Assembly (NCBI RefSeq): GCF_019598945.1
Contig: NZ_CP080598.1
Span: 2,914,001-2,978,000 of the forward strand
Direction: 5' to 3'
Source: Sphaerospermopsis torques-reginae ITEP-024
GTDB lineage: Bacteria; Cyanobacteriota; Cyanobacteriia; Cyanobacteriales; Nostocaceae
DNA: 64,000 nucleotides
Numbering within the stretch: the first letter of the stretch is position 1; each line of letters begins with the position of its first letter. Below are positions 1-64,000 of this stretch, one piece after another. The translations under genes and the position numbers were made by a program. The notes under the pieces were generated by a model. That model was not told the origin of the DNA and made no database searches. It saw only the letters and a list, made by a program, of their open reading frames with translations.

Positions 1-2
1 AT

Positions 3-1391
3 AATAAAGATATAATTATCTCAGACGAATTAATGAGCGAGATTCTGAAATATGTTCAGGAATGGACTGGAGCAAAAGAATTATGGAATTGTTTGCGTAC
101 TCGTTTTGAAGACTTTTTAGAAGAAGTTATTTTGATTCCCACGCTGACTCCAGTTATTATAAACTATAATGCTTTGGAAGAAAGTATAAAAAGCTTAGAA
201 GATACTACTAAAAATAAAACTCAAAAGGAAATTGAAAAAAAGCGGAAAGAAAATCTTAGTAATCAGGAAAAATTGTCTAGAAAGATTAATGATATTACTC
301 AAGAAACAAGATCTCGTATACGTAATATACAACAAACCCTACAAACAAATAATACTAGTGATGAAAGGCGCAATAGTTTAGCACTGGATTTAAACAATAA
401 AGGTATGTCAGGTTTCTTGAACCTTTTTAATATTGTAGATAATATTAAACAGGACTTGCTTATCTCACTTGTTATACCTGTACGAGACGCATTGAGAAAT
501 AATTTACCTGCTGATGATTTAGAAAAAGACCTAAAAAAATGTATTAGTCCTGATAATTTGAAAAGAGTTATTGAGTCCTATAAGTTAGTAGTAACAAAAA
601 TTACCCAACTTAACCTTGATAGTTCTCGTGAATATTTAACGATGAAAGTACGTGCAAATGATAATACACAAATCAAAAAATATGAAGATATAGAGCGTAG
701 TGTTCGTAAGCTATATATAGTAATGCGAAATTCTATTCAAGCTAGATGTAGCTTCCTGTTACAAACCGAAGTACAAGAACTTGAAGAAGCTGTCAACAGT
801 TTAGTCAACGATCAAAACAAAGAAATTTATGGTTTTTGTATTTCTAGTGAAAAATCTGAAAACCTAAACTTCTATAACACAATTACCACTTATTTTGAGA
901 AGAAACAAATTGGTACTCCTATACAGCCACCTGAAGAACTATTTGAGATGAATATCTCAATTGATGAGAAAACAATAAAAGAAGAAGAAGTCGTCGGACA
1001 AACTAAGAAAACTACTCAAAAAGGTAGTTGCTTTAAAAAAACAGATACAGAAATCGTTGATCAAAGGGGTGATGTTGAATATACAGTTTTCTCTATCCCG
1101 AATCCAGATACAATGGGTAAACAATGGTCACAAGGAATTGATAAAGCAGAACCTATGCTATGGAATATTATTTTTAATTGGCTTACTCAATGCTTAGATA
1201 ATTCTGTGGAAAACTTTAGTAATTCAGCAACAGATGTTCTTAACTATACAAATAAATTACTTGATGATCAAATGCAAATTCTGGAACAAAACTTGCTTGA
1301 CTTACATAAAAAACAGTGGGAAGAGATTAGAACTCAACAAACATTGGCTAAGACGATATTAGAAAAATTACAGTATACTAAAAACAGGTGA
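3..1391 (+). CDS. C-terminal part of a dynamin-like protein (5' end outside window)
   Basis: The frame is open from base 3 with no stop before the first ATG at 33, so this is probably the tail of a longer gene and not a protein starting at 33. Just after that ATG the protein reads WTGAKELWNCLRTRFEDFL followed by ILIPTLTPVI, which resembles the segment after the GTPase domain in bacterial dynamin-like proteins. The rest is highly charged and helical: a Lys/Glu-rich coiled coil at about residues 45-105 (counted from the ATG), a hydrophobic patch near residues 128-150 that could be a membrane-contact paddle, and a C-terminal coiled coil. No GTPase motifs are inside the window. It is followed at 68 bp (30 bp if a TTG start is used) by a small membrane protein and then a lipase, all on one strand, so an operon is likely. 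The dynamin assignment is from pattern only; an unrelated coiled-coil protein is the alternative. Confidence 0.5.
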   Translation, partial: NKDIIISDELMSEILKYVQEWTGAKELWNCLRTRFEDFLEEVILIPTLTPVIINYNALEESIKSLEDTTKNKTQKEIEKKRKENLSNQEKLSRKINDITQETRSRIRNIQQTLQTNNTSDERRNSLALDLNNKGMSGFLNLFNIVDNIKQDLLISLVIPVRDALRNNLPADDLEKDLKKCISPDNLKRVIESYKLVVTKITQLNLDSSREYLTMKVRANDNTQIKKYEDIERSVRKLYIVMRNSIQARCSFLLQTEVQELEEAVNSLVNDQNKEIYGFCISSEKSENLNFYNTITTYFEKKQIGTPIQPPEELFEMNISIDEKTIKEEEVVGQTKKTTQKGSCFKKTDTEIVDQRGDVEYTVFSIPNPDTMGKQWSQGIDKAEPMLWNIIFNWLTQCLDNSVENFSNSATDVLNYTNKLLDDQMQILEQNLLDLHKKQWEEIRTQQTLAKTILEKLQYTKNR

Positions 1392-1459
1392 TTAATAGAC
1401 TTTTGCTCAGGTAAAAATCTTTGTATATCAATACTCTTAGTAAAGTGATTTTAAAAGTT

Positions 1460-2032
1460 ATGAATAGCATTCAAATCTATATCTTACAGAATACTACAAA
1501 TCCCCCTTATGCTTATACAGACTATCCATCTTTTATTCTATTGATTATTGCTATTGCAATAATAATAACTGTCATAACTTTCTTCTTTAAATCTAAGCCT
1601 ACCGAAAACGACCCGCCGAATACAAAAAATAATATTTTGTTTCTAACTATAAATCAAACAAACCAAAATCTTATTCATGATTTAAAAACAAATCATCAAA
1701 TTACAAGCAATAATTACCAAGAATTATTTTCTGCTACAAGAAGCCTTTGCTTCCTAGATTCAGATTCTGATCTTTATCATCAAATTAATAACTGGTTTAC
1801 TGAAATTCTGCAAAAACCTGAAAGTCCAGAAGGTAATGAATTTGACTTGGATATTTATATAGTGAAAATCGTTTTAGATCATAATTATCCTAAATTTCAA
1901 TTTGAAGCAACCTTTTTAGAAAAAATAGATTATTTTAAACGAATACCTGAAAATTCACAAGAGGTTCTTATCTCTCCTCGCTTATCTCCTCAAGATTATC
2001 AAAGTCAAAGCAAACATTTTTACAGAAAATAA
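1460..2032 (+). CDS. small single-pass membrane protein, unknown function
   Basis: I do not recognise this 190-residue protein. An ATG at 1460 is chosen; a TTG at 1421 in the same frame would add 13 residues, and neither has a clear ribosome binding site. One strong hydrophobic segment (FILLIIAIAIIITVITFFF, residues about 25-43) is followed by KSKP and a soluble polar domain of about 140 residues rich in Asn, Gln and Asp, so a cytoplasmic tail on a membrane anchor is the simplest topology. It sits between the dynamin-like gene and the lipase gene with 30 bp to the latter, which suggests the three are co-transcribed and may act together at a membrane. Confidence 0.6.
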   Translation: MNSIQIYILQNTTNPPYAYTDYPSFILLIIAIAIIITVITFFFKSKPTENDPPNTKNNILFLTINQTNQNLIHDLKTNHQITSNNYQELFSATRSLCFLDSDSDLYHQINNWFTEILQKPESPEGNEFDLDIYIVKIVLDHNYPKFQFEATFLEKIDYFKRIPENSQEVLISPRLSPQDYQSQSKHFYRK

Positions 2033-2062
2033 TACAACTTAAAAATAGAGGTTAAGAAAATA

Positions 2063-3820
2063 ATGTCCAATATTTTAACAGATGAAGAATTAGAACTATC
2101 TCTCATACTTGCCAAAATTTCTAGTTTAACTTACTCTCAAGAGTTTATTTCGGAAAACATAGAAAATCATACTGGAGTTGAGAATGGTAAAGTATTCTAT
2201 CTCCAAAATGATAATAAATGGGGTATATTAGTTTTTTTAGCAACTTATAGTAAGTACAGCATTATATCTTTTAAAGGAACAGACACTATCAATGATTGGA
2301 AAACAAATCTTCAGTTTTTTCAAAGAGAAAATGGCTCAGAAGGTAATGTTCACAATGGCTTTTACCAGGCAGTTAACAAAAATTGGGAACAATTATTAAA
2401 AGAAATACAAAAGCATCAAGACAAGTTTAATAATAAACAAAATAAAGAAATATTATTAACTGGGCATAGTCTTGGTGGCGCATTAGCTATTATTACAGCT
2501 TCTAGGCTCAATTCTCTTGCTGAGTTTACTGGAAAGATTAAAGGGGTATATACCTACGGTGCTCCCCGTGTTGGTAATAAGGACTTTAAACAGCAATATA
2601 AACCGAAACATTACCGCTTTGAATATGGTAATGATCCTGTACCATCTGCACCTTCACTTGGATTTGAGCATACTGGAGACAAGTATTATCTACCAAAAAA
2701 CGAGCTAACAATTCAGAAAAATTCTCAATGTACTAAAGCTTATCAACTTCATATTAACGTATTAGGAGGAATATTTAAAATAGGTCTGGCAACTATTTTA
2801 CCATCAACCGGGAACTCCATAAAACATATATCTAAATTATTTGATGATGTGAGGGGATATATTAATGATCATGATATTGAAAGATATATTGAGCATCTTC
2901 AAAACTACAAATATTTCTTACAACTTATTACAGGTTTAGAAAATGGCTCACTCAAACGGTATGGAAATTTAATTCAAGACATTACAACTAAAAAAATCGT
3001 TTGCTACTTACTAGAATCAAAAATATTTCCTATACAAGATGGATTAGTCTATGTAAATGAAAGATTCAATGAATTCCAACAAGATTTGACTAATTTGCGA
3101 GGAAAAATTGATCTTCTTTATGAAGATCAATTACTTAAAGAGGTATCAAAATTAAAAGCGGCGATTGAGACTCGATGTGATTTTCCTACAACACCTGCGC
3201 CTCAGACTTTACAACCTGTATCTGAGGTAAGACACTTTTTCTCAAAAAAAATACATGAGATTACTCCTAGTATAAAAGATATACTAACTGCTCATACACT
3301 CTTTAAAGCATGGGCAATTGCAACAGCAGTACGAGGGTATATACTATTAGAAATAGGTAAGATTCCAAAGGCAGTTTCAGTTACCCAAGAAGAGATTAAC
3401 AACTTCAGAGATACTGTAACTAAGTGGGTTGATACATTTCTATATGATAAGCAATGTCCATACATATCTACAGCCTATCGTTTTACTGCTCCTATCTTTG
3501 GTATAGAACGCGAACGAGTTGATAGAATTGCTTATATATCATCGCAAGATAGATCATTATCTCAAAATGAAATAGAAGATAAAATTATTGATGTAGAAGT
3601 CGAAGTAACAATGGATTACTTTTCCAAAAAATACGATGAAAAATGGATACAAGAACAAATAGAAATAGTTGGGTATCTTGATAATTGGAGTGAATTATTA
3701 GCTAGATTAGAAGGCTTACTTGCTTTTGCACAACTATGTCAAGATAAGGAAGTCAATAGCAGTCGTGATATTCTTCCAGGTGATGATGCTACACCAGGTT
3801 TATATCTTATAGAGATGTAA
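2063..3820 (+). CDS. class 3 (alpha/beta-hydrolase) lipase with long helical C-terminal domain
   Basis: A 585-residue protein whose first about 230 residues form a lipase class 3 domain: SFKGTDTINDWKTN (oxyanion-region motif), then TGHSLGGALA with the nucleophile Ser136, Asp191 in GNDPVP and His203 in FEHTGD as a complete catalytic triad. The remaining 350 residues have no domain I recognise; they are mostly helical and carry many charged residues. No signal peptide is visible, so the enzyme is probably cytoplasmic and may act on the inner leaflet of a membrane. The ATG has GAGG 12 bases upstream. It is the last gene of a three-gene same-strand cluster with a dynamin-like and a membrane protein. 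The substrate (phospholipid, galactolipid or other ester) cannot be told from sequence. Confidence 0.8.
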   Translation: MSNILTDEELELSLILAKISSLTYSQEFISENIENHTGVENGKVFYLQNDNKWGILVFLATYSKYSIISFKGTDTINDWKTNLQFFQRENGSEGNVHNGFYQAVNKNWEQLLKEIQKHQDKFNNKQNKEILLTGHSLGGALAIITASRLNSLAEFTGKIKGVYTYGAPRVGNKDFKQQYKPKHYRFEYGNDPVPSAPSLGFEHTGDKYYLPKNELTIQKNSQCTKAYQLHINVLGGIFKIGLATILPSTGNSIKHISKLFDDVRGYINDHDIERYIEHLQNYKYFLQLITGLENGSLKRYGNLIQDITTKKIVCYLLESKIFPIQDGLVYVNERFNEFQQDLTNLRGKIDLLYEDQLLKEVSKLKAAIETRCDFPTTPAPQTLQPVSEVRHFFSKKIHEITPSIKDILTAHTLFKAWAIATAVRGYILLEIGKIPKAVSVTQEEINNFRDTVTKWVDTFLYDKQCPYISTAYRFTAPIFGIERERVDRIAYISSQDRSLSQNEIEDKIIDVEVEVTMDYFSKKYDEKWIQEQIEIVGYLDNWSELLARLEGLLAFAQLCQDKEVNSSRDILPGDDATPGLYLIEM

Positions 3821-3874
3821 ACGTAAATATGTAGAGCTAACGCTCATGTACGACAATTATATTGCCGTGCTACC

Positions 3875-4676
3875 ATGCCAACATACTTATACTTTGGTGA
3901 AGACGAATTCTCTCTAACTCGCACCATCAAACAACTAAAAACCCACACTCTAGATCAACAGTGGGCAAACTTTAACTATACAGAATACCCCCCAGAATCT
4001 CAAGAAACCATTGCTCAAGCATTATCCGATATCATGACACCACCAGTTGGGAGTGGAGGAAGATTAGTACACCAACAGCACATTACTGGGAGTTTGTTCA
4101 AAAGAAATATTGTTGCAGTTGGAGTCCATTCTCCCCAAAATTCCCTCAACAAACACACTCCTTATCACCAACACTCACAAACCTGACGCGAGAAATAAAT
4201 CAGTCAAACTACTACTGGAGTACGCACAGGTAAAAGAATTTCCTCTCATTCCCCAATGGCAAACCCAAGCATTAATACAGCAAGCTCGGACTTTAGCTGA
4301 CGAAATAGGTGTAACACTCACCACCGATGCCTACACAGTATTGATTGATTACACAGGCAATCATACACGACTGATATTCACCGAACTAGAAAAGCTCAAA
4401 ACTTATGCTTTGGGTAAAACAGTCAATGGGGATATGGTGAAAGAATTAGTGTCAGAAAGTGCTGCTAATAGCTTACAACTAGCCAACGCCATTCGCTTGG
4501 GTAACATTGCTCAAGCATTAGAATTTGTTGATCGCTTAATTAACTGTAACGAACCAGCTTTAAAAATTACCGCTACCCTGACTACTACCTTTCGCACTTG
4601 GCTAACAGTCAAACAGATGAAAATATTGATTTCACCTGGTAAATGCTTGGATACTTTAACTTTAAGCTGCCTCTAA
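3875..4676 (+). pseudogene. holA: broken holA (DNA polymerase III delta subunit)
   Basis: The first frame begins MPTYLYFGEDEFSLTRTIK and continues to GSGGRLV, the start of cyanobacterial HolA, the clamp-loader delta subunit. Near 4070-4085 the reading frame is lost, and the homology resumes in another frame as CSKEILLQLESILPKIPSTN and on through KPDARNKSVKLLLEYA to FRTWLTVKQM. The join fits a small indel that removed one or two codons and shifted the frame. The homology then stops at about 4625, well short of the usual 320-330 residues, close to the end of the higA gene on the other strand. Because delta is essential, a working copy should exist elsewhere unless the frameshift is a sequencing error; the missing C-terminus argues against an error alone. 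Confidence 0.75.
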
Positions 4677-5093
4677 AAAATCTCGCTGTAACGGATTTTC
4701 TGGGAAAAATACAGCAGGTGAAATTTTAAAAAATTCCGCAAGTTTTTGGATATGTTCAACAGTTAATTTACGTTTACCATTAAGTACATCAGAAACAATT
4801 GATTCGGTTTTAAAAATAGGAACTAAATCTTTCTGTTTGAGATTTAATTCTGTAATCAGAACTTTGAGCAGGTCTACTCCATAAATATCAGGAACTAAAT
4901 CTTGTTGTTGCTCATATTCATGGATTAAAATTCCCAATAGATCCAAATAATCTTCTTCCGCTTCGGTTAATTCTCCTTTATCAAGAAGTTTATCAACAAC
5001 TACTTGAGTTTTTTCTAAATCTTCTTCAGATTTTATGGTACGAGGAGGAAAAGACGTAATTAATTCTACGTAGCTAGTGTTTTGATTTAGCAT
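4662..5093 (-). CDS. higA: HigA-type antitoxin with C-terminal HTH
   Basis: A 143-residue protein with an acidic helical N-terminal half (EEDYLDLLGILIHEYEQQ) and a C-terminal Xre-like helix-turn-helix: LLKVLITELNLKQKDLVPIF, then SDVLNGKRKLTVEHIQKLAEFFKISPAVFF. This is the layout of the larger HigA antitoxins that bind a HigB mRNA interferase and repress their own promoter. The toxin gene lies upstream on the same strand with an 85-bp gap, in the toxin-first order typical of higBA. Its 3' end overlaps the broken end of holA, so the module may have arrived in, or survived next to, that damaged gene. Confidence 0.85.
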   Translation of the reverse strand: MLNQNTSYVELITSFPPRTIKSEEDLEKTQVVVDKLLDKGELTEAEEDYLDLLGILIHEYEQQQDLVPDIYGVDLLKVLITELNLKQKDLVPIFKTESIVSDVLNGKRKLTVEHIQKLAEFFKISPAVFFPENPLQRDFLEAA

Positions 5094-5178
5094 TTCATGT
5101 TGATGGGATTATTTGGTTAATTAAACTAGGATTAATAAACATTTATCCTGGTTTTCAATAATGGCGTTTTATTTCAGT

Positions 5179-5487
5179 TTAACTATCAAAACATTCGTCA
5201 TTTTTCCAGTTATCTTTACTATATTCTGCATGAGTAAGAAACTCACGAATATATATAGCTTTTTTCTTATAATTGATACAGGTTATTAATCTGTATTTGT
5301 TTCCTCCAATATCAAAAATGACGAAATTTTTAACTTGGTCAGGTGCAAAAGGTACAGTAGTTTTAACATCTGCAAAACTATTCCATTCTTGCAATTTCAC
5401 AAGTTTTATCCAGGTTTGTATACTTGCCTGAGCGTCGGGGTGCTTTTCACAAGCCTTCTTGAGCCTGGTTTCGGTAACGATTCGCAT
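5179..5487 (-). CDS. higB: HigB-type toxin (mRNA interferase)
   Basis: A complete 102-residue HigB-family protein, the family that cleaves mRNA on the ribosome. It starts MRIVTETRLKKACEKHPDAQ and carries the family core FVIFDIGGNKYRLITCINY, followed by LTHAEYSKDNWK. Full length and undamaged compared with the truncated relative at 18.6 kb, which shares LTHAEYSK-x-(K/N)WKND. It precedes the HigA-type antitoxin on the same strand, so the pair should be transcribed together from a promoter in 5488-5600 and autorepressed by the antitoxin. Activity is inferred from family. Confidence 0.85.
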   Translation of the reverse strand: MRIVTETRLKKACEKHPDAQASIQTWIKLVKLQEWNSFADVKTTVPFAPDQVKNFVIFDIGGNKYRLITCINYKKKAIYIREFLTHAEYSKDNWKNDECFDS

Positions 5488-5895
5488 AATCAGGTTTTCC
5501 TCGTATACAAATAAAAATGTTTTTCATTATCATTTCTCCTAATTTCATGTTTAGTAACTAAAAGCCTTACTTAACTAATAGGAAGAAGTCAGGCTTTAGT
5601 ATTTGGATGGAATAATCTTAGCAAATTGCGAAGTAAATTGCAAATACCTGATTCAACAGATGATTATCACCGGGTGTCAAAAGTAGCCAAATAACGTAGT
5701 AAAGCGGCGTTAAGCACACTTTTCAGTTATTTTTTCACTTTTGCATCTCCTCTGTAGTCGCGGCTTTCAGCGTATGGGACTAGTCGCTGCCAAATAGACG
5801 ACAATGCGATCGCCTTTTGAAATTCTCAATCACCCAAATGTTATAGTTGTTTAACTTAAAAATGAGACAAAAAGTGATAAGTTCTGTAGATAACG
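5488..5895. other. gene-free stretch upstream of higB
   Basis: About 400 bp with no convincing reading frame. It should contain the higBA promoter near its left end. A single GCGATCGC octamer lies near 5811. I see no RNA gene or insertion-sequence remnant. Confidence 0.5.
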
Positions 5896-6031
5896 TAAGT
5901 TGCTAGTTAGGGAAAATGTCAGAATCAGGATAACCAGGATTTAAGGATTAACAGGATAATAACAGAATTTTAATTAGCAATTACCCATTACCCATTACCC
6001 ATTACCAGCCTTAACAAATAACTAGCAACTT
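5896..6031. mobile_element. miniature inverted-repeat element, AAGTTGCTAGTTA family (copy 1)
   Basis: A 136-bp element bounded by TAAGTTGCTAGTTAG at 5896-5910 and its inverted copy TAACTAGCAACTT at 6019-6031. The interior has an AATTAGGATTT-like dispersed motif and a short ATTACCC heptamer array (about 5979-6005). No coding capacity. The same ends bound a second element at 58058-58210 with different contents. No clear target duplication was found. Confidence 0.7.
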
Positions 6032-6185
6032 GAGTTAGATAATGATTTTAGGATAACCAAGGCAGTCCAATTGTTTGGAAGATTAAATTTCCGTGGTTAT
6101 TGTTTAGCTTAATGTCTCAATCTAAAGTTAAATGACTATATACAGTTTGCTGTTGGTTCTCCAGGGGAAGCGATCGCTCTATTTA

Positions 6186-6348
6186 GAGGATGTTTGAAAA
6201 GTTTTTAATGTATAAATAAACCCCTCTCCAAACCTCTCCCCGCATCGGGGAGAGGCTTTGAAACCCCCATTCCCTTGTAGGGAAGGGGGGAAGGGGGGTT
6301 AGGTTTCTAGAGATTATCGGTTTCATCTAATACTTTTCAAACAACCTC
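6186..6348. mobile_element. MITE with GAGGRTGTTTGAAAAG ends and 3-bp TSD (copy 1)
   Basis: A 163-bp non-coding element starting GAGGATGTTTGAAAAG and ending CTTTTCAAACAACCTC. It is flanked by TTA at 6183-6185 and 6349-6351, a 3-bp target duplication. The interior has a C-rich/G-rich self-complementary segment (CCTCTCC...GGGGAGAGG and CCCCC...GGGGGG). The same ends, size and TWA-type target occur at 36351-36514. A 3-bp TNA target and GAG ends suit mobilisation by an IS5-family (IS1031-group) transposase, but no such transposase is in the window. Confidence 0.8.
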
Positions 6349-6351
6349 TTA

Positions 6352-6587
6352 GGGCTTGCTGAATAAACATAAAAAGATTACAGGTAAAGGGTCTTAGCCT
6401 GCTGGAAGTTAAAAAAGTGCAAGCTTTTACGGGGTGGAAACTTAAAAACCTTGCATTTAAGTTTGATGCCAAGGAAAAATCGCTCCCATCCAACTCTTGA
6501 AACTGTTCCCTGCGATGCACTGAGCTTGTCGAAGTGTTCCCTGTTAAGAGTTCCCTACCTTCACGGAAAGACTTTTTCAGCAACCCC
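6352..6587. mobile_element. MITE-like element with GGGcTTGCTGAAtAAA ends
   Basis: A 236-bp element directly abutting the previous MITE. Left end GGGCTTGCTGAATAAAC (6352-6368), right end the inverted GGGGTTGCTGAAAAAGTC (6570-6587). These ends resemble termini of IS5/IS4-like elements common in cyanobacteria. An open frame of 86 codons crosses it on the minus strand but has no protein-like features and I treat it as spurious. No target duplication is obvious. Confidence 0.65.
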
Positions 6588-6709
6588 TATTTAATATTTC
6601 TATTTTTTTAACAACGCTCATTCTCCCACTAATATATGCAACTATCTGTATAGTATTTATGTGTAAGAGTAGTTACTTAAATAGTTATAAATAATTTTGT
6701 TTATGCTGT

Positions 6710-6802
6710 CAGTTATCAGTTATCAGTTATCAGTTATCAGTTGATAACGACTAATAACTAATAACTAATGACTAATAACTAACGACTAATAACTAATGAC
6801 TA
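6710..6802. repeat. tandem short repeats (AGTTATC and AACTAAT types)
   Basis: Four to five AGTTATC heptamers run into a series of CTAATAA/CTAATGA units. The array continues to the stop codon of ebfC, which is itself made from the repeat (CTA at 6800-6802 on the plus strand). Confidence 0.85.
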
Positions 6803-7150
6803 TAGTCCTGGCAGTTCCAGTCCACTGGTTAAATCTTCCATGCGTTCCCGCATAGTCGCAGTAGACTTGTTGTAGGCATCTTTCATTGCCGCTGTCACGA
6901 GATCGGAAAGTAGCTCTGAACCTTGTGCTATTGCTTCTGGGGAAATTTCTACTCTTCTGGGTTCTTGGTTGCCACTAACAATTACTTTAACCAGTCCACC
7001 ACCAGATTCTCCTAGAATTTCCATTTGCTCTAATTCTTCTTGGAGACGCTTTGCACCTTCTTGAACCTGCTGTGCTTTTTTAAAAGCGTCCGCAAGTTCT
7101 TTCATTTTTCCTAAGCCAAAACCAAATCCCTGTCCTTTTCCTGCTGTCAT
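6800..7150 (-). CDS. ebfC: YbaB/EbfC-family nucleoid-associated protein
   Basis: A 116-residue member of the YbaB/EbfC family, small dimeric DNA-binding proteins that coat the nucleoid. It opens with a Gly-rich N-terminus ([25 protein letters not shown]) and a long helix, then a sheet region with the family signature [23 protein letters not shown] and [13 protein letters not shown]. It lies downstream of murB and murC on the same strand. The ATG at 7150 has no strong ribosome binding site. Its stop codon lies in a heptamer array, so the extreme C-terminus may vary among strains. Confidence 0.9.
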
Positions 7151-7284
7151 AGTTAATTTTCCCAGTAATTTTCCAATCGTACTTTGAATAACAAATCAAA
7201 CTCAATTATAAATGGGGTAGGTAATGGGTGACTGGGGACTGGTGACTGGGTAATCAATTTTATTCCCAATCACCAATCACCAAC

Positions 7285-8286
7285 CTATCCACAAACTGCT
7301 TGAAACTCGCCAATCATTTTAACTTCTGGTTCTAACCAAATGGACCAACGTTCTTGTACTTCACGTTGAATATGATTAATGAGACAGAAAATATCGCTGG
7401 CTTTAGCTCCACCACGATTAACGATAAAATTAGCATGAAGCTGTGCTACTTGCGCTCCACCGATTTGATAGCCTTTTAAACCAGCTTGTTCAATTAACCA
7501 TCCAGCAGTGTAAGGCTTAGGATTGCGGAAAACACTGCCACAACTGGGAAAATTATAAGGTTGGGTAGAAAGGCGATGTTGTTTATGTTGTTTGGTTGTA
7601 GCTATAACTTGTGCTGGATCTGCACCGGGTTGGAGTTGCAAGGTTGCTTGAGTAACTATCCGTTTTCCCCCTTGCAATAATGAAGTCCGATATTTGTAAC
7701 CTAATTCCGCTGGGGTGAGAGTTTCTATTGTACCATCGGGAGAAAGCAATTCTGCACTCACTAACATATCTGCAATACAGCTATTATGCGCCCCTGCATT
7801 CATAACAACTGCACCACCAACAGTTCCTGGAATACCCACAGCCCACTCTAAACCTTGCCATCCCAATTCTGCTGCTTCCCATGCCAAACTCGGAATAGAT
7901 TCTCCGGCCGCAACTGTTAATCGACCTGTTTCTGGGTCAAAATGCTTGAAACGGAAATGACGAGTAGCAATAACTAAGCCCGGTATACCTTGATCACTGA
8001 CCAATAAATTAGAACCTGCTCCCAGGATTGTTATTGGTAAATCTTGTTCTTTTGCGTACTCAATACTTGCTTGTAATGCTTCTAAGTTGCGTGGAGCAAC
8101 GTACCATTGGGCTGCTCCGCCCACCCTATAAGAAGTAAATGCTGATAAAGAAGCCTGGGTTTTAATTACACAGTCAGTACCGGGTAAGTAAATTACTTCA
8201 CTAGCGACAGAATTAATTGTTTGCTGTTTATTTGTAGTCAAAGCAGAAATCTTACAGACGTTTCCAGCAGCCTGGGAAGTTATCAT
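7285..8286 (-). CDS. murB: UDP-N-acetylenolpyruvoylglucosamine reductase
   Basis: MurB, the FAD-dependent reductase making UDP-MurNAc, the second committed step of peptidoglycan precursor synthesis in the cytoplasm. The 333 residues contain the FAD-binding segment [16 protein letters not shown], the [32 protein letters not shown] block, YRTSLL, and the catalytic-serine segment [26 protein letters not shown] and a C-terminal EPEVKMIG complete a type I MurB. About 30 residues precede the domain, slightly long for the family, so the true start could be internal. murC lies 125 bp upstream on the same strand, forming a cell-wall gene pair. Confidence 0.96.
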
Positions 8287-8410
8287 CGTTGCTTTAGTTG
8301 GTGATTTTTATTACTGTTTTACCGTAATATTCCGGTAGTAAGATTAACTAATGAAACTATTGCTAGATAAGAAATTCGCAAAATCAACAAAACCTAGCAG
8401 TGTGCTTCGC

Positions 8411-9871
8411 TTAGGATGTAGCCTGAACTGGTTCACGAAGTGTAGCAATGACTTCAGGAATCGCTTGATTCAAATTACCAGCACCTAAAAATAATGCCAA
8501 GTCGCCAGAACGCAGGTTTGACAATAAAAACTCGCACACAGAGGATAAAGTTGGTTGATAAATAACCTGCTGATGCTGCTTCCCTATTTCTGCTGCTAAT
8601 TGTTCACCATTAATCTGTCCTAAATCGGGTTCTCCGGCACTGTAAATATCAGTCAGGACTACTAAATCAGCATGGGTAAAGGATTCGGAAAATTCTTCTA
8701 AGAAGGTAAGTGTACGACTGTAGCGATGAGGCTGGAAGATGGCGACTACCCTTTGTCCTGGTCTAGCTTGGAGTCTTGCTGCGGCCAAAGTAGCACGAAT
8801 TTCGCTAGGGTGATGGGCATAGTCATCTATAAAAGTAATACCAGCCGCTTCTCCTCGGAACTCAAAACGCCGTCTTGCCCCTTCAAAGGTAGCAATACCT
8901 TTAGCAATTTCCCCAAATTCTAAACCGAGAGCGCGTCCTACTGCTACTGCGGCTAGAGCATTGCTGAGATTATGCCGACTCAAAAGTTGTAGATTTAATA
9001 CACCCAAGGCTTTACCTTTTTCCCACACCAAAGCTGTTGTACCATCAGCACGATAATCAATGTTGGTAACAGTATAGTCAGCGCCGATATCTGGATGTAG
9101 ACTATAGCTGATGTTTGGGTTAAGGCGATCGCGCACTGTGTCACAATCAATGCTACCTACTAAAATTTGGCAGCCCTCGGCAAATTTTTGGAAAGTCTCC
9201 ACTACTTCGTCTAATGTTTCGTAGTGGTCAGGATGATCGAGTTCAATATTGGTAATTATCCCGATAGCTGGGGCGTGTTTCACCAGAGAACCGTCAGATT
9301 CATCTGCTTCAGCCACTAGATACTTGCTTTCCCCTAATCTAGCATTCCCTTCCCAAGCATTGACTTCTCCACCGACTAAAATAGTCGGGTCAAGACCAGC
9401 TTGCAATAGCATATAACCAATCATGCTACTGGTTGTAGTTTTGCCGTGAGTTCCTGCTACAGCAATGCTATAGTAATCAGCAATTAAGGCTGCTAGGACA
9501 TCGGAACGGTGTAAAATAGGACAACCTAATTCTATGGCAGCTTTATATTCCAAATTACTGGTATTAATAGCTGTTGAACAAATTACTTGAGGTAAGTTAG
9601 ACTTATCAACAGGCAATTTTGCTGGTGAATTTAATACTATTCCATCAGCCGATTCTTGAGGACGAAAGAACTCCAGATTGCTGGCTTCTTGTCTACTAAA
9701 AATGTGAGCGCCCAGGGATTCTAACTTGCGTGTAATCTGATTAGGTCGCAGATCAGAACCTGATACTGGTAATTGCCGTTTTGTCAACACATAAGCTATA
9801 GCCGACATTCCTATACCGCCAATACCAATGAAATGAAATGGTCTACCGCTAAAATCTATCTGACTATTCAT
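8411..9871 (-). CDS. murC: UDP-N-acetylmuramate-L-alanine ligase
   Basis: MurC, the ATP-dependent ligase that adds L-alanine to UDP-MurNAc. The 486-residue protein has the N-terminal UDP-binding motif FIGIGGIGMSAIA, the ATP-binding loop AGTHGKTTTSSMIG (about residue 140), NIELDHPDHYET, the central-domain signature LSRHNLSNALAAVAV, and FIDDYAHHPSEIRATL at the start of the C-terminal domain. Length and motif order are normal. Start at the ATG before NSQIDFSG is supported by the family N-terminus beginning close to the Rossmann motif. It heads the murC-murB-ebfC run. Confidence 0.97.
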   Translation of the reverse strand: MNSQIDFSGRPFHFIGIGGIGMSAIAYVLTKRQLPVSGSDLRPNQITRKLESLGAHIFSRQEASNLEFFRPQESADGIVLNSPAKLPVDKSNLPQVICSTAINTSNLEYKAAIELGCPILHRSDVLAALIADYYSIAVAGTHGKTTTSSMIGYMLLQAGLDPTILVGGEVNAWEGNARLGESKYLVAEADESDGSLVKHAPAIGIITNIELDHPDHYETLDEVVETFQKFAEGCQILVGSIDCDTVRDRLNPNISYSLHPDIGADYTVTNIDYRADGTTALVWEKGKALGVLNLQLLSRHNLSNALAAVAVGRALGLEFGEIAKGIATFEGARRRFEFRGEAAGITFIDDYAHHPSEIRATLAAARLQARPGQRVVAIFQPHRYSRTLTFLEEFSESFTHADLVVLTDIYSAGEPDLGQINGEQLAAEIGKQHQQVIYQPTLSSVCEFLLSNLRSGDLALFLGAGNLNQAIPEVIATLREPVQATS

Positions 9872-10356
9872 CTTTTGTTCCTCTTACACCACACCACAAA
9901 ATCTTTAGAAATGACAACAAATGACACGCGTATCATAACAGGATTTGGATTTTTACAGATACTGCTCCTGTAGGATTTTCATATCTGAATAAAGGGTTAA
10001 TTTTTTACTTTGTTTTTGCTTGTTCAGAAAGATATTACCCTGACGAGAGAGTTTCTCTATTTCTGATATCTTTTTATGATTATTCTGAAAACTGGGGTAA
10101 CATCGGGAAAAAAATTCTGTCATGTTAAATACATATCTTTGATTGCTTTACTAGAAGTGGCTACGGAAGTCCTTGAGTTACAAACCTAATTTGACACTAT
10201 ATCCAGCCAGCAGGTGAATTGACTACAATAGTACATTGGCAGGGAAAAGATTATTCAACTAGTTGCAGTAGGAAATTTTAGGAGGCAGGAGGTAGGAAGT
10301 AAGAGACAAAACTTTACCAGTGTGCTTTACTTTACCTGAATATTCCCGCACATCAA
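9872..10356. other. divergent intergenic region murC / nadD
   Basis: About 485 bp between the divergent murC and nadD genes, expected to hold both promoters. It contains an imperfect hairpin near 10028-10074 (AGATAT...AGAGA/TCTCT...ATATCT). A short purine-rich repeat (GGAGGCAGGAGG) lies near 10279. No additional gene is supported. Confidence 0.5.
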
Positions 10357-10983
10357 ATGCAGAAACTAGCAATTTTTGGAGGTACATTTGACCCAGTTCA
10401 CTGGGGACACCTACTCGTAGCCAAAACGGCTTTGACGCAATTACATCTGGAACAAATAATTTGGATACCTTCAAAAAATCCTCCTCATAAACAAGCCGCA
10501 CTGTTTGAACATCGAGTAGCAATGCTGGATATAGCTACTAAAAATAACCCAGCTTTTACACTCTCACTGATTGAGAGAGAATGTTCTGGGACTTCATACT
10601 CTATTAACACCCTGATTGATTTATCTGCTTTTTACCCAAATACTCATTGGTACTGGATTATCGGTTTGGATGCTTTCCAAACTTTACCTCGTTGGTATCG
10701 TGGATATGAACTAGCACAAATGTGTGATTGGTTAATTGCCCCCCGACTGGTAGGTGGTGAGACAATAGCTCAAAGTGAGTTAATATGCAACCAAGTAGAA
10801 AAAAAATTTAGAGAAAAATCATATACAATTAATTGGCAATTACTACATACACCTTTAATAAGAGTTTCGTCAAGTATCATCCGTGAACTTTGTCGGCAAG
10901 GGTGTTCAATTGATTATTTAGTACCGAAATCAGTCGGCTTGTACATCGCCACTCACAATCTTTACACTAATAATTCTGAATAA
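10357..10983 (+). CDS. nadD: nicotinate-nucleotide adenylyltransferase
   Basis: NadD, which adenylates nicotinate mononucleotide on the way to NAD. Residues 7-18 read FGGTFDPVHWGH, the nucleotidyltransferase signature with the catalytic histidines, followed by WIPSKNPPHK (substrate loop) and a C-terminal RVSSSIIRELCRQG corresponding to the ISSTxIR ATP-binding motif. At 208 residues the length is normal. The gene stands alone; the upstream region is shared with murC. In other cyanobacteria a Nudix gene often follows, but none is seen here. Confidence 0.93.
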   Translation: MQKLAIFGGTFDPVHWGHLLVAKTALTQLHLEQIIWIPSKNPPHKQAALFEHRVAMLDIATKNNPAFTLSLIERECSGTSYSINTLIDLSAFYPNTHWYWIIGLDAFQTLPRWYRGYELAQMCDWLIAPRLVGGETIAQSELICNQVEKKFREKSYTINWQLLHTPLIRVSSSIIRELCRQGCSIDYLVPKSVGLYIATHNLYTNNSE

Positions 10984-11208
10984 ATTCTGTATTTTTTTTT
11001 GGATCTAACATTTTATAGTTATAAATACTCCTCCCCTTTGCGATATGATTGGGGTCTAGAACAGAATCAAAACATTTACTCAAATTTACTCATTGACCGA
11101 AAAAATCTAGACTTCAACACTCAAAGGTGTGATAATTACCCTGTTTTTAGGTAATAACCAAGCCTAAAGCACTTGCACAGTAGGGTGAGCTTTTTATATA
11201 GCAGTTAC

Positions 11209-11284
11209 ACCCAATCTTAACCCTTAGGCTGCGCTCAGGGTTAAAACCGAGGGAAGTCGAGGTTTTAAAGCCTGTGGACTGGGT
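11209..11284. repeat. structured palindromic element, predicted three-way junction
   Basis: Three nested inverted repeats fold together: an outer ACCCA (11209-11213)/TGGGT (11280-11284), an inner perfect TTAACCCT (11217-11224)/AGGGTTAA (11237-11244), and AAAACC (11243-11248)/GGTTTT (11261-11266). It lies in the 420-bp region between nadD and gap2, about 120-200 bp before the gap2 start. It could be a dispersed palindromic element or part of the gap2 leader; I do not recognise it as a known RNA family. Confidence 0.5.
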
Positions 11285-11404
11285 AGTGCCGACACTTCCA
11301 GAATGAAGCAGGAAGTAAACAAAGCTCATGAGTAATTTTGAGTAGGTTTTATATAACGGTCAACGATATCAATTTATAGGCATAAATACAGAGGGCAAGA
11401 CACT

Positions 11405-12418
11405 GTGATTAGAGTTGCAATCAACGGTTTCGGGCGCATTGGACGGAACTTCGCACGCTGCTGGATAGGTAGAGAGAATAGCCCAGTTGAACTTGTGGGT
11501 ATCAATGACACTTCCGATCCTAGAACCAATGCTCACCTGCTCAGATATGACTCGATGCTGGGAAGGTTACAAAATGCGGATATTACTGCTGATGACAATT
11601 CCATTACTGTCAACGGTAAGACCATTAAATGCGTATCTGATCGCAACCCAGATAACTTGCCCTGGAAAGAATGGGAAATTGATCTGATTATTGAATCCAC
11701 TGGTGTGTTTACCAGTAAGGAAGGGGCAATGCGCCACGTTAATGCTGGTGCTAAAAAGGTGCTGATTACTGCTCCTGGTAAAAACGAAGATGGTACTTTT
11801 GTGATGGGTGTGAATCATGAAGATTATGATCACAACGTACATCACATTATCAGTAACGCCAGTTGTACTACTAACTGTTTAGCTCCTATTGCTAAGGTGT
11901 TGCATGAAAAATTTGGCATCATCAAAGGCACAATGACTACTACTCACAGCTACACAGGAGATCAGCGCATTTTAGATGCTTCTCACCGGGATTTGCGTCG
12001 CGCTAGAGCAGCTGGTATTAACATTGTTCCCACTTCTACTGGTGCTGCTAAAGCAGTAGCTCTGGTACTCCCAGCTTTAAAAGGTAAGCTGAATGGTACA
12101 GCTTTGCGTGTACCCACCCCTAATGTTTCAATGGTGGATTTTGTAGTTCAGGTTGAAAAACCCACTATTACAGAAGAAGTTAACCAAGTCCTCAAAGATG
12201 CTTCTGAAACCTATCTCAAAGGCATTTTAGGTTATAGTGAACTTCCTCTAGTATCTTCTGATTATCAAGGTACTAATGAATCTTCCATTGTTGATGCTAA
12301 CTTAACTTTAGTCATGGGTAATGACATGGTTAAAGTAATGGCTTGGTATGACAATGAGTGGGGTTATAGCCAACGAGTTTTAGACTTGGCTGAGTTAGTA
12401 GCCAATAAATGGGCATAA
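11405..12418 (+). CDS. gap2: NADP-dependent glyceraldehyde-3-phosphate dehydrogenase (photosynthetic type)
   Basis: A full-length 337-residue GAPDH. The Rossmann motif [10 protein letters not shown] is at residues 6-15 and the catalytic Cys154 lies in SNASCTTNC, with [10 protein letters not shown] following. The segment [14 protein letters not shown] carries Ser where NAD-specific enzymes have Pro, and the cofactor loop [14 protein letters not shown] lacks a typical NAD-specific pattern, so this is the Gap2 type used in the Calvin cycle and gluconeogenesis. The GTG start fits the family N-terminus (IRVAINGFG) and is preceded by GAGGGCAAG. A structured element lies in the upstream region. Confidence 0.95.
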
Positions 12419-12436
12419 TTTAGGTGACAGGTGACA

Positions 12437-12511
12437 GTAAGAAGGCAAAAGGCAAAAGGCAAAAGGCAAGAGTTTATTCTTTCCAATTACCAATTACCAA
12501 TTACCAATCAC
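12437..12511. repeat. heptamer arrays (AAAGGCA, CCAATTA)
   Basis: Three to four AAAAGGC units, then four CCAATTA units, filling the short space between the convergent gap2 and thiL genes. Same class of short tandem repeat as elsewhere in the window. Confidence 0.9.
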
Positions 12512-13552
12512 CTAACTAAAATGCTTAAATCCTTGACTAAGTGTTAAAACTTGGTCGGGGATTTTTGCATTTTCATGTTTTAAGATCACTTCTGTTCCTG
12601 GTATAATCTCGCCGATAATGGCTGCACCTGTTCCCAGTTTTTGCACTAATGCTGATGCAGCTTGTGGTGGTAAACAAAGGACTAATTCAAAATCTTCGCC
12701 ACCATATAGGGCATAATTGAGCGATCGCTCTTGACTTAACCACTGATGAAAAACTAATGGTAGGGGAATTTTACTTGCTTCTAAAATAGCGCCTACTTTA
12801 CTAGCACGGCAAATTTGTAATACTGCATCGGCTAAACCGTCGCTGCTGTCCATCCCAGCAATTTTAGATTTTAGATTTTGGATTTTGGATTGAGATTCTA
12901 TAATCTCCCACAATAGGGGTATGACATCTAAACGTGGGTTGGGGCGCTGGTGTGCGGTGATTAAAGCGGCTTTGTCTTGAGTTTTGAGGTTTTGACCTAT
13001 TTCGGGATTTAAGAGCAGTTCTAAGCCCCCACGGGATGCTCCATGAATGCCTGTGACGACTATGGCATCACCTATTTGAGCAGTGGAACGACGGATAATA
13101 AAATCAGGGTTGGCTTGACCAAAGGCGGTGATTGATAAAGTGGTAATGGGCGATCGCACTATATCACCACCAACTATGGGTACATCGTATTTTTGTAAAC
13201 ATTCACTCATTCCCTGATACAGTCTTTCTACCCATTCAACGCTTAAATCTCCTGGTAAACCCAGTCCAACGGTGATACCCACAGGAAAAGCACCCATAGC
13301 GGCTAAATCTGATAAATTAGCAGCAGCCGCACGCCAACCAGCATCCTCTGGGGTAGTGGTGACATCACTAAAATGCACACCATCAACTAACATATCTGTA
13401 GTTACTACCAAAGATTGCTCTGATTCTGTCACCAAAACTGCCGCATCATCACCTATCACATCTGAAGGACAGAAGCGTTGTAATCTCGCTAAAAGACCTT
13501 GTTCGCCAATATCTCGTACTCGCAAATGTTCTGCTGGTAAATTAGACATCAT
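12512..13552 (-). CDS. thiL: thiamine-monophosphate kinase with repeat-derived insert
   Basis: ThiL phosphorylates thiamine monophosphate to the diphosphate cofactor. The 346-residue protein has IGDDAAVL, VVTTDMLVDGVHF, AAANLSDLAAMGA, VGGDIVRS, GMDSSDGLADAVLQ and YGGEDFELVL, all family signatures, in order. Between LLWEIIES and AGMDSSDG lies [11 protein letters not shown], encoded by a run of AAATCCA/AAATCTA heptamers (plus-strand 12861-12893) that has entered the gene without breaking the frame. The insert lies on a surface loop just before a conserved Mg/ATP-binding motif. Two adjacent ATG codons are possible starts. Confidence 0.93.
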   Translation of the reverse strand: MMSNLPAEHLRVRDIGEQGLLARLQRFCPSDVIGDDAAVLVTESEQSLVVTTDMLVDGVHFSDVTTTPEDAGWRAAAANLSDLAAMGAFPVGITVGLGLPGDLSVEWVERLYQGMSECLQKYDVPIVGGDIVRSPITTLSITAFGQANPDFIIRRSTAQIGDAIVVTGIHGASRGGLELLLNPEIGQNLKTQDKAALITAHQRPNPRLDVIPLLWEIIESQSKIQNLKSKIAGMDSSDGLADAVLQICRASKVGAILEASKIPLPLVFHQWLSQERSLNYALYGGEDFELVLCLPPQAASALVQKLGTGAAIIGEIIPGTEVILKHENAKIPDQVLTLSQGFKHFS

Positions 13553-13637
13553 TCGATTTTGGATTTACGATTTTGGATTTTGGATTAACTCCACCCTAAA
13601 GTGTAGAAGCTCGAAAATTTTGGATTTGGGATTGACG

Positions 13638-13706
13638 TTAGCGAAGCGTAAGCAGCGCAGCGAGTATTTTTCCGTCCTGAAGGATAGGGTTCTATACCAA
13701 ATTTTT
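13638..13706. repeat. dispersed repeat TTAGCGAAG...CGTCCTGAAGG (copy 1)
   Basis: A 69-bp segment reading TTAGCGAAGCGTAAGCAGCG then CAGCGAGTATT, CGTCCTGAAGGATAGGG and ending TACCAAATTT. A close copy lies at 46853-46920. Both copies are followed by TAAAATC heptamer arrays. Origin unknown; non-coding. Confidence 0.7.
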
Positions 13707-13707
13707 T

Positions 13708-13824
13708 AATCTAAAATCTAAAATCTAAAATCTAAAATCTAAAATCTAAAATCTAAAATCTAAAATCTAAAATCTAAAATTTTCGGTTCTTCCCCTGTTC
13801 CCTGTTCCCTGTTCCCTGTTCCCA
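13708..13824. repeat. heptamer arrays TAAAATC (about 10 units) and CCCTGTT (4 units)
   Basis: A long run of AATCTAA units (13708-13780) followed by CCCTGTT units (about 13794-13823) directly upstream of the next gene's ATG at 13834. The gene's promoter or leader must therefore include or lie within repeat DNA. Confidence 0.95.
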
Positions 13825-13833
13825 CTGAAAAAA

Positions 13834-15003
13834 ATGCGAACTATTGCGGAAATTAATGAAAAAATCAACCAAAAACGCGCCGTAGTTTGGACGGTTGAAG
13901 AACTAAAAAAACGAGTAGCGGAAATCGGTATCACCAAAGCTGCTAAAGCAGTTGATGTGATTACCACTGGCACTTTTGAACCAATGGAATCCAGCGGTGC
14001 AATTATTAATTTAGGACATACTGACCCACCGATCAAAATTCGCCGCTGTTGGTTAGATGGTGTACCAGCATATTCTGGTTTTGGCGCAGTAGATTTATAC
14101 TTGGGTGCTAGTTGTGCTGTGGAAACGATGGATGGTGAAGAACAGCGGGAACGTGGGGGAGGTCATGTAATTGAAGATTTAATAGCTGGTAAACCCGTAC
14201 AAGTCAGGGCTTTAGGACAAGTTACCGACTGTTACCCCAGAGCAACTTTTGAAACCACTATCACCAGTGAAACTATTAACCAGTTTTATTTATTTAATCC
14301 GCGCAATCTTTATCAAAATTTTATTATTGGGGTAAATGGAGGCGATCGCCCACTGCATACCTATCTAGGACCTTTGCAACCCCGTTTAGGTAATGCAGTT
14401 TACTCCAACCCTGGGGCAATTTCGCCCTTATTCAATGATCCCGATTTACAACTTGTGGGAATTGGCACAAAAATCTTTTTAGGCGGTGGAATAGGTTATG
14501 TAGCGTGGGAAGGTACACAGCACTTCCCCTTACAAAAGCGGTTAGCTAATCGAACACCCATTGGACCATCAGCCACTTTAGCCTTAATTGGTGATGCCAA
14601 ACAAATGGATGCGCGGTGGGTGCGGGGTTGTTACTTCAAAAGTTATGGACCGTCTTTAATGTTGGGTGTAGGTGTGCCACTTCCGGTTTTAAATGAATCT
14701 GTCATTGAACGTTGTGCAGTCCAAGATAAAGATTTAGTAGCGCCAATAGTAGACTTTTCTATTCCCCGTCGTGTTCGTCCTACCTTTGGTTTAGTCAGTT
14801 ACGCTCAACTAAAATCGGGCAGAATTTCCATAGAGGGTAAAGCGGTGCGAGTTGCTCCTTTAGCCAGTATGTTTCTCTCACGACAAGTAGCCGTAGAGTT
14901 GAAACAATGGATAGAAGCTGGCACATTTACCCTCACAGAACCAGTTGCTCCCATTCCTATGGAACGAGCTTTTCTACCCCAGGATCGTTGGGCAGACTTT
15001 TAA
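13834..15003 (+). CDS. homocysteine biosynthesis protein (HcyBio / DUF39 family)
   Basis: A 389-residue member of the HcyBio family, whose archaeal relatives take part in making homocysteine from aspartate semialdehyde and sulfide. Visible family features are TIAEINEKI at the N-terminus, VDVITTGTFEPMESSGAIIN, a Cys in LGASCAVETM, RGGGHVIEDL, FLGGGIGYVAWEGTQH and a conserved Cys in WVRGCYFKSYGPSL. The archaeal enzyme is often followed by CBS or ferredoxin-like domains; here the protein ends after the core. The gene is isolated, bordered by heptamer arrays on both sides. The exact reaction in cyanobacteria is not shown by the sequence. Confidence 0.85.
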   Translation: MRTIAEINEKINQKRAVVWTVEELKKRVAEIGITKAAKAVDVITTGTFEPMESSGAIINLGHTDPPIKIRRCWLDGVPAYSGFGAVDLYLGASCAVETMDGEEQRERGGGHVIEDLIAGKPVQVRALGQVTDCYPRATFETTITSETINQFYLFNPRNLYQNFIIGVNGGDRPLHTYLGPLQPRLGNAVYSNPGAISPLFNDPDLQLVGIGTKIFLGGGIGYVAWEGTQHFPLQKRLANRTPIGPSATLALIGDAKQMDARWVRGCYFKSYGPSLMLGVGVPLPVLNESVIERCAVQDKDLVAPIVDFSIPRRVRPTFGLVSYAQLKSGRISIEGKAVRVAPLASMFLSRQVAVELKQWIEAGTFTLTEPVAPIPMERAFLPQDRWADF

Positions 15004-15113
15004 TGGTGATTGGTGATTGGTGATTGGTGATTGGGAAACATCAAATTGATTACCCAGTCCCCAGTCCCCAGTTCCCAGTCCCCAGTCCCCAGTCTCCAGT
15101 CCCCAGTCCCTAT
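15004..15113. repeat. heptamer arrays (GGTGATT; CCCAGTC)
   Basis: Four GGTGATT units from the stop codon onward and about eight CCCAGTC/CCCAGTT units (15053-15111), filling the space between two convergent genes. Confidence 0.95.
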
Positions 15114-16114
15114 TCTTGGGGTTTCGGCTTTTTCACTGGCTTAGGAGCGGGGGTTTTTGGTACAGGTTTAGACACCGCAGAGGATTCACCACCTATTTTC
15201 TTGACAGGACGTGGAGTTTCTCCATTGCGTCTGGGGGGAAATGGTTTTCTGCCGCCACCAGCACGGGGTCCACCTTTGAATGGTGGTTTGCGTTTTTTGG
15301 GTAAATCAGCGATCGCTTCAGCAGTTTCTACTATCAATACATCAGCTTCGCGCTTGACTTTGAAATCCCAAAACTTGCCCACAGCCTTGGTAGCCAGCAC
15401 ACCCCGCAGTTTCAACTTAAAATATTTGGGTTTATCGGTTGGTTTCCGTGGAGCTTGCTTGATTTTAACTACCAAACTCTGAGCGTCAAAAGATTGGTAA
15501 ACTACCTCACCACGCACAGAAAATTCTCCATCAGGAATTTCTGATGAAGCTTTTACGGGCTGGGAAATTTCTTCTTTAGCAGCAGTTTGGCGAGTAGATT
15601 TCTTGGCCGCACCATTTTCGGGTCTCTCTAAAGCTTGTGAACCCGATTTTTTGCCATCCTCATCTGGGGAATTTTTAGCCAGATTTTCTGGTTCCCAAAC
15701 TCCAACAATTTGGATGTGTAGTGAGTCATTTTCTTGTCTGGTGCGGGGATAAACTACCCAGAGATGTTGTTTTTCTAAGTCCAGGTGATTTTTCACTAAA
15801 CTCATAATCCGCCCTAAAAGGACGGCATTTAGCTCCACACCATCAGATGTGATCAGTGTTCCTTGGGTAAACTGTTCACTGCTGGGAGAGTAGCGCCCCC
15901 GGACTAAACCAATGGCTCGGTACTGCAATGGTTCGCTTGGAGGTGGGATCGGTTGTTGGCGATGAGCCAAATTCCCATTAATATCACTCTCGTGAGGTTT
16001 AACAGGTGAACTATCCGGTTTTGATGACTTAGCTGTTAAGTCAATTTTAGCTGGAGCCTGGTTAGAGGCTGTAGAATTGGAAGATTCAGGAGACGGCATC
16101 AGGTCGGAATTCAT
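15110..16114 (-). CDS. conserved cyanobacterial hypothetical protein, basic C-terminal tail
   Basis: Function not recognised. The chosen ATG at 16114 (MNSDLMPSPES) has AAGGAG at good spacing; an upstream in-frame start would add 50 residues unlike protein. The 334-residue product has a low-complexity N-terminus, a folded segment (YRAIGLVRGRYSPS...LNAVLLGRIMSLVKNHL...LWVVYPRTR), a Lys/Ser/Glu linker, a second folded segment (FSVRGEVVYQSFDAQSLVVKIKQ...YFKLKLRGVL) and an extremely basic Pro/Gly/Lys/Arg tail. The tail suggests nucleic-acid or ribosome binding, an inference only. Confidence 0.75.
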   Translation of the reverse strand: MNSDLMPSPESSNSTASNQAPAKIDLTAKSSKPDSSPVKPHESDINGNLAHRQQPIPPPSEPLQYRAIGLVRGRYSPSSEQFTQGTLITSDGVELNAVLLGRIMSLVKNHLDLEKQHLWVVYPRTRQENDSLHIQIVGVWEPENLAKNSPDEDGKKSGSQALERPENGAAKKSTRQTAAKEEISQPVKASSEIPDGEFSVRGEVVYQSFDAQSLVVKIKQAPRKPTDKPKYFKLKLRGVLATKAVGKFWDFKVKREADVLIVETAEAIADLPKKRKPPFKGGPRAGGGRKPFPPRRNGETPRPVKKIGGESSAVSKPVPKTPAPKPVKKPKPQE

Positions 16115-16512
16115 AAAAACTCCTTGCGGCGGAGACACATCCCATTGTGGGATTTGACAAAAGCAGATGGAAAGAGCGTTTCTATGGCTGATAAAAGTAT
16201 ATTTCCTTTTAATCTGGCCATTATAGAGTGGGTTGTGCGAACACAAAGGCGCGAAATGTCTCATTTAGAGACTAAATGTGTCATTTAGCGCCTTTACTCT
16301 AGTTTCGGAAGCATAGCATAGCTACAATTCTGAATGCTCCTCCTAAAGTCATCACTTACTTTAACAGTCTAGATAGTTTTTTGTTATAAAATTCACAGTG
16401 AAATAACCGTATTCCGCAAAGTTTTGGAAAATTTTAACTTTGTGCTTTGTGTAAATATTAATTGCATTAATTTCGATTTATTTCGCTCAAATTTACCAAA
16501 AGGAAAAAAATT

Positions 16513-17394
16513 GTGTCTCAACCACGTAATCGGTGGATAATTCAGGTTGTCTTACTTCTGGCAGTTGCGGCGTTTATTGGTGTTTCTATTATACCCATCA
16601 TTGGAGCTTTCAATGATTCTCAACCCTTAGCACAAAATACTAGCAGCAACTCTACTGATTCTAGTTTATCTGAGCAAAAGTCAAAGTTAGCAGATGAAAT
16701 TCGCGGTTTGGAGCTAGTTTTGCAACGAGAACCTGAAAATCAAGCTGCACTTAAAGGTCTTTTACAAGCAAGGTTACAATTACTCAGTCAAAAAGGCAGG
16801 GGTGAAGTGAAAAATGCTGATATCCAAGCGGTAATTGAACCTTTGGAAAAGTTGGCTAAATTGAATCCCCAACAATCAGAGTATTCTGTGCTACTAGCAC
16901 AAGCAAAGCAGCAAATGGGCGATAATGAAGGAGCAGCCCAAACTTATCGCTCTATTTTAGCAATCAACCCCGGTGATATCAAGGCTTTACAGGGAATGGT
17001 AAATTTACAAGTCAGTCAGAAACGCCCAGAAGCGGCTATTGGTTTATTGCAAGAAACTTTATCTGCTGCTACCCAAGCCAATACCATTCAGCCTGGAAGT
17101 GTTGATGTTGTTGCTGTACAGATACTTTTAGGCAGTGTTTACGCTTTACAGAAAAATGATACTCAAGCTATCTCTTTATACGAGCAAGCAATTAAAAAAG
17201 ATCCACAAGATTTTCGTCCTGTTTTAGCAAAGGCGATGCTTTTGAGAGAACAGGGTAAAACTGATGAAGCACAGTCTTTGTTTGATAGTGCTACAGCTTT
17301 AGCTCCTGCTCAGTATAAAGATGAAATCAAAAAAGCAGCAGCAATACCTAGTCCCACTCCCACAACTTCACCGGAAAGTACACCGAGTCCATGA
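16513..17394 (+). CDS. membrane-anchored TPR protein
   Basis: A 293-residue protein with one N-terminal membrane segment (IIQVVLLLAVAAFIGVSIIPII, residues 9-30), a Ser/Asn linker, then tetratricopeptide repeats: EPENQAALKGLLQARLQL, NPQQSEYSVLLAQAKQQMGDNEGAAQTYRSILAINPGD, and a later NDTQAISLYEQAIKKDPQDFRPVLAKA. It ends in a Pro/Ser/Thr tail. The GTG start is preceded by AAAGGA. Such proteins scaffold assembly or trafficking complexes at thylakoid or plasma membranes; the partner is unknown. Confidence 0.85.
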   Translation: MSQPRNRWIIQVVLLLAVAAFIGVSIIPIIGAFNDSQPLAQNTSSNSTDSSLSEQKSKLADEIRGLELVLQREPENQAALKGLLQARLQLLSQKGRGEVKNADIQAVIEPLEKLAKLNPQQSEYSVLLAQAKQQMGDNEGAAQTYRSILAINPGDIKALQGMVNLQVSQKRPEAAIGLLQETLSAATQANTIQPGSVDVVAVQILLGSVYALQKNDTQAISLYEQAIKKDPQDFRPVLAKAMLLREQGKTDEAQSLFDSATALAPAQYKDEIKKAAAIPSPTPTTSPESTPSP

Positions 17395-17412
17395 GGATGG
17401 TGACTGGGGACT

Positions 17413-17631
17413 CTCACAGGGGTAGGTTTTTAATATTATCTGTTAAGGCAAGACCTGGAAGACAAGGAGGGAAAGTAGACAAGGAAGATTTTATACAAAA
17501 AATGGTCTGTTGAGCGTCGGTTTTTGTGACCAATTGTACATTATTTGCACGGGTTTCCTCCCTTGTCCACTGTTCTTCCTTGTCCCCCAAGTCTTGCCCT
17601 CACGACAATGTAAAATACCTACCCCTGTGAG
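17413..17631. mobile_element. long-palindrome MITE with CTCACAGGGGTAGGT ends
   Basis: A 219-bp element starting CTCACAGGGGTAGGTTTTTA and ending in the inverse (ATACCTACCCCTGTGAG, ending 17631). Inner arms also pair: GGCAAGAC...GACAAGGA on the left against TCCTTGTC...GTCTTGCC on the right, so the whole unit can fold into one long hairpin. It fills the space between the convergent TPR and exporter genes. A 2-bp CT on both sides might be a target duplication. Confidence 0.75.
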
Positions 17632-17672
17632 CTGCACCCTGCACCCCTGCCTATTTACTGTCACCTGTCACC

Positions 17673-18296
17673 TCAACTTCCTTCTACGGCGGCGACGATA
17701 CCGAAGATAATAAATAAAACGCCGCCTAAGAAGGTTATTTGCTTTTCGGAAATTTTACCTGCAATTAATTTACCACCAATGACGGCGATCGCTGCACAAA
17801 TTGAATGTCCCAATATTGCTCCTGCTGTGACACCTATGGCGTTGTTACTCGCTGCTAAGGCTATGGTGGCTATCTGTGTGCGATCGCCCCATTCGGCTAT
17901 AAATGTTAATACAAAGGATTTCAGTAATATTGACCAGGGGCTTTTTTGCTGGCTGTCTAACTCTGCCTTTTCTACCGCTTCTTTGGCTTCGTCTATCACT
18001 TCTTCATCGGCTTTATTCGGCATTTTCCAGCCATCATAGAGCAGTTTTAACCCGAAAGCTATAAATAATACTATTTCTGCATAGTGTACATATATTTTTG
18101 AACCTTGTGTTAAAACTGACAGTATTTGCCCAAATATCACTGATAATACTGTCATGGCTGCTAAGGCTGCTGTCACCCCTGCAAACACTATTTTTCTGGA
18201 GTGCTGCATGGAGAGAATGACGGCGATAAAAAAGGTTTTATCACCTAGTTCGGATATTGTAATTAATAATAAACCTGCGGTGAAGGCTGTTAACAT
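17673..18296 (-). CDS. mnx: UPF0016/GDT1-family manganese exporter
   Basis: A 207-residue six-helix membrane protein with the two family signatures ELGDKTFF (residues 16-23) and EWGDRTQIA in the second half, separated by an acidic loop (ADEEVIDEAKEAVEKAELD). This is the UPF0016 (TMEM165/GDT1/PAM71/Mnx) family of Mn2+/Ca2+ cation transporters; cyanobacterial Mnx moves Mn2+ into the thylakoid lumen or out of the cytoplasm. The Mn assignment is strengthened by a yybP-ykoY (Mn2+) riboswitch in its leader. AGGAG lies 10 bases before the ATG. High Mn2+ is expected to turn expression on. Confidence 0.9.
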   Translation of the reverse strand: MLTAFTAGLLLITISELGDKTFFIAVILSMQHSRKIVFAGVTAALAAMTVLSVIFGQILSVLTQGSKIYVHYAEIVLFIAFGLKLLYDGWKMPNKADEEVIDEAKEAVEKAELDSQQKSPWSILLKSFVLTFIAEWGDRTQIATIALAASNNAIGVTAGAILGHSICAAIAVIGGKLIAGKISEKQITFLGGVLFIIFGIVAAVEGS

Positions 18297-18299
18297 TCT

Positions 18300-18512
18300 T
18301 TTTTGCTCCTGTAGGATTTTTTACCTGTGTGGAGCTTCTAATGAGAGTTTTTACGACCTCACTGAAGCTCACACACTTATTTTGTGTGAACTCAGTGAAG
18401 GTCTCGCTTTCAAATACTTTGTTATTCGCCATCTGAACCAGGCTCATCGCCAGTATGTTGATCCAGATGTACTGGCTTTTGCGCCAGCAGCTACTCCCCT
18501 TCGATTTGATGA
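18300..18512 (-). promoter_or_regulatory. yybP-ykoY (Mn2+-sensing) riboswitch of the exporter gene
   Basis: Read on the minus strand, the leader contains the hallmark AAGGGGAGTAGC loop (18490-18502 region), GCCAGTAC...CAACATACTGGC, and AAAGCGAGACCTTCACTGAG paired with CAGTGAGGTC further on, the conserved two-arm aptamer of the yybP-ykoY family. Downstream, GCTCC (18331-18335) can pair with the GGAGC of the exporter's ribosome binding site (18305-18310), so control at translation initiation is likely. The pairing is inferred by eye; the conserved loops are seen directly. Confidence 0.85.
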
Positions 18513-18514
18513 AT

Positions 18515-18543
18515 ATTATACGTTGGTTGTCGTTGGGTGTCAA
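18515..18543 (-). promoter_or_regulatory. consensus sigma-70-type promoter of the riboswitch-exporter transcript
   Basis: TTGACA (18538-18543, minus strand) and TATAAT (18515-18520) are separated by exactly 17 bases, a perfect consensus. Transcription would start near 18507, just before the aptamer. The promoter overlaps the first codons of the truncated higB frame on the opposite strand. Confidence 0.85.
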
Positions 18544-18737
18544 GGGTTTTGGAGGATGTGCGTAAAACTCACCCTGATGCTGAAGCAGTTGGTAATTTTA
18601 CCGTTTTTAACATCAAAGGTAATAATTACCGTCTCATTGTAGCAATAGATTATGAAGATCAAACAGTGTACTACAAATACTTACTAACTCACGCCGAATA
18701 TAGTAAAAATAAGTGGAAAAATGACCCTTACTTTTGA
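18537..18737 (+). pseudogene. higB: 5'-truncated higB toxin
   Basis: Only the C-terminal two thirds of a HigB toxin remains: LEDVRKTHPDAEAVGNFTVF onward through NNYRLIVAIDYEDQTVYYKYL and LTHAEYSKNKWKNDPYF. About 35 N-terminal residues found in the intact relative at 5.2-5.5 kb are missing, and the frame is closed by a stop at 18510-18512 upstream. The available GTG lies inside the promoter of the divergent riboswitch. Probably inactive. It overlaps the antitoxin frame that follows by 17 bases. Confidence 0.8.
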
Positions 18738-19122
18738 CACTGATGCTTATGTTCAATTACTAGCAGAAATCGTTCCTAAAGTAATTGATACAGAAGAGGA
18801 ATATGAACGGTTTTTAAAAGTTGCTGAATTTCTAACTTTTAAGAAAAATCGTAGTCCAGAAGAACGAGCTTTACACAAATTGCTTGTGAAACTAATTGAA
18901 GATTATGAGGAAGAAAATTATCCAATGGATAAATCTACACCTCATGAAATATTACAACACATCATGGAATCTAGTGGACTTCGTCAAGCTGACTTAGTGC
19001 GTATTCTTGGTTTTAGTAGTGGTGTGGTTTCGGAAATGGTTAATGGTAAACGTTCCATTAGTAAAGCACAAGCTAAAGCTTTGGGAGAATATTTTAAGGT
19101 TTCTCCCAGTTTGTTTATTTGA
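18721..19122 (+). CDS. higA: HigA-type antitoxin, probably orphan
   Basis: A 133-residue protein with a helical acidic N-terminal half (PKVIDTEEEYERFLKVAEFL...LVKLIEDYEEENYPMDKS) and an Xre-like helix-turn-helix: ESSGLRQADLVRILGFSSGVVSEMVNGKRSISKAQAKALGEYF. It starts within the last codons of the truncated toxin gene, the normal coupling for this family. With the toxin damaged, it may persist as a stand-alone regulator or as protection against related HigB proteins such as the one at 5.2 kb; that role is speculative. Confidence 0.85.
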   Translation: MTLTFDTDAYVQLLAEIVPKVIDTEEEYERFLKVAEFLTFKKNRSPEERALHKLLVKLIEDYEEENYPMDKSTPHEILQHIMESSGLRQADLVRILGFSSGVVSEMVNGKRSISKAQAKALGEYFKVSPSLFI

Positions 19123-19223
19123 ACTTCGGTTTTTTCAATTATCTGAATTTAGGATTTCCAATATTTAAGGATTTAAATATTGTTACTATCCAGAATAAAA
19201 ACTGGAGTAATGTTTCCATAAAC

Positions 19224-19952
19224 CTAATAAAGAAAAACCTGTTGACACATTCCCAAACCCACCATCAACAATATTAAACCCATACATAACAAGAAGATCA
19301 TCATAGATATTTGTGAGATCAAACTATCTGATGCTAACTTAGCTTTTAATACTTTCTGATTTCCATCCATAATGACTTCCCCCAAAGCAAATATTTTATC
19401 TCCAGTAAGCAGTTTTTTTTCCTCTATTGTTAGTTGACGACGTAAACCTATCAAATTTACTTTTTTAAAAGTATATTCTTCTAAAAAATCATAACTTCGC
19501 TGATCTCTAAATTTAGAGAATGTATTTTGATGATCTCTAAAAGTATGTTTTTGGGAGATTTGTAACACTGATTTAACCGGGATATTTTCAATTATATTAA
19601 ATGGGGTATTTAGAACAATATTTACACTTATACTATCAACTTCATCTGTAATTGTTATGTTTTCATTAGAAGATGAATATAGTAATATATTTTTATTTTT
19701 ACCATTAGTGCTATAAACACAAACTTCCCACGCTGCACATTTTTTTTGAGTGACTGGACTATATAATTTTGGATGATCATCTACGTAACCACTGATAAAT
19801 ACTTTTTCTCCAGGATTGATACTTCCTATTCTCTTCTGTTTAGAGTTTACAAATAATTTCAAATCCTCTAATGATAAAGTCAGTAAACAAATACCTATCA
19901 AGACAAAGAATAATCCCCCTATCAAAAACATGATTTTTTCAGATATATCCAT
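19224..19952 (-). CDS. two-helix membrane protein with GIDE-like domain
   Basis: A 242-residue protein from the ATG at 19952 (AGGAA upstream; a TTG six codons earlier is also in frame). One membrane segment near the N-terminus (IMFLIGGLFFVLIGICLLTLSL) and one at the C-terminus (MMIFLLCMGLILLMVGLGM) flank a soluble domain containing INPGEKVFISGYVDDHPKLYSPVTQKKCAAWEV and a later KLLTGDKIFALGEV. This layout resembles the GIDE domain of E3-ligase-like membrane proteins (without a RING). Role in bacteria unknown. Its 5' end lies 19 bp after miaA on the same strand. Confidence 0.65.
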   Translation of the reverse strand: MDISEKIMFLIGGLFFVLIGICLLTLSLEDLKLFVNSKQKRIGSINPGEKVFISGYVDDHPKLYSPVTQKKCAAWEVCVYSTNGKNKNILLYSSSNENITITDEVDSISVNIVLNTPFNIIENIPVKSVLQISQKHTFRDHQNTFSKFRDQRSYDFLEEYTFKKVNLIGLRRQLTIEEKKLLTGDKIFALGEVIMDGNQKVLKAKLASDSLISQISMMIFLLCMGLILLMVGLGMCQQVFLY

Positions 19953-19970
19953 ACCATTAATTCCTGACAA

Positions 19971-20870
19971 TTATGATTCATCTATAAATTCCTTTATCCT
20001 CTTCCAAACTTGTTCTAATAAATCAGAATCTGCAACATTAAAATATTCCAAATTAGAAGTTTGTCTAAACCATGTACGCTGACGTTTGGCAAATTGTCGA
20101 GTATGCAAAGCTATTAAATCTGTAGCTTCCTCTAAATTAATTTCCCCTGCTAAATATTGTTTGATTTCTTGATAACCTAAAGTATTCAATAATGGCAAAT
20201 CAAACCCATACTTTTGACATAAATCTTTAACTTCTGCCACTAAACCATCTGCTATCATTTGTTCTGTACGTTTGCGAATCCTGACATCTAAAATTTCTGG
20301 TTCACAATCTAAATAAATTTGTAAAATTGGATAGTCTGGGGGGTTTTCTCCCTGTTGTTCAGACATGGGACAACCCGTGACATAATATACTTCTAATGCT
20401 CTTAATGTCCGCACTAAATCGTTAGCATGAATTTTTTGGGCTGCTATAGGATCAACTTGTTGTAAAATCGGGTAAAGTTGATGTTGACCTAATGATTCTA
20501 GTTGCGATCGCAATTCTGGTTGTGATGATACTCTGGGAATTTTCATCCCCTGCACAATAGCACGTATATATAAACCAGTTCCACCAACCAACAATAATGG
20601 AGAAACTCCCAAATTAGCAATTAACTCTTGTGTTTGTTCCTGATAATCTGCTACTGTCATTGTTTCAGTCGGTTCACAGATATCAATCAAATAATGGGGG
20701 ATTAATTTCTGTTCTTCCCGCGTAGGTTTAGCAGTTCCAATGTCAAACTCGCGGTATACTTGACGGGAATCAGCACTGAGAATGACAGAACCTAATCTTT
20801 CTGCTAAACTCAACGCTAATCCAGATTTTCCCGTCGCAGTCGCACCACAAATCACAATTAATTTAGTCAT
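19971..20870 (-). CDS. miaA: tRNA dimethylallyltransferase
   Basis: MiaA transfers dimethylallyl to A37 of tRNAs reading UNN codons. The 299-residue protein starts with the P-loop CGATATGKSGLA (residues 8-19), then SADSRQVYREFDIGTAKP (dimethylallyl-diphosphate site), HYLIDI, LVGGTGLYIRAI, and the C-terminal TLGYQEIKQYL and HTRQFAKRQRTWFR. All expected motifs and a normal length. It is divergent from gyrB, an arrangement common in cyanobacteria. Confidence 0.96.
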   Translation of the reverse strand: MTKLIVICGATATGKSGLALSLAERLGSVILSADSRQVYREFDIGTAKPTREEQKLIPHYLIDICEPTETMTVADYQEQTQELIANLGVSPLLLVGGTGLYIRAIVQGMKIPRVSSQPELRSQLESLGQHQLYPILQQVDPIAAQKIHANDLVRTLRALEVYYVTGCPMSEQQGENPPDYPILQIYLDCEPEILDVRIRKRTEQMIADGLVAEVKDLCQKYGFDLPLLNTLGYQEIKQYLAGEINLEEATDLIALHTRQFAKRQRTWFRQTSNLEYFNVADSDLLEQVWKRIKEFIDES

Positions 20871-20873
20871 ATA

Positions 20874-20942
20874 AAAGGGAATAGGGAATAGGGAATAGGG
20901 AACGAAGATTTTTTAATTTTTAATTTTTAATTTTTAATTTTG
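20874..20942. repeat. heptamer arrays (GGGAATA; TTTTTAA)
   Basis: Three GGGAATA units followed by four TTTTTAA units between divergent miaA and gyrB. A TATAAT at 21011-21016 nearby is a candidate -10 box for gyrB. Confidence 0.85.
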
Positions 20943-21015
20943 ACTTGATTCCATACCCTGTACAAACTTCTCATTAAATCATGCTATAGTCGCCATTAAG
21001 GCTTTTGTGTTATAA

Positions 21016-24324
<3,309 letters not shown>

Positions 24325-24355
24325 TTTGCTATCTTGAATCTAGTTATAGAACTCG

Positions 24356-24378
24356 CCCTACATCCATTGGATGTAGGG
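24356..24378 (+). terminator. perfect hairpin after gyrB
   Basis: CCCTACATCC (24356-24365) pairs with GGATGTAGGG (24369-24378) over 10 bp with a 3-base loop. There is no T-tract afterwards, so it may be a weak terminator or a 3'-end stabiliser. Confidence 0.55.
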
Positions 24379-25795
24379 GTAAGATTAATTACTAATAGCT
24401 GTGTTAAAATACTAATATTTAACAGCAACTAAATCAAAATTTTGGAAATATTGTTTGCTTTCATAATGAAGCAAGTTTTGGACAATAAATGTAGTATACT
24501 TATAAAATACTTATAAAACAAGTAAAAATACCCTGCTTGGCAAATGAAAATAGCAGTCATTTCAAATATTAAGGTACTAATATATACCTTTAGCCAGGAA
24601 AACTACTAACAAAATATTTGCCAATATTGTCATATACCGCTATCAATCTGTAAAATGTCTCTCATCAACACTGGTGGAATTGGGCAACATTCTGATTTGA
24701 TGAAAAACCTGTCTACTTCTAGATGAAACCTGTTAGCGTATCGAAGACAGCGAAAGCTCCTAAGTCAGCATAGCGTCGCCACTTACTGATTACTTATAGC
24801 TGAAAGCTGGCGATTTGTATTATGTATCCGATGCACTTTTTTCATAAGTAGGTAAATTTTTTAGCATATCCAATGACAAATTATTTCTCGACTGATTAAA
24901 ATATCTTTGTATACAATAGGAACAGTTTGTCAAGCTGCATAGGGTTGAAATTTTCACATTGCGCTAATGTGTTAATAAGGCCGAAAAGAGATAACTCTAA
25001 ATTCACCTGTCAATCGGCTGATTCTCCCAAAACCTTAACTCCTTAGTTCAGGTTATGAACATAGCATATACAAGGCTTGGTGTCTGGAAACAAGCACCAC
25101 CACCGTTACACTATTGCCCTATATACCCAGCGGTTAGCCTAGTTTTGCTATCTTAAATAAGTAATTTATGAAGGAATGGTAAACATGGGGGTGCATCAAT
25201 AACTGCTAACTTGAGTGAACCTCCTGCTGTTGCCAGGAAACTCAGGAAACTATTGTTTTACTTGGGGTTGAAAATCTACCCACAGCAAGTGCGCCTACCT
25301 TTTAATCTAATGAGAATGCCACTGCAAATTCAAAAAGTTTCCAACAAGATTTAATGGTGTGACTACCGTTTTTAATGTCTTTTTGATAAAAGTGGCTTCA
25401 TCTTGGTAAATGAGTTCGTGATTAACACACAAAAAGATTACAATTTCTGTGAAACAGGCTACAATCAGAACAGTCTTAACAGGTAAATCTGCCCGCAGTC
25501 ATATCCATTATGTCTGAGTGGTTAATTTCTTGATTAAGGTGCATCTGGTTTTAGACCAGTGAATCAGAAGTTGTGTATAACGGCAACAGCGATTAGTTTG
25601 ACTTTTTTCAGAGCAACTCACATAAAAGTGATTTTTTGCCATTAAAGTAAACAACTGCGCCTCCATTGAGAGGACATGGGAAATATCATAGGCAAATTAG
25701 CCAAAAGCCTATATTTCGGTGAAAAAAAGCTCGATCACAAGAGCAGTAACCACATTTTGAGTAATTGATTCTGCAAGGAGCATGAGGAACGCGGC
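24379..25795. other. 1.4 kb gene-free region, probable sigA leader/promoters
   Basis: No reading frame with protein-like character spans this stretch; the best small frame is a 33-codon ATG at 25055 with no good ribosome binding site. It is unusually free of the heptamer arrays and MITEs that crowd other gaps, which argues that the sequence is constrained. It most likely holds several sigA promoters and a long leader, and could hide a small RNA. I recognise no known RNA family. Confidence 0.5.
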
Positions 25796-26965
25796 ATGAA
25801 CCAGGCTAACAACGTACTCGATATTGATTATCGGCCTGACCTAGAAATAAATCCGCCTGATATCGAAGAAGAACTCTTATTAATCGAGGATGAAGAGGAC
25901 TTACTGCTAGTTGATGACGGCGATATTGATGATTTTTTAGAGCCTCAGACTGATGAGGACGACGCAAAGTCTGGAAAAGCCGCTAAATCGCGTCGTCGGA
26001 CACAAAGCAAGAAAAAACACTTTACCGAAGACTCGATTCGCCTTTACCTGCAAGAAATCGGTCGGATTCGTTTATTACGCGCAGACGAAGAAATTGAACT
26101 GGCACGGAAAATTGCGGATTTACTGGAATTAGAAAGAGTACGGGATCATCTGTACGAACAGTTAGAAAGAGAACCCGAATTTAAGGAATGGGCAGAAGCG
26201 GTAAAACTGCCATTACCAACTTTCCGTTATCGTCTGCACGTTGGCCGTCGGGCGAAAGATAAAATGGTGCAATCGAACCTGCGGCTGGTGGTTTCCATTG
26301 CCAAAAAATATATGAATCGTGGCTTATCCTTCCAAGACTTAATTCAAGAAGGTAGCCTGGGTTTGATTCGGGCAGCAGAAAAATTTGACCATGAGAAAGG
26401 TTATAAGTTTTCTACCTACGCTACATGGTGGATTAGACAAGCAATTACAAGAGCGATCGCTGATCAATCTCGTACTATCCGTCTACCAGTTCACCTCTAC
26501 GAAACTATATCACGGATCAAGAAAACTACCAAGCTATTATCTCAAGAAATGGGTCGCAAACCTACGGAAGAAGAAATTGCGACTCGCATGGAAATGACCA
26601 TTGAGAAACTGCGGTTTATTGCTAAGTCAGCCCAGTTGCCAATTTCTTTAGAAACACCCATTGGTAAAGAAGAAGATTCCCGGTTAGGCGATTTTATTGA
26701 ATCTGATGGCGAAACACCAGAAGATCAAGTTTCTAAGAACTTACTCCGTGAAGACCTAGAAAAAGTCCTCGATAGTCTCAGTCCTCGTGAAAGAGATGTG
26801 TTGAGATTACGCTACGGCTTAGATGATGGTCGCATGAAAACCTTGGAAGAAATCGGACAGATTTTCAACGTTACCCGTGAACGCATCCGCCAAATAGAGG
26901 CTAAAGCACTCCGCAAGTTACGTCACCCCAATCGTAACAGCGTCCTCAAGGAATATATTCGTTAA
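25796..26965 (+). CDS. sigA: principal (group 1) RNA polymerase sigma factor
   Basis: A 389-residue sigma-70. After a very acidic N-terminus (region 1.1-like) come region 1.2 ([16 protein letters not shown]), region 2 ([38 protein letters not shown]...[17 protein letters not shown]), the [11 protein letters not shown] rpoD-box segment, region 3 and region 4 ([39 protein letters not shown]). The strong acidic region 1 and full rpoD box mark it as the essential housekeeping SigA of cyanobacteria. AAGGAG is 18 bases upstream of the ATG and GAGGAA is nearer. Confidence 0.95.
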
Positions 26966-26974
26966 GGTGACTGG

Positions 26975-27048
26975 GGACTGGGCATTGGGTTATTCATTTT
27001 CCCCTGCCTCCTGCCTCCTGCCTTCTGCCTCCTGCCTCCTGACTCCTA
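26975..27048. repeat. heptamer arrays (CCTGCCT/CTGCCTC)
   Basis: About six CTGCCTC-type units between sigA and its terminator. Confidence 0.9.
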
Positions 27049-27055
27049 AAAACTG

Positions 27056-27094
27056 AAAAACCTGGTGGTTAATTACAACCACCAGGTTTTTTAG
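27056..27094. terminator. bidirectional rho-independent terminator
   Basis: CCTGGTGGTT (27061-27070) pairs with AACCACCAGG (27077-27086) around the loop AATTAC, with AAAAA before and TTTTTT after. It can end sigA on the plus strand and the HLIP gene on the minus strand. Confidence 0.9.
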
Positions 27095-27121
27095 GTTACA
27101 AAAAATTTTGCATTTCAAAAT

Positions 27122-27301
27122 TTACAGAATACCCCAGAAGTGCAGGAAGCCTTGGCCAGAGAATAACTCAATTAACGTGGCTGCTAAAAAGCCAATCATT
27201 GCCAAGCGACCATTCCAAATTTCAGCTTGGGGAGTAAAGCCCCAACGCCAAGCATTGCGATCTTCAGGTACAGAAGTAATAGTTTTTGTTGCATTAGTCA
27301 T
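27122..27301 (-). CDS. high-light-inducible protein (HLIP/Scp)
   Basis: A 59-residue one-helix thylakoid protein of the chlorophyll a/b-binding superfamily. The helix [21 protein letters not shown] contains the conserved ExxNGRxAMxG chlorophyll-binding motif, followed by [11 protein letters not shown]. These proteins protect photosystem II assembly and chlorophyll under light stress. The ATG at 27301 with GGAG 13 bases upstream is preferred over a GTG three codons earlier. Upstream, GTTTACATAAG resembles one half of the HLR1 element bound by RpaB, but the second half is poor, so light regulation is likely from family and only hinted by sequence. Confidence 0.92.
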
Positions 27302-27496
27302 GGTTCGCACTCCAAACTATGTTTACTAAGCTTTATTGCCTTATGTAAACTAATATAACAATTTTTTTCAGAAATGCAATATTGATTTATGTTTGTGTAG
27401 AGATTTGTGAACATAATTTAACAAATCTTATAAATTGATTAGCCAACAGGTGACAAGAATGTTGTCACCCTGAACTTCCAAGCTCAACTTCTAAAT

Positions 27497-30001
27497 TTAC
27501 GATCGCACCTCAAAAACGTTGATAATTACCTCATCTCTGTTGACTTGTAAAACACTTTCACCCTTAGCATCTCTGTCTAAGATAGGCACAGAGTCTACAG
27601 GTATTCTCACCACCCGCTCCTTATTAGTCACTAATGCCACATCTGTACCAGGGATAGCACGTACCATTCCCGCCAAATGATCAGTTTTGTTATGAAATTT
27701 GAGGATTTGTATACCTAAATCACCGCGATTAGCTGCTCTTAAATTACTGGCGGGTATTCGCTTGGCGTATCCTTCTTGAGTAACCAGCAATAACTGATCA
27801 TCTTTACCAACATTCGCACAGCCGACCATTTGCTGATTTTTTACCAAACGGAAAGCTTGTAAACCCATTGCTGCACGTCCCATAATTGGCAATTGTTCAT
27901 CATTAACAGCAAATCGCAACAAGCGGCCGCCAGAACTAGCTAAAATCAGATGTTGACCTGTGGTGGTGAACTCAGTAAAAGACAATTCATCATCATCTTT
28001 GAGTTTTAAAATCGTAATTCCGCGCCGACTAAGATTAGCAAATTCCTCCAAAGCCAGACGCTTAATGCGCCCTTGTTTTGTCAGCAGTACAATTTGATTA
28101 ATTTCAGGATCTTCTGGCAGCACAAAGCGGCTAACAATACCTTCTACATTGGCTTGAGCCGTACTGGTAAGCATGGTAATTAAAGGTGTTCCCCGTGGAG
28201 AACGTCCAGTTGTGGCGGGAATATCTCCCACCTTCACAGGGTAAACTTTGCCCCCAGTATTGAGGATGAGCAAATCTTGATTGGTATCAGTTACCTCTGT
28301 TTGAATAATGAAGTCATTTTCATGCAAACTGTTTTCAGTTTTTGGCTTCTTCCCATTAGGAGAAAGACGACGTACATAACCGCGCTGGGTAAATTCTAAA
28401 ATAGCTGCTTCTGGGGGGTGTTCCGATTTTAGATTTTGGATTTTGGATTTTGGATCGTCTGTTTCTAATTTTCCATGTTCTTGTTTAACTGGGATATCGC
28501 TGATGGCGGAAATTTTAGTGCGTCTTTTATCGACATATTTGCGTTTTAGAGTTCGCAAATCCTTTTTTAAAGACTTCAGTAATTCCCGTCGGTCTTCCAG
28601 TAATCTCCGCAATGAGGTAATTTGCTCGTTGAGGTCATTAAATTCCTGCTGTAAGTTTTGTTGTTCTAAACTGGTGAGACGGCGTAATGGCATGGCTAAA
28701 ATGGCATCCGCTTGTACTTCACTTAAATCTAACTGACTACAAAGAGTCATTTTGGCTGTACTACCATCGGCAGCGTGCCGTAAAATAGCGATTACTTCAT
28801 CTAAGTTAGATAAAGCTGTTAATAAACCAGTGACGATATTTAAACGATTTTCAGCTTTACCTAACTCATAACTGTAGCGACGATTAAGAGTATGTTCTCG
28901 GAAATTGAGAAACTCCTGTAACATTTGCCGCAAGCTTAACTGACGGGGTTGTCCATCCACCAAAGCTAAAAGAATCGCCCCAAAAGTAGTTTGTAGGGCT
29001 GTTTGGTGATACAGATGCTGAAGAACATCCTGGGGGTTGGTATCGCGTTTGAGTTCAATAACTACTCGCATTCCCTCACGATCGCTCTCATCTCGCAAAT
29101 CAGAAATGCCGTGTAAACGACCTTGATTGACCAAATCAGCGACTTTTTCAATCCAGCCGGCTTTATTCACTTGATACGGTAATTCTGTAACTATAATTGC
29201 CGTCCGGCGCTTACTTCCCCTAGTTGGCATAACTTCTTCTAGGGTAGCTACACCCCGGAGAACGATCCCACCTTTACCTGTAGTGTATGCTTCTCGAATG
29301 CCTGAGTTACCAACAATTTCCCCACCTGTAGGAAAATCGGGACCAGGAATTAACTCAAATAACTTCTCATCTTTTAAATCTGGATTATCAATTAAAGCTA
29401 TTAAACCATCGACTATTTCCCCTAAATTATGGGGTGGAATATTTGTAGCCATCCCCACAGCAATACCAGCACAGCCATTAAGCAAGAGAAATGGTAACTG
29501 AGCAGGTAATACTGTGGGTTCTTGTTGGGAATTATCGAAATTTCCGATAAATTCTACAGTTTCTTCGCCAATTTCCGCCAGCATTCCCTCGTGACTTACT
29601 GGTGCAAGGCGCGTCTCTGTATAACGCATCGCCGCTGGTGGGTCATTATCCACACTGCCAAAGTTACCATGTCCGGCTAATAAGGGGTAACGGCTAGAAA
29701 AATCCTGTACTAACCTGACTAGGGCATCGTAAACAGCTTGATCTCCGTGGGGATGGTACTTACCTAATACGTCACCAACTACGCGAGCGCATTTGCGATA
29801 AGGTCTATCTGGTGTTAAACCGAGTTCGTGCATGGCGTACAAAATCCGCCGATGCACAGGCTTTAAGCCATCACGCACGTCCGGTAATGCCCGCCCGACT
29901 ATCACACTCATGGCATATTCTAGATAAGACCGTTGCATCTCGGTGTGCAGGGGTGTTGGAATTACCTGTCCCGTGGAGAGAAGGTTTAACTGTTGTGCCA
30001 T
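27497..30001 (-). CDS. type IIA topoisomerase subunit A (GyrA/ParC-like)
   Basis: An 834-residue DNA cleavage/religation subunit. [33 protein letters not shown] opens the protein; the catalytic Tyr127 lies in [12 protein letters not shown]. At the quinolone-pocket site the sequence is [14 protein letters not shown], with Gln88 where E. coli GyrA has Ser83. The C-terminal half holds the beta-pinwheel repeats, but I see no clear QRRGGKG gyrase box, so it may be the second cyanobacterial paralogue (ParC-like) and not GyrA proper. Between KLETDD and EHPPEA lies [10 protein letters not shown], encoded by a heptamer run (plus strand 28425-28456) inserted in frame at the linker before the C-terminal domain. 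Confidence 0.9.
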
Positions 30002-30334
30002 GAGTTTTTTCCCTGAATTCTAACTATACAAAAATCGCTGTAACTTACCACTGTAACAACCACAGCATCACCAATGAAATAGCATTCCTCACACAATCTT
30101 GATTCTCAGAGGATAAAAAACCGTAGTATTATCCTTGATGTTGGGGATACACATTGATTATTAAACGGGTGGCACATATTATTTGCTACATAAGTCTTAT
30201 ACCAAATTGGTAGCGGTTATACTGTTTCAAATTATGGAAACAACTTAACCATCAACACTTCCCCATCGAAAATCCCAAAGCAGAAATCCAATATTGCTTG
30301 TCATCCTCCCATATCCACCCTAATTTAAATTCTC
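30002..30334. other. divergent promoter region, topoisomerase gene / response regulator
   Basis: 333 bp with no gene. It must contain the promoters of both flanking divergent genes. No repeats or RNA motifs recognised. Confidence 0.4.
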
Positions 30335-30739
30335 ATGAAAACAGTTTTAATTGTCGAAGATGATTTGATTAATGCTCGTGTTTTTTCCAAGATTTTGACC
30401 AAACGTGGTGGCTTGGGGGTAAAACACACGGAAGATGTGGAAGAAGTAATGAAAATTGCCCAAGCTGGGGAAGCTGATTTGATTTTAATGGATGTTTCTC
30501 TGTCACGTAGTATTTATCAAGGCAAGTCTGTTGATGGTATCAAAATTACACAAATGTTAAAATCTGACCCAACAACCGCAAATTTACCTGTAATTTTGGT
30601 GACTGCACACGCTATGGAAGGCGATCGCGAGAACTTTCTTGAACAAAGTGGTGCTGATGGCTACATCTCAAAACCAGTTGTTGACCATGAGCAATTTGTT
30701 GAGCAAATCATGGCACTTCTACCCAAAGAGGAGTCTTGA
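30335..30739 (+). CDS. single-domain response regulator (CheY/DivK-like)
   Basis: A 134-residue stand-alone receiver domain: VLIVEDDLINARVF with the acidic pair at residues 8-9, the phosphoacceptor Asp in LILMDVSLS (about residue 52), the Thr of ILVTAHAM and the Lys of YISKPV. No output domain, so it should signal by protein contact. An insertion (SRSIYQGKSVDG) follows the phosphoacceptor loop, typical of DivK-like cyanobacterial receivers. No kinase gene is adjacent. Confidence 0.93.
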   Translation: MKTVLIVEDDLINARVFSKILTKRGGLGVKHTEDVEEVMKIAQAGEADLILMDVSLSRSIYQGKSVDGIKITQMLKSDPTTANLPVILVTAHAMEGDRENFLEQSGADGYISKPVVDHEQFVEQIMALLPKEES

Positions 30740-30961
30740 GTATTGATCACTGATATTAACAGGGTTCATCCATAACTTTCACCCATAAATATGGGGAAAT
30801 ATTTTGTATTTTGGGCTAATTCTCTATTTTGGACTACTTCTCTGTCTCTTTAGAATATATGTACTATAAATGAGGCAATTTAGGCAAGTATTCTTGATCC
30901 TCTCTCCGCTAACCCCAGGGGTGTAGCGGGAGATTTTTGGGACTTTTTGGGGAAAAGGTCT

Positions 30962-31846
30962 CTACCGTGGAGTTGCTGGATCGGGTATGATTACATCTTC
31001 CTGTGGATATAGGGCTGATTGCATTTGGGGTAAATCCAAGAATTTTTTAGCATCTAGTAACAGGCGTGTACCCCAAAGGTTTTGTTTAAGAAAATCTAAT
31101 TCTGCATAGCGTAGGTCTAGGCGGAGTGCTTCTTGCCCTATTGCTAAACCTTGTTGGCTATCGCCTTGAGTATACAGTGCTACTGCTAGTGCTAATAAAG
31201 GTTCTGCTGCTTTTTTGTCAATAGCAATTGCCTCTTGCCATTTCTTTATTGCGCCTTCAACATCCCCTTGTTCGTATTTAATTAAGCCAATGTTGTTAAC
31301 TGCTGGCCAGAATTTTTTATCTTGGGATACAGATTCATTAAGTTTGGCGATCGCTTCTGGTAAACGACCTAACATATAATAAGCATTTCCCAGATCAAAC
31401 AAGCCTTCTGGATCATTGGGTTTTAACTTCAACCCAGCTTGATAATAGTTGGCTGAAGCTGGATAATTTTCTTTCTGAAAATTAGCTGAACCTATAGCAA
31501 AAAGAACATCCGCATTTTTGGGATTGAGAGTTTGTGCTTTTTTCAAAGCGGCGATCGCTGCATCAAACTCTTTTGTCTGCAAATGTAATCCACCTAACAG
31601 GAACCATACTTTATCATTTTTAGGAGCCAATTGAGTCGCCAGCCTGGCTCTGGGTAAAGCCATATCAATTTGCTGAAATTGAGCTAATTGAGCAGCTTCT
31701 TGAGCCAAGCTCAAACCCTGCTTCTCTAACTTAGCTGTATCAATCTCTACTGTATGAGGTATTAGTGCCTGTGCGTGAACTGCTTGGGGCAGATTCCATA
31801 AACCACAGACAATTAGAAAAGAAATAAAATTAAGGTGTTTTGGCAC
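30962..31846 (-). CDS. exported TPR protein
   Basis: A 294-residue protein with a signal peptide (PKHLNFISFLIVCGLWNLPQAVHAQA, cleavage expected after AHA/VHA-QA) followed by about six tetratricopeptide repeats, e.g. NDKVWFLLGGLHLQTKEFDAAIAALKKAQTLNPKN and NPNDPEGLFDLGNAYYMLG-like units. The GTG at 31846 has AGAGG at the right distance; a TTG seven codons earlier is less likely. Located in the periplasm or thylakoid lumen; likely a scaffold. No operon partner. Confidence 0.85.
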   Translation of the reverse strand: MPKHLNFISFLIVCGLWNLPQAVHAQALIPHTVEIDTAKLEKQGLSLAQEAAQLAQFQQIDMALPRARLATQLAPKNDKVWFLLGGLHLQTKEFDAAIAALKKAQTLNPKNADVLFAIGSANFQKENYPASANYYQAGLKLKPNDPEGLFDLGNAYYMLGRLPEAIAKLNESVSQDKKFWPAVNNIGLIKYEQGDVEGAIKKWQEAIAIDKKAAEPLLALAVALYTQGDSQQGLAIGQEALRLDLRYAELDFLKQNLWGTRLLLDAKKFLDLPQMQSALYPQEDVIIPDPATPR

Positions 31847-31936
31847 ACTACCGCCTCTTAGCCACAAATCAATTCATCTTTACCGTTAGCTTAGACGATT
31901 TCCACCGTAGACGACAGGTAAATTTTACAGAAGACT

Positions 31937-32067
31937 GGTGATTGGTGATTGGTGATTGGTGATTGGTGATTGGTGATTGGTGATTGGTGATTGGTGATTG
32001 GTGATTGGTGATTGGTGATTGGTGATTGGTGATTGGTGATTGGTGATTGGTGATTGGTGATTGGTGA
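31937..32067. repeat. GGTGATT tandem array, 18 full units
   Basis: Eighteen uninterrupted copies of GGTGATT plus a partial GGTGA, followed by AAATCCA units (32099-32138). The longest perfect array in the window. It lies between the divergent TPR and TetR genes. Confidence 0.98.
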
Positions 32068-32183
32068 AGAAAATTTTAGATTTTAGATTGGAGATAATCC
32101 AAACAATCCAAAATCCAAAATCCAAAATCCAAAATTTAATCGCCCAATGCCCTGTTGACATATATTTTGAAATCAGGTATTTT

Positions 32184-32205
32184 AATAAGTAATTACATAC
32201 TTATT
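32184..32205. promoter_or_regulatory. candidate TetR operator (autoregulation)
   Basis: AATAAGTA (32184-32191) and TACTTATT (32198-32205) form a perfect 8-bp inverted repeat with a 6-base spacer. It ends one base before the regulator's ATG, so binding would block the regulator's own transcription or translation start. Confidence 0.65.
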
Positions 32206-32206
32206 T

Positions 32207-32800
32207 ATGGGACGGATAGCAAAAATCACCAATCAGCAAATTTTAGATGCAGCCCGTGAAATCTTTCTGGAGCAAGGTTTTGGGGCTTCTACTTTAGAAA
32301 TTGCTCAAAAGGCAGGGATTTCAGAAGCGTCTATTTTCAAACGTTTCTCTACCAAAGAAGAACTTTTTTTGGCATCAATGGGGATACCTGAGAAATCACC
32401 TTGGGGAAAAAAACTTGATGCTGTGGTAGGAAAAGGAAATCTGAAACAAAATCTGAGCGATTTGAGTCTAGAGATTTTAGAATTCAATCGTCAAGTGATG
32501 CCACGATTGATGATGTTGCGATCGCGTGGTAATTTATTGCCAGAAATGTTCAATCGAGCAGATTCTAGACCTAGCCGAGATTTGAAAACATTTACCAAAT
32601 TTTTAGAGAAGGAAATAGAAAATGGCAGAATCCGCCCCTGTGATCCCCAAACTATTGCTATGATATTGTTAGGTTCACTGATGAACTTTGTGTTTTTAGA
32701 GCAGATGCACCCCAAAGGAGATGTACCCGCAGATGAGCAAAAGTTTGTCCAGAACTTAGTTGAGATTATTTGGCAAGGAATTTCACCCATTGAAAATTAA
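32207..32800 (+). CDS. TetR/AcrR-family transcriptional regulator
   Basis: A 197-residue regulator. The N-terminal helix-turn-helix is typical: [49 protein letters not shown]. The C-terminal ligand domain is unassigned. It precedes a membrane-fusion protein, permease and ATPase on the same strand, and shares a candidate operator with the region before that exporter, so it is probably the exporter's repressor, released by the exported compound. Confidence 0.92.
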
Positions 32801-33308
32801 TCACTTCACGCCCAAGATATTTTCCCAAGATATTTTCCCAAGATATTTTTTTGGGCAATTAATAAGTGATTACTTGCATTTTATTGGTCAAGTCAGTTGA
32901 CTGACGAAAAGTTCATAGGTTTTATTTGCTGGTTTTATTCACAGGTTAGGTCAAGTCACCCGATCAGGTGATGGCTGACTATAAAATTAATAGGTAAGAT
33001 AAATCCAAATCAATCAATAAAACCAATCATATCAATAAATTTATCTGGATTTATTGAAGTTGATAATTTATATGAATCACATTTAAATTATTGATTGGAA
33101 AATCAGGAAAAAAGCATTAAAATTTAAATAGCCTTGATGAAATTTTAGTTGAGAATTTTCAGTTAAAAATTTCTGTTTTAAGAAAAACTAACTTAGCAAA
33201 TAACATGAGCAGTAAAACATTGAATATTTAATTTATAATTTATATTTATCCTTTGATGAATCTGATTAATCCAAAATCCAAAATCCAAAATCTAAACTCT
33301 AAAATATC
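32801..33308. other. 508-bp region upstream of exporter operon
   Basis: It contains three CCCAAGATATTTT direct repeats (32810-32850), the second candidate operator (32861-32880), AT-rich DNA, and a short AATCCAAA heptamer run just before the exporter start (33270-33300). No gene. Confidence 0.6.
32861..32880. promoter_or_regulatory. second candidate TetR operator before the exporter genes
   Basis: AATAAGTGATTACTTGCATT shares AATAAGTRATTAC with the site at the regulator's start and contains the dyad AAGT-GATT-ACTT. Matching sites at both promoters support one regulator acting on both. Confidence 0.5.
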
Positions 33309-34760
33309 ATGACTACTCACATAGAAATTCCGCTGATAGGCAAAAAAATAAAATACCCATTGCGCTGGTTAACGGGAATAATGGCATCTGGTATTTTAAT
33401 AATTGGTGCAACCACAGCGATCAAAATAGCGAACCCAGAAAACCGAAAACAAGACATTAGTAAACTCACAGTTCCAGTGACAGAAAAAAGCGTCACCGTG
33501 AGGATTACAGCGAGTGGGAAAGTGCAACCAGTACAAAGCGTGAATATTAGCCCGAAAAGTCCGGGATTATTGGCAGAATTAAACGTTGAACAGGGGGAAA
33601 AAGTCGAAAAAGGACAGATTATAGCCCGCATGGATAATTCTGAAATCAAAATGCGGATACTTCAGTATCAAGCTAACTTAGAACAGGCCAAGGCACAATT
33701 AGCAGAAAGCGAAGCAGGGAGTCGTCCTGAAGAAATTGCCCAAGCAAAAGCGAGGTTAGCACAGGCACAAGCTCAGTTAGCTGTAATTCGTGCTGGTAAT
33801 CGTAATCAGGAAATTGATCAAGCTAGGGCTGCGGTAGATGCAGCTAAAGCGCAAGTGGAATTAACTCAATCCAGAGTTAAGCGTTACCAAGCTTTAGCTA
33901 AAGAAGGTGCTGTTTCTCAGGATACTTTAGACCAGTACATTACTGAAGATAGAAAAGCAAAAGCCAGTTTAGAAGAAGCACAAAGGCGATTATCTTTGCA
34001 AAAAGCTGGAAACCGTGATGAAGATATCAAAAGACAAGAAGCAGTAGTTACCCAAGAAAGGGAAGCATTGCGAAAGTTAGAAAATGGTAGTCGTCCTGAA
34101 GAAATTACTCGTTTGAGAGCAGTTGTAGCTGCTGCCAATGCTCAATTAAGACAGCAACAAGTACAATTAGAAGATACAATTATCCGCGCTCCTTTTACCG
34201 GAATTGTGACTCAAAGATATGCCACATTAGGAGGTTATGTTAGTCCTGCGATTTCCGCTTCTAGTAATGCTTCTGCTACTTCCACTTCAATTATTGCTTT
34301 AGCTAGAGGTTTAGAAATTTTGGCGAATGTTCCTGAAACTGATATTGGGAGAATTAAACAAGGACAAGAAGTAGAAATTGCTGCTGATGCTTATCCAGAT
34401 CAAGTGTTTAAAGGGCGTGTGCGTTTAATTGCTCCTGAAGCAGTTGTAGAACAAGGTGTAACATCGTTTCAGGTGCGGATAAATATTGATAGTGGTGTGG
34501 ATAAATTGCGTTCTGGTTTAAATGTGGATGTGACATTTTTGGGCGATCGCATTAATGACGCTTTAACTATTCCCACCGTTGCTATTCTCACGGAAAATGG
34601 AAAAACCGGGGTATTAGTACCAGATGAAAATAATAAACCCCAGTTTCGAGAAATTACGATTGGTACACAAATTAAAAACGAAACTCAGGTTTTAGAAGGA
34701 GTAAAAACGGGAGATTTGATATTTGTTAATCCTCCTAAAGATTACAAGATTAAAAAATAA
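33309..34760 (+). CDS. HlyD/DevB-type membrane fusion protein
   Basis: A 483-residue periplasmic adaptor. One N-terminal membrane segment (WLTGIMASGILIIGATTAI, residues about 20-38), a lipoyl half (VNISPKSPGLLAELNVEQGEKVEKGQIIARMDN), a long alpha-hairpin with repeated Ala/Gln/Glu heptads and the duplicated phrase GSRPEEI, the second lipoyl half (IIRAPFTGIVTQRYATLGGYVSP) and a beta-barrel domain. It links an inner-membrane ABC pump to an outer-membrane channel such as HgdD/TolC. First gene of an exporter set; substrate unknown. Confidence 0.93.
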   Translation: MTTHIEIPLIGKKIKYPLRWLTGIMASGILIIGATTAIKIANPENRKQDISKLTVPVTEKSVTVRITASGKVQPVQSVNISPKSPGLLAELNVEQGEKVEKGQIIARMDNSEIKMRILQYQANLEQAKAQLAESEAGSRPEEIAQAKARLAQAQAQLAVIRAGNRNQEIDQARAAVDAAKAQVELTQSRVKRYQALAKEGAVSQDTLDQYITEDRKAKASLEEAQRRLSLQKAGNRDEDIKRQEAVVTQEREALRKLENGSRPEEITRLRAVVAAANAQLRQQQVQLEDTIIRAPFTGIVTQRYATLGGYVSPAISASSNASATSTSIIALARGLEILANVPETDIGRIKQGQEVEIAADAYPDQVFKGRVRLIAPEAVVEQGVTSFQVRINIDSGVDKLRSGLNVDVTFLGDRINDALTIPTVAILTENGKTGVLVPDENNKPQFREITIGTQIKNETQVLEGVKTGDLIFVNPPKDYKIKK

Positions 34761-34796
34761 AGGTGACAGGTGATAGGTGACAGTTAAGAGTTTTTA

Positions 34797-34863
34797 CCAA
34801 TTACCAATTACCAATTACCAATTACCAATTACCAATTACCAATTACCAATTACCAATTACCAA
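34797..34863. repeat. CCAATTA array (about 9-10 units)
   Basis: Uninterrupted CCAATTA heptamers lie between the fusion-protein and permease genes, then a few AAATCCA-like units. The array is inside the presumed operon. Confidence 0.95.
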
Positions 34864-34895
34864 TACAAAATCTAAAATCCAAAATCAAACGTCTT

Positions 34896-36113
34896 ATGAA
34901 TTTTTTAGAAAGTGTCCAAATGGCAGGTAAAACCCTGTTATCAAATAAATTAAGAACTGTTTTAACAATGCTGGGAATTATTATTGGTAATAGCTCAGTA
35001 ATTGCAATGATTGGTATTGGTGAAGGTGGACAAAAATTTGTTGACAATCAATTAAACTCCTTGGGTCCCAATGTTTTATTTGTGATTCCTGGTAATGAAG
35101 AAGTTCAGCGAGTTTCTAGAGATGTTGTGAGAACTTTAGTTTTAGAAGATGCGAATGCAATTGATACTCAAGTTCCCACAATAGCAGAAACTACAGCAGA
35201 ATTAAATAGTAGACAGGTTGTTACTTATAAAAACAGAAATACCAATGTGAATATTATTGGTACAACTCCTAGTTTTTTAAAAGTTCGTGATTTTGAAGTA
35301 GCGACGGGTAGATTTTTCACCGACATAGATATGAAGCGCAGTAACCAAGTTGTGGTTTTAGGTGCGACATTAAAAGAAAAACTTTTTGGTGATAAAAATC
35401 CTATTAGTCAACAAATTAGAATCAAAAATACCAGCTTTCAAGTAATTGGTGTTTTAACAGAAAAAGGTTCAAATTTGGGTGTAAATTATGATGATTCTGC
35501 ATTAGTTCCAATTATTACAGCCGCAAATCGTTTAGTGGGTAAAACCTCACCTTATGGTTTAGAAGTAACTTATATTGTTGCTTCTGCTAAAGATGCTGAT
35601 AGTGTAGATGCAGCAGAATTTCAAATCACTAATTTACTGCGACAAAGACATAAATTAGTGGGGGAAAATGACTTTACTATTCGTACCCAAAAAGATGCTT
35701 TAGAAACAGTTGGTCAAATTTCCGGTGCTTTGACTATCATGTTAACAGGAGTTGCGGCTATTTCTTTGTTTGTTGGTGGTATTGGAATTATGAATATTAT
35801 GTTAGTTTCTGTGACTGAACGTACCCAAGAAATTGGTTTAAGAAAAGCCATAGGTGCTACCCAACAAGATATTTTACTTCAGTTTATGATTGAGGCGGTT
35901 ATTGTTTCTGTAATTGGTGGTTTGGTGGGGACTGCTGTGGGTGTTGGTGGTATAATGTTAGTGGCTGCTATCAGTCCTTTAGAAGCAAGTATTTCTTTTG
36001 TTTCTATTAGTATGGCGGTGGGTATTTCTGGAGGAATTGGTTTATTTTTTGGTGTTGTGCCAGCGCGTCGTGCGGCACAACTTGATCCTATTGTGGCGTT
36101 GAGGAGTGCGTAG
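34896..36113 (+). CDS. MacB-type ABC transporter permease
   Basis: A 405-residue permease with the MacB layout: one N-terminal helix (LRTVLTMLGIIIGNSSVIAMIGIG), a large periplasmic MacB_PCD domain (residues about 50-260), then three C-terminal helices of the FtsX domain, including SLFVGGIGIMNIMLVSVTERTQEIGLRKAIGAT and PARRAAQLDPIVALR at the end. No ATPase domain is fused; the separate ATPase gene lies 0.9 kb downstream. The pump probably exports a small molecule or glycolipid-like compound via the fusion protein. Confidence 0.94.
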   Translation: MNFLESVQMAGKTLLSNKLRTVLTMLGIIIGNSSVIAMIGIGEGGQKFVDNQLNSLGPNVLFVIPGNEEVQRVSRDVVRTLVLEDANAIDTQVPTIAETTAELNSRQVVTYKNRNTNVNIIGTTPSFLKVRDFEVATGRFFTDIDMKRSNQVVVLGATLKEKLFGDKNPISQQIRIKNTSFQVIGVLTEKGSNLGVNYDDSALVPIITAANRLVGKTSPYGLEVTYIVASAKDADSVDAAEFQITNLLRQRHKLVGENDFTIRTQKDALETVGQISGALTIMLTGVAAISLFVGGIGIMNIMLVSVTERTQEIGLRKAIGATQQDILLQFMIEAVIVSVIGGLVGTAVGVGGIMLVAAISPLEASISFVSISMAVGISGGIGLFFGVVPARRAAQLDPIVALRSA

Positions 36114-36205
36114 ATAATTTAAAATGTCTGAATTAGGATTTCCGGGATTTAAGGATTTACAGGATGTGATATTAAATGGCTATGATTTAGGAGCAAATTT
36201 CCATC

Positions 36206-36567
36206 CTAATATCGTTCTTTTATATGTTGGGGAATGTGTCTAGAGGCTTCACCTATGATCATATAATCATAAAGCACTGCTTTTACTACCAGCTTATTTT
36301 CAGAAAAATTCTCAAATGTCAATCCTTGAGTATATTCTCTAATATTATAAGAGGGTGTTTGAAAAGTTTTGGATCGTGATTTTAGGCACCCCCCTGATCC
36401 CCCCTAACCCCCCTTAAAAAGGGGGGAACTAGAGTCAAAGTCCCCCTTTTCAAGGGGGATTTAGGGGGATCTATAAATATTTGATACACCATCAGTGACT
36501 TTTAAAACATCCTCTAAGCTGCTGTGAGAATATCCTGAATACGAAGTTGCCAATTTCTAGAAGACAT
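36206..36567 (-). pseudogene. hepT: hepT (HEPN toxin) remnant interrupted by a MITE
   Basis: Read on the minus strand from ATG 36567: MSSRNWQLRIQDILTAA, then the MITE at 36351-36514. If the MITE and one copy of its TAA duplication are removed, the frame continues exactly as YNIREYTQGLTFENFSENKL, VVKAVLYDYMIIGEASRHIP and QHIKERY before a stop at 36206-36208. This is the N-terminal half of a HEPN-domain HepT toxin; the C-terminal half with the RNase motif is lost next to a dispersed repeat. Its start overlaps the end of the mntA remnant, as in intact pairs. Confidence 0.85.
36351..36514. mobile_element. MITE with GAGGRTGTTTGAAAAG ends and 3-bp TSD (copy 2)
   Basis: 164 bp, left end GAGGGTGTTTGAAAAGTTTT, right end GACTTTTAAAACATCCTC, flanked by TAA at 36348-36350 and 36515-36517. 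Interior C-rich/G-rich arms (CCCCCTGATCCCCCCTAA against TTAGGGGGAT) can fold. Same family as the element at 6186. It sits inside the hepT remnant. Confidence 0.88.
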
Positions 36568-36847
36568 AAATAACATCCTTTAAAATTGGTTGGCGTAAAT
36601 GTTCGCGTAAAGCATCTTTCGTTCCCAGATCAATTTCACATTTTAGTAAGTCCTGAATATAGAGTTTAGCTTCAATAAACTGAAATAAACTCATAGATTC
36701 AGATAGTTCTGCTAATAAATCTACATCACTATTAGCATGAGCTTAATTTCTAGCAACAGAACCAAATAACTCCAAAGATATTACTCCTAAATTTTGTAAT
36801 TACTGTTGATGTTTTCTGAGAATTTGTAAAACTTCTTCACGGTTCAT
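36557..36847 (-). pseudogene. mntA: mntA (minimal nucleotidyltransferase antitoxin) remnant with two stops
   Basis: From ATG 36847 the minus strand reads MNREEVLQILRKHQQ, stop, LQNLGVISLELFGSVARN, stop, AHANSDVDLLAELSESMSLF and on to LRQPILKDVIYVF. This is a 97-codon MNT-fold protein with the GSVAR...SDVDLL active site; the two in-frame stops are both TAA. MntA normally AMPylates and silences the HepT toxin encoded next to it. Both partners are dead here, and the pair lies between the exporter permease and its ATPase. Confidence 0.85.
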
Positions 36848-37026
36848 ACTTGACTATTTATCCTTATTTTTCTGCAAGAAGTTTCGTGGTTAGACTTTAA
36901 TGATTTTCCAGGATTTAATTAATCCTAACCTACTTAATTGTCATTTGATTGTATTTACATTATAATATGATAATTACAGAAAACCACTTTTGTAAACTAA
37001 CCATTAAAAAATTAACAGAAAATTAA

Positions 37027-37797
37027 ATGTCTATGTCTAATACTCTCACTATTCATGATTCTCTGTCTCCCAACTCTGAACCCAAACCAGAAATTATCCG
37101 TCTAGAAAATATATTTAAAGTCTACGGAATGGGGGAAACGGAAGTACAAGCATTAAATGATATCAACTTATCTATTCATGAAGGTGAATATTGTGCCATT
37201 ATGGGTCCTTCTGGTTCGGGAAAATCAACCGCGATGAATATTATCGGTTGTTTAGATCGTCCCAGTTCGGGAAATTATTATTTACATAATATCAATGTTG
37301 CCCAAATGAATGATCAGGACTTAGCACATATTAGAAATAAAAAGCTGGGTTTTGTATTTCAACAATTTCATTTATTACCCCAACTCACAGCTTTAGAAAA
37401 TGTGATGTTACCAATGGTTTATGCTGGGGTAAAACCTAGTGAAAGAAAAGAACGCGCTGCGGAAGCATTAATAAAAGTTGGTTTGGAAAAACGTTTAAAT
37501 AATAAACCTACTCAGTTATCAGGAGGACAACAACAAAGAGTAGCGATCGCCCGTGCAATTGTCAACCGTCCTGTGGTACTTTTAGCAGATGAACCTACCG
37601 GTGCTTTAGACTCTCGCACTACTCAAGAAGTTTTAGATATTTTTGGTGAATTAAATAGTACGGGAATTACAGTTGTGATGGTGACTCATGAAACGGAAGT
37701 TGCTAGTCAAACTAAACGCATTGTTTGGTTTCGTGATGGAAAAGTTGTACACTCTCACTTAACACCAAAAGAGTTACATCAACTCGTAGCTGCTTAA
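37027..37797 (+). CDS. MacB/LolD-type ABC transporter ATPase
   Basis: A 256-residue ATPase: Walker [11 protein letters not shown]-loop [18 protein letters not shown], signature [14 protein letters not shown], Walker [14 protein letters not shown] and H-loop VTHE. LolD/MacB-like wording around the Walker A ([24 protein letters not shown]) fits a partner for the permease at 34.9 kb. It is separated from that gene by 0.9 kb of decayed toxin-antitoxin and MITE DNA, so it may need its own promoter (a TATAAT-like tract lies near 36960). Confidence 0.95.
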
Positions 37798-37829
37798 TTT
37801 ACACCAGGAGTTAGGTGACAGGTGACAGT

Positions 37830-37890
37830 AAAAAGGCAAAAGGCAAAAGGTTATTCTTACCAATTACCAATTACCAATTACCAATTACCT
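37830..37890. repeat. heptamer arrays (AAAGGCA; CCAATTA)
   Basis: Short AAAGGCA and four CCAATTA units between the convergent ATPase and HAD genes. Confidence 0.85.
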
Positions 37891-37893
37891 GTT

Positions 37894-38529
37894 TTAACAT
37901 TGTTTCACCACTTCTAATAATTCACTGGGATGATCAATTAAAAAATCAGGATTTTCCTTAGCTAATGCTTCAGGAGAATTAAAACCCCAAGTAACAGCAA
38001 CAACTTTAATATGGGCTTTTTTAGCAGCTTCTATATCTCTGGTTTCATCTCCCACATAAATCACTGTTTGTGGTTTGATTTGCCTTTGTCTGAATACATT
38101 ATTAATTATAGTTGTTTTCCCAAAAATTGTTACTCCTGAATGGATAAATTCAAATAGATCATCTAAATGATGAAATTTGAGAAATTCACTCACGTTTTCT
38201 TGAGAATTAGAAGTGATAATTCCCAATCTATATCCCTGATTTTTGAGTTCTATGAGTGCTTCTGGCATTCCTGGTATAGATTCTAAATCTTTGATTTTGG
38301 TTTTTAATTCACCTTTCACTTTTTTTACTAAAAAAGGTATTCTTAACAAAGAAACACCTGAATATTTAATAATTTCTCTAGCGGTTAAATTCCTTAATAC
38401 AGTCAGTTCATTAGCAGAGATTTGTATATAACCAAACTCTACAGCTAAACGATTTGCAATATTTACAAGAGCATCTACTGTATCTGCAATTGTTCCATCA
38501 AAATCAAAGATTATTACTTTCTGAGTCAT
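37894..38529 (-). CDS. HAD-family phosphatase (phosphoglycolate phosphatase-like)
   Basis: A 211-residue HAD hydrolase: motif I FDFDGTIADTVDAL (residues 8-21), motif II LGIITSNSQ, motif III Lys in FGKTTIINN and motif IV VGDETRDIEAAKKA. The helical cap between motifs I and II is the Gph/PGP type, so a small phosphorylated substrate such as 2-phosphoglycolate is possible but not provable. Its start overlaps the end of queG by 26 bp, so the two are translationally coupled. Confidence 0.9.
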   Translation of the reverse strand: MTQKVIIFDFDGTIADTVDALVNIANRLAVEFGYIQISANELTVLRNLTAREIIKYSGVSLLRIPFLVKKVKGELKTKIKDLESIPGMPEALIELKNQGYRLGIITSNSQENVSEFLKFHHLDDLFEFIHSGVTIFGKTTIINNVFRQRQIKPQTVIYVGDETRDIEAAKKAHIKVVAVTWGFNSPEALAKENPDFLIDHPSELLEVVKQC

Positions 38530-39475
38530 TCTTTAGCCTAGATGAGTCAAGATTAGCACCGGCATTTCTTCGTAACATTTCGGGTTTAATGCGTCGCAAG
38601 GCTGATGCTGTAAATCGTCTATCCCACTCCTCATCTGTGATTTGCGCTAATTCTACCAGCTTGGGTGCTAAATTTTCAGGATATGGGTAAAAATCTGTAA
38701 CATCAGTTATTTGAGCAAAACGCTGATTCCAAGGACATACATCTTGACAAATATCACAACCCGCAACCCATCCATGCAAGTTAGTTTTGATATTTTCTGG
38801 TAATGTTTCTGCTCGATTTTCAATAGTGTGATAAGCAATGCACTGATTAGCATCTACTACAAAAGGCTGCGTAATTGCCCCAGTAGGACAAGCTTGGATA
38901 CATCTTGTGCAAGTACCGCAATGTTGGGTAGCTGGGCGATCGCTCTCTAACTCGATATTAGTTAATACTTCTCCTAAAAATACCCAAGATCCATACTCTC
39001 TAGTAATTACATTACCATTTTTGGCAATCCAACCAATACCAGCTTTTTGCGCCCACACTTTATCTTGTACTGGTCCTGTGTCTGCATAATATCTGGCTTT
39101 TATACCTCCACCCTGTGATTCTAACCAGGTAGCCAGTTGTTTTAGTTTCTTGTGCAGTACCTTATGATAATCCCTTCCCCAGCCATAACGGGAAATTTTC
39201 GCGTATTCTTGCCCTTTTTGATGTTGATGCGGTGTGTAATAATTTAACGCCACACAAATCAGCGATCGCACTTCTGGCATTACCAAACTAATATTCTGAC
39301 GTTTTGGGTTTCCCATCCATTCCATATCAGCGTGATAACCCATCTCCATCCATGCTTGCAACCTTTGAACCTCTGTAGCGTCTACCCCTTCTACAGCAGC
39401 AATACCCACTTTGTGAAAGCCTATCTCTTGGGCTTTCTCTTTGATGACGCTGCTAGTTAAGGCACACTCGTTCAT
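38504..39475 (-). CDS. queG: epoxyqueuosine reductase
   Basis: QueG carries out the last step of queuosine synthesis in tRNA, a cobalamin- and iron-sulfur-dependent reduction. The 323-residue protein has the N-terminal GFHKVGIAAVEG, KISRYGWGRDYHKVLHKKL, YADTGPVQDKVWAQKAGIGWIAKNG, and two 4Fe-4S clusters in CGTCTRCIQACPTGAI and CDICQDVCPWN. The ATG at 39475 follows AGGAAGGAG; an upstream frame extension is unlikely. The HAD gene overlaps its 3' end. Confidence 0.96.
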   Translation of the reverse strand: MNECALTSSVIKEKAQEIGFHKVGIAAVEGVDATEVQRLQAWMEMGYHADMEWMGNPKRQNISLVMPEVRSLICVALNYYTPHQHQKGQEYAKISRYGWGRDYHKVLHKKLKQLATWLESQGGGIKARYYADTGPVQDKVWAQKAGIGWIAKNGNVITREYGSWVFLGEVLTNIELESDRPATQHCGTCTRCIQACPTGAITQPFVVDANQCIAYHTIENRAETLPENIKTNLHGWVAGCDICQDVCPWNQRFAQITDVTDFYPYPENLAPKLVELAQITDEEWDRRFTASALRRIKPEMLRRNAGANLDSSRLKNDSESNNL

Positions 39476-39774
39476 GTTTACACTCCTTCCTGGTGTAGTT
39501 GCCAAGTTTTTGTGTTAATGAACCGCAAAGTACGCAAAGTACATAAAGAAAGTACACAAAGGAATAGTAGGAGTAATCAGAAAAACAACTTTGAGATTAT
39601 ACACAATATCGTAAATATTTTCATTTGATCTCCTTAACTCTATGATTTGTAAATTTTATTTGCATTTTGTTAAGAAATAATGCAAAATAGTTGACAAGAG
39701 GTCAAGCAACCCAGAGTGATGCCCACCTCCCACTGATTAACAACAAATTTAGTTAATAAACTGTGGTGAATATA

Positions 39775-40296
39775 ATGACTTTCACTTCTGATTCAGCTTC
39801 AACCCGCTTTTCTGGTGCTTTTAACTACAGCAACCAAACAATTGATGCTGTCTCTTCAACCATTGCTGTATTTAAAGCCCTCAGCGTTGATGACCAACTA
39901 GCAGTGTTGTGGTACGCATACACAGAAATGGGTAAATCCATTACCCCAGCCGCTACAGGTGCAGCTAGATTACAATTGGCAGAAGGTTTGTTAAATCAAA
40001 TTAAACAAATGCCTCATGCAGAGCAGTTGGAAGCGATGCGTGATTTAGCTGCTCAAAGAAATACTCAAGTTTCTCGTTCTTACGGTATTCTCAGTCCTAA
40101 CACCAAGTTAGCTTTCTGGTACGAATTAGCAGAATTAATGGCAAAAGGTTTTGTAGTACCAGTACCACCAGGTTATCAGATTTCTCGTGATGGCGCACAA
40201 GTTTTACAAACTCTCAAAGAATTAGATTTTGGTCAGCAAATTACAGTTTTCCGCAAAGTAGTTACAGATATGGGTGTTGATCCTTTAGCTGACTAA
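39775..40296 (+). CDS. helical carotenoid protein (OCP N-terminal-domain homologue)
   Basis: A 173-residue all-helical protein equal to the carotenoid-binding N-terminal domain of the orange carotenoid protein, without the C-terminal domain. Key family segments: DDQLAVLWYAYTEMGKSI (carotenoid-lining Trp/Tyr), LSPNTKLAFWYELAELMAKGF and VPVPPGYQ. HCPs bind keto-carotenoids and quench singlet oxygen or excitation. The ATG at 39775 is preferred; GTG codons lie 9-12 bases earlier. It lies 148 bp before the matching C-terminal-domain homologue, the arrangement seen for the HCP4/CTDH pair of Anabaena, so the two probably hand over carotenoid to each other. Confidence 0.93.
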   Translation: MTFTSDSASTRFSGAFNYSNQTIDAVSSTIAVFKALSVDDQLAVLWYAYTEMGKSITPAATGAARLQLAEGLLNQIKQMPHAEQLEAMRDLAAQRNTQVSRSYGILSPNTKLAFWYELAELMAKGFVVPVPPGYQISRDGAQVLQTLKELDFGQQITVFRKVVTDMGVDPLAD

Positions 40297-40335
40297 TTGC
40301 TGATATTCTCCCAACCTCAATGTCTTTTTCAATTT

Positions 40336-40363
40336 TTATTCCCAGGTAATTACTTGGGAATAA
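40336..40363 (+). terminator. 28-bp palindrome between HCP and CTDH genes
   Basis: TTATTCCCAGGTAA and TTACTTGGGAATAA pair over 14 positions (one G-T wobble) with no extra loop. It may end most HCP transcripts while letting some continue into the CTDH gene. Confidence 0.6.
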
Positions 40364-40444
40364 TTTATTTATATTAGTAGTTTACCTATTCCCTATTCCC
40401 TCTTTTACTGTCACCTGTCACCTGTCAACTGTCACCTAATTCAT

Positions 40445-40855
40445 ATGAATATTACTATTGAAGGAATTACAGAACCAACTATATTGCGTTATTTTACCAC
40501 TTTAAACGCAGGTGATTTTACAAATACTGCGGCATTATTTACTCAAGATGGTTTGATGTATCCACCTTTGGAGTCTGCGGTGATGGGAAGAGAGGCGATC
40601 GCTTCCTATCTTTTTCAAGAAGCGCAAGACATTAAAGCCGAACCCCAACAAGGAATTATCGAAAATTTAGCAGATCAAAAAATCCAAATTCAAGTTACAG
40701 GTAAAGCACACACTTCTTGGTGTAGTGTTAATGTTTTATGGTTATTTATTCTCAACCCACAACAGGAAATAATCACAGCCCAAATCAAACTTTTAGCTTC
40801 ACCCCAAGATTTACTTTCCCTGCGTCCACCAAATAAAGAATATATTGATAATTGA
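40445..40855 (+). CDS. OCP C-terminal-domain homologue (CTDH, NTF2-like)
   Basis: A 136-residue NTF2-fold protein like the regulatory domain of OCP: TILRYFTTLNAGDFTNTAALFTQDGLMYPPLESAVMGREAI, then SWCSVNVLWLFILNP and IKLLASPQDLLSLRPP. Cys93 (in SWCSVN) matches the Cys that forms redox-sensitive dimers in Anabaena CTDH. CTDHs solubilise carotenoid and load HCPs. Its location directly after an HCP gene supports that role. Confidence 0.93.
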   Translation: MNITIEGITEPTILRYFTTLNAGDFTNTAALFTQDGLMYPPLESAVMGREAIASYLFQEAQDIKAEPQQGIIENLADQKIQIQVTGKAHTSWCSVNVLWLFILNPQQEIITAQIKLLASPQDLLSLRPPNKEYIDN

Positions 40856-40893
40856 CAATTGACAATTGACAATTGATAATTGACAATTGATAA
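40852..40893. repeat. TGACAAT/TGATAAT heptamer array
   Basis: Five to six TGACAAT or TGATAAT units directly after the CTDH stop codon. Confidence 0.9.
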
Positions 40894-40894
40894 A

Positions 40895-40942
40895 TTTTCT
40901 CGCTCCCGTATTCTGTATTATGGGAACGAGAAAACTGTTTTT
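40895..40942. terminator. bidirectional terminator between CTDH and RTX genes
   Basis: TTTTCTCG (40895-40902) pairs with CGAGAAAA (40927-40934), with an inner TCCC/GGGA pairing, followed by a T-rich CTGTTTTTG. The A and T tracts suit termination of both convergent genes. Confidence 0.75.
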
Positions 40943-40956
40943 GTCTCCTCTAAAGA

Positions 40957-43900
40957 CTACACAACCAAACTGAAATCACTACTGCTAAGAGTGATATCAA
41001 CATTACCTATACGGGCAAACTCAAACACTGTTCCTGCACCTAAAACATTACCATCCTGGTTATAGAACAGACTACCAGAACCTTGACTATAAACAATTCG
41101 GGCATTACTAGCGTTGACAAACTCATCATCAGTAACCACAGCAAAGTCAGTTAAACTCTGTCCTACAGCATTAGTAATGGCATTGAAGGTAGTTTTACTG
41201 AGTACAATCTTGTCTAGTCCGGCTTCAAACTCGCTAATGTAATCAACGCCTAAGCTCGTACTAAAGACACTACCACTTTGAAAGAGATATTGATCATTAC
41301 CTAGTCCACCTGTGAGGATATCATCACCCAGTCCTCCCCAGAGGTTATCATTTCCACCTCCTCCATTGAGAATATCATTACCTGCTCCTCCCTGAAGGGT
41401 ATCATTTCCCGCTAACCCTTGCAGTTGATCACTGCCATCACCACCACTGAGGATATTATTCAGTGTATTACCTGTTAACCGATCATTTCCTGATCCACCA
41501 GTGGCATTTTCAATGACATTGTTAGCAGAAAGAATGAGTTTGAGATTACTATTGACAGTTTGTGATGTGATCACACCCAAATTAACATTTACACCAGCAG
41601 TCGTGCCAGTAAAGTCAATAGTATCAGTTCCCCCAGTTGTTATTTCTGTAATTGTGTCAGTTCCTAAAGCAGAATTGGCTACAAAACCATAAGTATCATT
41701 ACCATTTCCACCTGTCAGAACGTTATTAACACTATTACCTCTGAGGACGTTATTACCTGCATTACCCGTACCATTGATAGTAGCTGTTCCCGTGAGAGTC
41801 AGATTTTCCACACCTGCGGGCAAAGTTGTGGTAGCAGAAGCAGTTAGGGTATCAGTAATAGTTGTGGTAGCAGTGGTTTTAGTTCCTAAACTGGCATTAG
41901 TGGGAGAACTCAGGGTGACTATAAAGGTTTCATTGGCTTCATTGATAGCATCATTGATAATGGGGATAATGATATTTTGACTGGTAACACCAGGGTTAAA
42001 GGTCAAAGTTCCGGTTATAGTGGTATAATCTGACCCTGCTATAGCTGTACCGTTACTAGTTGTGTACTGTACAGTGATCGTTTGGGTACTGGCAGCAGAC
42101 AGGGTAACGGTATACTGGACGTTCTGAGGACTGGTTGTACCTTCAACTATTGTCTGGTCTGCATTTAGGTTAATGGTGACAGACGGTGCAACATCATCAT
42201 TGGTGATAGTGCCTGTTACTGCTGTATTTGTACCAACAGTGTAACCTGTACCCGCAACTAATGTTAAGGCTACTGTTTCATTATTTTCAAATGTAGTATC
42301 TGCTGTGGGGTCTATTGTTAAGGTTGCTGTAGTTGCACCCGCAGCAAATGTAATTGTTTTTCCTGTTCCGGGTGTTGCACCTGTATAGTCTGTACTAGCT
42401 GCTGTTCCAGCGATGTTGTAGTTGACGGTTAAGGCGTTGCTAATAACTCCAGTTCTGGTAAAGGTATAGACGAGGTTGTTTGTACCGTCTTCAGTGACAC
42501 TGCTGGGACTAACTGCCAAAGTCACTGTAGTATCATCGTTGGTAATAGTTCCCGTGACTGCTGTGGTTGTACCAATGGTGTAACCTGTACCAGCAGCTAA
42601 TGTTAAGGCTACTGTTTCATTACTTTCAACTGTGGTATCTGCTGTGGGATCTATTGTTAGTGTTGCGGTACTTGAACCTGCTGCAAAGGTAATGGTTTTG
42701 CCTGTTCCGGGTGTTGCACCTGTATAGTCGGTACTAGCTGCTGTACCAGTGATGCCATAGTTAACGGTTAAGGCGTTGCTGATAACTCCAGTTCTGGTAA
42801 AGGTATAGACGAGGTTGGTTGTACCGTCTTCCGTAACGCTACTGGGTGCAACTGCTAAGGTAACGCTAGTATCGTCATTGTTAATAGTTCCCGTGACGGC
42901 TGTGGTTGTACCAACGGTGTAACCTGTTCCTGTAGCTAATGTTAAAGCTACGGTTTCGTTATTTTCAACGGTGGTATCTGCGGTGGGATCTATTGTTAGT
43001 GTTGCTGTACTTGAACCTGCTGCAAAGGTGATAGTTTTTCCTGTTCCTGGTGTTGCACCTGTATAGTCTGTACTAGCCGCTGTACCAGCGATGCTGTAGT
43101 TAACGGTTAAGGCATTGGTGGTAATTCCCGTTCTGGTGAAGGTGTAAACTAGGTTGGCTGTTCCATCTTCGGTGACGCTACTGGGAGATACGGCTAGAGT
43201 GATGTTAGGTTGGTTTTGATTATAGACAAAGTAATTAGCTGTTAGACTCAAGCCTGTTCGATTTTTGATTATACCAATGAGTTCATCGGTTTCTGTTCCA
43301 GGTTTGTCAATGAATATTTGAGTGTCTGCACCGGAAACGCTTAAAAGATAATTAATACCTCCTTGAAGTTGAATAACATCGCCTTCAGTGGTGTTAAAGT
43401 CTGCAATTTCAGCATAGTCACTGTCACCATTGGTGGTACTATTATTACCGTCATCGTAACCAATCCAAGTTGCATCACCAAGGATAAAGCGATCGCTACC
43501 TAAACCACCTTCTAAATAGTCATATTCACCAGCCCCGCCATTTGTTCCTTGTAGTAGATCATTACCATTACCAGCAAAAAGTTTGTCATTACCAGCTTCA
43601 CCATTTAAGGTGTCATTGCCATCACCACCATAGAGACCGAAATCATTCCAGTAATTGCCATCATCCCCAGCACCTCCAGACAAAAGATCATCTCCATCTC
43701 CTCCTTCTAGACGATCTTGTCCACCTCCAGCATTCAGGGTATCATTACCGTCTTGTCCATAGAGCGAATCATTACCACTTCCGAGAGCAATAAAATCATT
43801 GCCAATACCGCCTTGAATGTAACTGTTCACACTGGTGGCAATAAAGTTCAGATTGTCAGCACCACTACCACTGAGCAGATTAACTCCTTCAATCGCTTTG

Positions 43901-45861
43901 AACGTATCCCCTACCCCAGATGTAACTACCTGAGTATCGGTATAGGTGATAGTAATAGGAGTGATTTGAATGGAGTAATCCAAATTCAGGGTATCATTTC
44001 CCGAACCACCGTCAATGGTATCGCTACCTGCACCACCATCAAGGTAATCATCTTCAGAACCACCATTTAAGATGTCATTACCATTACCAGCAAAAAGTTT
44101 GTCATTACCAGCTTCACCATTTAAGGTGTCATTGCCATCACCACCATAGAGACCGAAATCATTCCAGTAATTGCCATCATCCCCAGCACCTCCAGACAAA
44201 AGATCATCTCCATCTCCTCCTTCTAGACGATCTTGTCCACCTCCAGCATTCAGGGTATCATTACCGTCTTGTCCATAGAGCGAATCATTACCACTTCCGA
44301 GAGCAATAAAATCATTGCCAATACCGCCTTGAATGTAACTGTTCACACTGGTGGCAATAACGTTCAGATTGTCAGCACCACTACCACTGAGCAGATTAAC
44401 TCCTTCAATCGCTTTGAACGTATCCCCTACCCCAGATGTAACTACCTGAGTATCGGTATAGGTGATAGTAATAGGAGTGATTTGAATGGAGTAATCCAAA
44501 TTCAGGGTATCATTTCCCGAACCACCGTCAATGGTATCGCTACCTGCACCACCATCAAGGTAATCATCTTCAGAACCACCATTTAAGATGTCATTACCAT
44601 TACCAGCAAAAAGTTTGTCATTACCAGCTTCACCATTTAAGGTGTCATTGCCATCACCACCATAGAGACCGAAATCATTCCAGTAATTGCCATCATCCCC
44701 AGCACCTCCAGACAAAAGATCATCTCCATCTCCTCCTTCTAGACGATCTTGTCCACCTCCAGCATTCAGGGTATCATTACCGTCTTGTCCATAGAGGAGA
44801 TCATTACCACTGCCAACAGCAATAAAATCATTACCACCACCACCTTGAATGTTACTATTTAAACTGGTGGCAATAAAGTTCAGATTGTCAGCACCACTAC
44901 CACTGAGCAGATTAACTCCTTCAATCGCTTTGAACGTATCCCCTACCCCAGATGTAACTACCTGAGTATCGGTATAGGTGATAGTAATAGGAGTGATTTG
45001 AGTGGAGTAATCCAAATTCAGGGTATCATTTCCCGAACCACCGTCAATGGTATCGCTACCTGCACCACCATCAAGGTAATCATCTTCAGAACCACCATTT
45101 AAGATGTCATTACCATTACCAGCAAAAAGTTTGTCATTACCAGCTTCACCATTTAAGGTGTCATTGCCATCACCACCATAGAGACCGAAATCATTCCAGT
45201 AATTGCCATCATCCCCAGCACCTCCAGACAAAAGATCATCTCCATCTCCTCCTTCTAGACGATCTTGTCCATCTCCACCATTGAGGGTATCATTCCCTGC
45301 TAACCCATAAATGTTATCATTCCCAGTAGTTCCCGGAAGATTGTCATTACCTGACGTACCAGTAAAATTCTGCTGTTCTACCTGAATAACTTGCCCATTT
45401 AGCGTAATTGTGGCGTGGTCATTCTCTCTTTGCAAAGCCTCCAAGGTTACAGCATCCAGACTATTACCAAGTACCAACTCAGCAAAAATCGCCCCTTCAT
45501 CTCCATCACTATCCAATGTATTAATTTGAGCATCTACAAAATGCCCAATCTCCTCTAATAAAACTCTACTAATATCTGCTGATGTGGCATTAGCAACAAA
45601 GGTATTTGATAGATAAATCTTATTCGTGCTACTTGCATAAGCACCGTTAGCAGTTCCCAGAACGCTGCTATCAAGAATCTCAATTTGCGGAAGTTGACTA
45701 AAATCACCCGCTTGCCACTGTAAACGCAGAATTTCAGCTACAGTACGGTTGTATTGTGTGCCAAAAGCCGTGTCTAAAACCTGCCAGAAAATATTTAAAC
45801 TAGAAAAGACGCTCAGTTGGTTGTATGTCAGCGTTAGGGCATCGTTGAGTAAAGTAATCAT
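40957..45861 (-). CDS. large RTX/Calx-beta calcium-binding secreted protein
   Basis: A 1634-residue protein. The N-terminal 165 residues form a non-repeat domain with EEIGHFVDAQINTLDSDGDEG, a candidate metal site. Residues about 165-760 are RTX nonapeptide repeats (GGxGxDxUx) arranged in 172-residue superrepeats, four nearly identical starts at 516-bp spacing in the DNA. Then come Calx-beta-type domains (SVTEDGTANLVYTFTRTG...GTAASTDYTGATPGTGKTITFAAGSSTATLTI, three close copies, and a fourth different one), more RTX repeats, and a C-terminal domain ending in ITLSSSDFSLVV. There is no N-terminal signal peptide, so type I secretion is expected. Likely a surface or extracellular calcium-folded adhesin or enzyme carrier. 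Confidence 0.93.
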   Translation of the reverse strand: MITLLNDALTLTYNQLSVFSSLNIFWQVLDTAFGTQYNRTVAEILRLQWQAGDFSQLPQIEILDSSVLGTANGAYASSTNKIYLSNTFVANATSADISRVLLEEIGHFVDAQINTLDSDGDEGAIFAELVLGNSLDAVTLEALQRENDHATITLNGQVIQVEQQNFTGTSGNDNLPGTTGNDNIYGLAGNDTLNGGDGQDRLEGGDGDDLLSGGAGDDGNYWNDFGLYGGDGNDTLNGEAGNDKLFAGNGNDILNGGSEDDYLDGGAGSDTIDGGSGNDTLNLDYSTQITPITITYTDTQVVTSGVGDTFKAIEGVNLLSGSGADNLNFIATSLNSNIQGGGGNDFIAVGSGNDLLYGQDGNDTLNAGGGQDRLEGGDGDDLLSGGAGDDGNYWNDFGLYGGDGNDTLNGEAGNDKLFAGNGNDILNGGSEDDYLDGGAGSDTIDGGSGNDTLNLDYSIQITPITITYTDTQVVTSGVGDTFKAIEGVNLLSGSGADNLNVIATSVNSYIQGGIGNDFIALGSGNDSLYGQDGNDTLNAGGGQDRLEGGDGDDLLSGGAGDDGNYWNDFGLYGGDGNDTLNGEAGNDKLFAGNGNDILNGGSEDDYLDGGAGSDTIDGGSGNDTLNLDYSIQITPITITYTDTQVVTSGVGDTFKAIEGVNLLSGSGADNLNFIATSVNSYIQGGIGNDFIALGSGNDSLYGQDGNDTLNAGGGQDRLEGGDGDDLLSGGAGDDGNYWNDFGLYGGDGNDTLNGEAGNDKLFAGNGNDLLQGTNGGAGEYDYLEGGLGSDRFILGDATWIGYDDGNNSTTNGDSDYAEIADFNTTEGDVIQLQGGINYLLSVSGADTQIFIDKPGTETDELIGIIKNRTGLSLTANYFVYNQNQPNITLAVSPSSVTEDGTANLVYTFTRTGITTNALTVNYSIAGTAASTDYTGATPGTGKTITFAAGSSTATLTIDPTADTTVENNETVALTLATGTGYTVGTTTAVTGTINNDDTSVTLAVAPSSVTEDGTTNLVYTFTRTGVISNALTVNYGITGTAASTDYTGATPGTGKTITFAAGSSTATLTIDPTADTTVESNETVALTLAAGTGYTIGTTTAVTGTITNDDTTVTLAVSPSSVTEDGTNNLVYTFTRTGVISNALTVNYNIAGTAASTDYTGATPGTGKTITFAAGATTATLTIDPTADTTFENNETVALTLVAGTGYTVGTNTAVTGTITNDDVAPSVTINLNADQTIVEGTTSPQNVQYTVTLSAASTQTITVQYTTSNGTAIAGSDYTTITGTLTFNPGVTSQNIIIPIINDAINEANETFIVTLSSPTNASLGTKTTATTTITDTLTASATTTLPAGVENLTLTGTATINGTGNAGNNVLRGNSVNNVLTGGNGNDTYGFVANSALGTDTITEITTGGTDTIDFTGTTAGVNVNLGVITSQTVNSNLKLILSANNVIENATGGSGNDRLTGNTLNNILSGGDGSDQLQGLAGNDTLQGGAGNDILNGGGGNDNLWGGLGDDILTGGLGNDQYLFQSGSVFSTSLGVDYISEFEAGLDKIVLSKTTFNAITNAVGQSLTDFAVVTDDEFVNASNARIVYSQGSGSLFYNQDGNVLGAGTVFEFARIGNVDITLSSSDFSLVV
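43545..45285. repeat. 516-bp superrepeat inside the RTX gene (3 full copies plus partial)
   Basis: The same landmark (ATTACCATTACCAGCAAAAA) recurs at 43561, 44077, 44593 and 45109, each exactly 516 bp apart. Copies differ at only a few positions (for example at 43832/44348 and 44796), so the expansion is recent or maintained by gene conversion. It is in frame (172 codons). Confidence 0.95.
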
Positions 45862-46199
45862 GAAATAGAGCTTGTATAAGTTTTACACATTTTAACAAAG
45901 TGTAATTTTTCTAAGCTAGTAGTATATTTTCTGAAAATAGTTATATTTTTTATACTTATCTCAGAGTATGGGCTGAAAATAGCTGTTAACCTTTCCCACT
46001 CCTCACTAATTAATACATAGTATCATTGAAAATTTTGGGTTTGAAACCCCTTAATCATGGTATACTTTCAATAAAATACGTCGTTTCAGACTTTTATCCA
46101 CGATTATTTTGATTGTAAATAGAACAGCATTGTAGGGGTTTAGCAATGCTAAACCTCTACGAAAGATAGGATCTGAAGTTGTAAATAAAACCCAATACA
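45862..46199. other. 338-bp gap upstream of the RTX gene, with REP-like palindrome
   Basis: Probably holds the RTX promoter. At 46132-46160, GTAGGGGTTTAGCA and TGCTAAACCTCTAC form a 14-bp hairpin with a one-base loop, a palindrome type often dispersed in cyanobacterial genomes. No gene seen. Confidence 0.6.
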
Positions 46200-46640
46200 T
46201 TAACTCTTACTAAAAATTGGTTGAGCCAAAGAACGCAACAACAATTTTCTACCTAAGTCAATATCCGATGGCGCACATTGCCAGTCTGGATGTGCTGTCA
46301 TTAACAAACTTTCTAAAGTTTCTTGGTCAAAAAGATGACAAACAGGAGCATGATTGACTTCTGCTTCTATAGCATAGCAGTTATTACTGATGCAGCGAAT
46401 TAAACAACGGCTAGAAATTCTAGCCAGATTCAAGATTTCGCCTGGTTGTAAAGAACGAAACTTGCGAATCACCTGTTTAAACTCTTCTATCGAAGAAACT
46501 ATTAACCCTGGTAGAGCTAATGTTACCTTTTTTTCTCCATTCACCGCAATCCAGTAATGACGACTAGGATCAATACCTTCTAACCAACGAGATTCATCAT
46601 CAAGACGATAGCGGGGTGATAGGCAAAATAAAGGTTTCAT
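46200..46640 (-). CDS. conserved hypothetical protein
   Basis: Function not recognised. The 146-residue product from the ATG at 46640 (a TTG two codons earlier is the other option) has no membrane segment. Visible features are WLEGIDPSRHYWIAVNGEKKVTLALPGLIVSS, a Cys-containing stretch ARISSRCLIRCISNNCYAIEAEVNHAP and a basic C-terminus. No strong ribosome binding site. It is isolated on the minus strand upstream of the RTX gene and downstream of the signalling cluster, with 455 bp of repeat-rich DNA behind it. Confidence 0.65.
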   Translation of the reverse strand: MKPLFCLSPRYRLDDESRWLEGIDPSRHYWIAVNGEKKVTLALPGLIVSSIEEFKQVIRKFRSLQPGEILNLARISSRCLIRCISNNCYAIEAEVNHAPVCHLFDQETLESLLMTAHPDWQCAPSDIDLGRKLLLRSLAQPIFSKS

Positions 46641-46852
46641 AAGCAAGGTGATGAATTTAATATCAACTTCAGGCTCTTTGATTACCCAAACCGGGTTCCT
46701 AATTTTGCAAAGCAGCCTTGTATCTTAAATTATTTGATAAATATCACTAATAAATCAAATAAATTTAGCAAAAGTTATTAATTTTATTCATATTTCTTAA
46801 TAAATTACCAAAGTTGTCAGCTAAAAGCTGATCATTCGATTTTGGATTTACC

Positions 46853-46920
46853 TTAGCGAAGTGTACGCAGCGCAGCGAGTATTGTCTCGTCCTGAAGGAA
46901 AGGAGAGCGTACCAAATTTG
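46853..46920. repeat. dispersed repeat TTAGCGAAG...CGTCCTGAAGG (copy 2)
   Basis: TTAGCGAAGTGTACGCAGCG then CAGCGAGTATT, CGTCCTGAAGGAAAGG and ACCAAATTT, matching the element at 13638-13706 in order and spacing. The rest of the gap 46641-47101 holds GGCAGGA units (46960-46985) and a TAAAATC array (47044-47095), with no gene. Confidence 0.7.
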
Positions 46921-47043
46921 TTAAGTAGGTAGGCGTTAAAAATTGTCGTTATGACAAGGCAGGAGGCAGGAGGTAGGAGGGAAGAGGTTTGGAGGAATTT
47001 TACATTTTTTTACATACCTCTGTTTTTTCCTGCCGACTTACTT

Positions 47044-47096
47044 AATCTAAAATCTAAAATCTAAAATCTAAAATCTAAAATCTAAAATCTAAAATT
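47044..47096. repeat. TAAAATC heptamer array (about 7 units)
   Basis: Seven AATCTAA units ending just before the stop codon of the anti-sigma gene. Confidence 0.95.
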
Positions 47097-47101
47097 CCCG
47101 G

Positions 47102-47527
47102 TCAGTTAACCTGTTTGGGTATCGTAGTTTCCAGCTTGAGACAATTAGCACCATTAACGTGCAAACGATACTCTACCTTATCCATCAGACGATTCATAAT
47201 TAACCACCCATAACCACCTTCTTGTTTTTGACTAGGATGGGGAGGAAAGTAGGTAGATATATCAAAACCTTGACCATAGTCCCAAATTTCGAGCGCCAAC
47301 TTGCAATCATTGAGTTCCAAACGCAGTAAAATTGGCAAGCTAGGCTGGTCTTTGTGAGCATGACGTACAGCATTAGTGTATGCTTCAACCAATGCTAAAC
47401 GCAGACGACCTGATTGTTCTGACCAATCTACAGAGTCTCCCAGATGGATTTTCAAGCATCCTAGCAACCAAGTTTCGACAATATTGACAAAAATCAAGTC
47501 ACTTGGCACATGAAGCTCACTTTTCAT
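47102..47527 (-). CDS. anti-sigma-type serine/threonine kinase (RsbW-like)
   Basis: A 141-residue GHKL ATPase of the RsbW/SpoIIAB class: LRLALVEAYTNAVRHAHKD (N box), LEIWDYGQGFD (G1) and GGYGWLIMNRLMDKVEY (G2). It starts 3 bp after the stop of the PP2C phosphatase gene, so the two are an operon. In partner switching the kinase phosphorylates an anti-sigma-factor antagonist and the phosphatase reverses it; no antagonist (STAS) gene is seen nearby. Confidence 0.92.
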   Translation of the reverse strand: MKSELHVPSDLIFVNIVETWLLGCLKIHLGDSVDWSEQSGRLRLALVEAYTNAVRHAHKDQPSLPILLRLELNDCKLALEIWDYGQGFDISTYFPPHPSQKQEGGYGWLIMNRLMDKVEYRLHVNGANCLKLETTIPKQVN

Positions 47528-47530
47528 GAA

Positions 47531-49204
47531 TTACAGAACCTCCAGAGAGAGTATAGTTTGGTCATCGTCTTGAACATGATTATCTGTTTGAATACGAGTG
47601 AGTAAATTTTCAAGAGATAAAGGTTGAGGTTGCTCTTGTATAATTTGCCAAAGACCTTCTTGCTTGAGCATAAAAAAGTTATTAGGCATAGTGCTACTAT
47701 CATTTTTTTCAGAATATTTTGAATTTATTGATACTTTTGCTTCCGTAATTCCATCACTAGCTAATAGTAGGGTATCTCCAGGAGAGAGAATTAAGCGCCC
47801 TGACTGTGCTTGCCATTGGGGTAAAATGCCCAAAGGAACACTGCGGATTGTCAGGTAATGGGGTTGAGTAGCTAAAGTTACTGGTTTTGACCACCAGAAA
47901 GGATAGATATGACCAGCATTAGCATAGACAAGTTCCTGGGTAGTTCTGTTATAATTGGCAATAACAAGAGTAATAAAATAATTGTTACTGATTAAGTCAT
48001 CAGCTAGAGCATAGTTGAGATTTTGCATAACAATATTCGGCTCCGCTGGTGATTCCTGAGATAATTCCCGACGCAACAGAGAAATAGCACTGGCCATAAA
48101 TAAAGCCGCTGGTACACCTTTACCGGAAACATCACCAACAGCGAGCCACAAGTCACCTTGAGGATGGACAAAAACTTCAAAAAAATCTCCTCCTACTTCC
48201 CGTGCTGGGTAGCAGCAAGCTTGTATTTTTACACCATCAATTTTTGGTAAGGTTTGACGGAGCAGATTATTTTGAATTTGCCGAGCTAATTGCAATTCAA
48301 CCCGGATTTGTTGTTGTTTTTCTTGCAGACTTTGGTAGAGTTTAGCTTGGGAGAGAGCTAAAGCAGCTTGTTCTGCTACACCTGTAATTAGTTGAATATC
48401 TTCATCCTGCCAAAGTTGTTCACTTCCCCCTTGATAGAGAGTCATTACAGCTAGTAATTGATGCTGATAGCTAAAGGGTACAACTAGGTAGTAATAAGGA
48501 TTTTGATCATAAGTATCTTGAGCTAATTGATATTTTTGGGTGTGGAGAACTTCTGTAATTAAAGAGATAGAGTCTAGAGGTGGAGTGATTTCTAAGGAGT
48601 GAGGAGCATGATAGGAAAACTGGTTTTGTGTCAGGCGATCGCCCTCTACTAATCTCAATACACAACTGGTAGCAGCAAATGTTTGTCCAATAGTAACCAC
48701 AATCTTTTGTAAGCTGCTGTCATAGTCCAAAGATTCTCGAATTGCTGTGGTTACAGCATTAAATAAAGATTCTCTTTTCAGAGCATGGCGGAGTTCTGTT
48801 GTCCGCTTTTTGACCAAATTATAAGTATCTCGTCCTTGCTCAACTAATGCCTTGAGTTGTTCAGGTTTCCAAGGTTTAGTGATGTACTTGAATACCTGAC
48901 CAGAGTTAATTGCATCCACCAAATCTTCAACATCCGTAAAACCAGTCACTAAAATGCGAATTGTATCAGGAAAACGTTCCACTGTGCGACTGAAAAACTC
49001 TGTGCCATTCATATCTGGCATTCTTTGGTCAGAGATAATCACAGCCATTTCCCCCACCTGATCTAAAATTGCCAAAGCATCATGGGCATTAATGGCTTTA
49101 TATACTTTAAAGTCTCGCCAAAAAGTGCGGTAGAGCAAGTCCAGATTGTCTGGCTCATCATCTACCACCATGAGCTTGAGCTTTTCTACCTCTTTCTCAG
49201 TCAT
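47531..49204 (-). CDS. response-regulator PP2C (SpoIIE/RsbU-type) phosphatase
   Basis: A 557-residue three-part protein: an N-terminal receiver (LMVVDDEPDN, phosphoacceptor Asp59 in VIISDQRMPDMNG, Lys of YITKPWKP), a GAF-like domain (about 150-290, LFNAVTTAIRESLDYDSSL to VAEQAALALSQAKLYQSL), a coiled linker LARQIQNNLLRQTLPKIDGV, and a SpoIIE phosphatase (ARVVGGDFFEVF-like REVGGDFFEVF, AVGDVSGKGVPAALFMA, LLLASDGITEA). A two-component signal should control dephosphorylation of an antagonist protein. It overlaps nothing but is tightly coupled to the RsbW-like kinase. Confidence 0.94.
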   Translation of the reverse strand: MTEKEVEKLKLMVVDDEPDNLDLLYRTFWRDFKVYKAINAHDALAILDQVGEMAVIISDQRMPDMNGTEFFSRTVERFPDTIRILVTGFTDVEDLVDAINSGQVFKYITKPWKPEQLKALVEQGRDTYNLVKKRTTELRHALKRESLFNAVTTAIRESLDYDSSLQKIVVTIGQTFAATSCVLRLVEGDRLTQNQFSYHAPHSLEITPPLDSISLITEVLHTQKYQLAQDTYDQNPYYYLVVPFSYQHQLLAVMTLYQGGSEQLWQDEDIQLITGVAEQAALALSQAKLYQSLQEKQQQIRVELQLARQIQNNLLRQTLPKIDGVKIQACCYPAREVGGDFFEVFVHPQGDLWLAVGDVSGKGVPAALFMASAISLLRRELSQESPAEPNIVMQNLNYALADDLISNNYFITLVIANYNRTTQELVYANAGHIYPFWWSKPVTLATQPHYLTIRSVPLGILPQWQAQSGRLILSPGDTLLLASDGITEAKVSINSKYSEKNDSSTMPNNFFMLKQEGLWQIIQEQPQPLSLENLLTRIQTDNHVQDDDQTILSLEVL

Positions 49205-49315
49205 ATTTGACCATATTTTTAGATACTTTTATGGCAGGGAACTCTTAACAATGAACAGGAAAAAACTATTGATGTTCAGTAATTAGCCGTACATGAGATC
49301 ACTTATTAGCATTTA

Positions 49316-49825
49316 CTAGCCCACGATTCCAGAACGCAAAGCCCGTACTGCCGCTTGAGTGCGGTCATCAGCAGATAGCTTGTTAAGAATATTGCGAACA
49401 TGAGTTTTTACAGTCCCAATTGTGATAAATAGCTTGTCGGCGATGACAGCATTACTACAACCTTCGACTATTAATTGTAATACTTCTAACTCCCTTTCTG
49501 TCAGATTGTAAGGTTCTATTGGCTGCTGATTTTCCGCTGATGCTGAAGAGTCTACAACATTTTTAGTATTAGAGGATGCAGATGCTGGTTGAGTTGGATT
49601 TTGCTGTGCTTGTTGCAACACTATTTTGGCGATCGCCGGATCAATCCATGCATAGCCGTTGTCAGTTACTCGCACTGCTTCCAGCAAATTATCAAAGTTG
49701 ATATCCTTCATACAGTAGGAGTCAGCCCCGGCGGCAAAAGCTGCCAACACAGATTCCTTATTATCCTGTAAAGTCAAAATTAACACTTTGGTCTTTAACT
49801 CTTCAGTTTCAGCAATGCTTTTCAC
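49316..49825 (-). pseudogene. 3' part of a split NarL/FixJ-type response regulator
   Basis: The C-terminal piece starts at the insertion junction (KSIAETEELKTKVLILTLQDN), contains the end of the receiver (AFAAGADSYCMKD) and a full LuxR-type helix-turn-helix (YNLTERELEVLQLIVEGCSNAVIADKLFITIGTVKTHVRNILNKL). The receiver's beginning lies at 50997-51212, beyond a TnpB element. A GTG at the junction could start a truncated 169-residue DNA-binding protein, so partial function is conceivable. Confidence 0.85.
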
Positions 49826-50996
49826 CTGCTATATAAAACCTAGACAAAACTAGACTTTACTTTCTACTTCAACGGGAGCATGGGAGCAGTTATCCCTCGG
49901 TAGACTTTCACGCTTTAGCCAAACGCGATAAATTAATTGCAGCATTCAGATCCCTATCCATCTCAAAACTACAGTTCTCGCAGTGATAAATTCTTTCAGA
50001 TAAAGAAAGACTATCTTTTCTATGTCCACAGTGAGAACAGGTTTTACTTGATGGATAAAATCTATCAGCAATTATAATTTCACAACCAAACTTTTTAGCT
50101 TTATATTCTAGCTGACGCTTAAACTCATGAAACCCACAATCAGCTATTGCTTGGGCTAATTTATGGTTTGATAACATCCCTGAAACATTCAAATCTTCTA
50201 CTACTATCTGAGCGTGGTTTTTGCATAAGTAAGTAGTGATTTGGTGAAGAGTATCTTTTCTCAGGTTTGCTATTCTTGCATGATGTCTAGCTAGTTTAAT
50301 TTTGGCTTTATGCTTATTGCTTGAACCTTTAGCCTTTCTAGAGTAGATATTAGATAATCTTTGTAGTTTAGCTAGATTCTGTTTATAGTGTTTAGGATTA
50401 GGAAATATAACACCAGTGCTTAGTGTAGCTAGTTCCTTTACTCCCAAATCAACACCAACAGCATCATGTTTTTTAATAGTTGGTTGACAGTCTTGTTCAT
50501 AAGAAAAGGCTATATACCAACTATCAGCAGTCCTGGAAATAATAATACTTTTACAGGTGGTGTGAGGTAATCCTTCATAAGTTTTTACCCATCCAATTGT
50601 TGGTAGTTTTATTGATGTACCACCTACAGGAATTGGTTTACCACCATTATCAATTGTAAAACTATCATTTTTCCCTTTCTTTTTGAAGTTGGGATATTTA
50701 GACTGTCCTTTAAAAAATCTCTGGAAAGATTCACCTAAACGATCAAAGGCGTATTGAGTGATTTTCTGACAAATACCTTTTTCTTTAATCCATGCCAATT
50801 CAGGTTTTACATGGTTATTAAAGAATTTTTTGAGGATATATTTGTTTGGCTTTAATCCATCTTTATACAAATCCTGCCAAGTAGCTAAACCCCAATTATA
50901 GGTAAACCTTGCTATACCAGCGTGTTTAGCCATTAATATTTCCTGGGTTTTGTTTAACTTGAGTTTTGTTTTGATAGATAAAAGCATTGCTCGACC
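49826..50996 (-). mobile_element. TnpB-only IS200/IS605-type (IS1341-like) element
   Basis: About 1.17 kb separates the two halves of the response regulator gene and contains a single gene, tnpB, and no tnpA. The right end downstream of tnpB has a hairpin-prone stretch (AGTCTAGTTTTGTCTAGG, minus strand near 49840-49855) as expected for the 3' part of the omega RNA. There is no target duplication, as usual for this family. Exact ends are uncertain by a few bases. Confidence 0.85.
49908..50987 (-). CDS. tnpB: TnpB RNA-guided nuclease (IS605 OrfB family)
   Basis: A full-length 359-residue TnpB. The N-terminus MLLSIKTKLKLNKTQEILMA and QKITQYAFDRLGESFQRFF are typical. The RuvC residues are present: Asp180 in GVDLGVKELA, Glu264 in IVVEDLNVSGM, and DRDLNAAINLS at 344-354. 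The zinc finger CSHCG...YHCENC (317-339) is complete. The protein is an omega-RNA-guided DNA nuclease that helps the element persist at its site. It looks intact, so cleavage activity is plausible, but mobility needs a TnpA supplied from elsewhere. Confidence 0.93.
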   Translation of the reverse strand: MLLSIKTKLKLNKTQEILMAKHAGIARFTYNWGLATWQDLYKDGLKPNKYILKKFFNNHVKPELAWIKEKGICQKITQYAFDRLGESFQRFFKGQSKYPNFKKKGKNDSFTIDNGGKPIPVGGTSIKLPTIGWVKTYEGLPHTTCKSIIISRTADSWYIAFSYEQDCQPTIKKHDAVGVDLGVKELATLSTGVIFPNPKHYKQNLAKLQRLSNIYSRKAKGSSNKHKAKIKLARHHARIANLRKDTLHQITTYLCKNHAQIVVEDLNVSGMLSNHKLAQAIADCGFHEFKRQLEYKAKKFGCEIIIADRFYPSSKTCSHCGHRKDSLSLSERIYHCENCSFEMDRDLNAAINLSRLAKA

Positions 50997-51212
50997 TCAA
51001 CACTCTCTTGTTAGCTTAATACCATCCTTGTCTGGTAAACCGATATCGACAATAGCAATATCTGGTTGTAATTTTTTTAGCATTTCTAGTCCTTCAGCAG
51101 CATTGGCAACTTCCCCGACAAATTCAAATTCTTTTTTTTGTAGGAGTGCTGTCCGAATGCCCACACGAGTGAGATCATGATCTTCAATGAGCGCGATGCG
51201 AATTTTACTCAT
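50997..51212 (-). pseudogene. 5' part of a split NarL/FixJ-type response regulator
   Basis: Start at ATG 51212: MSKIRIALIEDHDLTRVGIRTALL..., with the acidic pair EDH, and phosphoacceptor Asp in DIAIVDIGLPDKDG, ending LTREC then a stop created at the edge of the TnpB element. Joined to the 3' part it would give a normal regulator of about 240 residues. It lies upstream of the PP2C/kinase pair and probably once belonged to that signalling cluster. Confidence 0.88.
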
Positions 51213-51506
51213 AGTTAACTTATGCTTGTTAATACTCAGTTTTACATCCTCACGCCTAAAAAGCATGAAATGATCAGAAAATGCTTTGCTTGCAGAAATG
51301 GGCAAAAGGTCAGGAAGGCTATAATTTTAACTATAATGAATACCTTGATACAGATATATAGAGATGTTGTTTCTTGAGCAAGCAGATTTTTCTTCAGTCA
51401 AACAAGAATGGAGCTAAAAGTAAGCTGATATGTACAATCCATGTGGGAAAAAATTTGATAAACTAAGCTTCTAAATAATTTGGTGTAAATCTCATAAGAA
51501 TATACT

Positions 51507-52271
51507 ATGTATAAAGTATCCACAAAATTTTCAGTATTGGGCTTACCAGTTCATGTGATGACAAATTATCCCGGCTGGTTGCTCGAATGCCTCCAAGAAG
51601 GTAGGGGAACTCAAGTAGTCACACTCAATTCAGAAATGACTATGCAAGCAGAGCGTAATCGCTCCCTAGCAGAAGTAATTCAAAATGCTGATCTGGTGAT
51701 TCCAGATGGATCAGGGGTGGTTTTGTATTTGCAGTATTTATTAAGGCAAAAAGTAAAACGTTGTCCAGGAATTGAATTAGCAGAAAAACTGTTACAGGAA
51801 ATCGGCCAACAAAAAACAGATACCAAAATATTTTTCTATGGAGGAGCTACGGGAGTAGCCGCAACCGCCGCAGAGTTTTGGCAGCAGCAAATACCAGATT
51901 TGAATATAGTAGGGACCCACTCTGGATATCATTCCCCAGAAGAGGAAGAAATATTACAGCAAACTTTAACCCAGTTGCAACCACAAGTTATTTTTGTTGG
52001 TTTAGGTGTACCACGTCAAGAGTTATGGATAGCTAAAAACCGCCATTTTTGTCCCCACGCCATTTGGATCGGGGTTGGTGGTAGTTTTGATATATGGTCT
52101 GGGAGAAAATCTCGCGCTCCCCGTTGGTTGACAAATAACAATTTAGAATGGTTGTATCGTTTGTATCAAGAGCCTTGGCGTTGGCGACGAATGCTGGCTT
52201 TGCCTGAGTTTGTCTTCAAAGCCCTGTTTTATCGCTTAACTCACAGCAGTATACACAGTGCTGGGTACTGA
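51507..52271 (+). CDS. WecG/TagA/CpsF-family glycosyltransferase
   Basis: A 254-residue GT26 enzyme: VVTLNSEMTMQAERNRSLAEVIQNADLVIPDGSGVV, RCPGIELAEKLL, FFYGGATGVAATAAEFW, LQPQVIFVGLGVPRQELWIAKN and IWIGVGGSFDIWSGRKSRAPRWL. The family adds ManNAc(A) or similar sugars to undecaprenyl-linked intermediates in exopolysaccharide or wall polymer synthesis at the inner face of the membrane. The ATG lacks a strong ribosome binding site. A truncated ftsE-like gene follows on the same strand. Confidence 0.92.
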   Translation: MYKVSTKFSVLGLPVHVMTNYPGWLLECLQEGRGTQVVTLNSEMTMQAERNRSLAEVIQNADLVIPDGSGVVLYLQYLLRQKVKRCPGIELAEKLLQEIGQQKTDTKIFFYGGATGVAATAAEFWQQQIPDLNIVGTHSGYHSPEEEEILQQTLTQLQPQVIFVGLGVPRQELWIAKNRHFCPHAIWIGVGGSFDIWSGRKSRAPRWLTNNNLEWLYRLYQEPWRWRRMLALPEFVFKALFYRLTHSSIHSAGY

Positions 52272-52308
52272 TGGGGTAATTGGTGATTGGTGATGAGGAT
52301 GTTTACAA

Positions 52309-52644
52309 ATGTCAACAGTTTACATAACAGAAGAAACAGACAGTCAACAGCAGGTTAGTCAAGCTGGGACAATGCTAGAGTTACGCTCTGTCACCAAGAC
52401 GTATACCAACGGTTATCATGCCCTGCTCAATGTGAGTATCAATATCAAAAAGGGAGAATTTCTCTTTGTTACAGGTCCTAGTGGTTCGGGAAAATCAACC
52501 TTTTTAAAGTTGTTGTATGGTCAAGAGGTAATTGTTGATGATTTGAATGTAGCAAATTTGCGGGGCGATCGCTTATCATTGTTACGCCGTCGCATCGGAA
52601 TTATTTTTCAAGACTATACTAGAAGTAATAAGATTGGAAAATAA
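52309..52644 (+). pseudogene. ftsE: truncated FtsE-like ABC ATPase
   Basis: The first 111 residues of an FtsE-type ATPase remain: LELRSVTKTYTNGYHALLNVSINIKKGEF, Walker [19 protein letters not shown], and LRRRIGIIFQDY, after which the sequence degenerates (TRSNKIGK, stop). Signature, Walker B and H-loop are missing. In addition, a few residues expected between LLYGQ and EVIVDD are absent, an in-frame deletion. Such a fragment cannot hydrolyse ATP; a complete ftsE should exist elsewhere. Confidence 0.85.
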
Positions 52645-52731
52645 GAAATTTTTTCTGGTTTTCTGATCTTGGCAAGGAGAGGTTTAAACCTTGAATGAAA
52701 CAATTGTCAATTGTCAATTATCAATTGATAG

Positions 52732-53493
52732 CTAATGCACTTCTTGCTTAACAGTTGTAGAGATTTTTTGAGATATAGGTACAAGAGGTTTGGCGCTGCT
52801 GGATAGTAGCATTGGTAATCCATCTAAGGTTTGCAAACTATTCAACGCTGCTTGGCGAACTACCGCTTCTTCTTCCCTACTCAGTAAAAGTTGCAAACAT
52901 TCAATAACATCTTGCTTTACTGAAGCATCAACTTGTTTACGAGTGATGAATTTAGTTAGTTGGCGCACAGCAAGCAAGCGTTTTAAAGGATCTGTTTCTG
53001 TTAAGTTATTTAACACTTGTTCCAGATGCTCTTCCTCTCGATTTCCGTGAAAGCTGAAGATTTGCCACACCAACAAAATTAAAGTTAGTAATGTCCCAAA
53101 CCCTTGCAAAATAGCACCAACAGCCAACCAGAGACTTGAAGAATCAACCCAAATGGCAGCGGCCATATAAGTCATAAAAGTAGCAATACCACCACTAGCA
53201 ACTGCTAAAGCTAACCGACTGTTAGCACTGTTTAAAAACCTGCGTATTTCTAACCAGTGTATTTGCCAGTTCCATTTAGGTATTGCATAAGCGATGAGCA
53301 TTACTCCAATGCCAACTGCAAGTGCTAACAGCAACTTCCAGTTCCAAAACAGCATAGCAACGATGATTGTCAAAAACCCAAGAATCCTTCCAGGTTCAGA
53401 GAAACGTTTGAATTTTCGTTGCTTTGGGTTTCCTGTCTTGATCTCTGGAAGCTGGTTGATTAATTGCCGCCAAAAAGACAAAGCCTGTGTCAC
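52732..53493 (-). CDS. membrane protein with C-terminal armadillo/HEAT-like helices
   Basis: A 253-residue protein with four hydrophobic helices in the first 145 residues (ILGFLTIIVAMLFWNWKLLLALAVGIGVMLIAYAI; LALAVASGGIATFMTYMAAAIWV; LWLAVGAILQGFGTLLTLILLVWQIF) and a C-terminal alpha-helical domain (NNLTETDPLKRLLAVRQLTKFIT...EEEAVVRQAALNSLQTLDG) that looks like armadillo-type repeats. Conserved in cyanobacteria as far as I can tell; no known function. Probably binds a partner on the cytoplasmic side. Confidence 0.75.
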   Translation of the reverse strand: MTQALSFWRQLINQLPEIKTGNPKQRKFKRFSEPGRILGFLTIIVAMLFWNWKLLLALAVGIGVMLIAYAIPKWNWQIHWLEIRRFLNSANSRLALAVASGGIATFMTYMAAAIWVDSSSLWLAVGAILQGFGTLLTLILLVWQIFSFHGNREEEHLEQVLNNLTETDPLKRLLAVRQLTKFITRKQVDASVKQDVIECLQLLLSREEEAVVRQAALNSLQTLDGLPMLLSSSAKPLVPISQKISTTVKQEVH

Positions 53494-53711
53494 AGTTCTT
53501 ACCTACTTGATATCAGATTTTTTGATTTGCGGACAGAATGCCCACTTCTCAAGAATTATATTTGATTCATGGACTTTCCGCTTTTGATGTCATCACTAAA
53601 GTCAGCATCTAGTAGAATTATTAAAAACAAGCTTCAACCAAGGATGTCGGCTTCTTTTTGTCCACAGGGGTAAATAACGCGATTGCCTCACAAAACTAAC
53701 ACATAATACTT

Positions 53712-54608
53712 ATGTTACAACCACTAGGATTTGAGCAATTCTCTATAAATACCTCATTAGGTAGGATGGCATACTATATTGCTAGTGGCTCACCTTGGCA
53801 GGACAATAGCGAAAAATCTGATCGGGAAACTTTGTTGTTTCTGCATGGTTTTGGTGGTGGTTCTTCTGCTTATGAATGGTCGAAAGTATATCCAGCTTTT
53901 GCGGCTGAATATCGGGTTATTGCACCAGATTTAATCGGTTGGGGTCGCTCTGAGCATCCGCAACGCAGTTACAAAATTGAGGATTATTTGACAACCATTC
54001 AAGAGTTTATTGAGCAGACTTGTACAAAGCCAGTGATGGTAATAGCCTCTTCTCTTACCGCAGCTTTTATCATTAGATTGGCGATCGCCTGTCCCGATTT
54101 ATTTAAGTCTTTAATTCTTGTCAGTCCTGCTGGACTTTCTGACTTTGGCCAAGACTACTCTCGCAGCTTTTTTGCCCAGTTGATCAGTGTACCTGTAGTT
54201 GACCGCTTGTTATATAGTACAGGTATTGCCACTGATGCAGGTATTCGCAGCTTTTTGGAGCAACGACAATTTGCCCAGTCAAATCGAGTTTATCAAGAAA
54301 TTGTCAACGCTTATTTACAATCTGCCCAACAACCAAATGCTGAATATGCAGCTTTATCTTTTGTCCGGGGAGACTTATGTTTTGATTTGTCTCTTTACAT
54401 TCAACAGTTAGCAACTCCTACTGCTATTATTTGGGGACAAAAATCACAATTTACTGGACCTGATATTGGTCGTCGTTTTGCAGAAATGAATCCCCAAAGT
54501 GTTAGATTTTTTCAACCTTTAGAAAATGTCGGATTAACTCCCCAATTAGAATTACCTGCGGTGACAATTGGATTAATTCGCAAGTTTTTAACTTTACTAA
54601 ATGGGTGA
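53712..54608 (+). CDS. alpha/beta-hydrolase fold protein, catalytic His unclear
   Basis: A 298-residue alpha/beta hydrolase: oxyanion region LLFLHGFGGGSSAYEWSKVYPAF, RVIAPDLIGWGRSEHP, nucleophile region VMVIASSLTAAFIIRLA, and LATPTAIIWGQKS. The usual GHxPxxE motif near the C-terminus that supplies the catalytic His is replaced by ENVGLTPQLELP. Either another His serves or the protein is a non-hydrolytic member of the fold. The nucleophile elbow (ASSLT) also lacks the usual final Gly. Isolated gene. Confidence 0.8.
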   Translation: MLQPLGFEQFSINTSLGRMAYYIASGSPWQDNSEKSDRETLLFLHGFGGGSSAYEWSKVYPAFAAEYRVIAPDLIGWGRSEHPQRSYKIEDYLTTIQEFIEQTCTKPVMVIASSLTAAFIIRLAIACPDLFKSLILVSPAGLSDFGQDYSRSFFAQLISVPVVDRLLYSTGIATDAGIRSFLEQRQFAQSNRVYQEIVNAYLQSAQQPNAEYAALSFVRGDLCFDLSLYIQQLATPTAIIWGQKSQFTGPDIGRRFAEMNPQSVRFFQPLENVGLTPQLELPAVTIGLIRKFLTLLNG

Positions 54609-54726
54609 TTGGTGACTGGTGACTGGGGAAAAAATTTTAGATTTTAGATTTTAGATTTTAGATTGGAGTTCATGAAATACAATCCAAAATCCAAAATCCA
54701 AAATCCAAAATTGAATTACCCATTAC
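54604..54726. repeat. heptamer arrays (GGTGACT, TTTTAGA, AAATCCA)
   Basis: Several short arrays in the convergent gap: GGTGACT units, four ATTTTAG units and four AAAATCC units. Confidence 0.9.
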
Positions 54727-54733
54727 CAAAATA

Positions 54734-55267
54734 TTATTTATCTTGTAAACGAATATCAATGACAGAAGCGTTGAAATTATAGTTAAACCCTTCTAATTCA
54801 AAAGGCATACCTATTTTAACTTTACTATTACCTAAAACTGGACCACTATCAGTAACTTGAGCTTTGCCTTCTAATGTCAAAAGAAAATCTGTACTAAAAT
54901 TGTTTGCCCTGGGATCTGCTAATTCTTTAACTGTACCATCTGGTTGGGGAACAGTGACAGTTCTTGCTAGTTGTTGAATAGATTTAATCCCAATTTGTCC
55001 GTAGGGTTGATTACGAATAATTACGTTTGTTTTACCGCCCTTAGTAAATCCTTGTTTAAATAACTGCTCAGGATCGCGGACGTTTAAACCACGTACTACT
55101 AAGTCTACTTCTATAGGTACTGTCTTTGTGCCAACTTGAGCGACAGAACCGGATGTTCCCGGAAATATAAAGATGCCGATGATCACTAATAAGATTACTA
55201 ATGCAGCACCCAAATCTAGTAAGTTGATTTTGCCGAATAAGCGACCTTTGGAATCTAAAATACGCAT
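54734..55267 (-). CDS. DUF4330 domain protein
   Basis: A 177-residue protein matching the DUF4330 pattern found in cyanobacteria: MRILDSKGRLFGKINLLDLGAALVILLVIIGIFIFPG with one N-terminal membrane helix, then a soluble periplasmic beta-rich domain (TKTVPIEVDLVVRGLNVRDPEQLFKQGFTKGGKTNVIIRNQPYG). Function unknown. The ATG at 55267 is followed by the canonical N-terminus, so the start is well supported. Confidence 0.85.
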   Translation of the reverse strand: MRILDSKGRLFGKINLLDLGAALVILLVIIGIFIFPGTSGSVAQVGTKTVPIEVDLVVRGLNVRDPEQLFKQGFTKGGKTNVIIRNQPYGQIGIKSIQQLARTVTVPQPDGTVKELADPRANNFSTDFLLTLEGKAQVTDSGPVLGNSKVKIGMPFELEGFNYNFNASVIDIRLQDK

Positions 55268-55510
55268 AACAAGTTTTTTGAGGTTGGGGTGAATTAAAAC
55301 AGAGTTTTCAAGGGAAGTAACAATTGTGCCTACTAGATAATCAATTAATACGGTTGGATAGTGCAGTTATGCGACAGTCTATCATGGCTGGTATAGTTAG
55401 GATCAGGCTGGCTGATATAACAGTTGACAATTTCTGATTTTTAATCATAGCGTAGACTTTAGGGGTTTTTTGTCTTGCCATTGTAGTGTGAAATAATTTC
55501 TTTCTGAATT

Positions 55511-55602
55511 AGGACTTACGCAAGATTGGAATAAAAACCTGATTTTTGCCTAGGGGTAATTCATGAATTACCCCTAATTTAGTTCTGTTTTGCGTGACTC
55601 CT
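55511..55602. mobile_element. 92-bp MITE-like element, AGGACTTACGCAA ends
   Basis: AGGACTTACGCAA (55511-55523) and the inverted TTGCGTGACTCCT (55590-55602) bound a perfect inner palindrome GGGGTAATTCATGAATTACCCC. Similar ends are widespread in cyanobacteria. It lies in the 424-bp gap between divergent genes, upstream of the M48 protease gene, and no other feature is seen there. Confidence 0.7.
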
Positions 55603-55691
55603 GTGAATTTTGATGGTTGTTTGCTTACGGCTAAATGCTTACTCACAAATAAACAGGTATTGAGTTGAGAATGCAACCTAGTAAGCTGTAA

Positions 55692-56594
55692 ATGCGTCCT
55701 TATTTTCAGTTCTCACACAACTCTCTTTTCACGCTGATTATGATTAACTGGAATAAATTTTTGGCAAGTTACCGTGTATGGCGGCGGCGCTGGTTATATC
55801 CGTTGATTTCGGTAATTGTGGCTATAAGTTTGTGCTTGAGTACACCCTTGCCCAGCAAAGCTATCGACTTACTACCGCTGTTATTCCAAGGTGTACAAAT
55901 ATTTCAATTATCTAATTTATCTACTCGTCAGGAAGTTGAGCTTGGTAGGCAGATGAATAATGAACTGCGCCAAGAGGTGAGAATTTCCCGGAATCGGCAG
56001 CTTACTAGCTATATAGAGGAAGTTGGTAGAAGGTTAGCAGCTAATAGCGATCGCCCTAATATTCCTTATACTTTCCAGGTAGTTGAGGATGATGCTGTCA
56101 ATGCTTTTGCAACTTTAGGCGGTTTCGTGTATGTAAATACAGGGTTGATACAAGCTGCGGAAAATGAAGCAGAATTAGCGAGTGTTATTGGCCATGAAAT
56201 GGGGCATATTGAGGGTAAACACTTGGTTAAGCAGATGCGACAAAGAGCGATCGCTAGTGGTATAGCAACAGCAACTGGCTTAAATCGCAGTCAAGCTGTA
56301 GCTATAGGTGTTGATTTAGCTCTCAACCGTCCGCGCAGTCGTCAGGATGAATATGATGCTGACACAAGAGGACTAAAAATTTTAACACAGGCTGGTTATG
56401 CTCCCTCCGCGATGGTTTCGTTTATGAAAAAGTTACAGGGAAGAAGTGTTATTCCCACCTTTTTGAGTACACACCCTGGAGCAAGCGATCGCGTTAAGTC
56501 ACTTCAACGCCAAATAGACGATCTGCCAAGTAATAGCAATTATGGCTTAGATAATGCAGATTATAAAGCTAATATCCGAGCTTTGCTACTTTAG
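55692..56594 (+). CDS. M48-family metalloprotease (BepA/Oma1-like)
   Basis: A 300-residue zinc protease. The zinc site is HEMGHIEGKH (His168, Glu169, His172) with the third ligand in DEYDADTRG (about residue 220). A membrane segment or signal sequence (WLYPLISVIVAISLCLSTPLPSKAI) is near the N-terminus, so the enzyme is periplasmic or lumenal and may take part in protein quality control. The listed ATG has no good ribosome binding site; ATG 55740 (MINWNKF) is an equally good start. Confidence 0.9.
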   Translation: MRPYFQFSHNSLFTLIMINWNKFLASYRVWRRRWLYPLISVIVAISLCLSTPLPSKAIDLLPLLFQGVQIFQLSNLSTRQEVELGRQMNNELRQEVRISRNRQLTSYIEEVGRRLAANSDRPNIPYTFQVVEDDAVNAFATLGGFVYVNTGLIQAAENEAELASVIGHEMGHIEGKHLVKQMRQRAIASGIATATGLNRSQAVAIGVDLALNRPRSRQDEYDADTRGLKILTQAGYAPSAMVSFMKKLQGRSVIPTFLSTHPGASDRVKSLQRQIDDLPSNSNYGLDNADYKANIRALLL

Positions 56595-56605
56595 GATGCA
56601 GAGTG

Positions 56606-57370
56606 TCAATAGACTCGTTGCTTATGACGACGACTGACTTGGATCTGATGTGGTAAAATCCTCGTAACTGCTTTTTCCAAAGGCAAAGTACGAACGGTGT
56701 GATTAAAAACATTGGCTTGATAAACTAAGTTGTTGGTAATATCCAATGCGGTTAACCAACCACTACGGGGATGATAAGCACCTGTATCAATATCTAACCA
56801 GCCTTCTCCTTGTGCTAATTGACCAGGGGCAACCCCTGGTAAAGTGAAGGTGATGGTATGACCGACGATGATTAACTTGTCAGTAAAGTACGGTAGTTCC
56901 ATGCTGTGAAATTCATTACGTATCCAGCAAAGTTCCTGGGAGGTTTGTTCAGAGACAGACTTGCTGGGATCAACACCTGCATGGGTTAACCAAACATCTC
57001 CTAAGTCAAGATATGTTGGTAAATTTGCAAACCAGTCTAGATGGTCTTGGGGAATTTGCGCTGATTGATAACTGGTCATGGTTGCTTGTCCGCCACTATA
57101 AAGCCATGCCTGTATTATTTTATTAGAGTTAAAATCCTTACTCATTACACTTAAAAGCATCTGCTCATGATTACCTAGCAAACAAGAATAGTTATTGTTC
57201 TTAACAAAATCTACTACCTGTGCGCTTTGTGGTCCACGATCTATTAAGTCTCCCAAAAAATAGACTTGATCTTCTGATGTGGGAGCAAATTCCTTCAGAA
57301 GTATCATTAGACCTTGATAGTAACCATGTACATCACCAATAATTATTCTGCGTGGCCTGGTTTCACTCAT
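56606..57370 (-). CDS. calcineurin-like serine/threonine phosphatase
   Basis: A 254-residue metallophosphoesterase of the PPP/ApaH group: IGDVHGYYQGL (GDxHG), VYFLGDLIDRGPQS (GDxxDRG), LLGNHEQML (GNHE), and HAGVDPS plus VGHTITF for the remaining metal ligands. Protein phosphatase (PrpE/PP1-like) or symmetrical Ap4A hydrolase activity is possible. Stops 11 bp from the convergent M48 protease gene. Confidence 0.92.
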   Translation of the reverse strand: MSETRPRRIIIGDVHGYYQGLMILLKEFAPTSEDQVYFLGDLIDRGPQSAQVVDFVKNNNYSCLLGNHEQMLLSVMSKDFNSNKIIQAWLYSGGQATMTSYQSAQIPQDHLDWFANLPTYLDLGDVWLTHAGVDPSKSVSEQTSQELCWIRNEFHSMELPYFTDKLIIVGHTITFTLPGVAPGQLAQGEGWLDIDTGAYHPRSGWLTALDITNNLVYQANVFNHTVRTLPLEKAVTRILPHQIQVSRRHKQRVY

Positions 57371-57427
57371 TTGTTCTAGTTGGGAATCAATAAATTGACT
57401 GATATAGTTTTACTACAGTTTTATTTA

Positions 57428-57588
57428 GGGAGCATCCAAATTTTGAAAAAATAAACGCAGACACACTCAAAATCCTCTTAAAATCTCTTAACTTTGTGTA
57501 CTTTGCGTTCTTTGCGGTTCAATCATATCAAGCCCTGGATGAATTGCCAGATTTCAAAAAAATAAACTTACACATTTGGGATGCTCCC
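57428..57588. mobile_element. 161-bp MITE with GGGAGCATCCmAAAT ends and 8-bp TSD
   Basis: GGGAGCATCCAAATTTT (start 57428) and the inverse of GGGAGCATCCCAAATGTG (end 57588) bound the element, flanked by the direct repeat TTTATTTA at 57420-57427 and 57589-57596. The interior carries a CTTTGTGTACTTTGCGTTC-type dispersed repeat. It sits in the 376-bp gap between divergent genes. An 8-bp duplication marks transposition; no source IS is in the window. Confidence 0.85.
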
Positions 57589-57752
57589 TTTATTTATGGT
57601 ATTTTCATCTGTAAAGTTGACTAATATCTAATTAATTATATAGTTAATTTTTAACAAATATATTCATTGACCAGGTGAAAACTTTATCAGATACAAGATG
57701 ATGATAGCTTAGAATATGAACAAGATCCGTTAGCCCAACTTGGTAGGTGAAA

Positions 57753-58037
57753 ATGTCTGATCAGTTCTCTCCAGAAATTAGCTCTCGTATCTGCAAACAT
57801 ATGAACGAAGATCATGCAGATGCTGTGGTTATCTATGCTCAGGTTTTTGGTAACGTCAAAAATGCCACAACAGCCCAGATGCTATCAATTGATGCTTTGG
57901 GTATGAATTTAAGCGCACAGGTGGATGGAGAAACAGTACCAGTTCGCATTCAGTTTGATCACACCTTAGCTGATGCTGAAGATGCTCATCAAACTTTGAT
58001 TGCGATGGTGAAGCAAGCACGAGTCAAGACAAAATAG
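57753..58037 (+). CDS. DUF2470 (HugZ C-terminal-like) protein
   Basis: A 94-residue protein equal to the DUF2470 domain: ICKHMNEDHADAVVIYAQVFG, LSIDALGMNLSAQV, and VRIQFDHTLADAEDAHQTLIAMV. In HugZ-type proteins this domain helps bind heme; in plants and cyanobacteria similar stand-alone or fused forms occur. ATG 57753 with AGGTGA 5 bases upstream is preferred over GTG 57747. Function here unproven. Confidence 0.88.
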   Translation: MSDQFSPEISSRICKHMNEDHADAVVIYAQVFGNVKNATTAQMLSIDALGMNLSAQVDGETVPVRIQFDHTLADAEDAHQTLIAMVKQARVKTK

Positions 58038-58057
58038 AGACTACTAAATAATAACCC

Positions 58058-58210
<153 letters not shown>

Positions 58211-58361
58211 ACGAACCATAAATCTGCTTGACAAGTGCCACAAGAGAAGAAACTCGGAAATTGTTAAGTGATATTACAAACCTTGGAAAAATATTGAGAA
58301 ATCGTCCGTCAGCCAAACATGGTTCTAAGGTAGAACCTATAGGATAGACTTGAGGCAAATA

Positions 58362-58682
58362 ATGATGAATAAGAATAATATTCAAAACTATCGCTTTGTC
58401 TGCACCTTGACATTTGGCGATATATACGGTCAAATCATTGCTTGGTTAATTACAATTACCATTAGTTTGGCATCAGCTTTGGCATTGATGGGCGCTAGAA
58501 GACCAGTCTATGCTTTAGCTACGGTAGCACTTGTAATTGTTCTCACCTTGCCTTTCTTGCTGTTTGCTTTTGTTACCACGTTGTTAAATCATATCGAATT
58601 GGCTGCCGTAGAACCGGGAACAAAAACTGAACCTATACCTGGTAATGTTTCTCAACAACAGCCAGTTCAAGCTACCAGTTAA
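58362..58682 (+). CDS. small two-helix membrane protein
   Basis: A 106-residue protein starting at ATG 58362 after GAGGC. Two membrane helices (IIAWLITITISLASALALMGA and YALATVALVIVLTLPFLLFAFVTTLL) separated by a short RRPV loop, then a soluble Pro/Gln/Thr tail. Not recognised. It precedes sdhA by 103 bp with a terminator in between, so joint expression is unlikely. Confidence 0.75.
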   Translation: MMNKNNIQNYRFVCTLTFGDIYGQIIAWLITITISLASALALMGARRPVYALATVALVIVLTLPFLLFAFVTTLLNHIELAAVEPGTKTEPIPGNVSQQQPVQATS

Positions 58683-58736
58683 TATTGGGGATTGGTGATT
58701 GGGAATAAACTAAGAATTGATAATGAAGAATAGTAT

Positions 58737-58764
58737 CCCTGTTTTTTGACAGGGTATTTTTTTG
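58737..58764 (+). terminator. rho-independent terminator before sdhA
   Basis: CCCTGT (58737-58742) pairs with ACAGGG (58749-58754) and is followed by TATTTTTTT. It ends the small membrane protein transcript. Confidence 0.75.
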
Positions 58765-58785
58765 GAATTAAGGATTGAAAATAAA

Positions 58786-60513
58786 ATGTTAGAACATGAT
58801 GTAATTATTGTTGGTGGCGGGTTAGCGGGATATCGAGCGGCTTTAGAAATTGTCCGTATTAACCCTATTTTAAATGTAGCTTTAGTTGCTAAAACCCATC
58901 CTATTCGTTCCCACTCTGTGGCCGCTCAAGGGGGGATGGCTGCATCTTTGAAAAATGTTGATCCTGAAGATAGTTGGGAAGCACACGCTTTTGATACGGT
59001 TAAAGGTTCTGATTATTTGGCGGATCAAGACGCTGTAGCTATTCTCACCCAAGAAGCGCCAGATGTGGTGATTGATTTAGAACATTTAGGAGTTTTATTC
59101 TCCCGTCTTCCTGATGGTAGAATTGCTCAAAGGGCTTTTGGTGGCCATTCCCACAACCGCACCTGTTACGCTGCTGATAAAACCGGTCATGCCATTTTAC
59201 ATGAATTGGTAAATAATTTACGGCGTTATGGTGTGCAAATTTACCAAGAGCGGTATGTAATGCGCCTGATCTTAGAAGATGGTGAAGCGAAAGGTTTGGT
59301 GATGTTTCACCTGCTAGATGGACATATTGAAGTAGTGCGGGCTAAGGCGGTGATGTTTGCAACGGGGGGATATGGTCGCGTTTATAACACTACTTCTAAT
59401 GATTATGCTTCCACTGGTGATGGTTTGGCAATGACAGCTTTGGCTGGTTTACCGTTGGAAGATATGGAATTTGTGCAATTTCACCCAACAGGGTTGTATC
59501 CGGTGGGGGTGTTAATTTCTGAAGCTGTGCGTGGGGAAGGTGCTTATTTAATCAATGCTGATGGCGATCGCTTTATGGCTAATTATGCACCAAGTCGGAT
59601 GGAACTAGCACCCCGTGATATTACATCTAGGGCGATCGCCTACGAAATTCGCGCAGGTAGGGGTATTAATTCTTACGGTAGTGCTGGCGGTCCCTTTGTT
59701 TACCTGGATCTGCGACACATGGGTAAAGAAAAAATCATGAGTCGTGTTCCCTTTTGTTGGGAAGAAGCACACCGTTTAGTTGGTGTAGATGCAGTCACCC
59801 AACCCATGCCAGTACGTCCTACCATTCATTATTGCATGGGTGGTATACCAGTGAACACAGATGGACAAGTGCGCCGCAGTGCCGATGAATTAGTAGAAGG
59901 CTTTTTTGCGGCTGGGGAAACGGCTTGTGTATCTGTGCATGGCGCGAACCGTTTAGGTAGTAACTCGCTGTTAGAATGTGTAGTTTATGGCAGACGTACC
60001 GGGGCGAGTATAGCGAGATATGTGCAAAACCGCAAATTACCAGCAATAAATGAACAACATTATATAACAGAAGCAAAACAAGAAATTCAAAGTTTATTAG
60101 AACAAAAAGGAAAATATCGCATAAATCAAATTCGCCAAGAATTTCAAGACACAATGACCCAATTTTGTGGAGTATTTAGAACTTCAGAATTAATGGGTGA
60201 AGGGTTGGAGAAAATAGGAGAAATACAACAGAAATATGAGGATATTTATTTAGACGATAAAGGCAATTGTTGGAATACGGAATTAGTAGAAGCTTTAGAA
60301 TTAAAAAGTTTAATGGTGGTGGGAAATACAATTTTACAATCTGCATTTAATCGTCAAGAAAGTAGAGGAGCGCATTTTCGGGAAGATTTTCCAAATCGGG
60401 ATGATGGGCAGTTTTTGAAGCATACAATGGCTTATTATTCACCTGCGGGAATTGATATTCAATATATGCCGGTGGTGGTGAATATGTTTGAACCGAAAGA
60501 GAGGAAGTATTAA
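58786..60513 (+). CDS. sdhA: succinate dehydrogenase/fumarate reductase flavoprotein subunit
   Basis: A 575-residue FAD subunit oxidising succinate to fumarate for the thylakoid and plasma-membrane electron chain. FAD-binding VIIVGGGLAGYRAALE is at the N-terminus; the covalent FAD His is in RSHSVAAQGGM; GGHSHNRTCYAADKTGHAI and EFVQFHPTGLY form the active site; HYCMGGIPVN and RLGSNSLLECVVYGRR follow. ATG 58786 (AAGGA upstream) gives the canonical N-terminus; a TTG eight codons earlier is not needed. No sdhB or membrane subunits adjoin, as is usual in cyanobacteria. Confidence 0.94.
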   Translation: MLEHDVIIVGGGLAGYRAALEIVRINPILNVALVAKTHPIRSHSVAAQGGMAASLKNVDPEDSWEAHAFDTVKGSDYLADQDAVAILTQEAPDVVIDLEHLGVLFSRLPDGRIAQRAFGGHSHNRTCYAADKTGHAILHELVNNLRRYGVQIYQERYVMRLILEDGEAKGLVMFHLLDGHIEVVRAKAVMFATGGYGRVYNTTSNDYASTGDGLAMTALAGLPLEDMEFVQFHPTGLYPVGVLISEAVRGEGAYLINADGDRFMANYAPSRMELAPRDITSRAIAYEIRAGRGINSYGSAGGPFVYLDLRHMGKEKIMSRVPFCWEEAHRLVGVDAVTQPMPVRPTIHYCMGGIPVNTDGQVRRSADELVEGFFAAGETACVSVHGANRLGSNSLLECVVYGRRTGASIARYVQNRKLPAINEQHYITEAKQEIQSLLEQKGKYRINQIRQEFQDTMTQFCGVFRTSELMGEGLEKIGEIQQKYEDIYLDDKGNCWNTELVEALELKSLMVVGNTILQSAFNRQESRGAHFREDFPNRDDGQFLKHTMAYYSPAGIDIQYMPVVVNMFEPKERKY

Positions 60514-60529
60514 AGTTAGAGGATTTTTT

Positions 60530-60690
60530 TATTTCACGCAGAGGCGCAGAGGCGCAGAGAGAGAAGAAGAGAAAAATTCTTATTTCTCTGTGTTCTCTGT
60601 GCTTCTGTGGTTAGTTTATTCCAAGTTCTTAGAAATGAACCACGAAGACACGAAGAACACGAAGGAAGAAGAGGAAGAAGGAAGGGAAGA
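60530..60690. repeat. dispersed repeats (CGCAGAGG; CCACGAAGACACGAAG)
   Basis: CGCAGAGG units (60538-60560), an inverted-looking TCTCTGTGTTCTCTG stretch, and ACGAAGACACGAAGAACACGAAGG. These are common dispersed cyanobacterial repeats; the open frame across them is not protein-like. A related ACGCAGAGGACGCAGAG piece is at 62490-62510. Confidence 0.75.
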
Positions 60691-60773
60691 AAAATTGAAA
60701 AAATTTATTTCAAAAGCAGGTTGCTATTTCGTAAATTAAGGTATAATCATATAAAAGATGTAGCTGACTAAAA

Positions 60774-61322
60774 ATGACTACACTGCTTATCAACCAACAA
60801 GTACAAGATGAAATTATCCGTCTTTCCAGGATTAGTCAAGTTGATACAACAATCTTGGAACAGTTTGCTTGTTTTATTATCCAAAATTCTCTACAGCAGT
60901 CTAGAAAGATAGTCTTTTTTAATATTAATAATTTACAACAAGCAGTTTATAACAGGTTTGATGTCAATAATACCAAAGAATTAAAAAATTCTGGTGCTTT
61001 TAAAATGGCAACCGATGGGATGGAAAAGCTTGATTTTCGCCGCAAAGCAACATGGGAAATGTTATATCGTAAATTTATTGATATTTTACCAGGTGAAGAA
61101 AATCAAGCAGGATATGGTTGCATTAATGGAATTAATATATTTAACTATTTTAAACCTTGGCAGGTATTCGGACTAGATCCCAAAACAGCGACAAAAGAAG
61201 AAATTAAAGCTGCTTATTATCGGCTTTCTAAAATCTATCATCCTGATAATCCAGAAACAGGAGATAGGGCAATATTTGAGCGTATAGAAATTATGTATAA
61301 AAGTATTACTGCTAGGATTTAA
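60774..61322 (+). CDS. protein with C-terminal J domain
   Basis: A 182-residue protein. The last 55 residues form a DnaJ-type domain: WQVFGLDPKTATKEEIKAAYYRLSKIYHPDNPETGD with the HPD motif, then FERIEIMYKSI. The first 125 residues are a helical region I do not recognise (LLINQQVQDEIIRLSRISQVDTTILEQFACFII...). A J domain recruits and stimulates a DnaK (Hsp70) chaperone; the N-terminal part should decide the client. Confidence 0.85.
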   Translation: MTTLLINQQVQDEIIRLSRISQVDTTILEQFACFIIQNSLQQSRKIVFFNINNLQQAVYNRFDVNNTKELKNSGAFKMATDGMEKLDFRRKATWEMLYRKFIDILPGEENQAGYGCINGINIFNYFKPWQVFGLDPKTATKEEIKAAYYRLSKIYHPDNPETGDRAIFERIEIMYKSITARI

Positions 61323-61324
61323 AT

Positions 61325-61473
61325 ATGTCATTTGATAGAGAGACTTTTTATATAGAAGAAGGAAAATTGGCAGAAGCATTTGCTTAGTAAAAATGGGAGT
61401 TCCTAAAGAAGATATTGTACTAGGTTTACATCCTCCTTATAAACATTACTATACAGATTATGGAGTAGCTTAA
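61325..61473 (+). pseudogene. 3' remnant of a xisI-like gene
   Basis: Two short frames joined by a frameshift near 61385-61395: ...EEGKLAEAFA, stop, then MGVPKEDIVLGLHPPYKHYYTDYGVA. The second is the typical C-terminal end of XisI (element-excision-controlling factor) family proteins. Everything upstream is missing and no xisH neighbour is seen. Confidence 0.65.
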
Positions 61474-61481
61474 AAAACATC

Positions 61482-62453
61482 TTACGAATTACCAATTATA
61501 TTTAAACGCTGTTCGCATAGATTTAATATTGATTCCGTAAAAACAGCACGTTCTAAAAATAGAGTGCTAATATAAATATGCCTAACTAATGTTAAAGTGG
61601 TATAAATTTCAATTGCTACTCTAAATTTCTCACTTGTCAGTTGTATAAATCTTTGAATTATAGCTGTTTCTAATTCTTGTAAATATCTAGCATTACCAAA
61701 TACACGCAAGCTGTATTCTTGAATATGGGCAATAAAATTACCAATATCTAATGCTGGGTTTCCTTGGCAATATAAATCTAAATCAATTAAATATAAACGC
61801 TCATTATTAACAATGATTTGCTCTGGATAAAAGTCTCTATGAATGCCACAGGTTTGGTTTTCTATCAGGCTATTTCCTAAGTGATTACACTCCTCTAAAA
61901 TTCTTTCTAATCGTTTTTGCCATTGGGGATTTTTTTCCCAGACTAGGGGTATTTTATCATGTAATATTTTTAATTCATCATTCAATGTGTGGGAACGACG
62001 GGGAGGAATATTAGTTGTGTGTAGTTTATGGGCAATTTCGGCAATTTTTGAATTTAAAAAATATTGTTTGGGTGTTAAGATTTTTGTAAATGTCACGCCT
62101 TCAATTTTACGCTGTAACCACATTTGCCATTCGGGAATTATCCCCACAGGTTCAGGTACGGAAATTCTGTCAGTGCTGTTTTCGTTAAATTCTGTTTCCC
62201 ATAAGGTTTTTTGGAGTTGATAACTATTAATGTCTGTTCCTTTGGCTCGGATTTTTCCTATTAATGTGATGTTTTGTCTATGTTCGTTGATTAGTTGATA
62301 TTCTATTAAGCAGCGTCTTCCGGGTTTGTGGCGAATTATTTGGATTTTTTCTATTTGGGTATTTTGGGTTATTTGTAGGTTTTGGGTGAATTTTTTTTGT
62401 ATTTGTAAAGGGTCAATTGCTGTTGAGAGAAAGGGTATTTTGGGATCTTTCAT
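61482..62453 (-). CDS. aminoglycoside-phosphotransferase-fold kinase
   Basis: A 323-residue APH/choline-kinase-fold protein. The catalytic loop GIHRDFYPEQIIVNNERLYLIDLDLYCQGNPALDIGNF contains the HxDxxxxQ-type Brenner motif and the DLD metal site; LIEYQLINEHRQNITLIGKIRAKG holds the ATP-binding lysine. It may phosphorylate a small alcohol or sugar. It is downstream of an ABC exporter gene on the same strand with a 73-bp gap, so they may be co-transcribed. Confidence 0.85.
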   Translation of the reverse strand: MKDPKIPFLSTAIDPLQIQKKFTQNLQITQNTQIEKIQIIRHKPGRRCLIEYQLINEHRQNITLIGKIRAKGTDINSYQLQKTLWETEFNENSTDRISVPEPVGIIPEWQMWLQRKIEGVTFTKILTPKQYFLNSKIAEIAHKLHTTNIPPRRSHTLNDELKILHDKIPLVWEKNPQWQKRLERILEECNHLGNSLIENQTCGIHRDFYPEQIIVNNERLYLIDLDLYCQGNPALDIGNFIAHIQEYSLRVFGNARYLQELETAIIQRFIQLTSEKFRVAIEIYTTLTLVRHIYISTLFLERAVFTESILNLCEQRLNIIGNS

Positions 62454-62526
62454 GTTAGTTGATTATTGTTTTTTTAATGAACCGCTCCAGACGCAGAGGA
62501 CGCAGAGAAGGGATAGGATTAAGTTT

Positions 62527-64000
62527 TTAATTGAGTTGTGTTTTATGTAAGGGTTGATTTTGGGTTGTGTTTTGGAGTTGATATAGTTTTGCGTAATGAC
62601 TATTTTTTTGCATTAGTTCTGTGTGTGTTCCTTGTTCTATTATTTGGCCATTTTTGAGGTAAATTATTTCATCTGCATAGGTAGCAAAGTTAATGTCATG
62701 GGTAATTAAGAATGTGGTGCGGTTTTGGGAGAGTTTTTGTATAGATTCAATGACGTTTTTTTCGTTGTTTTTATCTAAACCTGTGGTGGGTTCGTCTAAA
62801 ATTAGGATGGGAGTTTGACGAATAGCTGCACGGGCGATCGCAATTCTTTGGCGTTGTCCTCCTGACAGTGTTGCTCCTCTTTCTCCTACTAATGTGTTAT
62901 ATCCTTGGGGTAATTTTTGAATAAAATTATGTGCATTTGCTAAACGAGCAGCATTTTCAATTTCTACATCTGATACTCCTGAAATACCATAAGCTATGTT
63001 TTCTTTAATGGTGGCTGCAAATAAGATACTTTCTTGTAAAACTACGCTAATTTGTGGGCGTAATGATGCTAATGTGTATTCTCTAATATCTCTACCATCA
63101 ATGAAAATTTGACCGGAAGTAGGTTCATAAAGTCGTAATAATAAGTTCATTAATGTGGATTTTCCACTTCCAGAAGTACCGACGATGGCTATTGTTTTTC
63201 CTGGTTGAATGTTTAAGTTAATGTCTGTTAATAAAGTTTGTCCTGGTTGATAATTAAAGTGAACATGATCAAAACGAATTTCACCTTGAAATTTTGGCGC
63301 AGGAATCGCATTTGGTAAGTCTCTAATTTCTGGTTGCTGTTTTAATACATCTAAAATTCTTTCCCCGGAAGCGGCGGCTTTTGCTAATCTACTGGTGTAT
63401 TTAGCAAAGTTTTGAATGGGTTTGAAGGCATTTTTTAAATAGGTGATAAATACGAGTACATCCCCTGGTGTGAGTGTTTTTTGCAATGCCAACCAAGAAC
63501 CATACCAAAGTACAATTGCTGTTACTAAAGCAATAATGGCATCTACGCTTTTTTCTAAGTTGGCTGATAGTTTTTGGGTTTTGACACTTTCTTTGAGGCT
63601 ACGCTGATTTTGTTGGGAAAATATTTGGGCAAATGCTTCTTGTAAACCCAAAGCTTTTACTAATTTAATGGCGGCAATAGATTCAGCTGCAATAGCAGCA
63701 ACAGTACCTTCTTGTTGACGTTGTTTTAATGAGGAATTTTTAATTTTTTGACTGAGGCGATTGGTAATTAACCAAAATAAAGGTAAGGTGAGAAGTGATA
63801 TTAGGGTAAGGCTAAAATTCATCCATAACATTACCGTCATCATTGTTAAAAGACTGAGTATACTAACTATGAGGGGTAGTGCTGCGGTAATCATGATTTC
63901 TTGTAAACGACTGGCATCACTACTGACTCGAATAATTAAATCACCGCTACGAGTTTGAGTGTGATAACTCAATGATAAATCATGTAAATGACGATATAAA
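62527..64000 (-). CDS. ABC exporter, fused membrane and ATPase domains (5' end outside window)
   Basis: The frame stays open to the window's right edge (YRHLHDLSLSYHTQTRSGDL precedes and includes the first listed residues), so this is the 3' part of a half-size exporter of about 580-600 residues. The last membrane helices (ITAALPLIVSILSLLTMMTVMLW, LISLLTLPLFWLIT, ALVTAIVLWYGSWLAL) precede a complete ATPase: Walker A GTSGSGKSTL, LSGGQRQRIAIARA, Walker B ILILDEPTTGLD, and ITHD. MsbA/lipid or peptide exporter type; substrate unknown. Confidence 0.94.
   Translation of the reverse strand, partial: LYRHLHDLSLSYHTQTRSGDLIIRVSSDASRLQEIMITAALPLIVSILSLLTMMTVMLWMNFSLTLISLLTLPLFWLITNRLSQKIKNSSLKQRQQEGTVAAIAAESIAAIKLVKALGLQEAFAQIFSQQNQRSLKESVKTQKLSANLEKSVDAIIALVTAIVLWYGSWLALQKTLTPGDVLVFITYLKNAFKPIQNFAKYTSRLAKAAASGERILDVLKQQPEIRDLPNAIPAPKFQGEIRFDHVHFNYQPGQTLLTDINLNIQPGKTIAIVGTSGSGKSTLMNLLLRLYEPTSGQIFIDGRDIREYTLASLRPQISVVLQESILFAATIKENIAYGISGVSDVEIENAARLANAHNFIQKLPQGYNTLVGERGATLSGGQRQRIAIARAAIRQTPILILDEPTTGLDKNNEKNVIESIQKLSQNRTTFLITHDINFATYADEIIYLKNGQIIEQGTHTELMQKNSHYAKLYQLQNTTQNQPLHKTQLN

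Follow-up and report, generated by a model that had tools for sequence, protein, structure and literature searches.

What does a cyanobacterium gain from a gene cluster that joins a dynamin-like protein to a membrane protein and a lipase, and is the lipase its essential part? The question arises at the left edge of the window analysed here, a stretch of 64,000 nucleotides from Sphaerospermopsis torques-reginae ITEP-024. The initial annotation described three closely packed genes on one strand, and the open reading frames are found where it placed them, separated from one another by about 30 bp. The features of the locus are listed below in window positions.

3..1391, + strand: gene 1, C-terminal 462 residues of a dynamin-family GTPase, open at the window edge (Dynamin_N, relatives)
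1421..2032, + strand: gene 2, single-pass membrane protein, 203 aa (A5 family alignment, 42 homologues with the same operon position)
1526..1591, + strand: gene 2 transmembrane helix, residues 36-57 (Kyte-Doolittle mean 3.22; AlphaFold2 helix)
1628..2029, + strand: gene 2 alpha/beta domain, residues 70-203 (AlphaFold2; conserved in the A5 alignment)
2063..3820, + strand: gene 3, lipase fused to a JukB-related C-terminal region, 585 aa (Pfam, alignments)
2264..2656, + strand: Lipase_3 (class 3 lipase) core, residues 68-198 (Pfam E 1.2e-31, 110 bits, cut-off 22)
2468-2470, + strand: Ser136 codon of gene 3, in GHSLGG
2633-2635, + strand: Asp191 codon of gene 3
2669-2671, + strand: His203 codon of gene 3, conserved, aligned with a non-catalytic His
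2870-2872, + strand: His270 codon of gene 3, likely catalytic, outside the Pfam core
2921..3016, + strand: remnant of a JukB-like N-terminal motif (GLENGSLKRYGNLIQD...KIVCYLLES), about residues 287-318 (hhalign)
3014..3073, + strand: gap region, roughly residues 318-337, without the hydrophobic segment and with little of the coiled coil seen in relatives (alignments)
3074..3811, + strand: conserved helical C-terminal domain of gene 3, residues 338-583, common to dozens of dynamin-adjacent third proteins
3832..4620, + strand: broken holA-like gene (DNA polymerase III delta), right border of the slot (Pfam DNA_pol3_delta)

Gene 1 starts 1,120 bp upstream of the first base of the window (genome position C1:2912881), and its GTPase domain lies entirely outside the window. 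With the upstream sequence included, the domain that the initial annotation had left to be checked is present, and the gene encodes a complete dynamin-family protein of 836 aa, for which the ATG at residue 18 is a possible true start. Pfam Dynamin_N matches residues 80-261 (E 1.9e-14, 54.5 bits, cut-off 27), and all three dynamin superfamily motifs are found: G1 (P-loop, GTTSSGKS at residue 84), G3 (DxPG, here DLPG at 195) and G4 (N/TKxD, here NKCD at 260). The dynamin-like identity proposed for this gene is borne out by the domain match and these motifs. The product is 29-38% identical to its relatives across about 800 aa, including a conserved C-terminal part; its PDB relatives are BDLP, Drp1 and mitofusin-type GTPases, and hydropathy analysis found no strong transmembrane segment in it.

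Gene 2, which begins with TTG (an alternative ATG lies at 1460), had been taken for a single-pass membrane protein, in agreement with its one strong hydrophobic helix on the Kyte-Doolittle scale (residues 38-56). The helix is followed by an alpha/beta domain, presumably cytosolic, which AlphaFold2 predicts with a pLDDT of about 90-97 over most of residues 71-190, and relatives carry a Y-x-R-like tail at the C-terminal end. Foldseek returned no PDB match for this fold at E <= 0.001, and VIA-align matches in the PDB covered mainly the N-terminal helices, with no confident fold match. For the long dynamin of L096 (948 aa), a fusion with gene 2 was considered and rejected, the extra residues being an internal insertion.

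The N-terminal part of gene 3 encodes a class 3 lipase, as proposed, and Ser136 and Asp191 of the suggested triad were retained, but the third member was not. In a PDB profile alignment His203 aligns with His215 of Thermomyces lipase, the catalytic histidine of which we take to be His258. Ser136, Asp191, His203 and His270, the last in a DHxxxxY motif, are all invariant across 12 cyanobacterial class 3 lipases. Because of the alignment and the known Thermomyces lipase numbering we favour His270 over His203, and the triad is probably Ser136/Asp191/His270.

The rest of gene 3, previously described as an unknown helical domain, is indeed helical, but it belongs to a conserved family related to JukB. 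Residues 281-585 match the family of canonical third proteins with probability 100 (E 9e-81, hhalign), and in the predicted structure of a canonical homologue the helices of the C-terminal domain reach a pLDDT of about 90. The PADLOC JukB models were matched by 41 of 43 third proteins (best 1.7e-16) and, at 7.6e-23, by a Chloroflexota homologue; the same search matched none of 14 control genomes. A profile-profile comparison of the family with dynamin-free JukB-like proteins gave 99.8% and 2.4e-27, whereas a PDB search with the family profile gave JukB (9jht) as its single match, but at a weak E of 0.56. Judged from the PADLOC and profile-profile matches, the third protein is usually a JukB-like protein. 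Structural comparisons of the canonical third protein were not used as proof, since the JukB matches fell within the range of common helical arrangements: all Foldseek hits had E >= 0.1, with ClyA/Hbl-type helical toxins near the top and JukB at rank 40, and VIA-align to JukB gave Z 7.3 over 155 residues. A phage origin of the third protein was also rejected; no relative of the C-terminal domain was found in IMG/VR, and one weak N-terminal match occurred in an unannotated fecal phage record.

The gene 3 product of the window did not match the PADLOC JukB models at E 0.001, because the matching segment is deleted. Alignments with three other lipase fusions and with the family show the loss, and in the match to the fusion model positions 319-415 are missing. 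Among the four lipase fusions the hydrophobic segment is deleted solely in this copy, and canonical relatives retain it.

Dynamin-family GTPase, single-pass membrane protein and JukB-related effector form a conserved operon. The three genes occur together, in this order and with a single dynamin gene, in all 25 intact relatives inspected, as the proposed association predicted, and further loci are known beyond these; across 36 genomes of the order with a dynamin homologue above 200 bits, the third gene lies beside the dynamin in nearly all. Chance is excluded, since dozens of genomes share the gene order. The lipase does not share this conservation. Most third proteins lack it, so that the conserved partner of the dynamin is the JukB-related domain and not, as first thought, the lipase, which was rejected as a conserved effector. 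Lipase fusions to a JukB-like region were found in four genomes, this one and three others. Both trees group them as two pairs; they do not show that the fusion arose only once, and the C-terminal tree is compatible with one origin.

The cassette is sporadic, AT-rich and present in a minority of cyanobacterial genomes. The GC content of the operon is 0.31 versus 0.39 for the window, and the operon sits in a slot between polB and holA pieces that are both broken. The holA-like piece is 94% identical to an intact gene (321 aa) on a 255-kb contig of a sibling genome of the same genus (G317:C2:182141-182934). None of the three proteins was matched in that genome; its polB-holA slot holds genes for a STAND/HEAT ATPase, an LCAT-like lipase and GUN4, and AbiEii (AbiE) is found at the chromosomal site. 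A HigB toxin gene adjoins the window copy. One relative lies on a conjugative plasmid beside Hma-like genes, and copies elsewhere adjoin BrxL-PglZ-PglX (BREX) and HmaA. Proximity to defence islands, raised at the outset, was seen as BREX or Hma neighbours in three relatives; the wider counts of defence neighbours (289 and 88 PADLOC families vs 56 in random loci) are a qualitative comparison, drawn largely from few loci.

We assign a probability of roughly 0.58 to the reading that the locus is a horizontally moved membrane-targeting anti-phage cassette, in which the dynamin and the membrane protein position or trigger a JukB-derived effector. The earlier idea that the genes form a membrane-targeting effector system, with defence as one example of its use, is kept on the strength of JukB homology, genomic context and patchy distribution, but without the lipase as a conserved partner; the defence function itself we infer. 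The dynamin would assemble on a membrane altered by infection, either the cell membrane where injection takes place or a vesicle made by the phage, and the membrane protein would recognise this membrane or anchor to it. Their action may place or unleash the third protein, with the C-terminal helical domain as the likely docking part. In its canonical form, that of most relatives, the third protein has a coiled coil preceded by a hydrophobic segment rich in Gly and Ala and would be expected to insert into the membrane and form pores like JukB. The window protein appears to have acquired an N-terminal class 3 lipase and to have lost the insertion segment, and its effect should therefore be hydrolysis of membrane lipid, which would destroy the phage compartment or kill the infected cell.

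Other readings draw on parts of the same evidence. The set could serve membrane maintenance with no phage involved, the dynamin remodelling or repairing plasma or thylakoid membranes, the membrane protein anchoring it and the lipase or JukB-like partner removing damaged lipid. Cyanobacterial dynamins have been studied for membrane dynamics (PMC9950537, PMC5827413), several dynamin-free JukB-like genes lie among housekeeping genes, and the PDB relatives of gene 1 would suit such a role. We nevertheless regard it as unlikely, since most genomes, the sibling among them, lack the cassette, and its low GC, its frequent decay (about one third of inspected loci are decayed or partial, some cut by contig ends) and its location on a plasmid or in the slot suit an accessory set better than a housekeeping one. 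A plasmid-stabilising or toxin-antitoxin cassette, kept by plasmids for their own maintenance, with a lipase or JukB-like toxin restrained by the dynamin and the membrane protein, would agree with the conjugative plasmid copy, the adjoining HigB gene and the match of the slot to the sibling's 255-kb contig. A GTPase of 836 aa would, however, be unusual as an antitoxin, contigs of chromosome size carry many of the copies, and no conserved small antitoxin-like gene was seen in the operon among the loci inspected, which together make this quite improbable.

Very improbable, too, is that the window copy is merely a decaying operon with a third gene made non-functional by its internal deletion. The hydrophobic segment missing only here, the long branches of the window dynamin and third protein in the trees and the broken flanking polB and holA pieces speak for it; all three frames nonetheless stay open across 4.9 kb, and the lipase triad and invariant C-terminal residues, which decay should spoil, are retained.

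The anti-phage reading can be carried further, tentatively, to a dynamin-controlled immune complex in which dynamin and adaptor replace JukA in finding the phage-altered membrane and one carrier bears exchangeable membrane-damaging heads. The heads would be a JukB-like pore in most cyanobacteria, a lipase together with a pore in three, and in this genome only a lipase. To this reading as a whole we give somewhat less than even odds. If it holds, this would be, as far as could be found, the first dynamin-driven system related to Juk, and JukB-type effectors would not be bound to JukA, since a dynamin GTPase could serve as partner. Bacterial immunity would also gain a link to dynamin-based antiviral action of the kind known from the Mx proteins of eukaryotes. 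The natural series of pore, lipase plus pore and lipase only offers a direct test of the carrier role and of whether any membrane damage suffices, and the cassette is a testable defence candidate for cyanobacteria.

Among known systems, Juk (Jumbo phage killer, made up of JukA and the pore-forming effector JukB) is matched through the third-protein family, which resembles PADLOC JukB in the N-terminal motif and the hydrophobic segment. On the early phage infection vesicle JukB assembles into tetrameric pores, and phospholipases are among the effectors of Juk (PMC13282480). Here, a dynamin and a new membrane protein stand in JukA's place, and the window copy carries a lipase without the hydrophobic segment. 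No gene for the sensor JukA was found in the operon, gene 2 giving no match, and the only match of JukA model PDLC04113 in the genome is a weak, YaaW/JukA-like one 2.78 Mb away (C1:137609, E 4.4e-7). Eleos shares a dynamin-like GTPase, with weak PADLOC matches in the GTPase region of gene 1 (LeoBC 2.6e-07, LeoA 1e-05) that are confined to some 70 residues around the P-loop; Eleos is a LeoA and LeoBC dynamin pair, whereas each intact operon here has one dynamin, accompanied by a membrane protein and by an effector that is JukB-like or a lipase. For Bacillus subtilis DynA we know of no such partner genes. The likeness lies in a bacterial dynamin tied to phage resistance at the population level, DynA protecting B. 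subtilis populations from phage (PMC8844932). Finally, the sibling's STAND-ATPase/LCAT-like lipase/GUN4 cassette occupies the same polB-holA slot and likewise combines a large NTPase with a lipase, a STAND/HEAT ATPase there in contrast to a dynamin here, and an LCAT-like lipase in contrast to one of class 3.

The operon at the edge of the window is conserved among relatives, whereas its lipase is not. An ORF check of the window placed the three reading frames exactly where the initial annotation had them, the first being cut by the window edge. With the upstream sequence added (the window is G000:C1:2914001-2978000 in a genome of one 5.25 Mb contig), gene 1 encodes a protein of 836 amino acid residues, and the GTPase domain that had been expected upstream is present, as seen from the Pfam Dynamin_N match (1.9e-14) and the motifs GTTSSGKS, DLPG and NKCD. 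Gene 2 encodes 203 residues with a single strong transmembrane helix and an alpha/beta domain, which was predicted with pLDDT mostly >90 and for which a confident match in PDB was not found. The product of gene 3 (585 residues) contains a class 3 lipase domain (Pfam, 1.2e-31) followed by ~300 residues for which no convincing match to any Pfam family was found. In a PDB alignment, the lipase core aligns with Thermomyces-type lipases; Ser136 sits within GHSLGG and Asp191 is aligned to Asp201 of 1dt3. His203, previously proposed as the third triad member, is aligned to His215 of 1dt3, a non-catalytic position; the catalytic histidine of this Thermomyces-type lipase is His258. Both His203 and His270 (DHxxxxY motif) are invariant across twelve cyanobacterial class 3 lipases, and the triad is predicted as S136/D191/H270.

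Searches for the dynamin in 293 genomes of the order revealed full-length relatives with 30-38% identity, and ~1 kb beyond them relatives of the third protein, matched almost always through the C-terminal half alone. Forty of these loci were fetched and ORFs were called; 25 are intact operons, all with the dynamin, membrane protein and third protein in this order on one strand, most of the rest being truncated, broken into pieces or interrupted where a contig ends. The proposed association of the three genes is thus upheld in gene content and order, but not for the lipase, which is mostly absent from the third protein. When each GTDB species was represented by one genome, a scan identified 37 loci, mainly cyanobacterial, and one intact operon is in an assembly assigned to Myxococcota, its GC (0.65) being near that of its surroundings.

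The usual third protein (390-460 residues) starts with a short N-terminal motif (GLLDGSMKRYGSVIR...GQIVRHLAE), followed by a Gly/Ala-rich hydrophobic stretch (IAAGASVLNLGVSIAGFAYMGYKLHQ), a coiled coil and a conserved helical C-terminal domain. It matches PADLOC JukB at 3.5e-13; 41 of the 43 family members have such a match (best 1.7e-16), and in profile-to-profile comparison the family aligns over nearly its whole length with dynamin-free JukB-like proteins (probability 99.8, E 2.4e-27). The argument for a link to Juk (Jumbo phage killer immunity) is carried by these results, because the sole PDB sequence found with the family profile, JukB chain 9jht, has an E-value of 0.56 and the structural matches do not exceed what common helical arrangements give. 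According to a 2026 review (PMC13282480), the early phage infection vesicle is what JukA detects and where JukB makes tetrameric pores, and phospholipases are also among Juk effectors. One of the JukB-like proteins that occur without a dynamin is:

L141 (NZ_CP128401.1, Candidatus Chlorohelix), 5962-7128: JukB-like protein, E 7.6e-23 to JukB

Its gene is on a Chloroflexota plasmid with two helicase genes either side and an N6 adenine DNA methylase gene nearby, and the protein is possibly an effector inside a restriction-like system. Dynamin-free JukB-like genes are also found amid housekeeping genes in several cyanobacteria (L172-L178), a stretch encoded by an unannotated fecal phage record (MT835507.1:1014-1352) shares 34% identity (E 5e-6) with the N-terminal JukB-like region, and the window genome has a YaaW/JukA-like gene (G000:C1:137609-138007, E 4.4e-7) at a site distant from the operon.

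Gene 3 residues 281-585 match the canonical family with 38% identity (E 9e-81), including the GLENGSLKRYG motif; what the window protein lacks in this alignment is the hydrophobic segment, together with most of the coiled coil. In Scytonema hyalinum, Nostoc calcicola and Nostoc parmelioides, a lipase precedes a complete JukB-like protein, and the fusion directly follows the dynamin and membrane protein. The forms found therefore make a natural series: pore-like segment alone, lipase with segment, and lipase alone. Only four lipase fusions were found in 193 genomes of the family, whereas versions without the lipase numbered about a dozen. The dynamin tree and the C-terminal domain tree both pair the window fusion with Scytonema and the two Nostoc fusions with each other, which is compatible with either one or two gains of the lipase. 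In Calothrix sp. NIES-4105 (L118:6987-8666) the C-terminal domain is joined to an unrelated ~330-residue N-terminal part with zinc-finger/HNH-like sequence; this may reflect a further exchange of effectors or, alternatively, a fusion produced by rearrangement.

The operon has a GC content of 0.31 (window, 0.39) and is absent from a close congeneric sibling. Features of its surroundings, and of the matching slot in the sibling, are:

L003, 5792-6673: truncated family B DNA polymerase gene (polB), flanking the operon
Window 3832-4676: broken holA-like gene, flanking the operon
Window 4662-5487, minus strand: HigB-type toxin (Pfam HigB_toxin 1.3e-25) and adjacent HTH antitoxin-like gene, adjoining the operon
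L251 (sibling, G317:C2:168001-188000), 7652-14047: STAND/HEAT-repeat ATPase, LCAT-like lipase and GUN4-domain gene, between the sibling polB and holA

The polB and holA-like fragments are 97% and 94% identical, respectively, to intact genes that a separate 255-kb contig of the sibling carries in matching order and orientation, and the chromosomal stretch around the operon therefore looks plasmid-derived. The three sibling genes between polB and holA, which fill the slot taken by the dynamin operon in the window genome, look like another membrane-targeting defence cassette, and the chromosomal site of the sibling keeps a holA remnant plus a transposase and an AbiEii gene. In other genomes, the operon is found on a conjugative Nostoc plasmid alongside Hma-like genes, in another case next to BrxL, PglZ and PglX, or near an HmaA-like helicase. 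Operon-neighbour proteins matched 289 and 88 PADLOC families (two batches) compared with 56 families when proteins were taken at random places in a subset of these genomes, a surplus that is suggestive only, because a few loci contribute most.

Taken together, a conserved operon with a GTPase, a membrane anchor, a JukB-related carrier and a lipase with an intact triad, in a mobile and defence-rich context, points with moderate overall confidence to an anti-phage role. Rival readings are that the operon serves membrane maintenance, that it is a plasmid-stabilising toxin system, or that the window holds a decaying copy. Under an anti-phage role, the dynamin and membrane protein would locate or label a membrane altered by infection, and would place or trigger the effector, which in the window would digest lipid rather than make a pore. 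By membership, the operon is not Juk, having no JukA and, in the window, an effector without the pore segment; nor is it Eleos (LeoA/LeoBC dynamin-like defence), since it has one dynamin. Even so, its mode of action is probably a membrane attack similar to that of Juk, with the dynamin replacing JukA.
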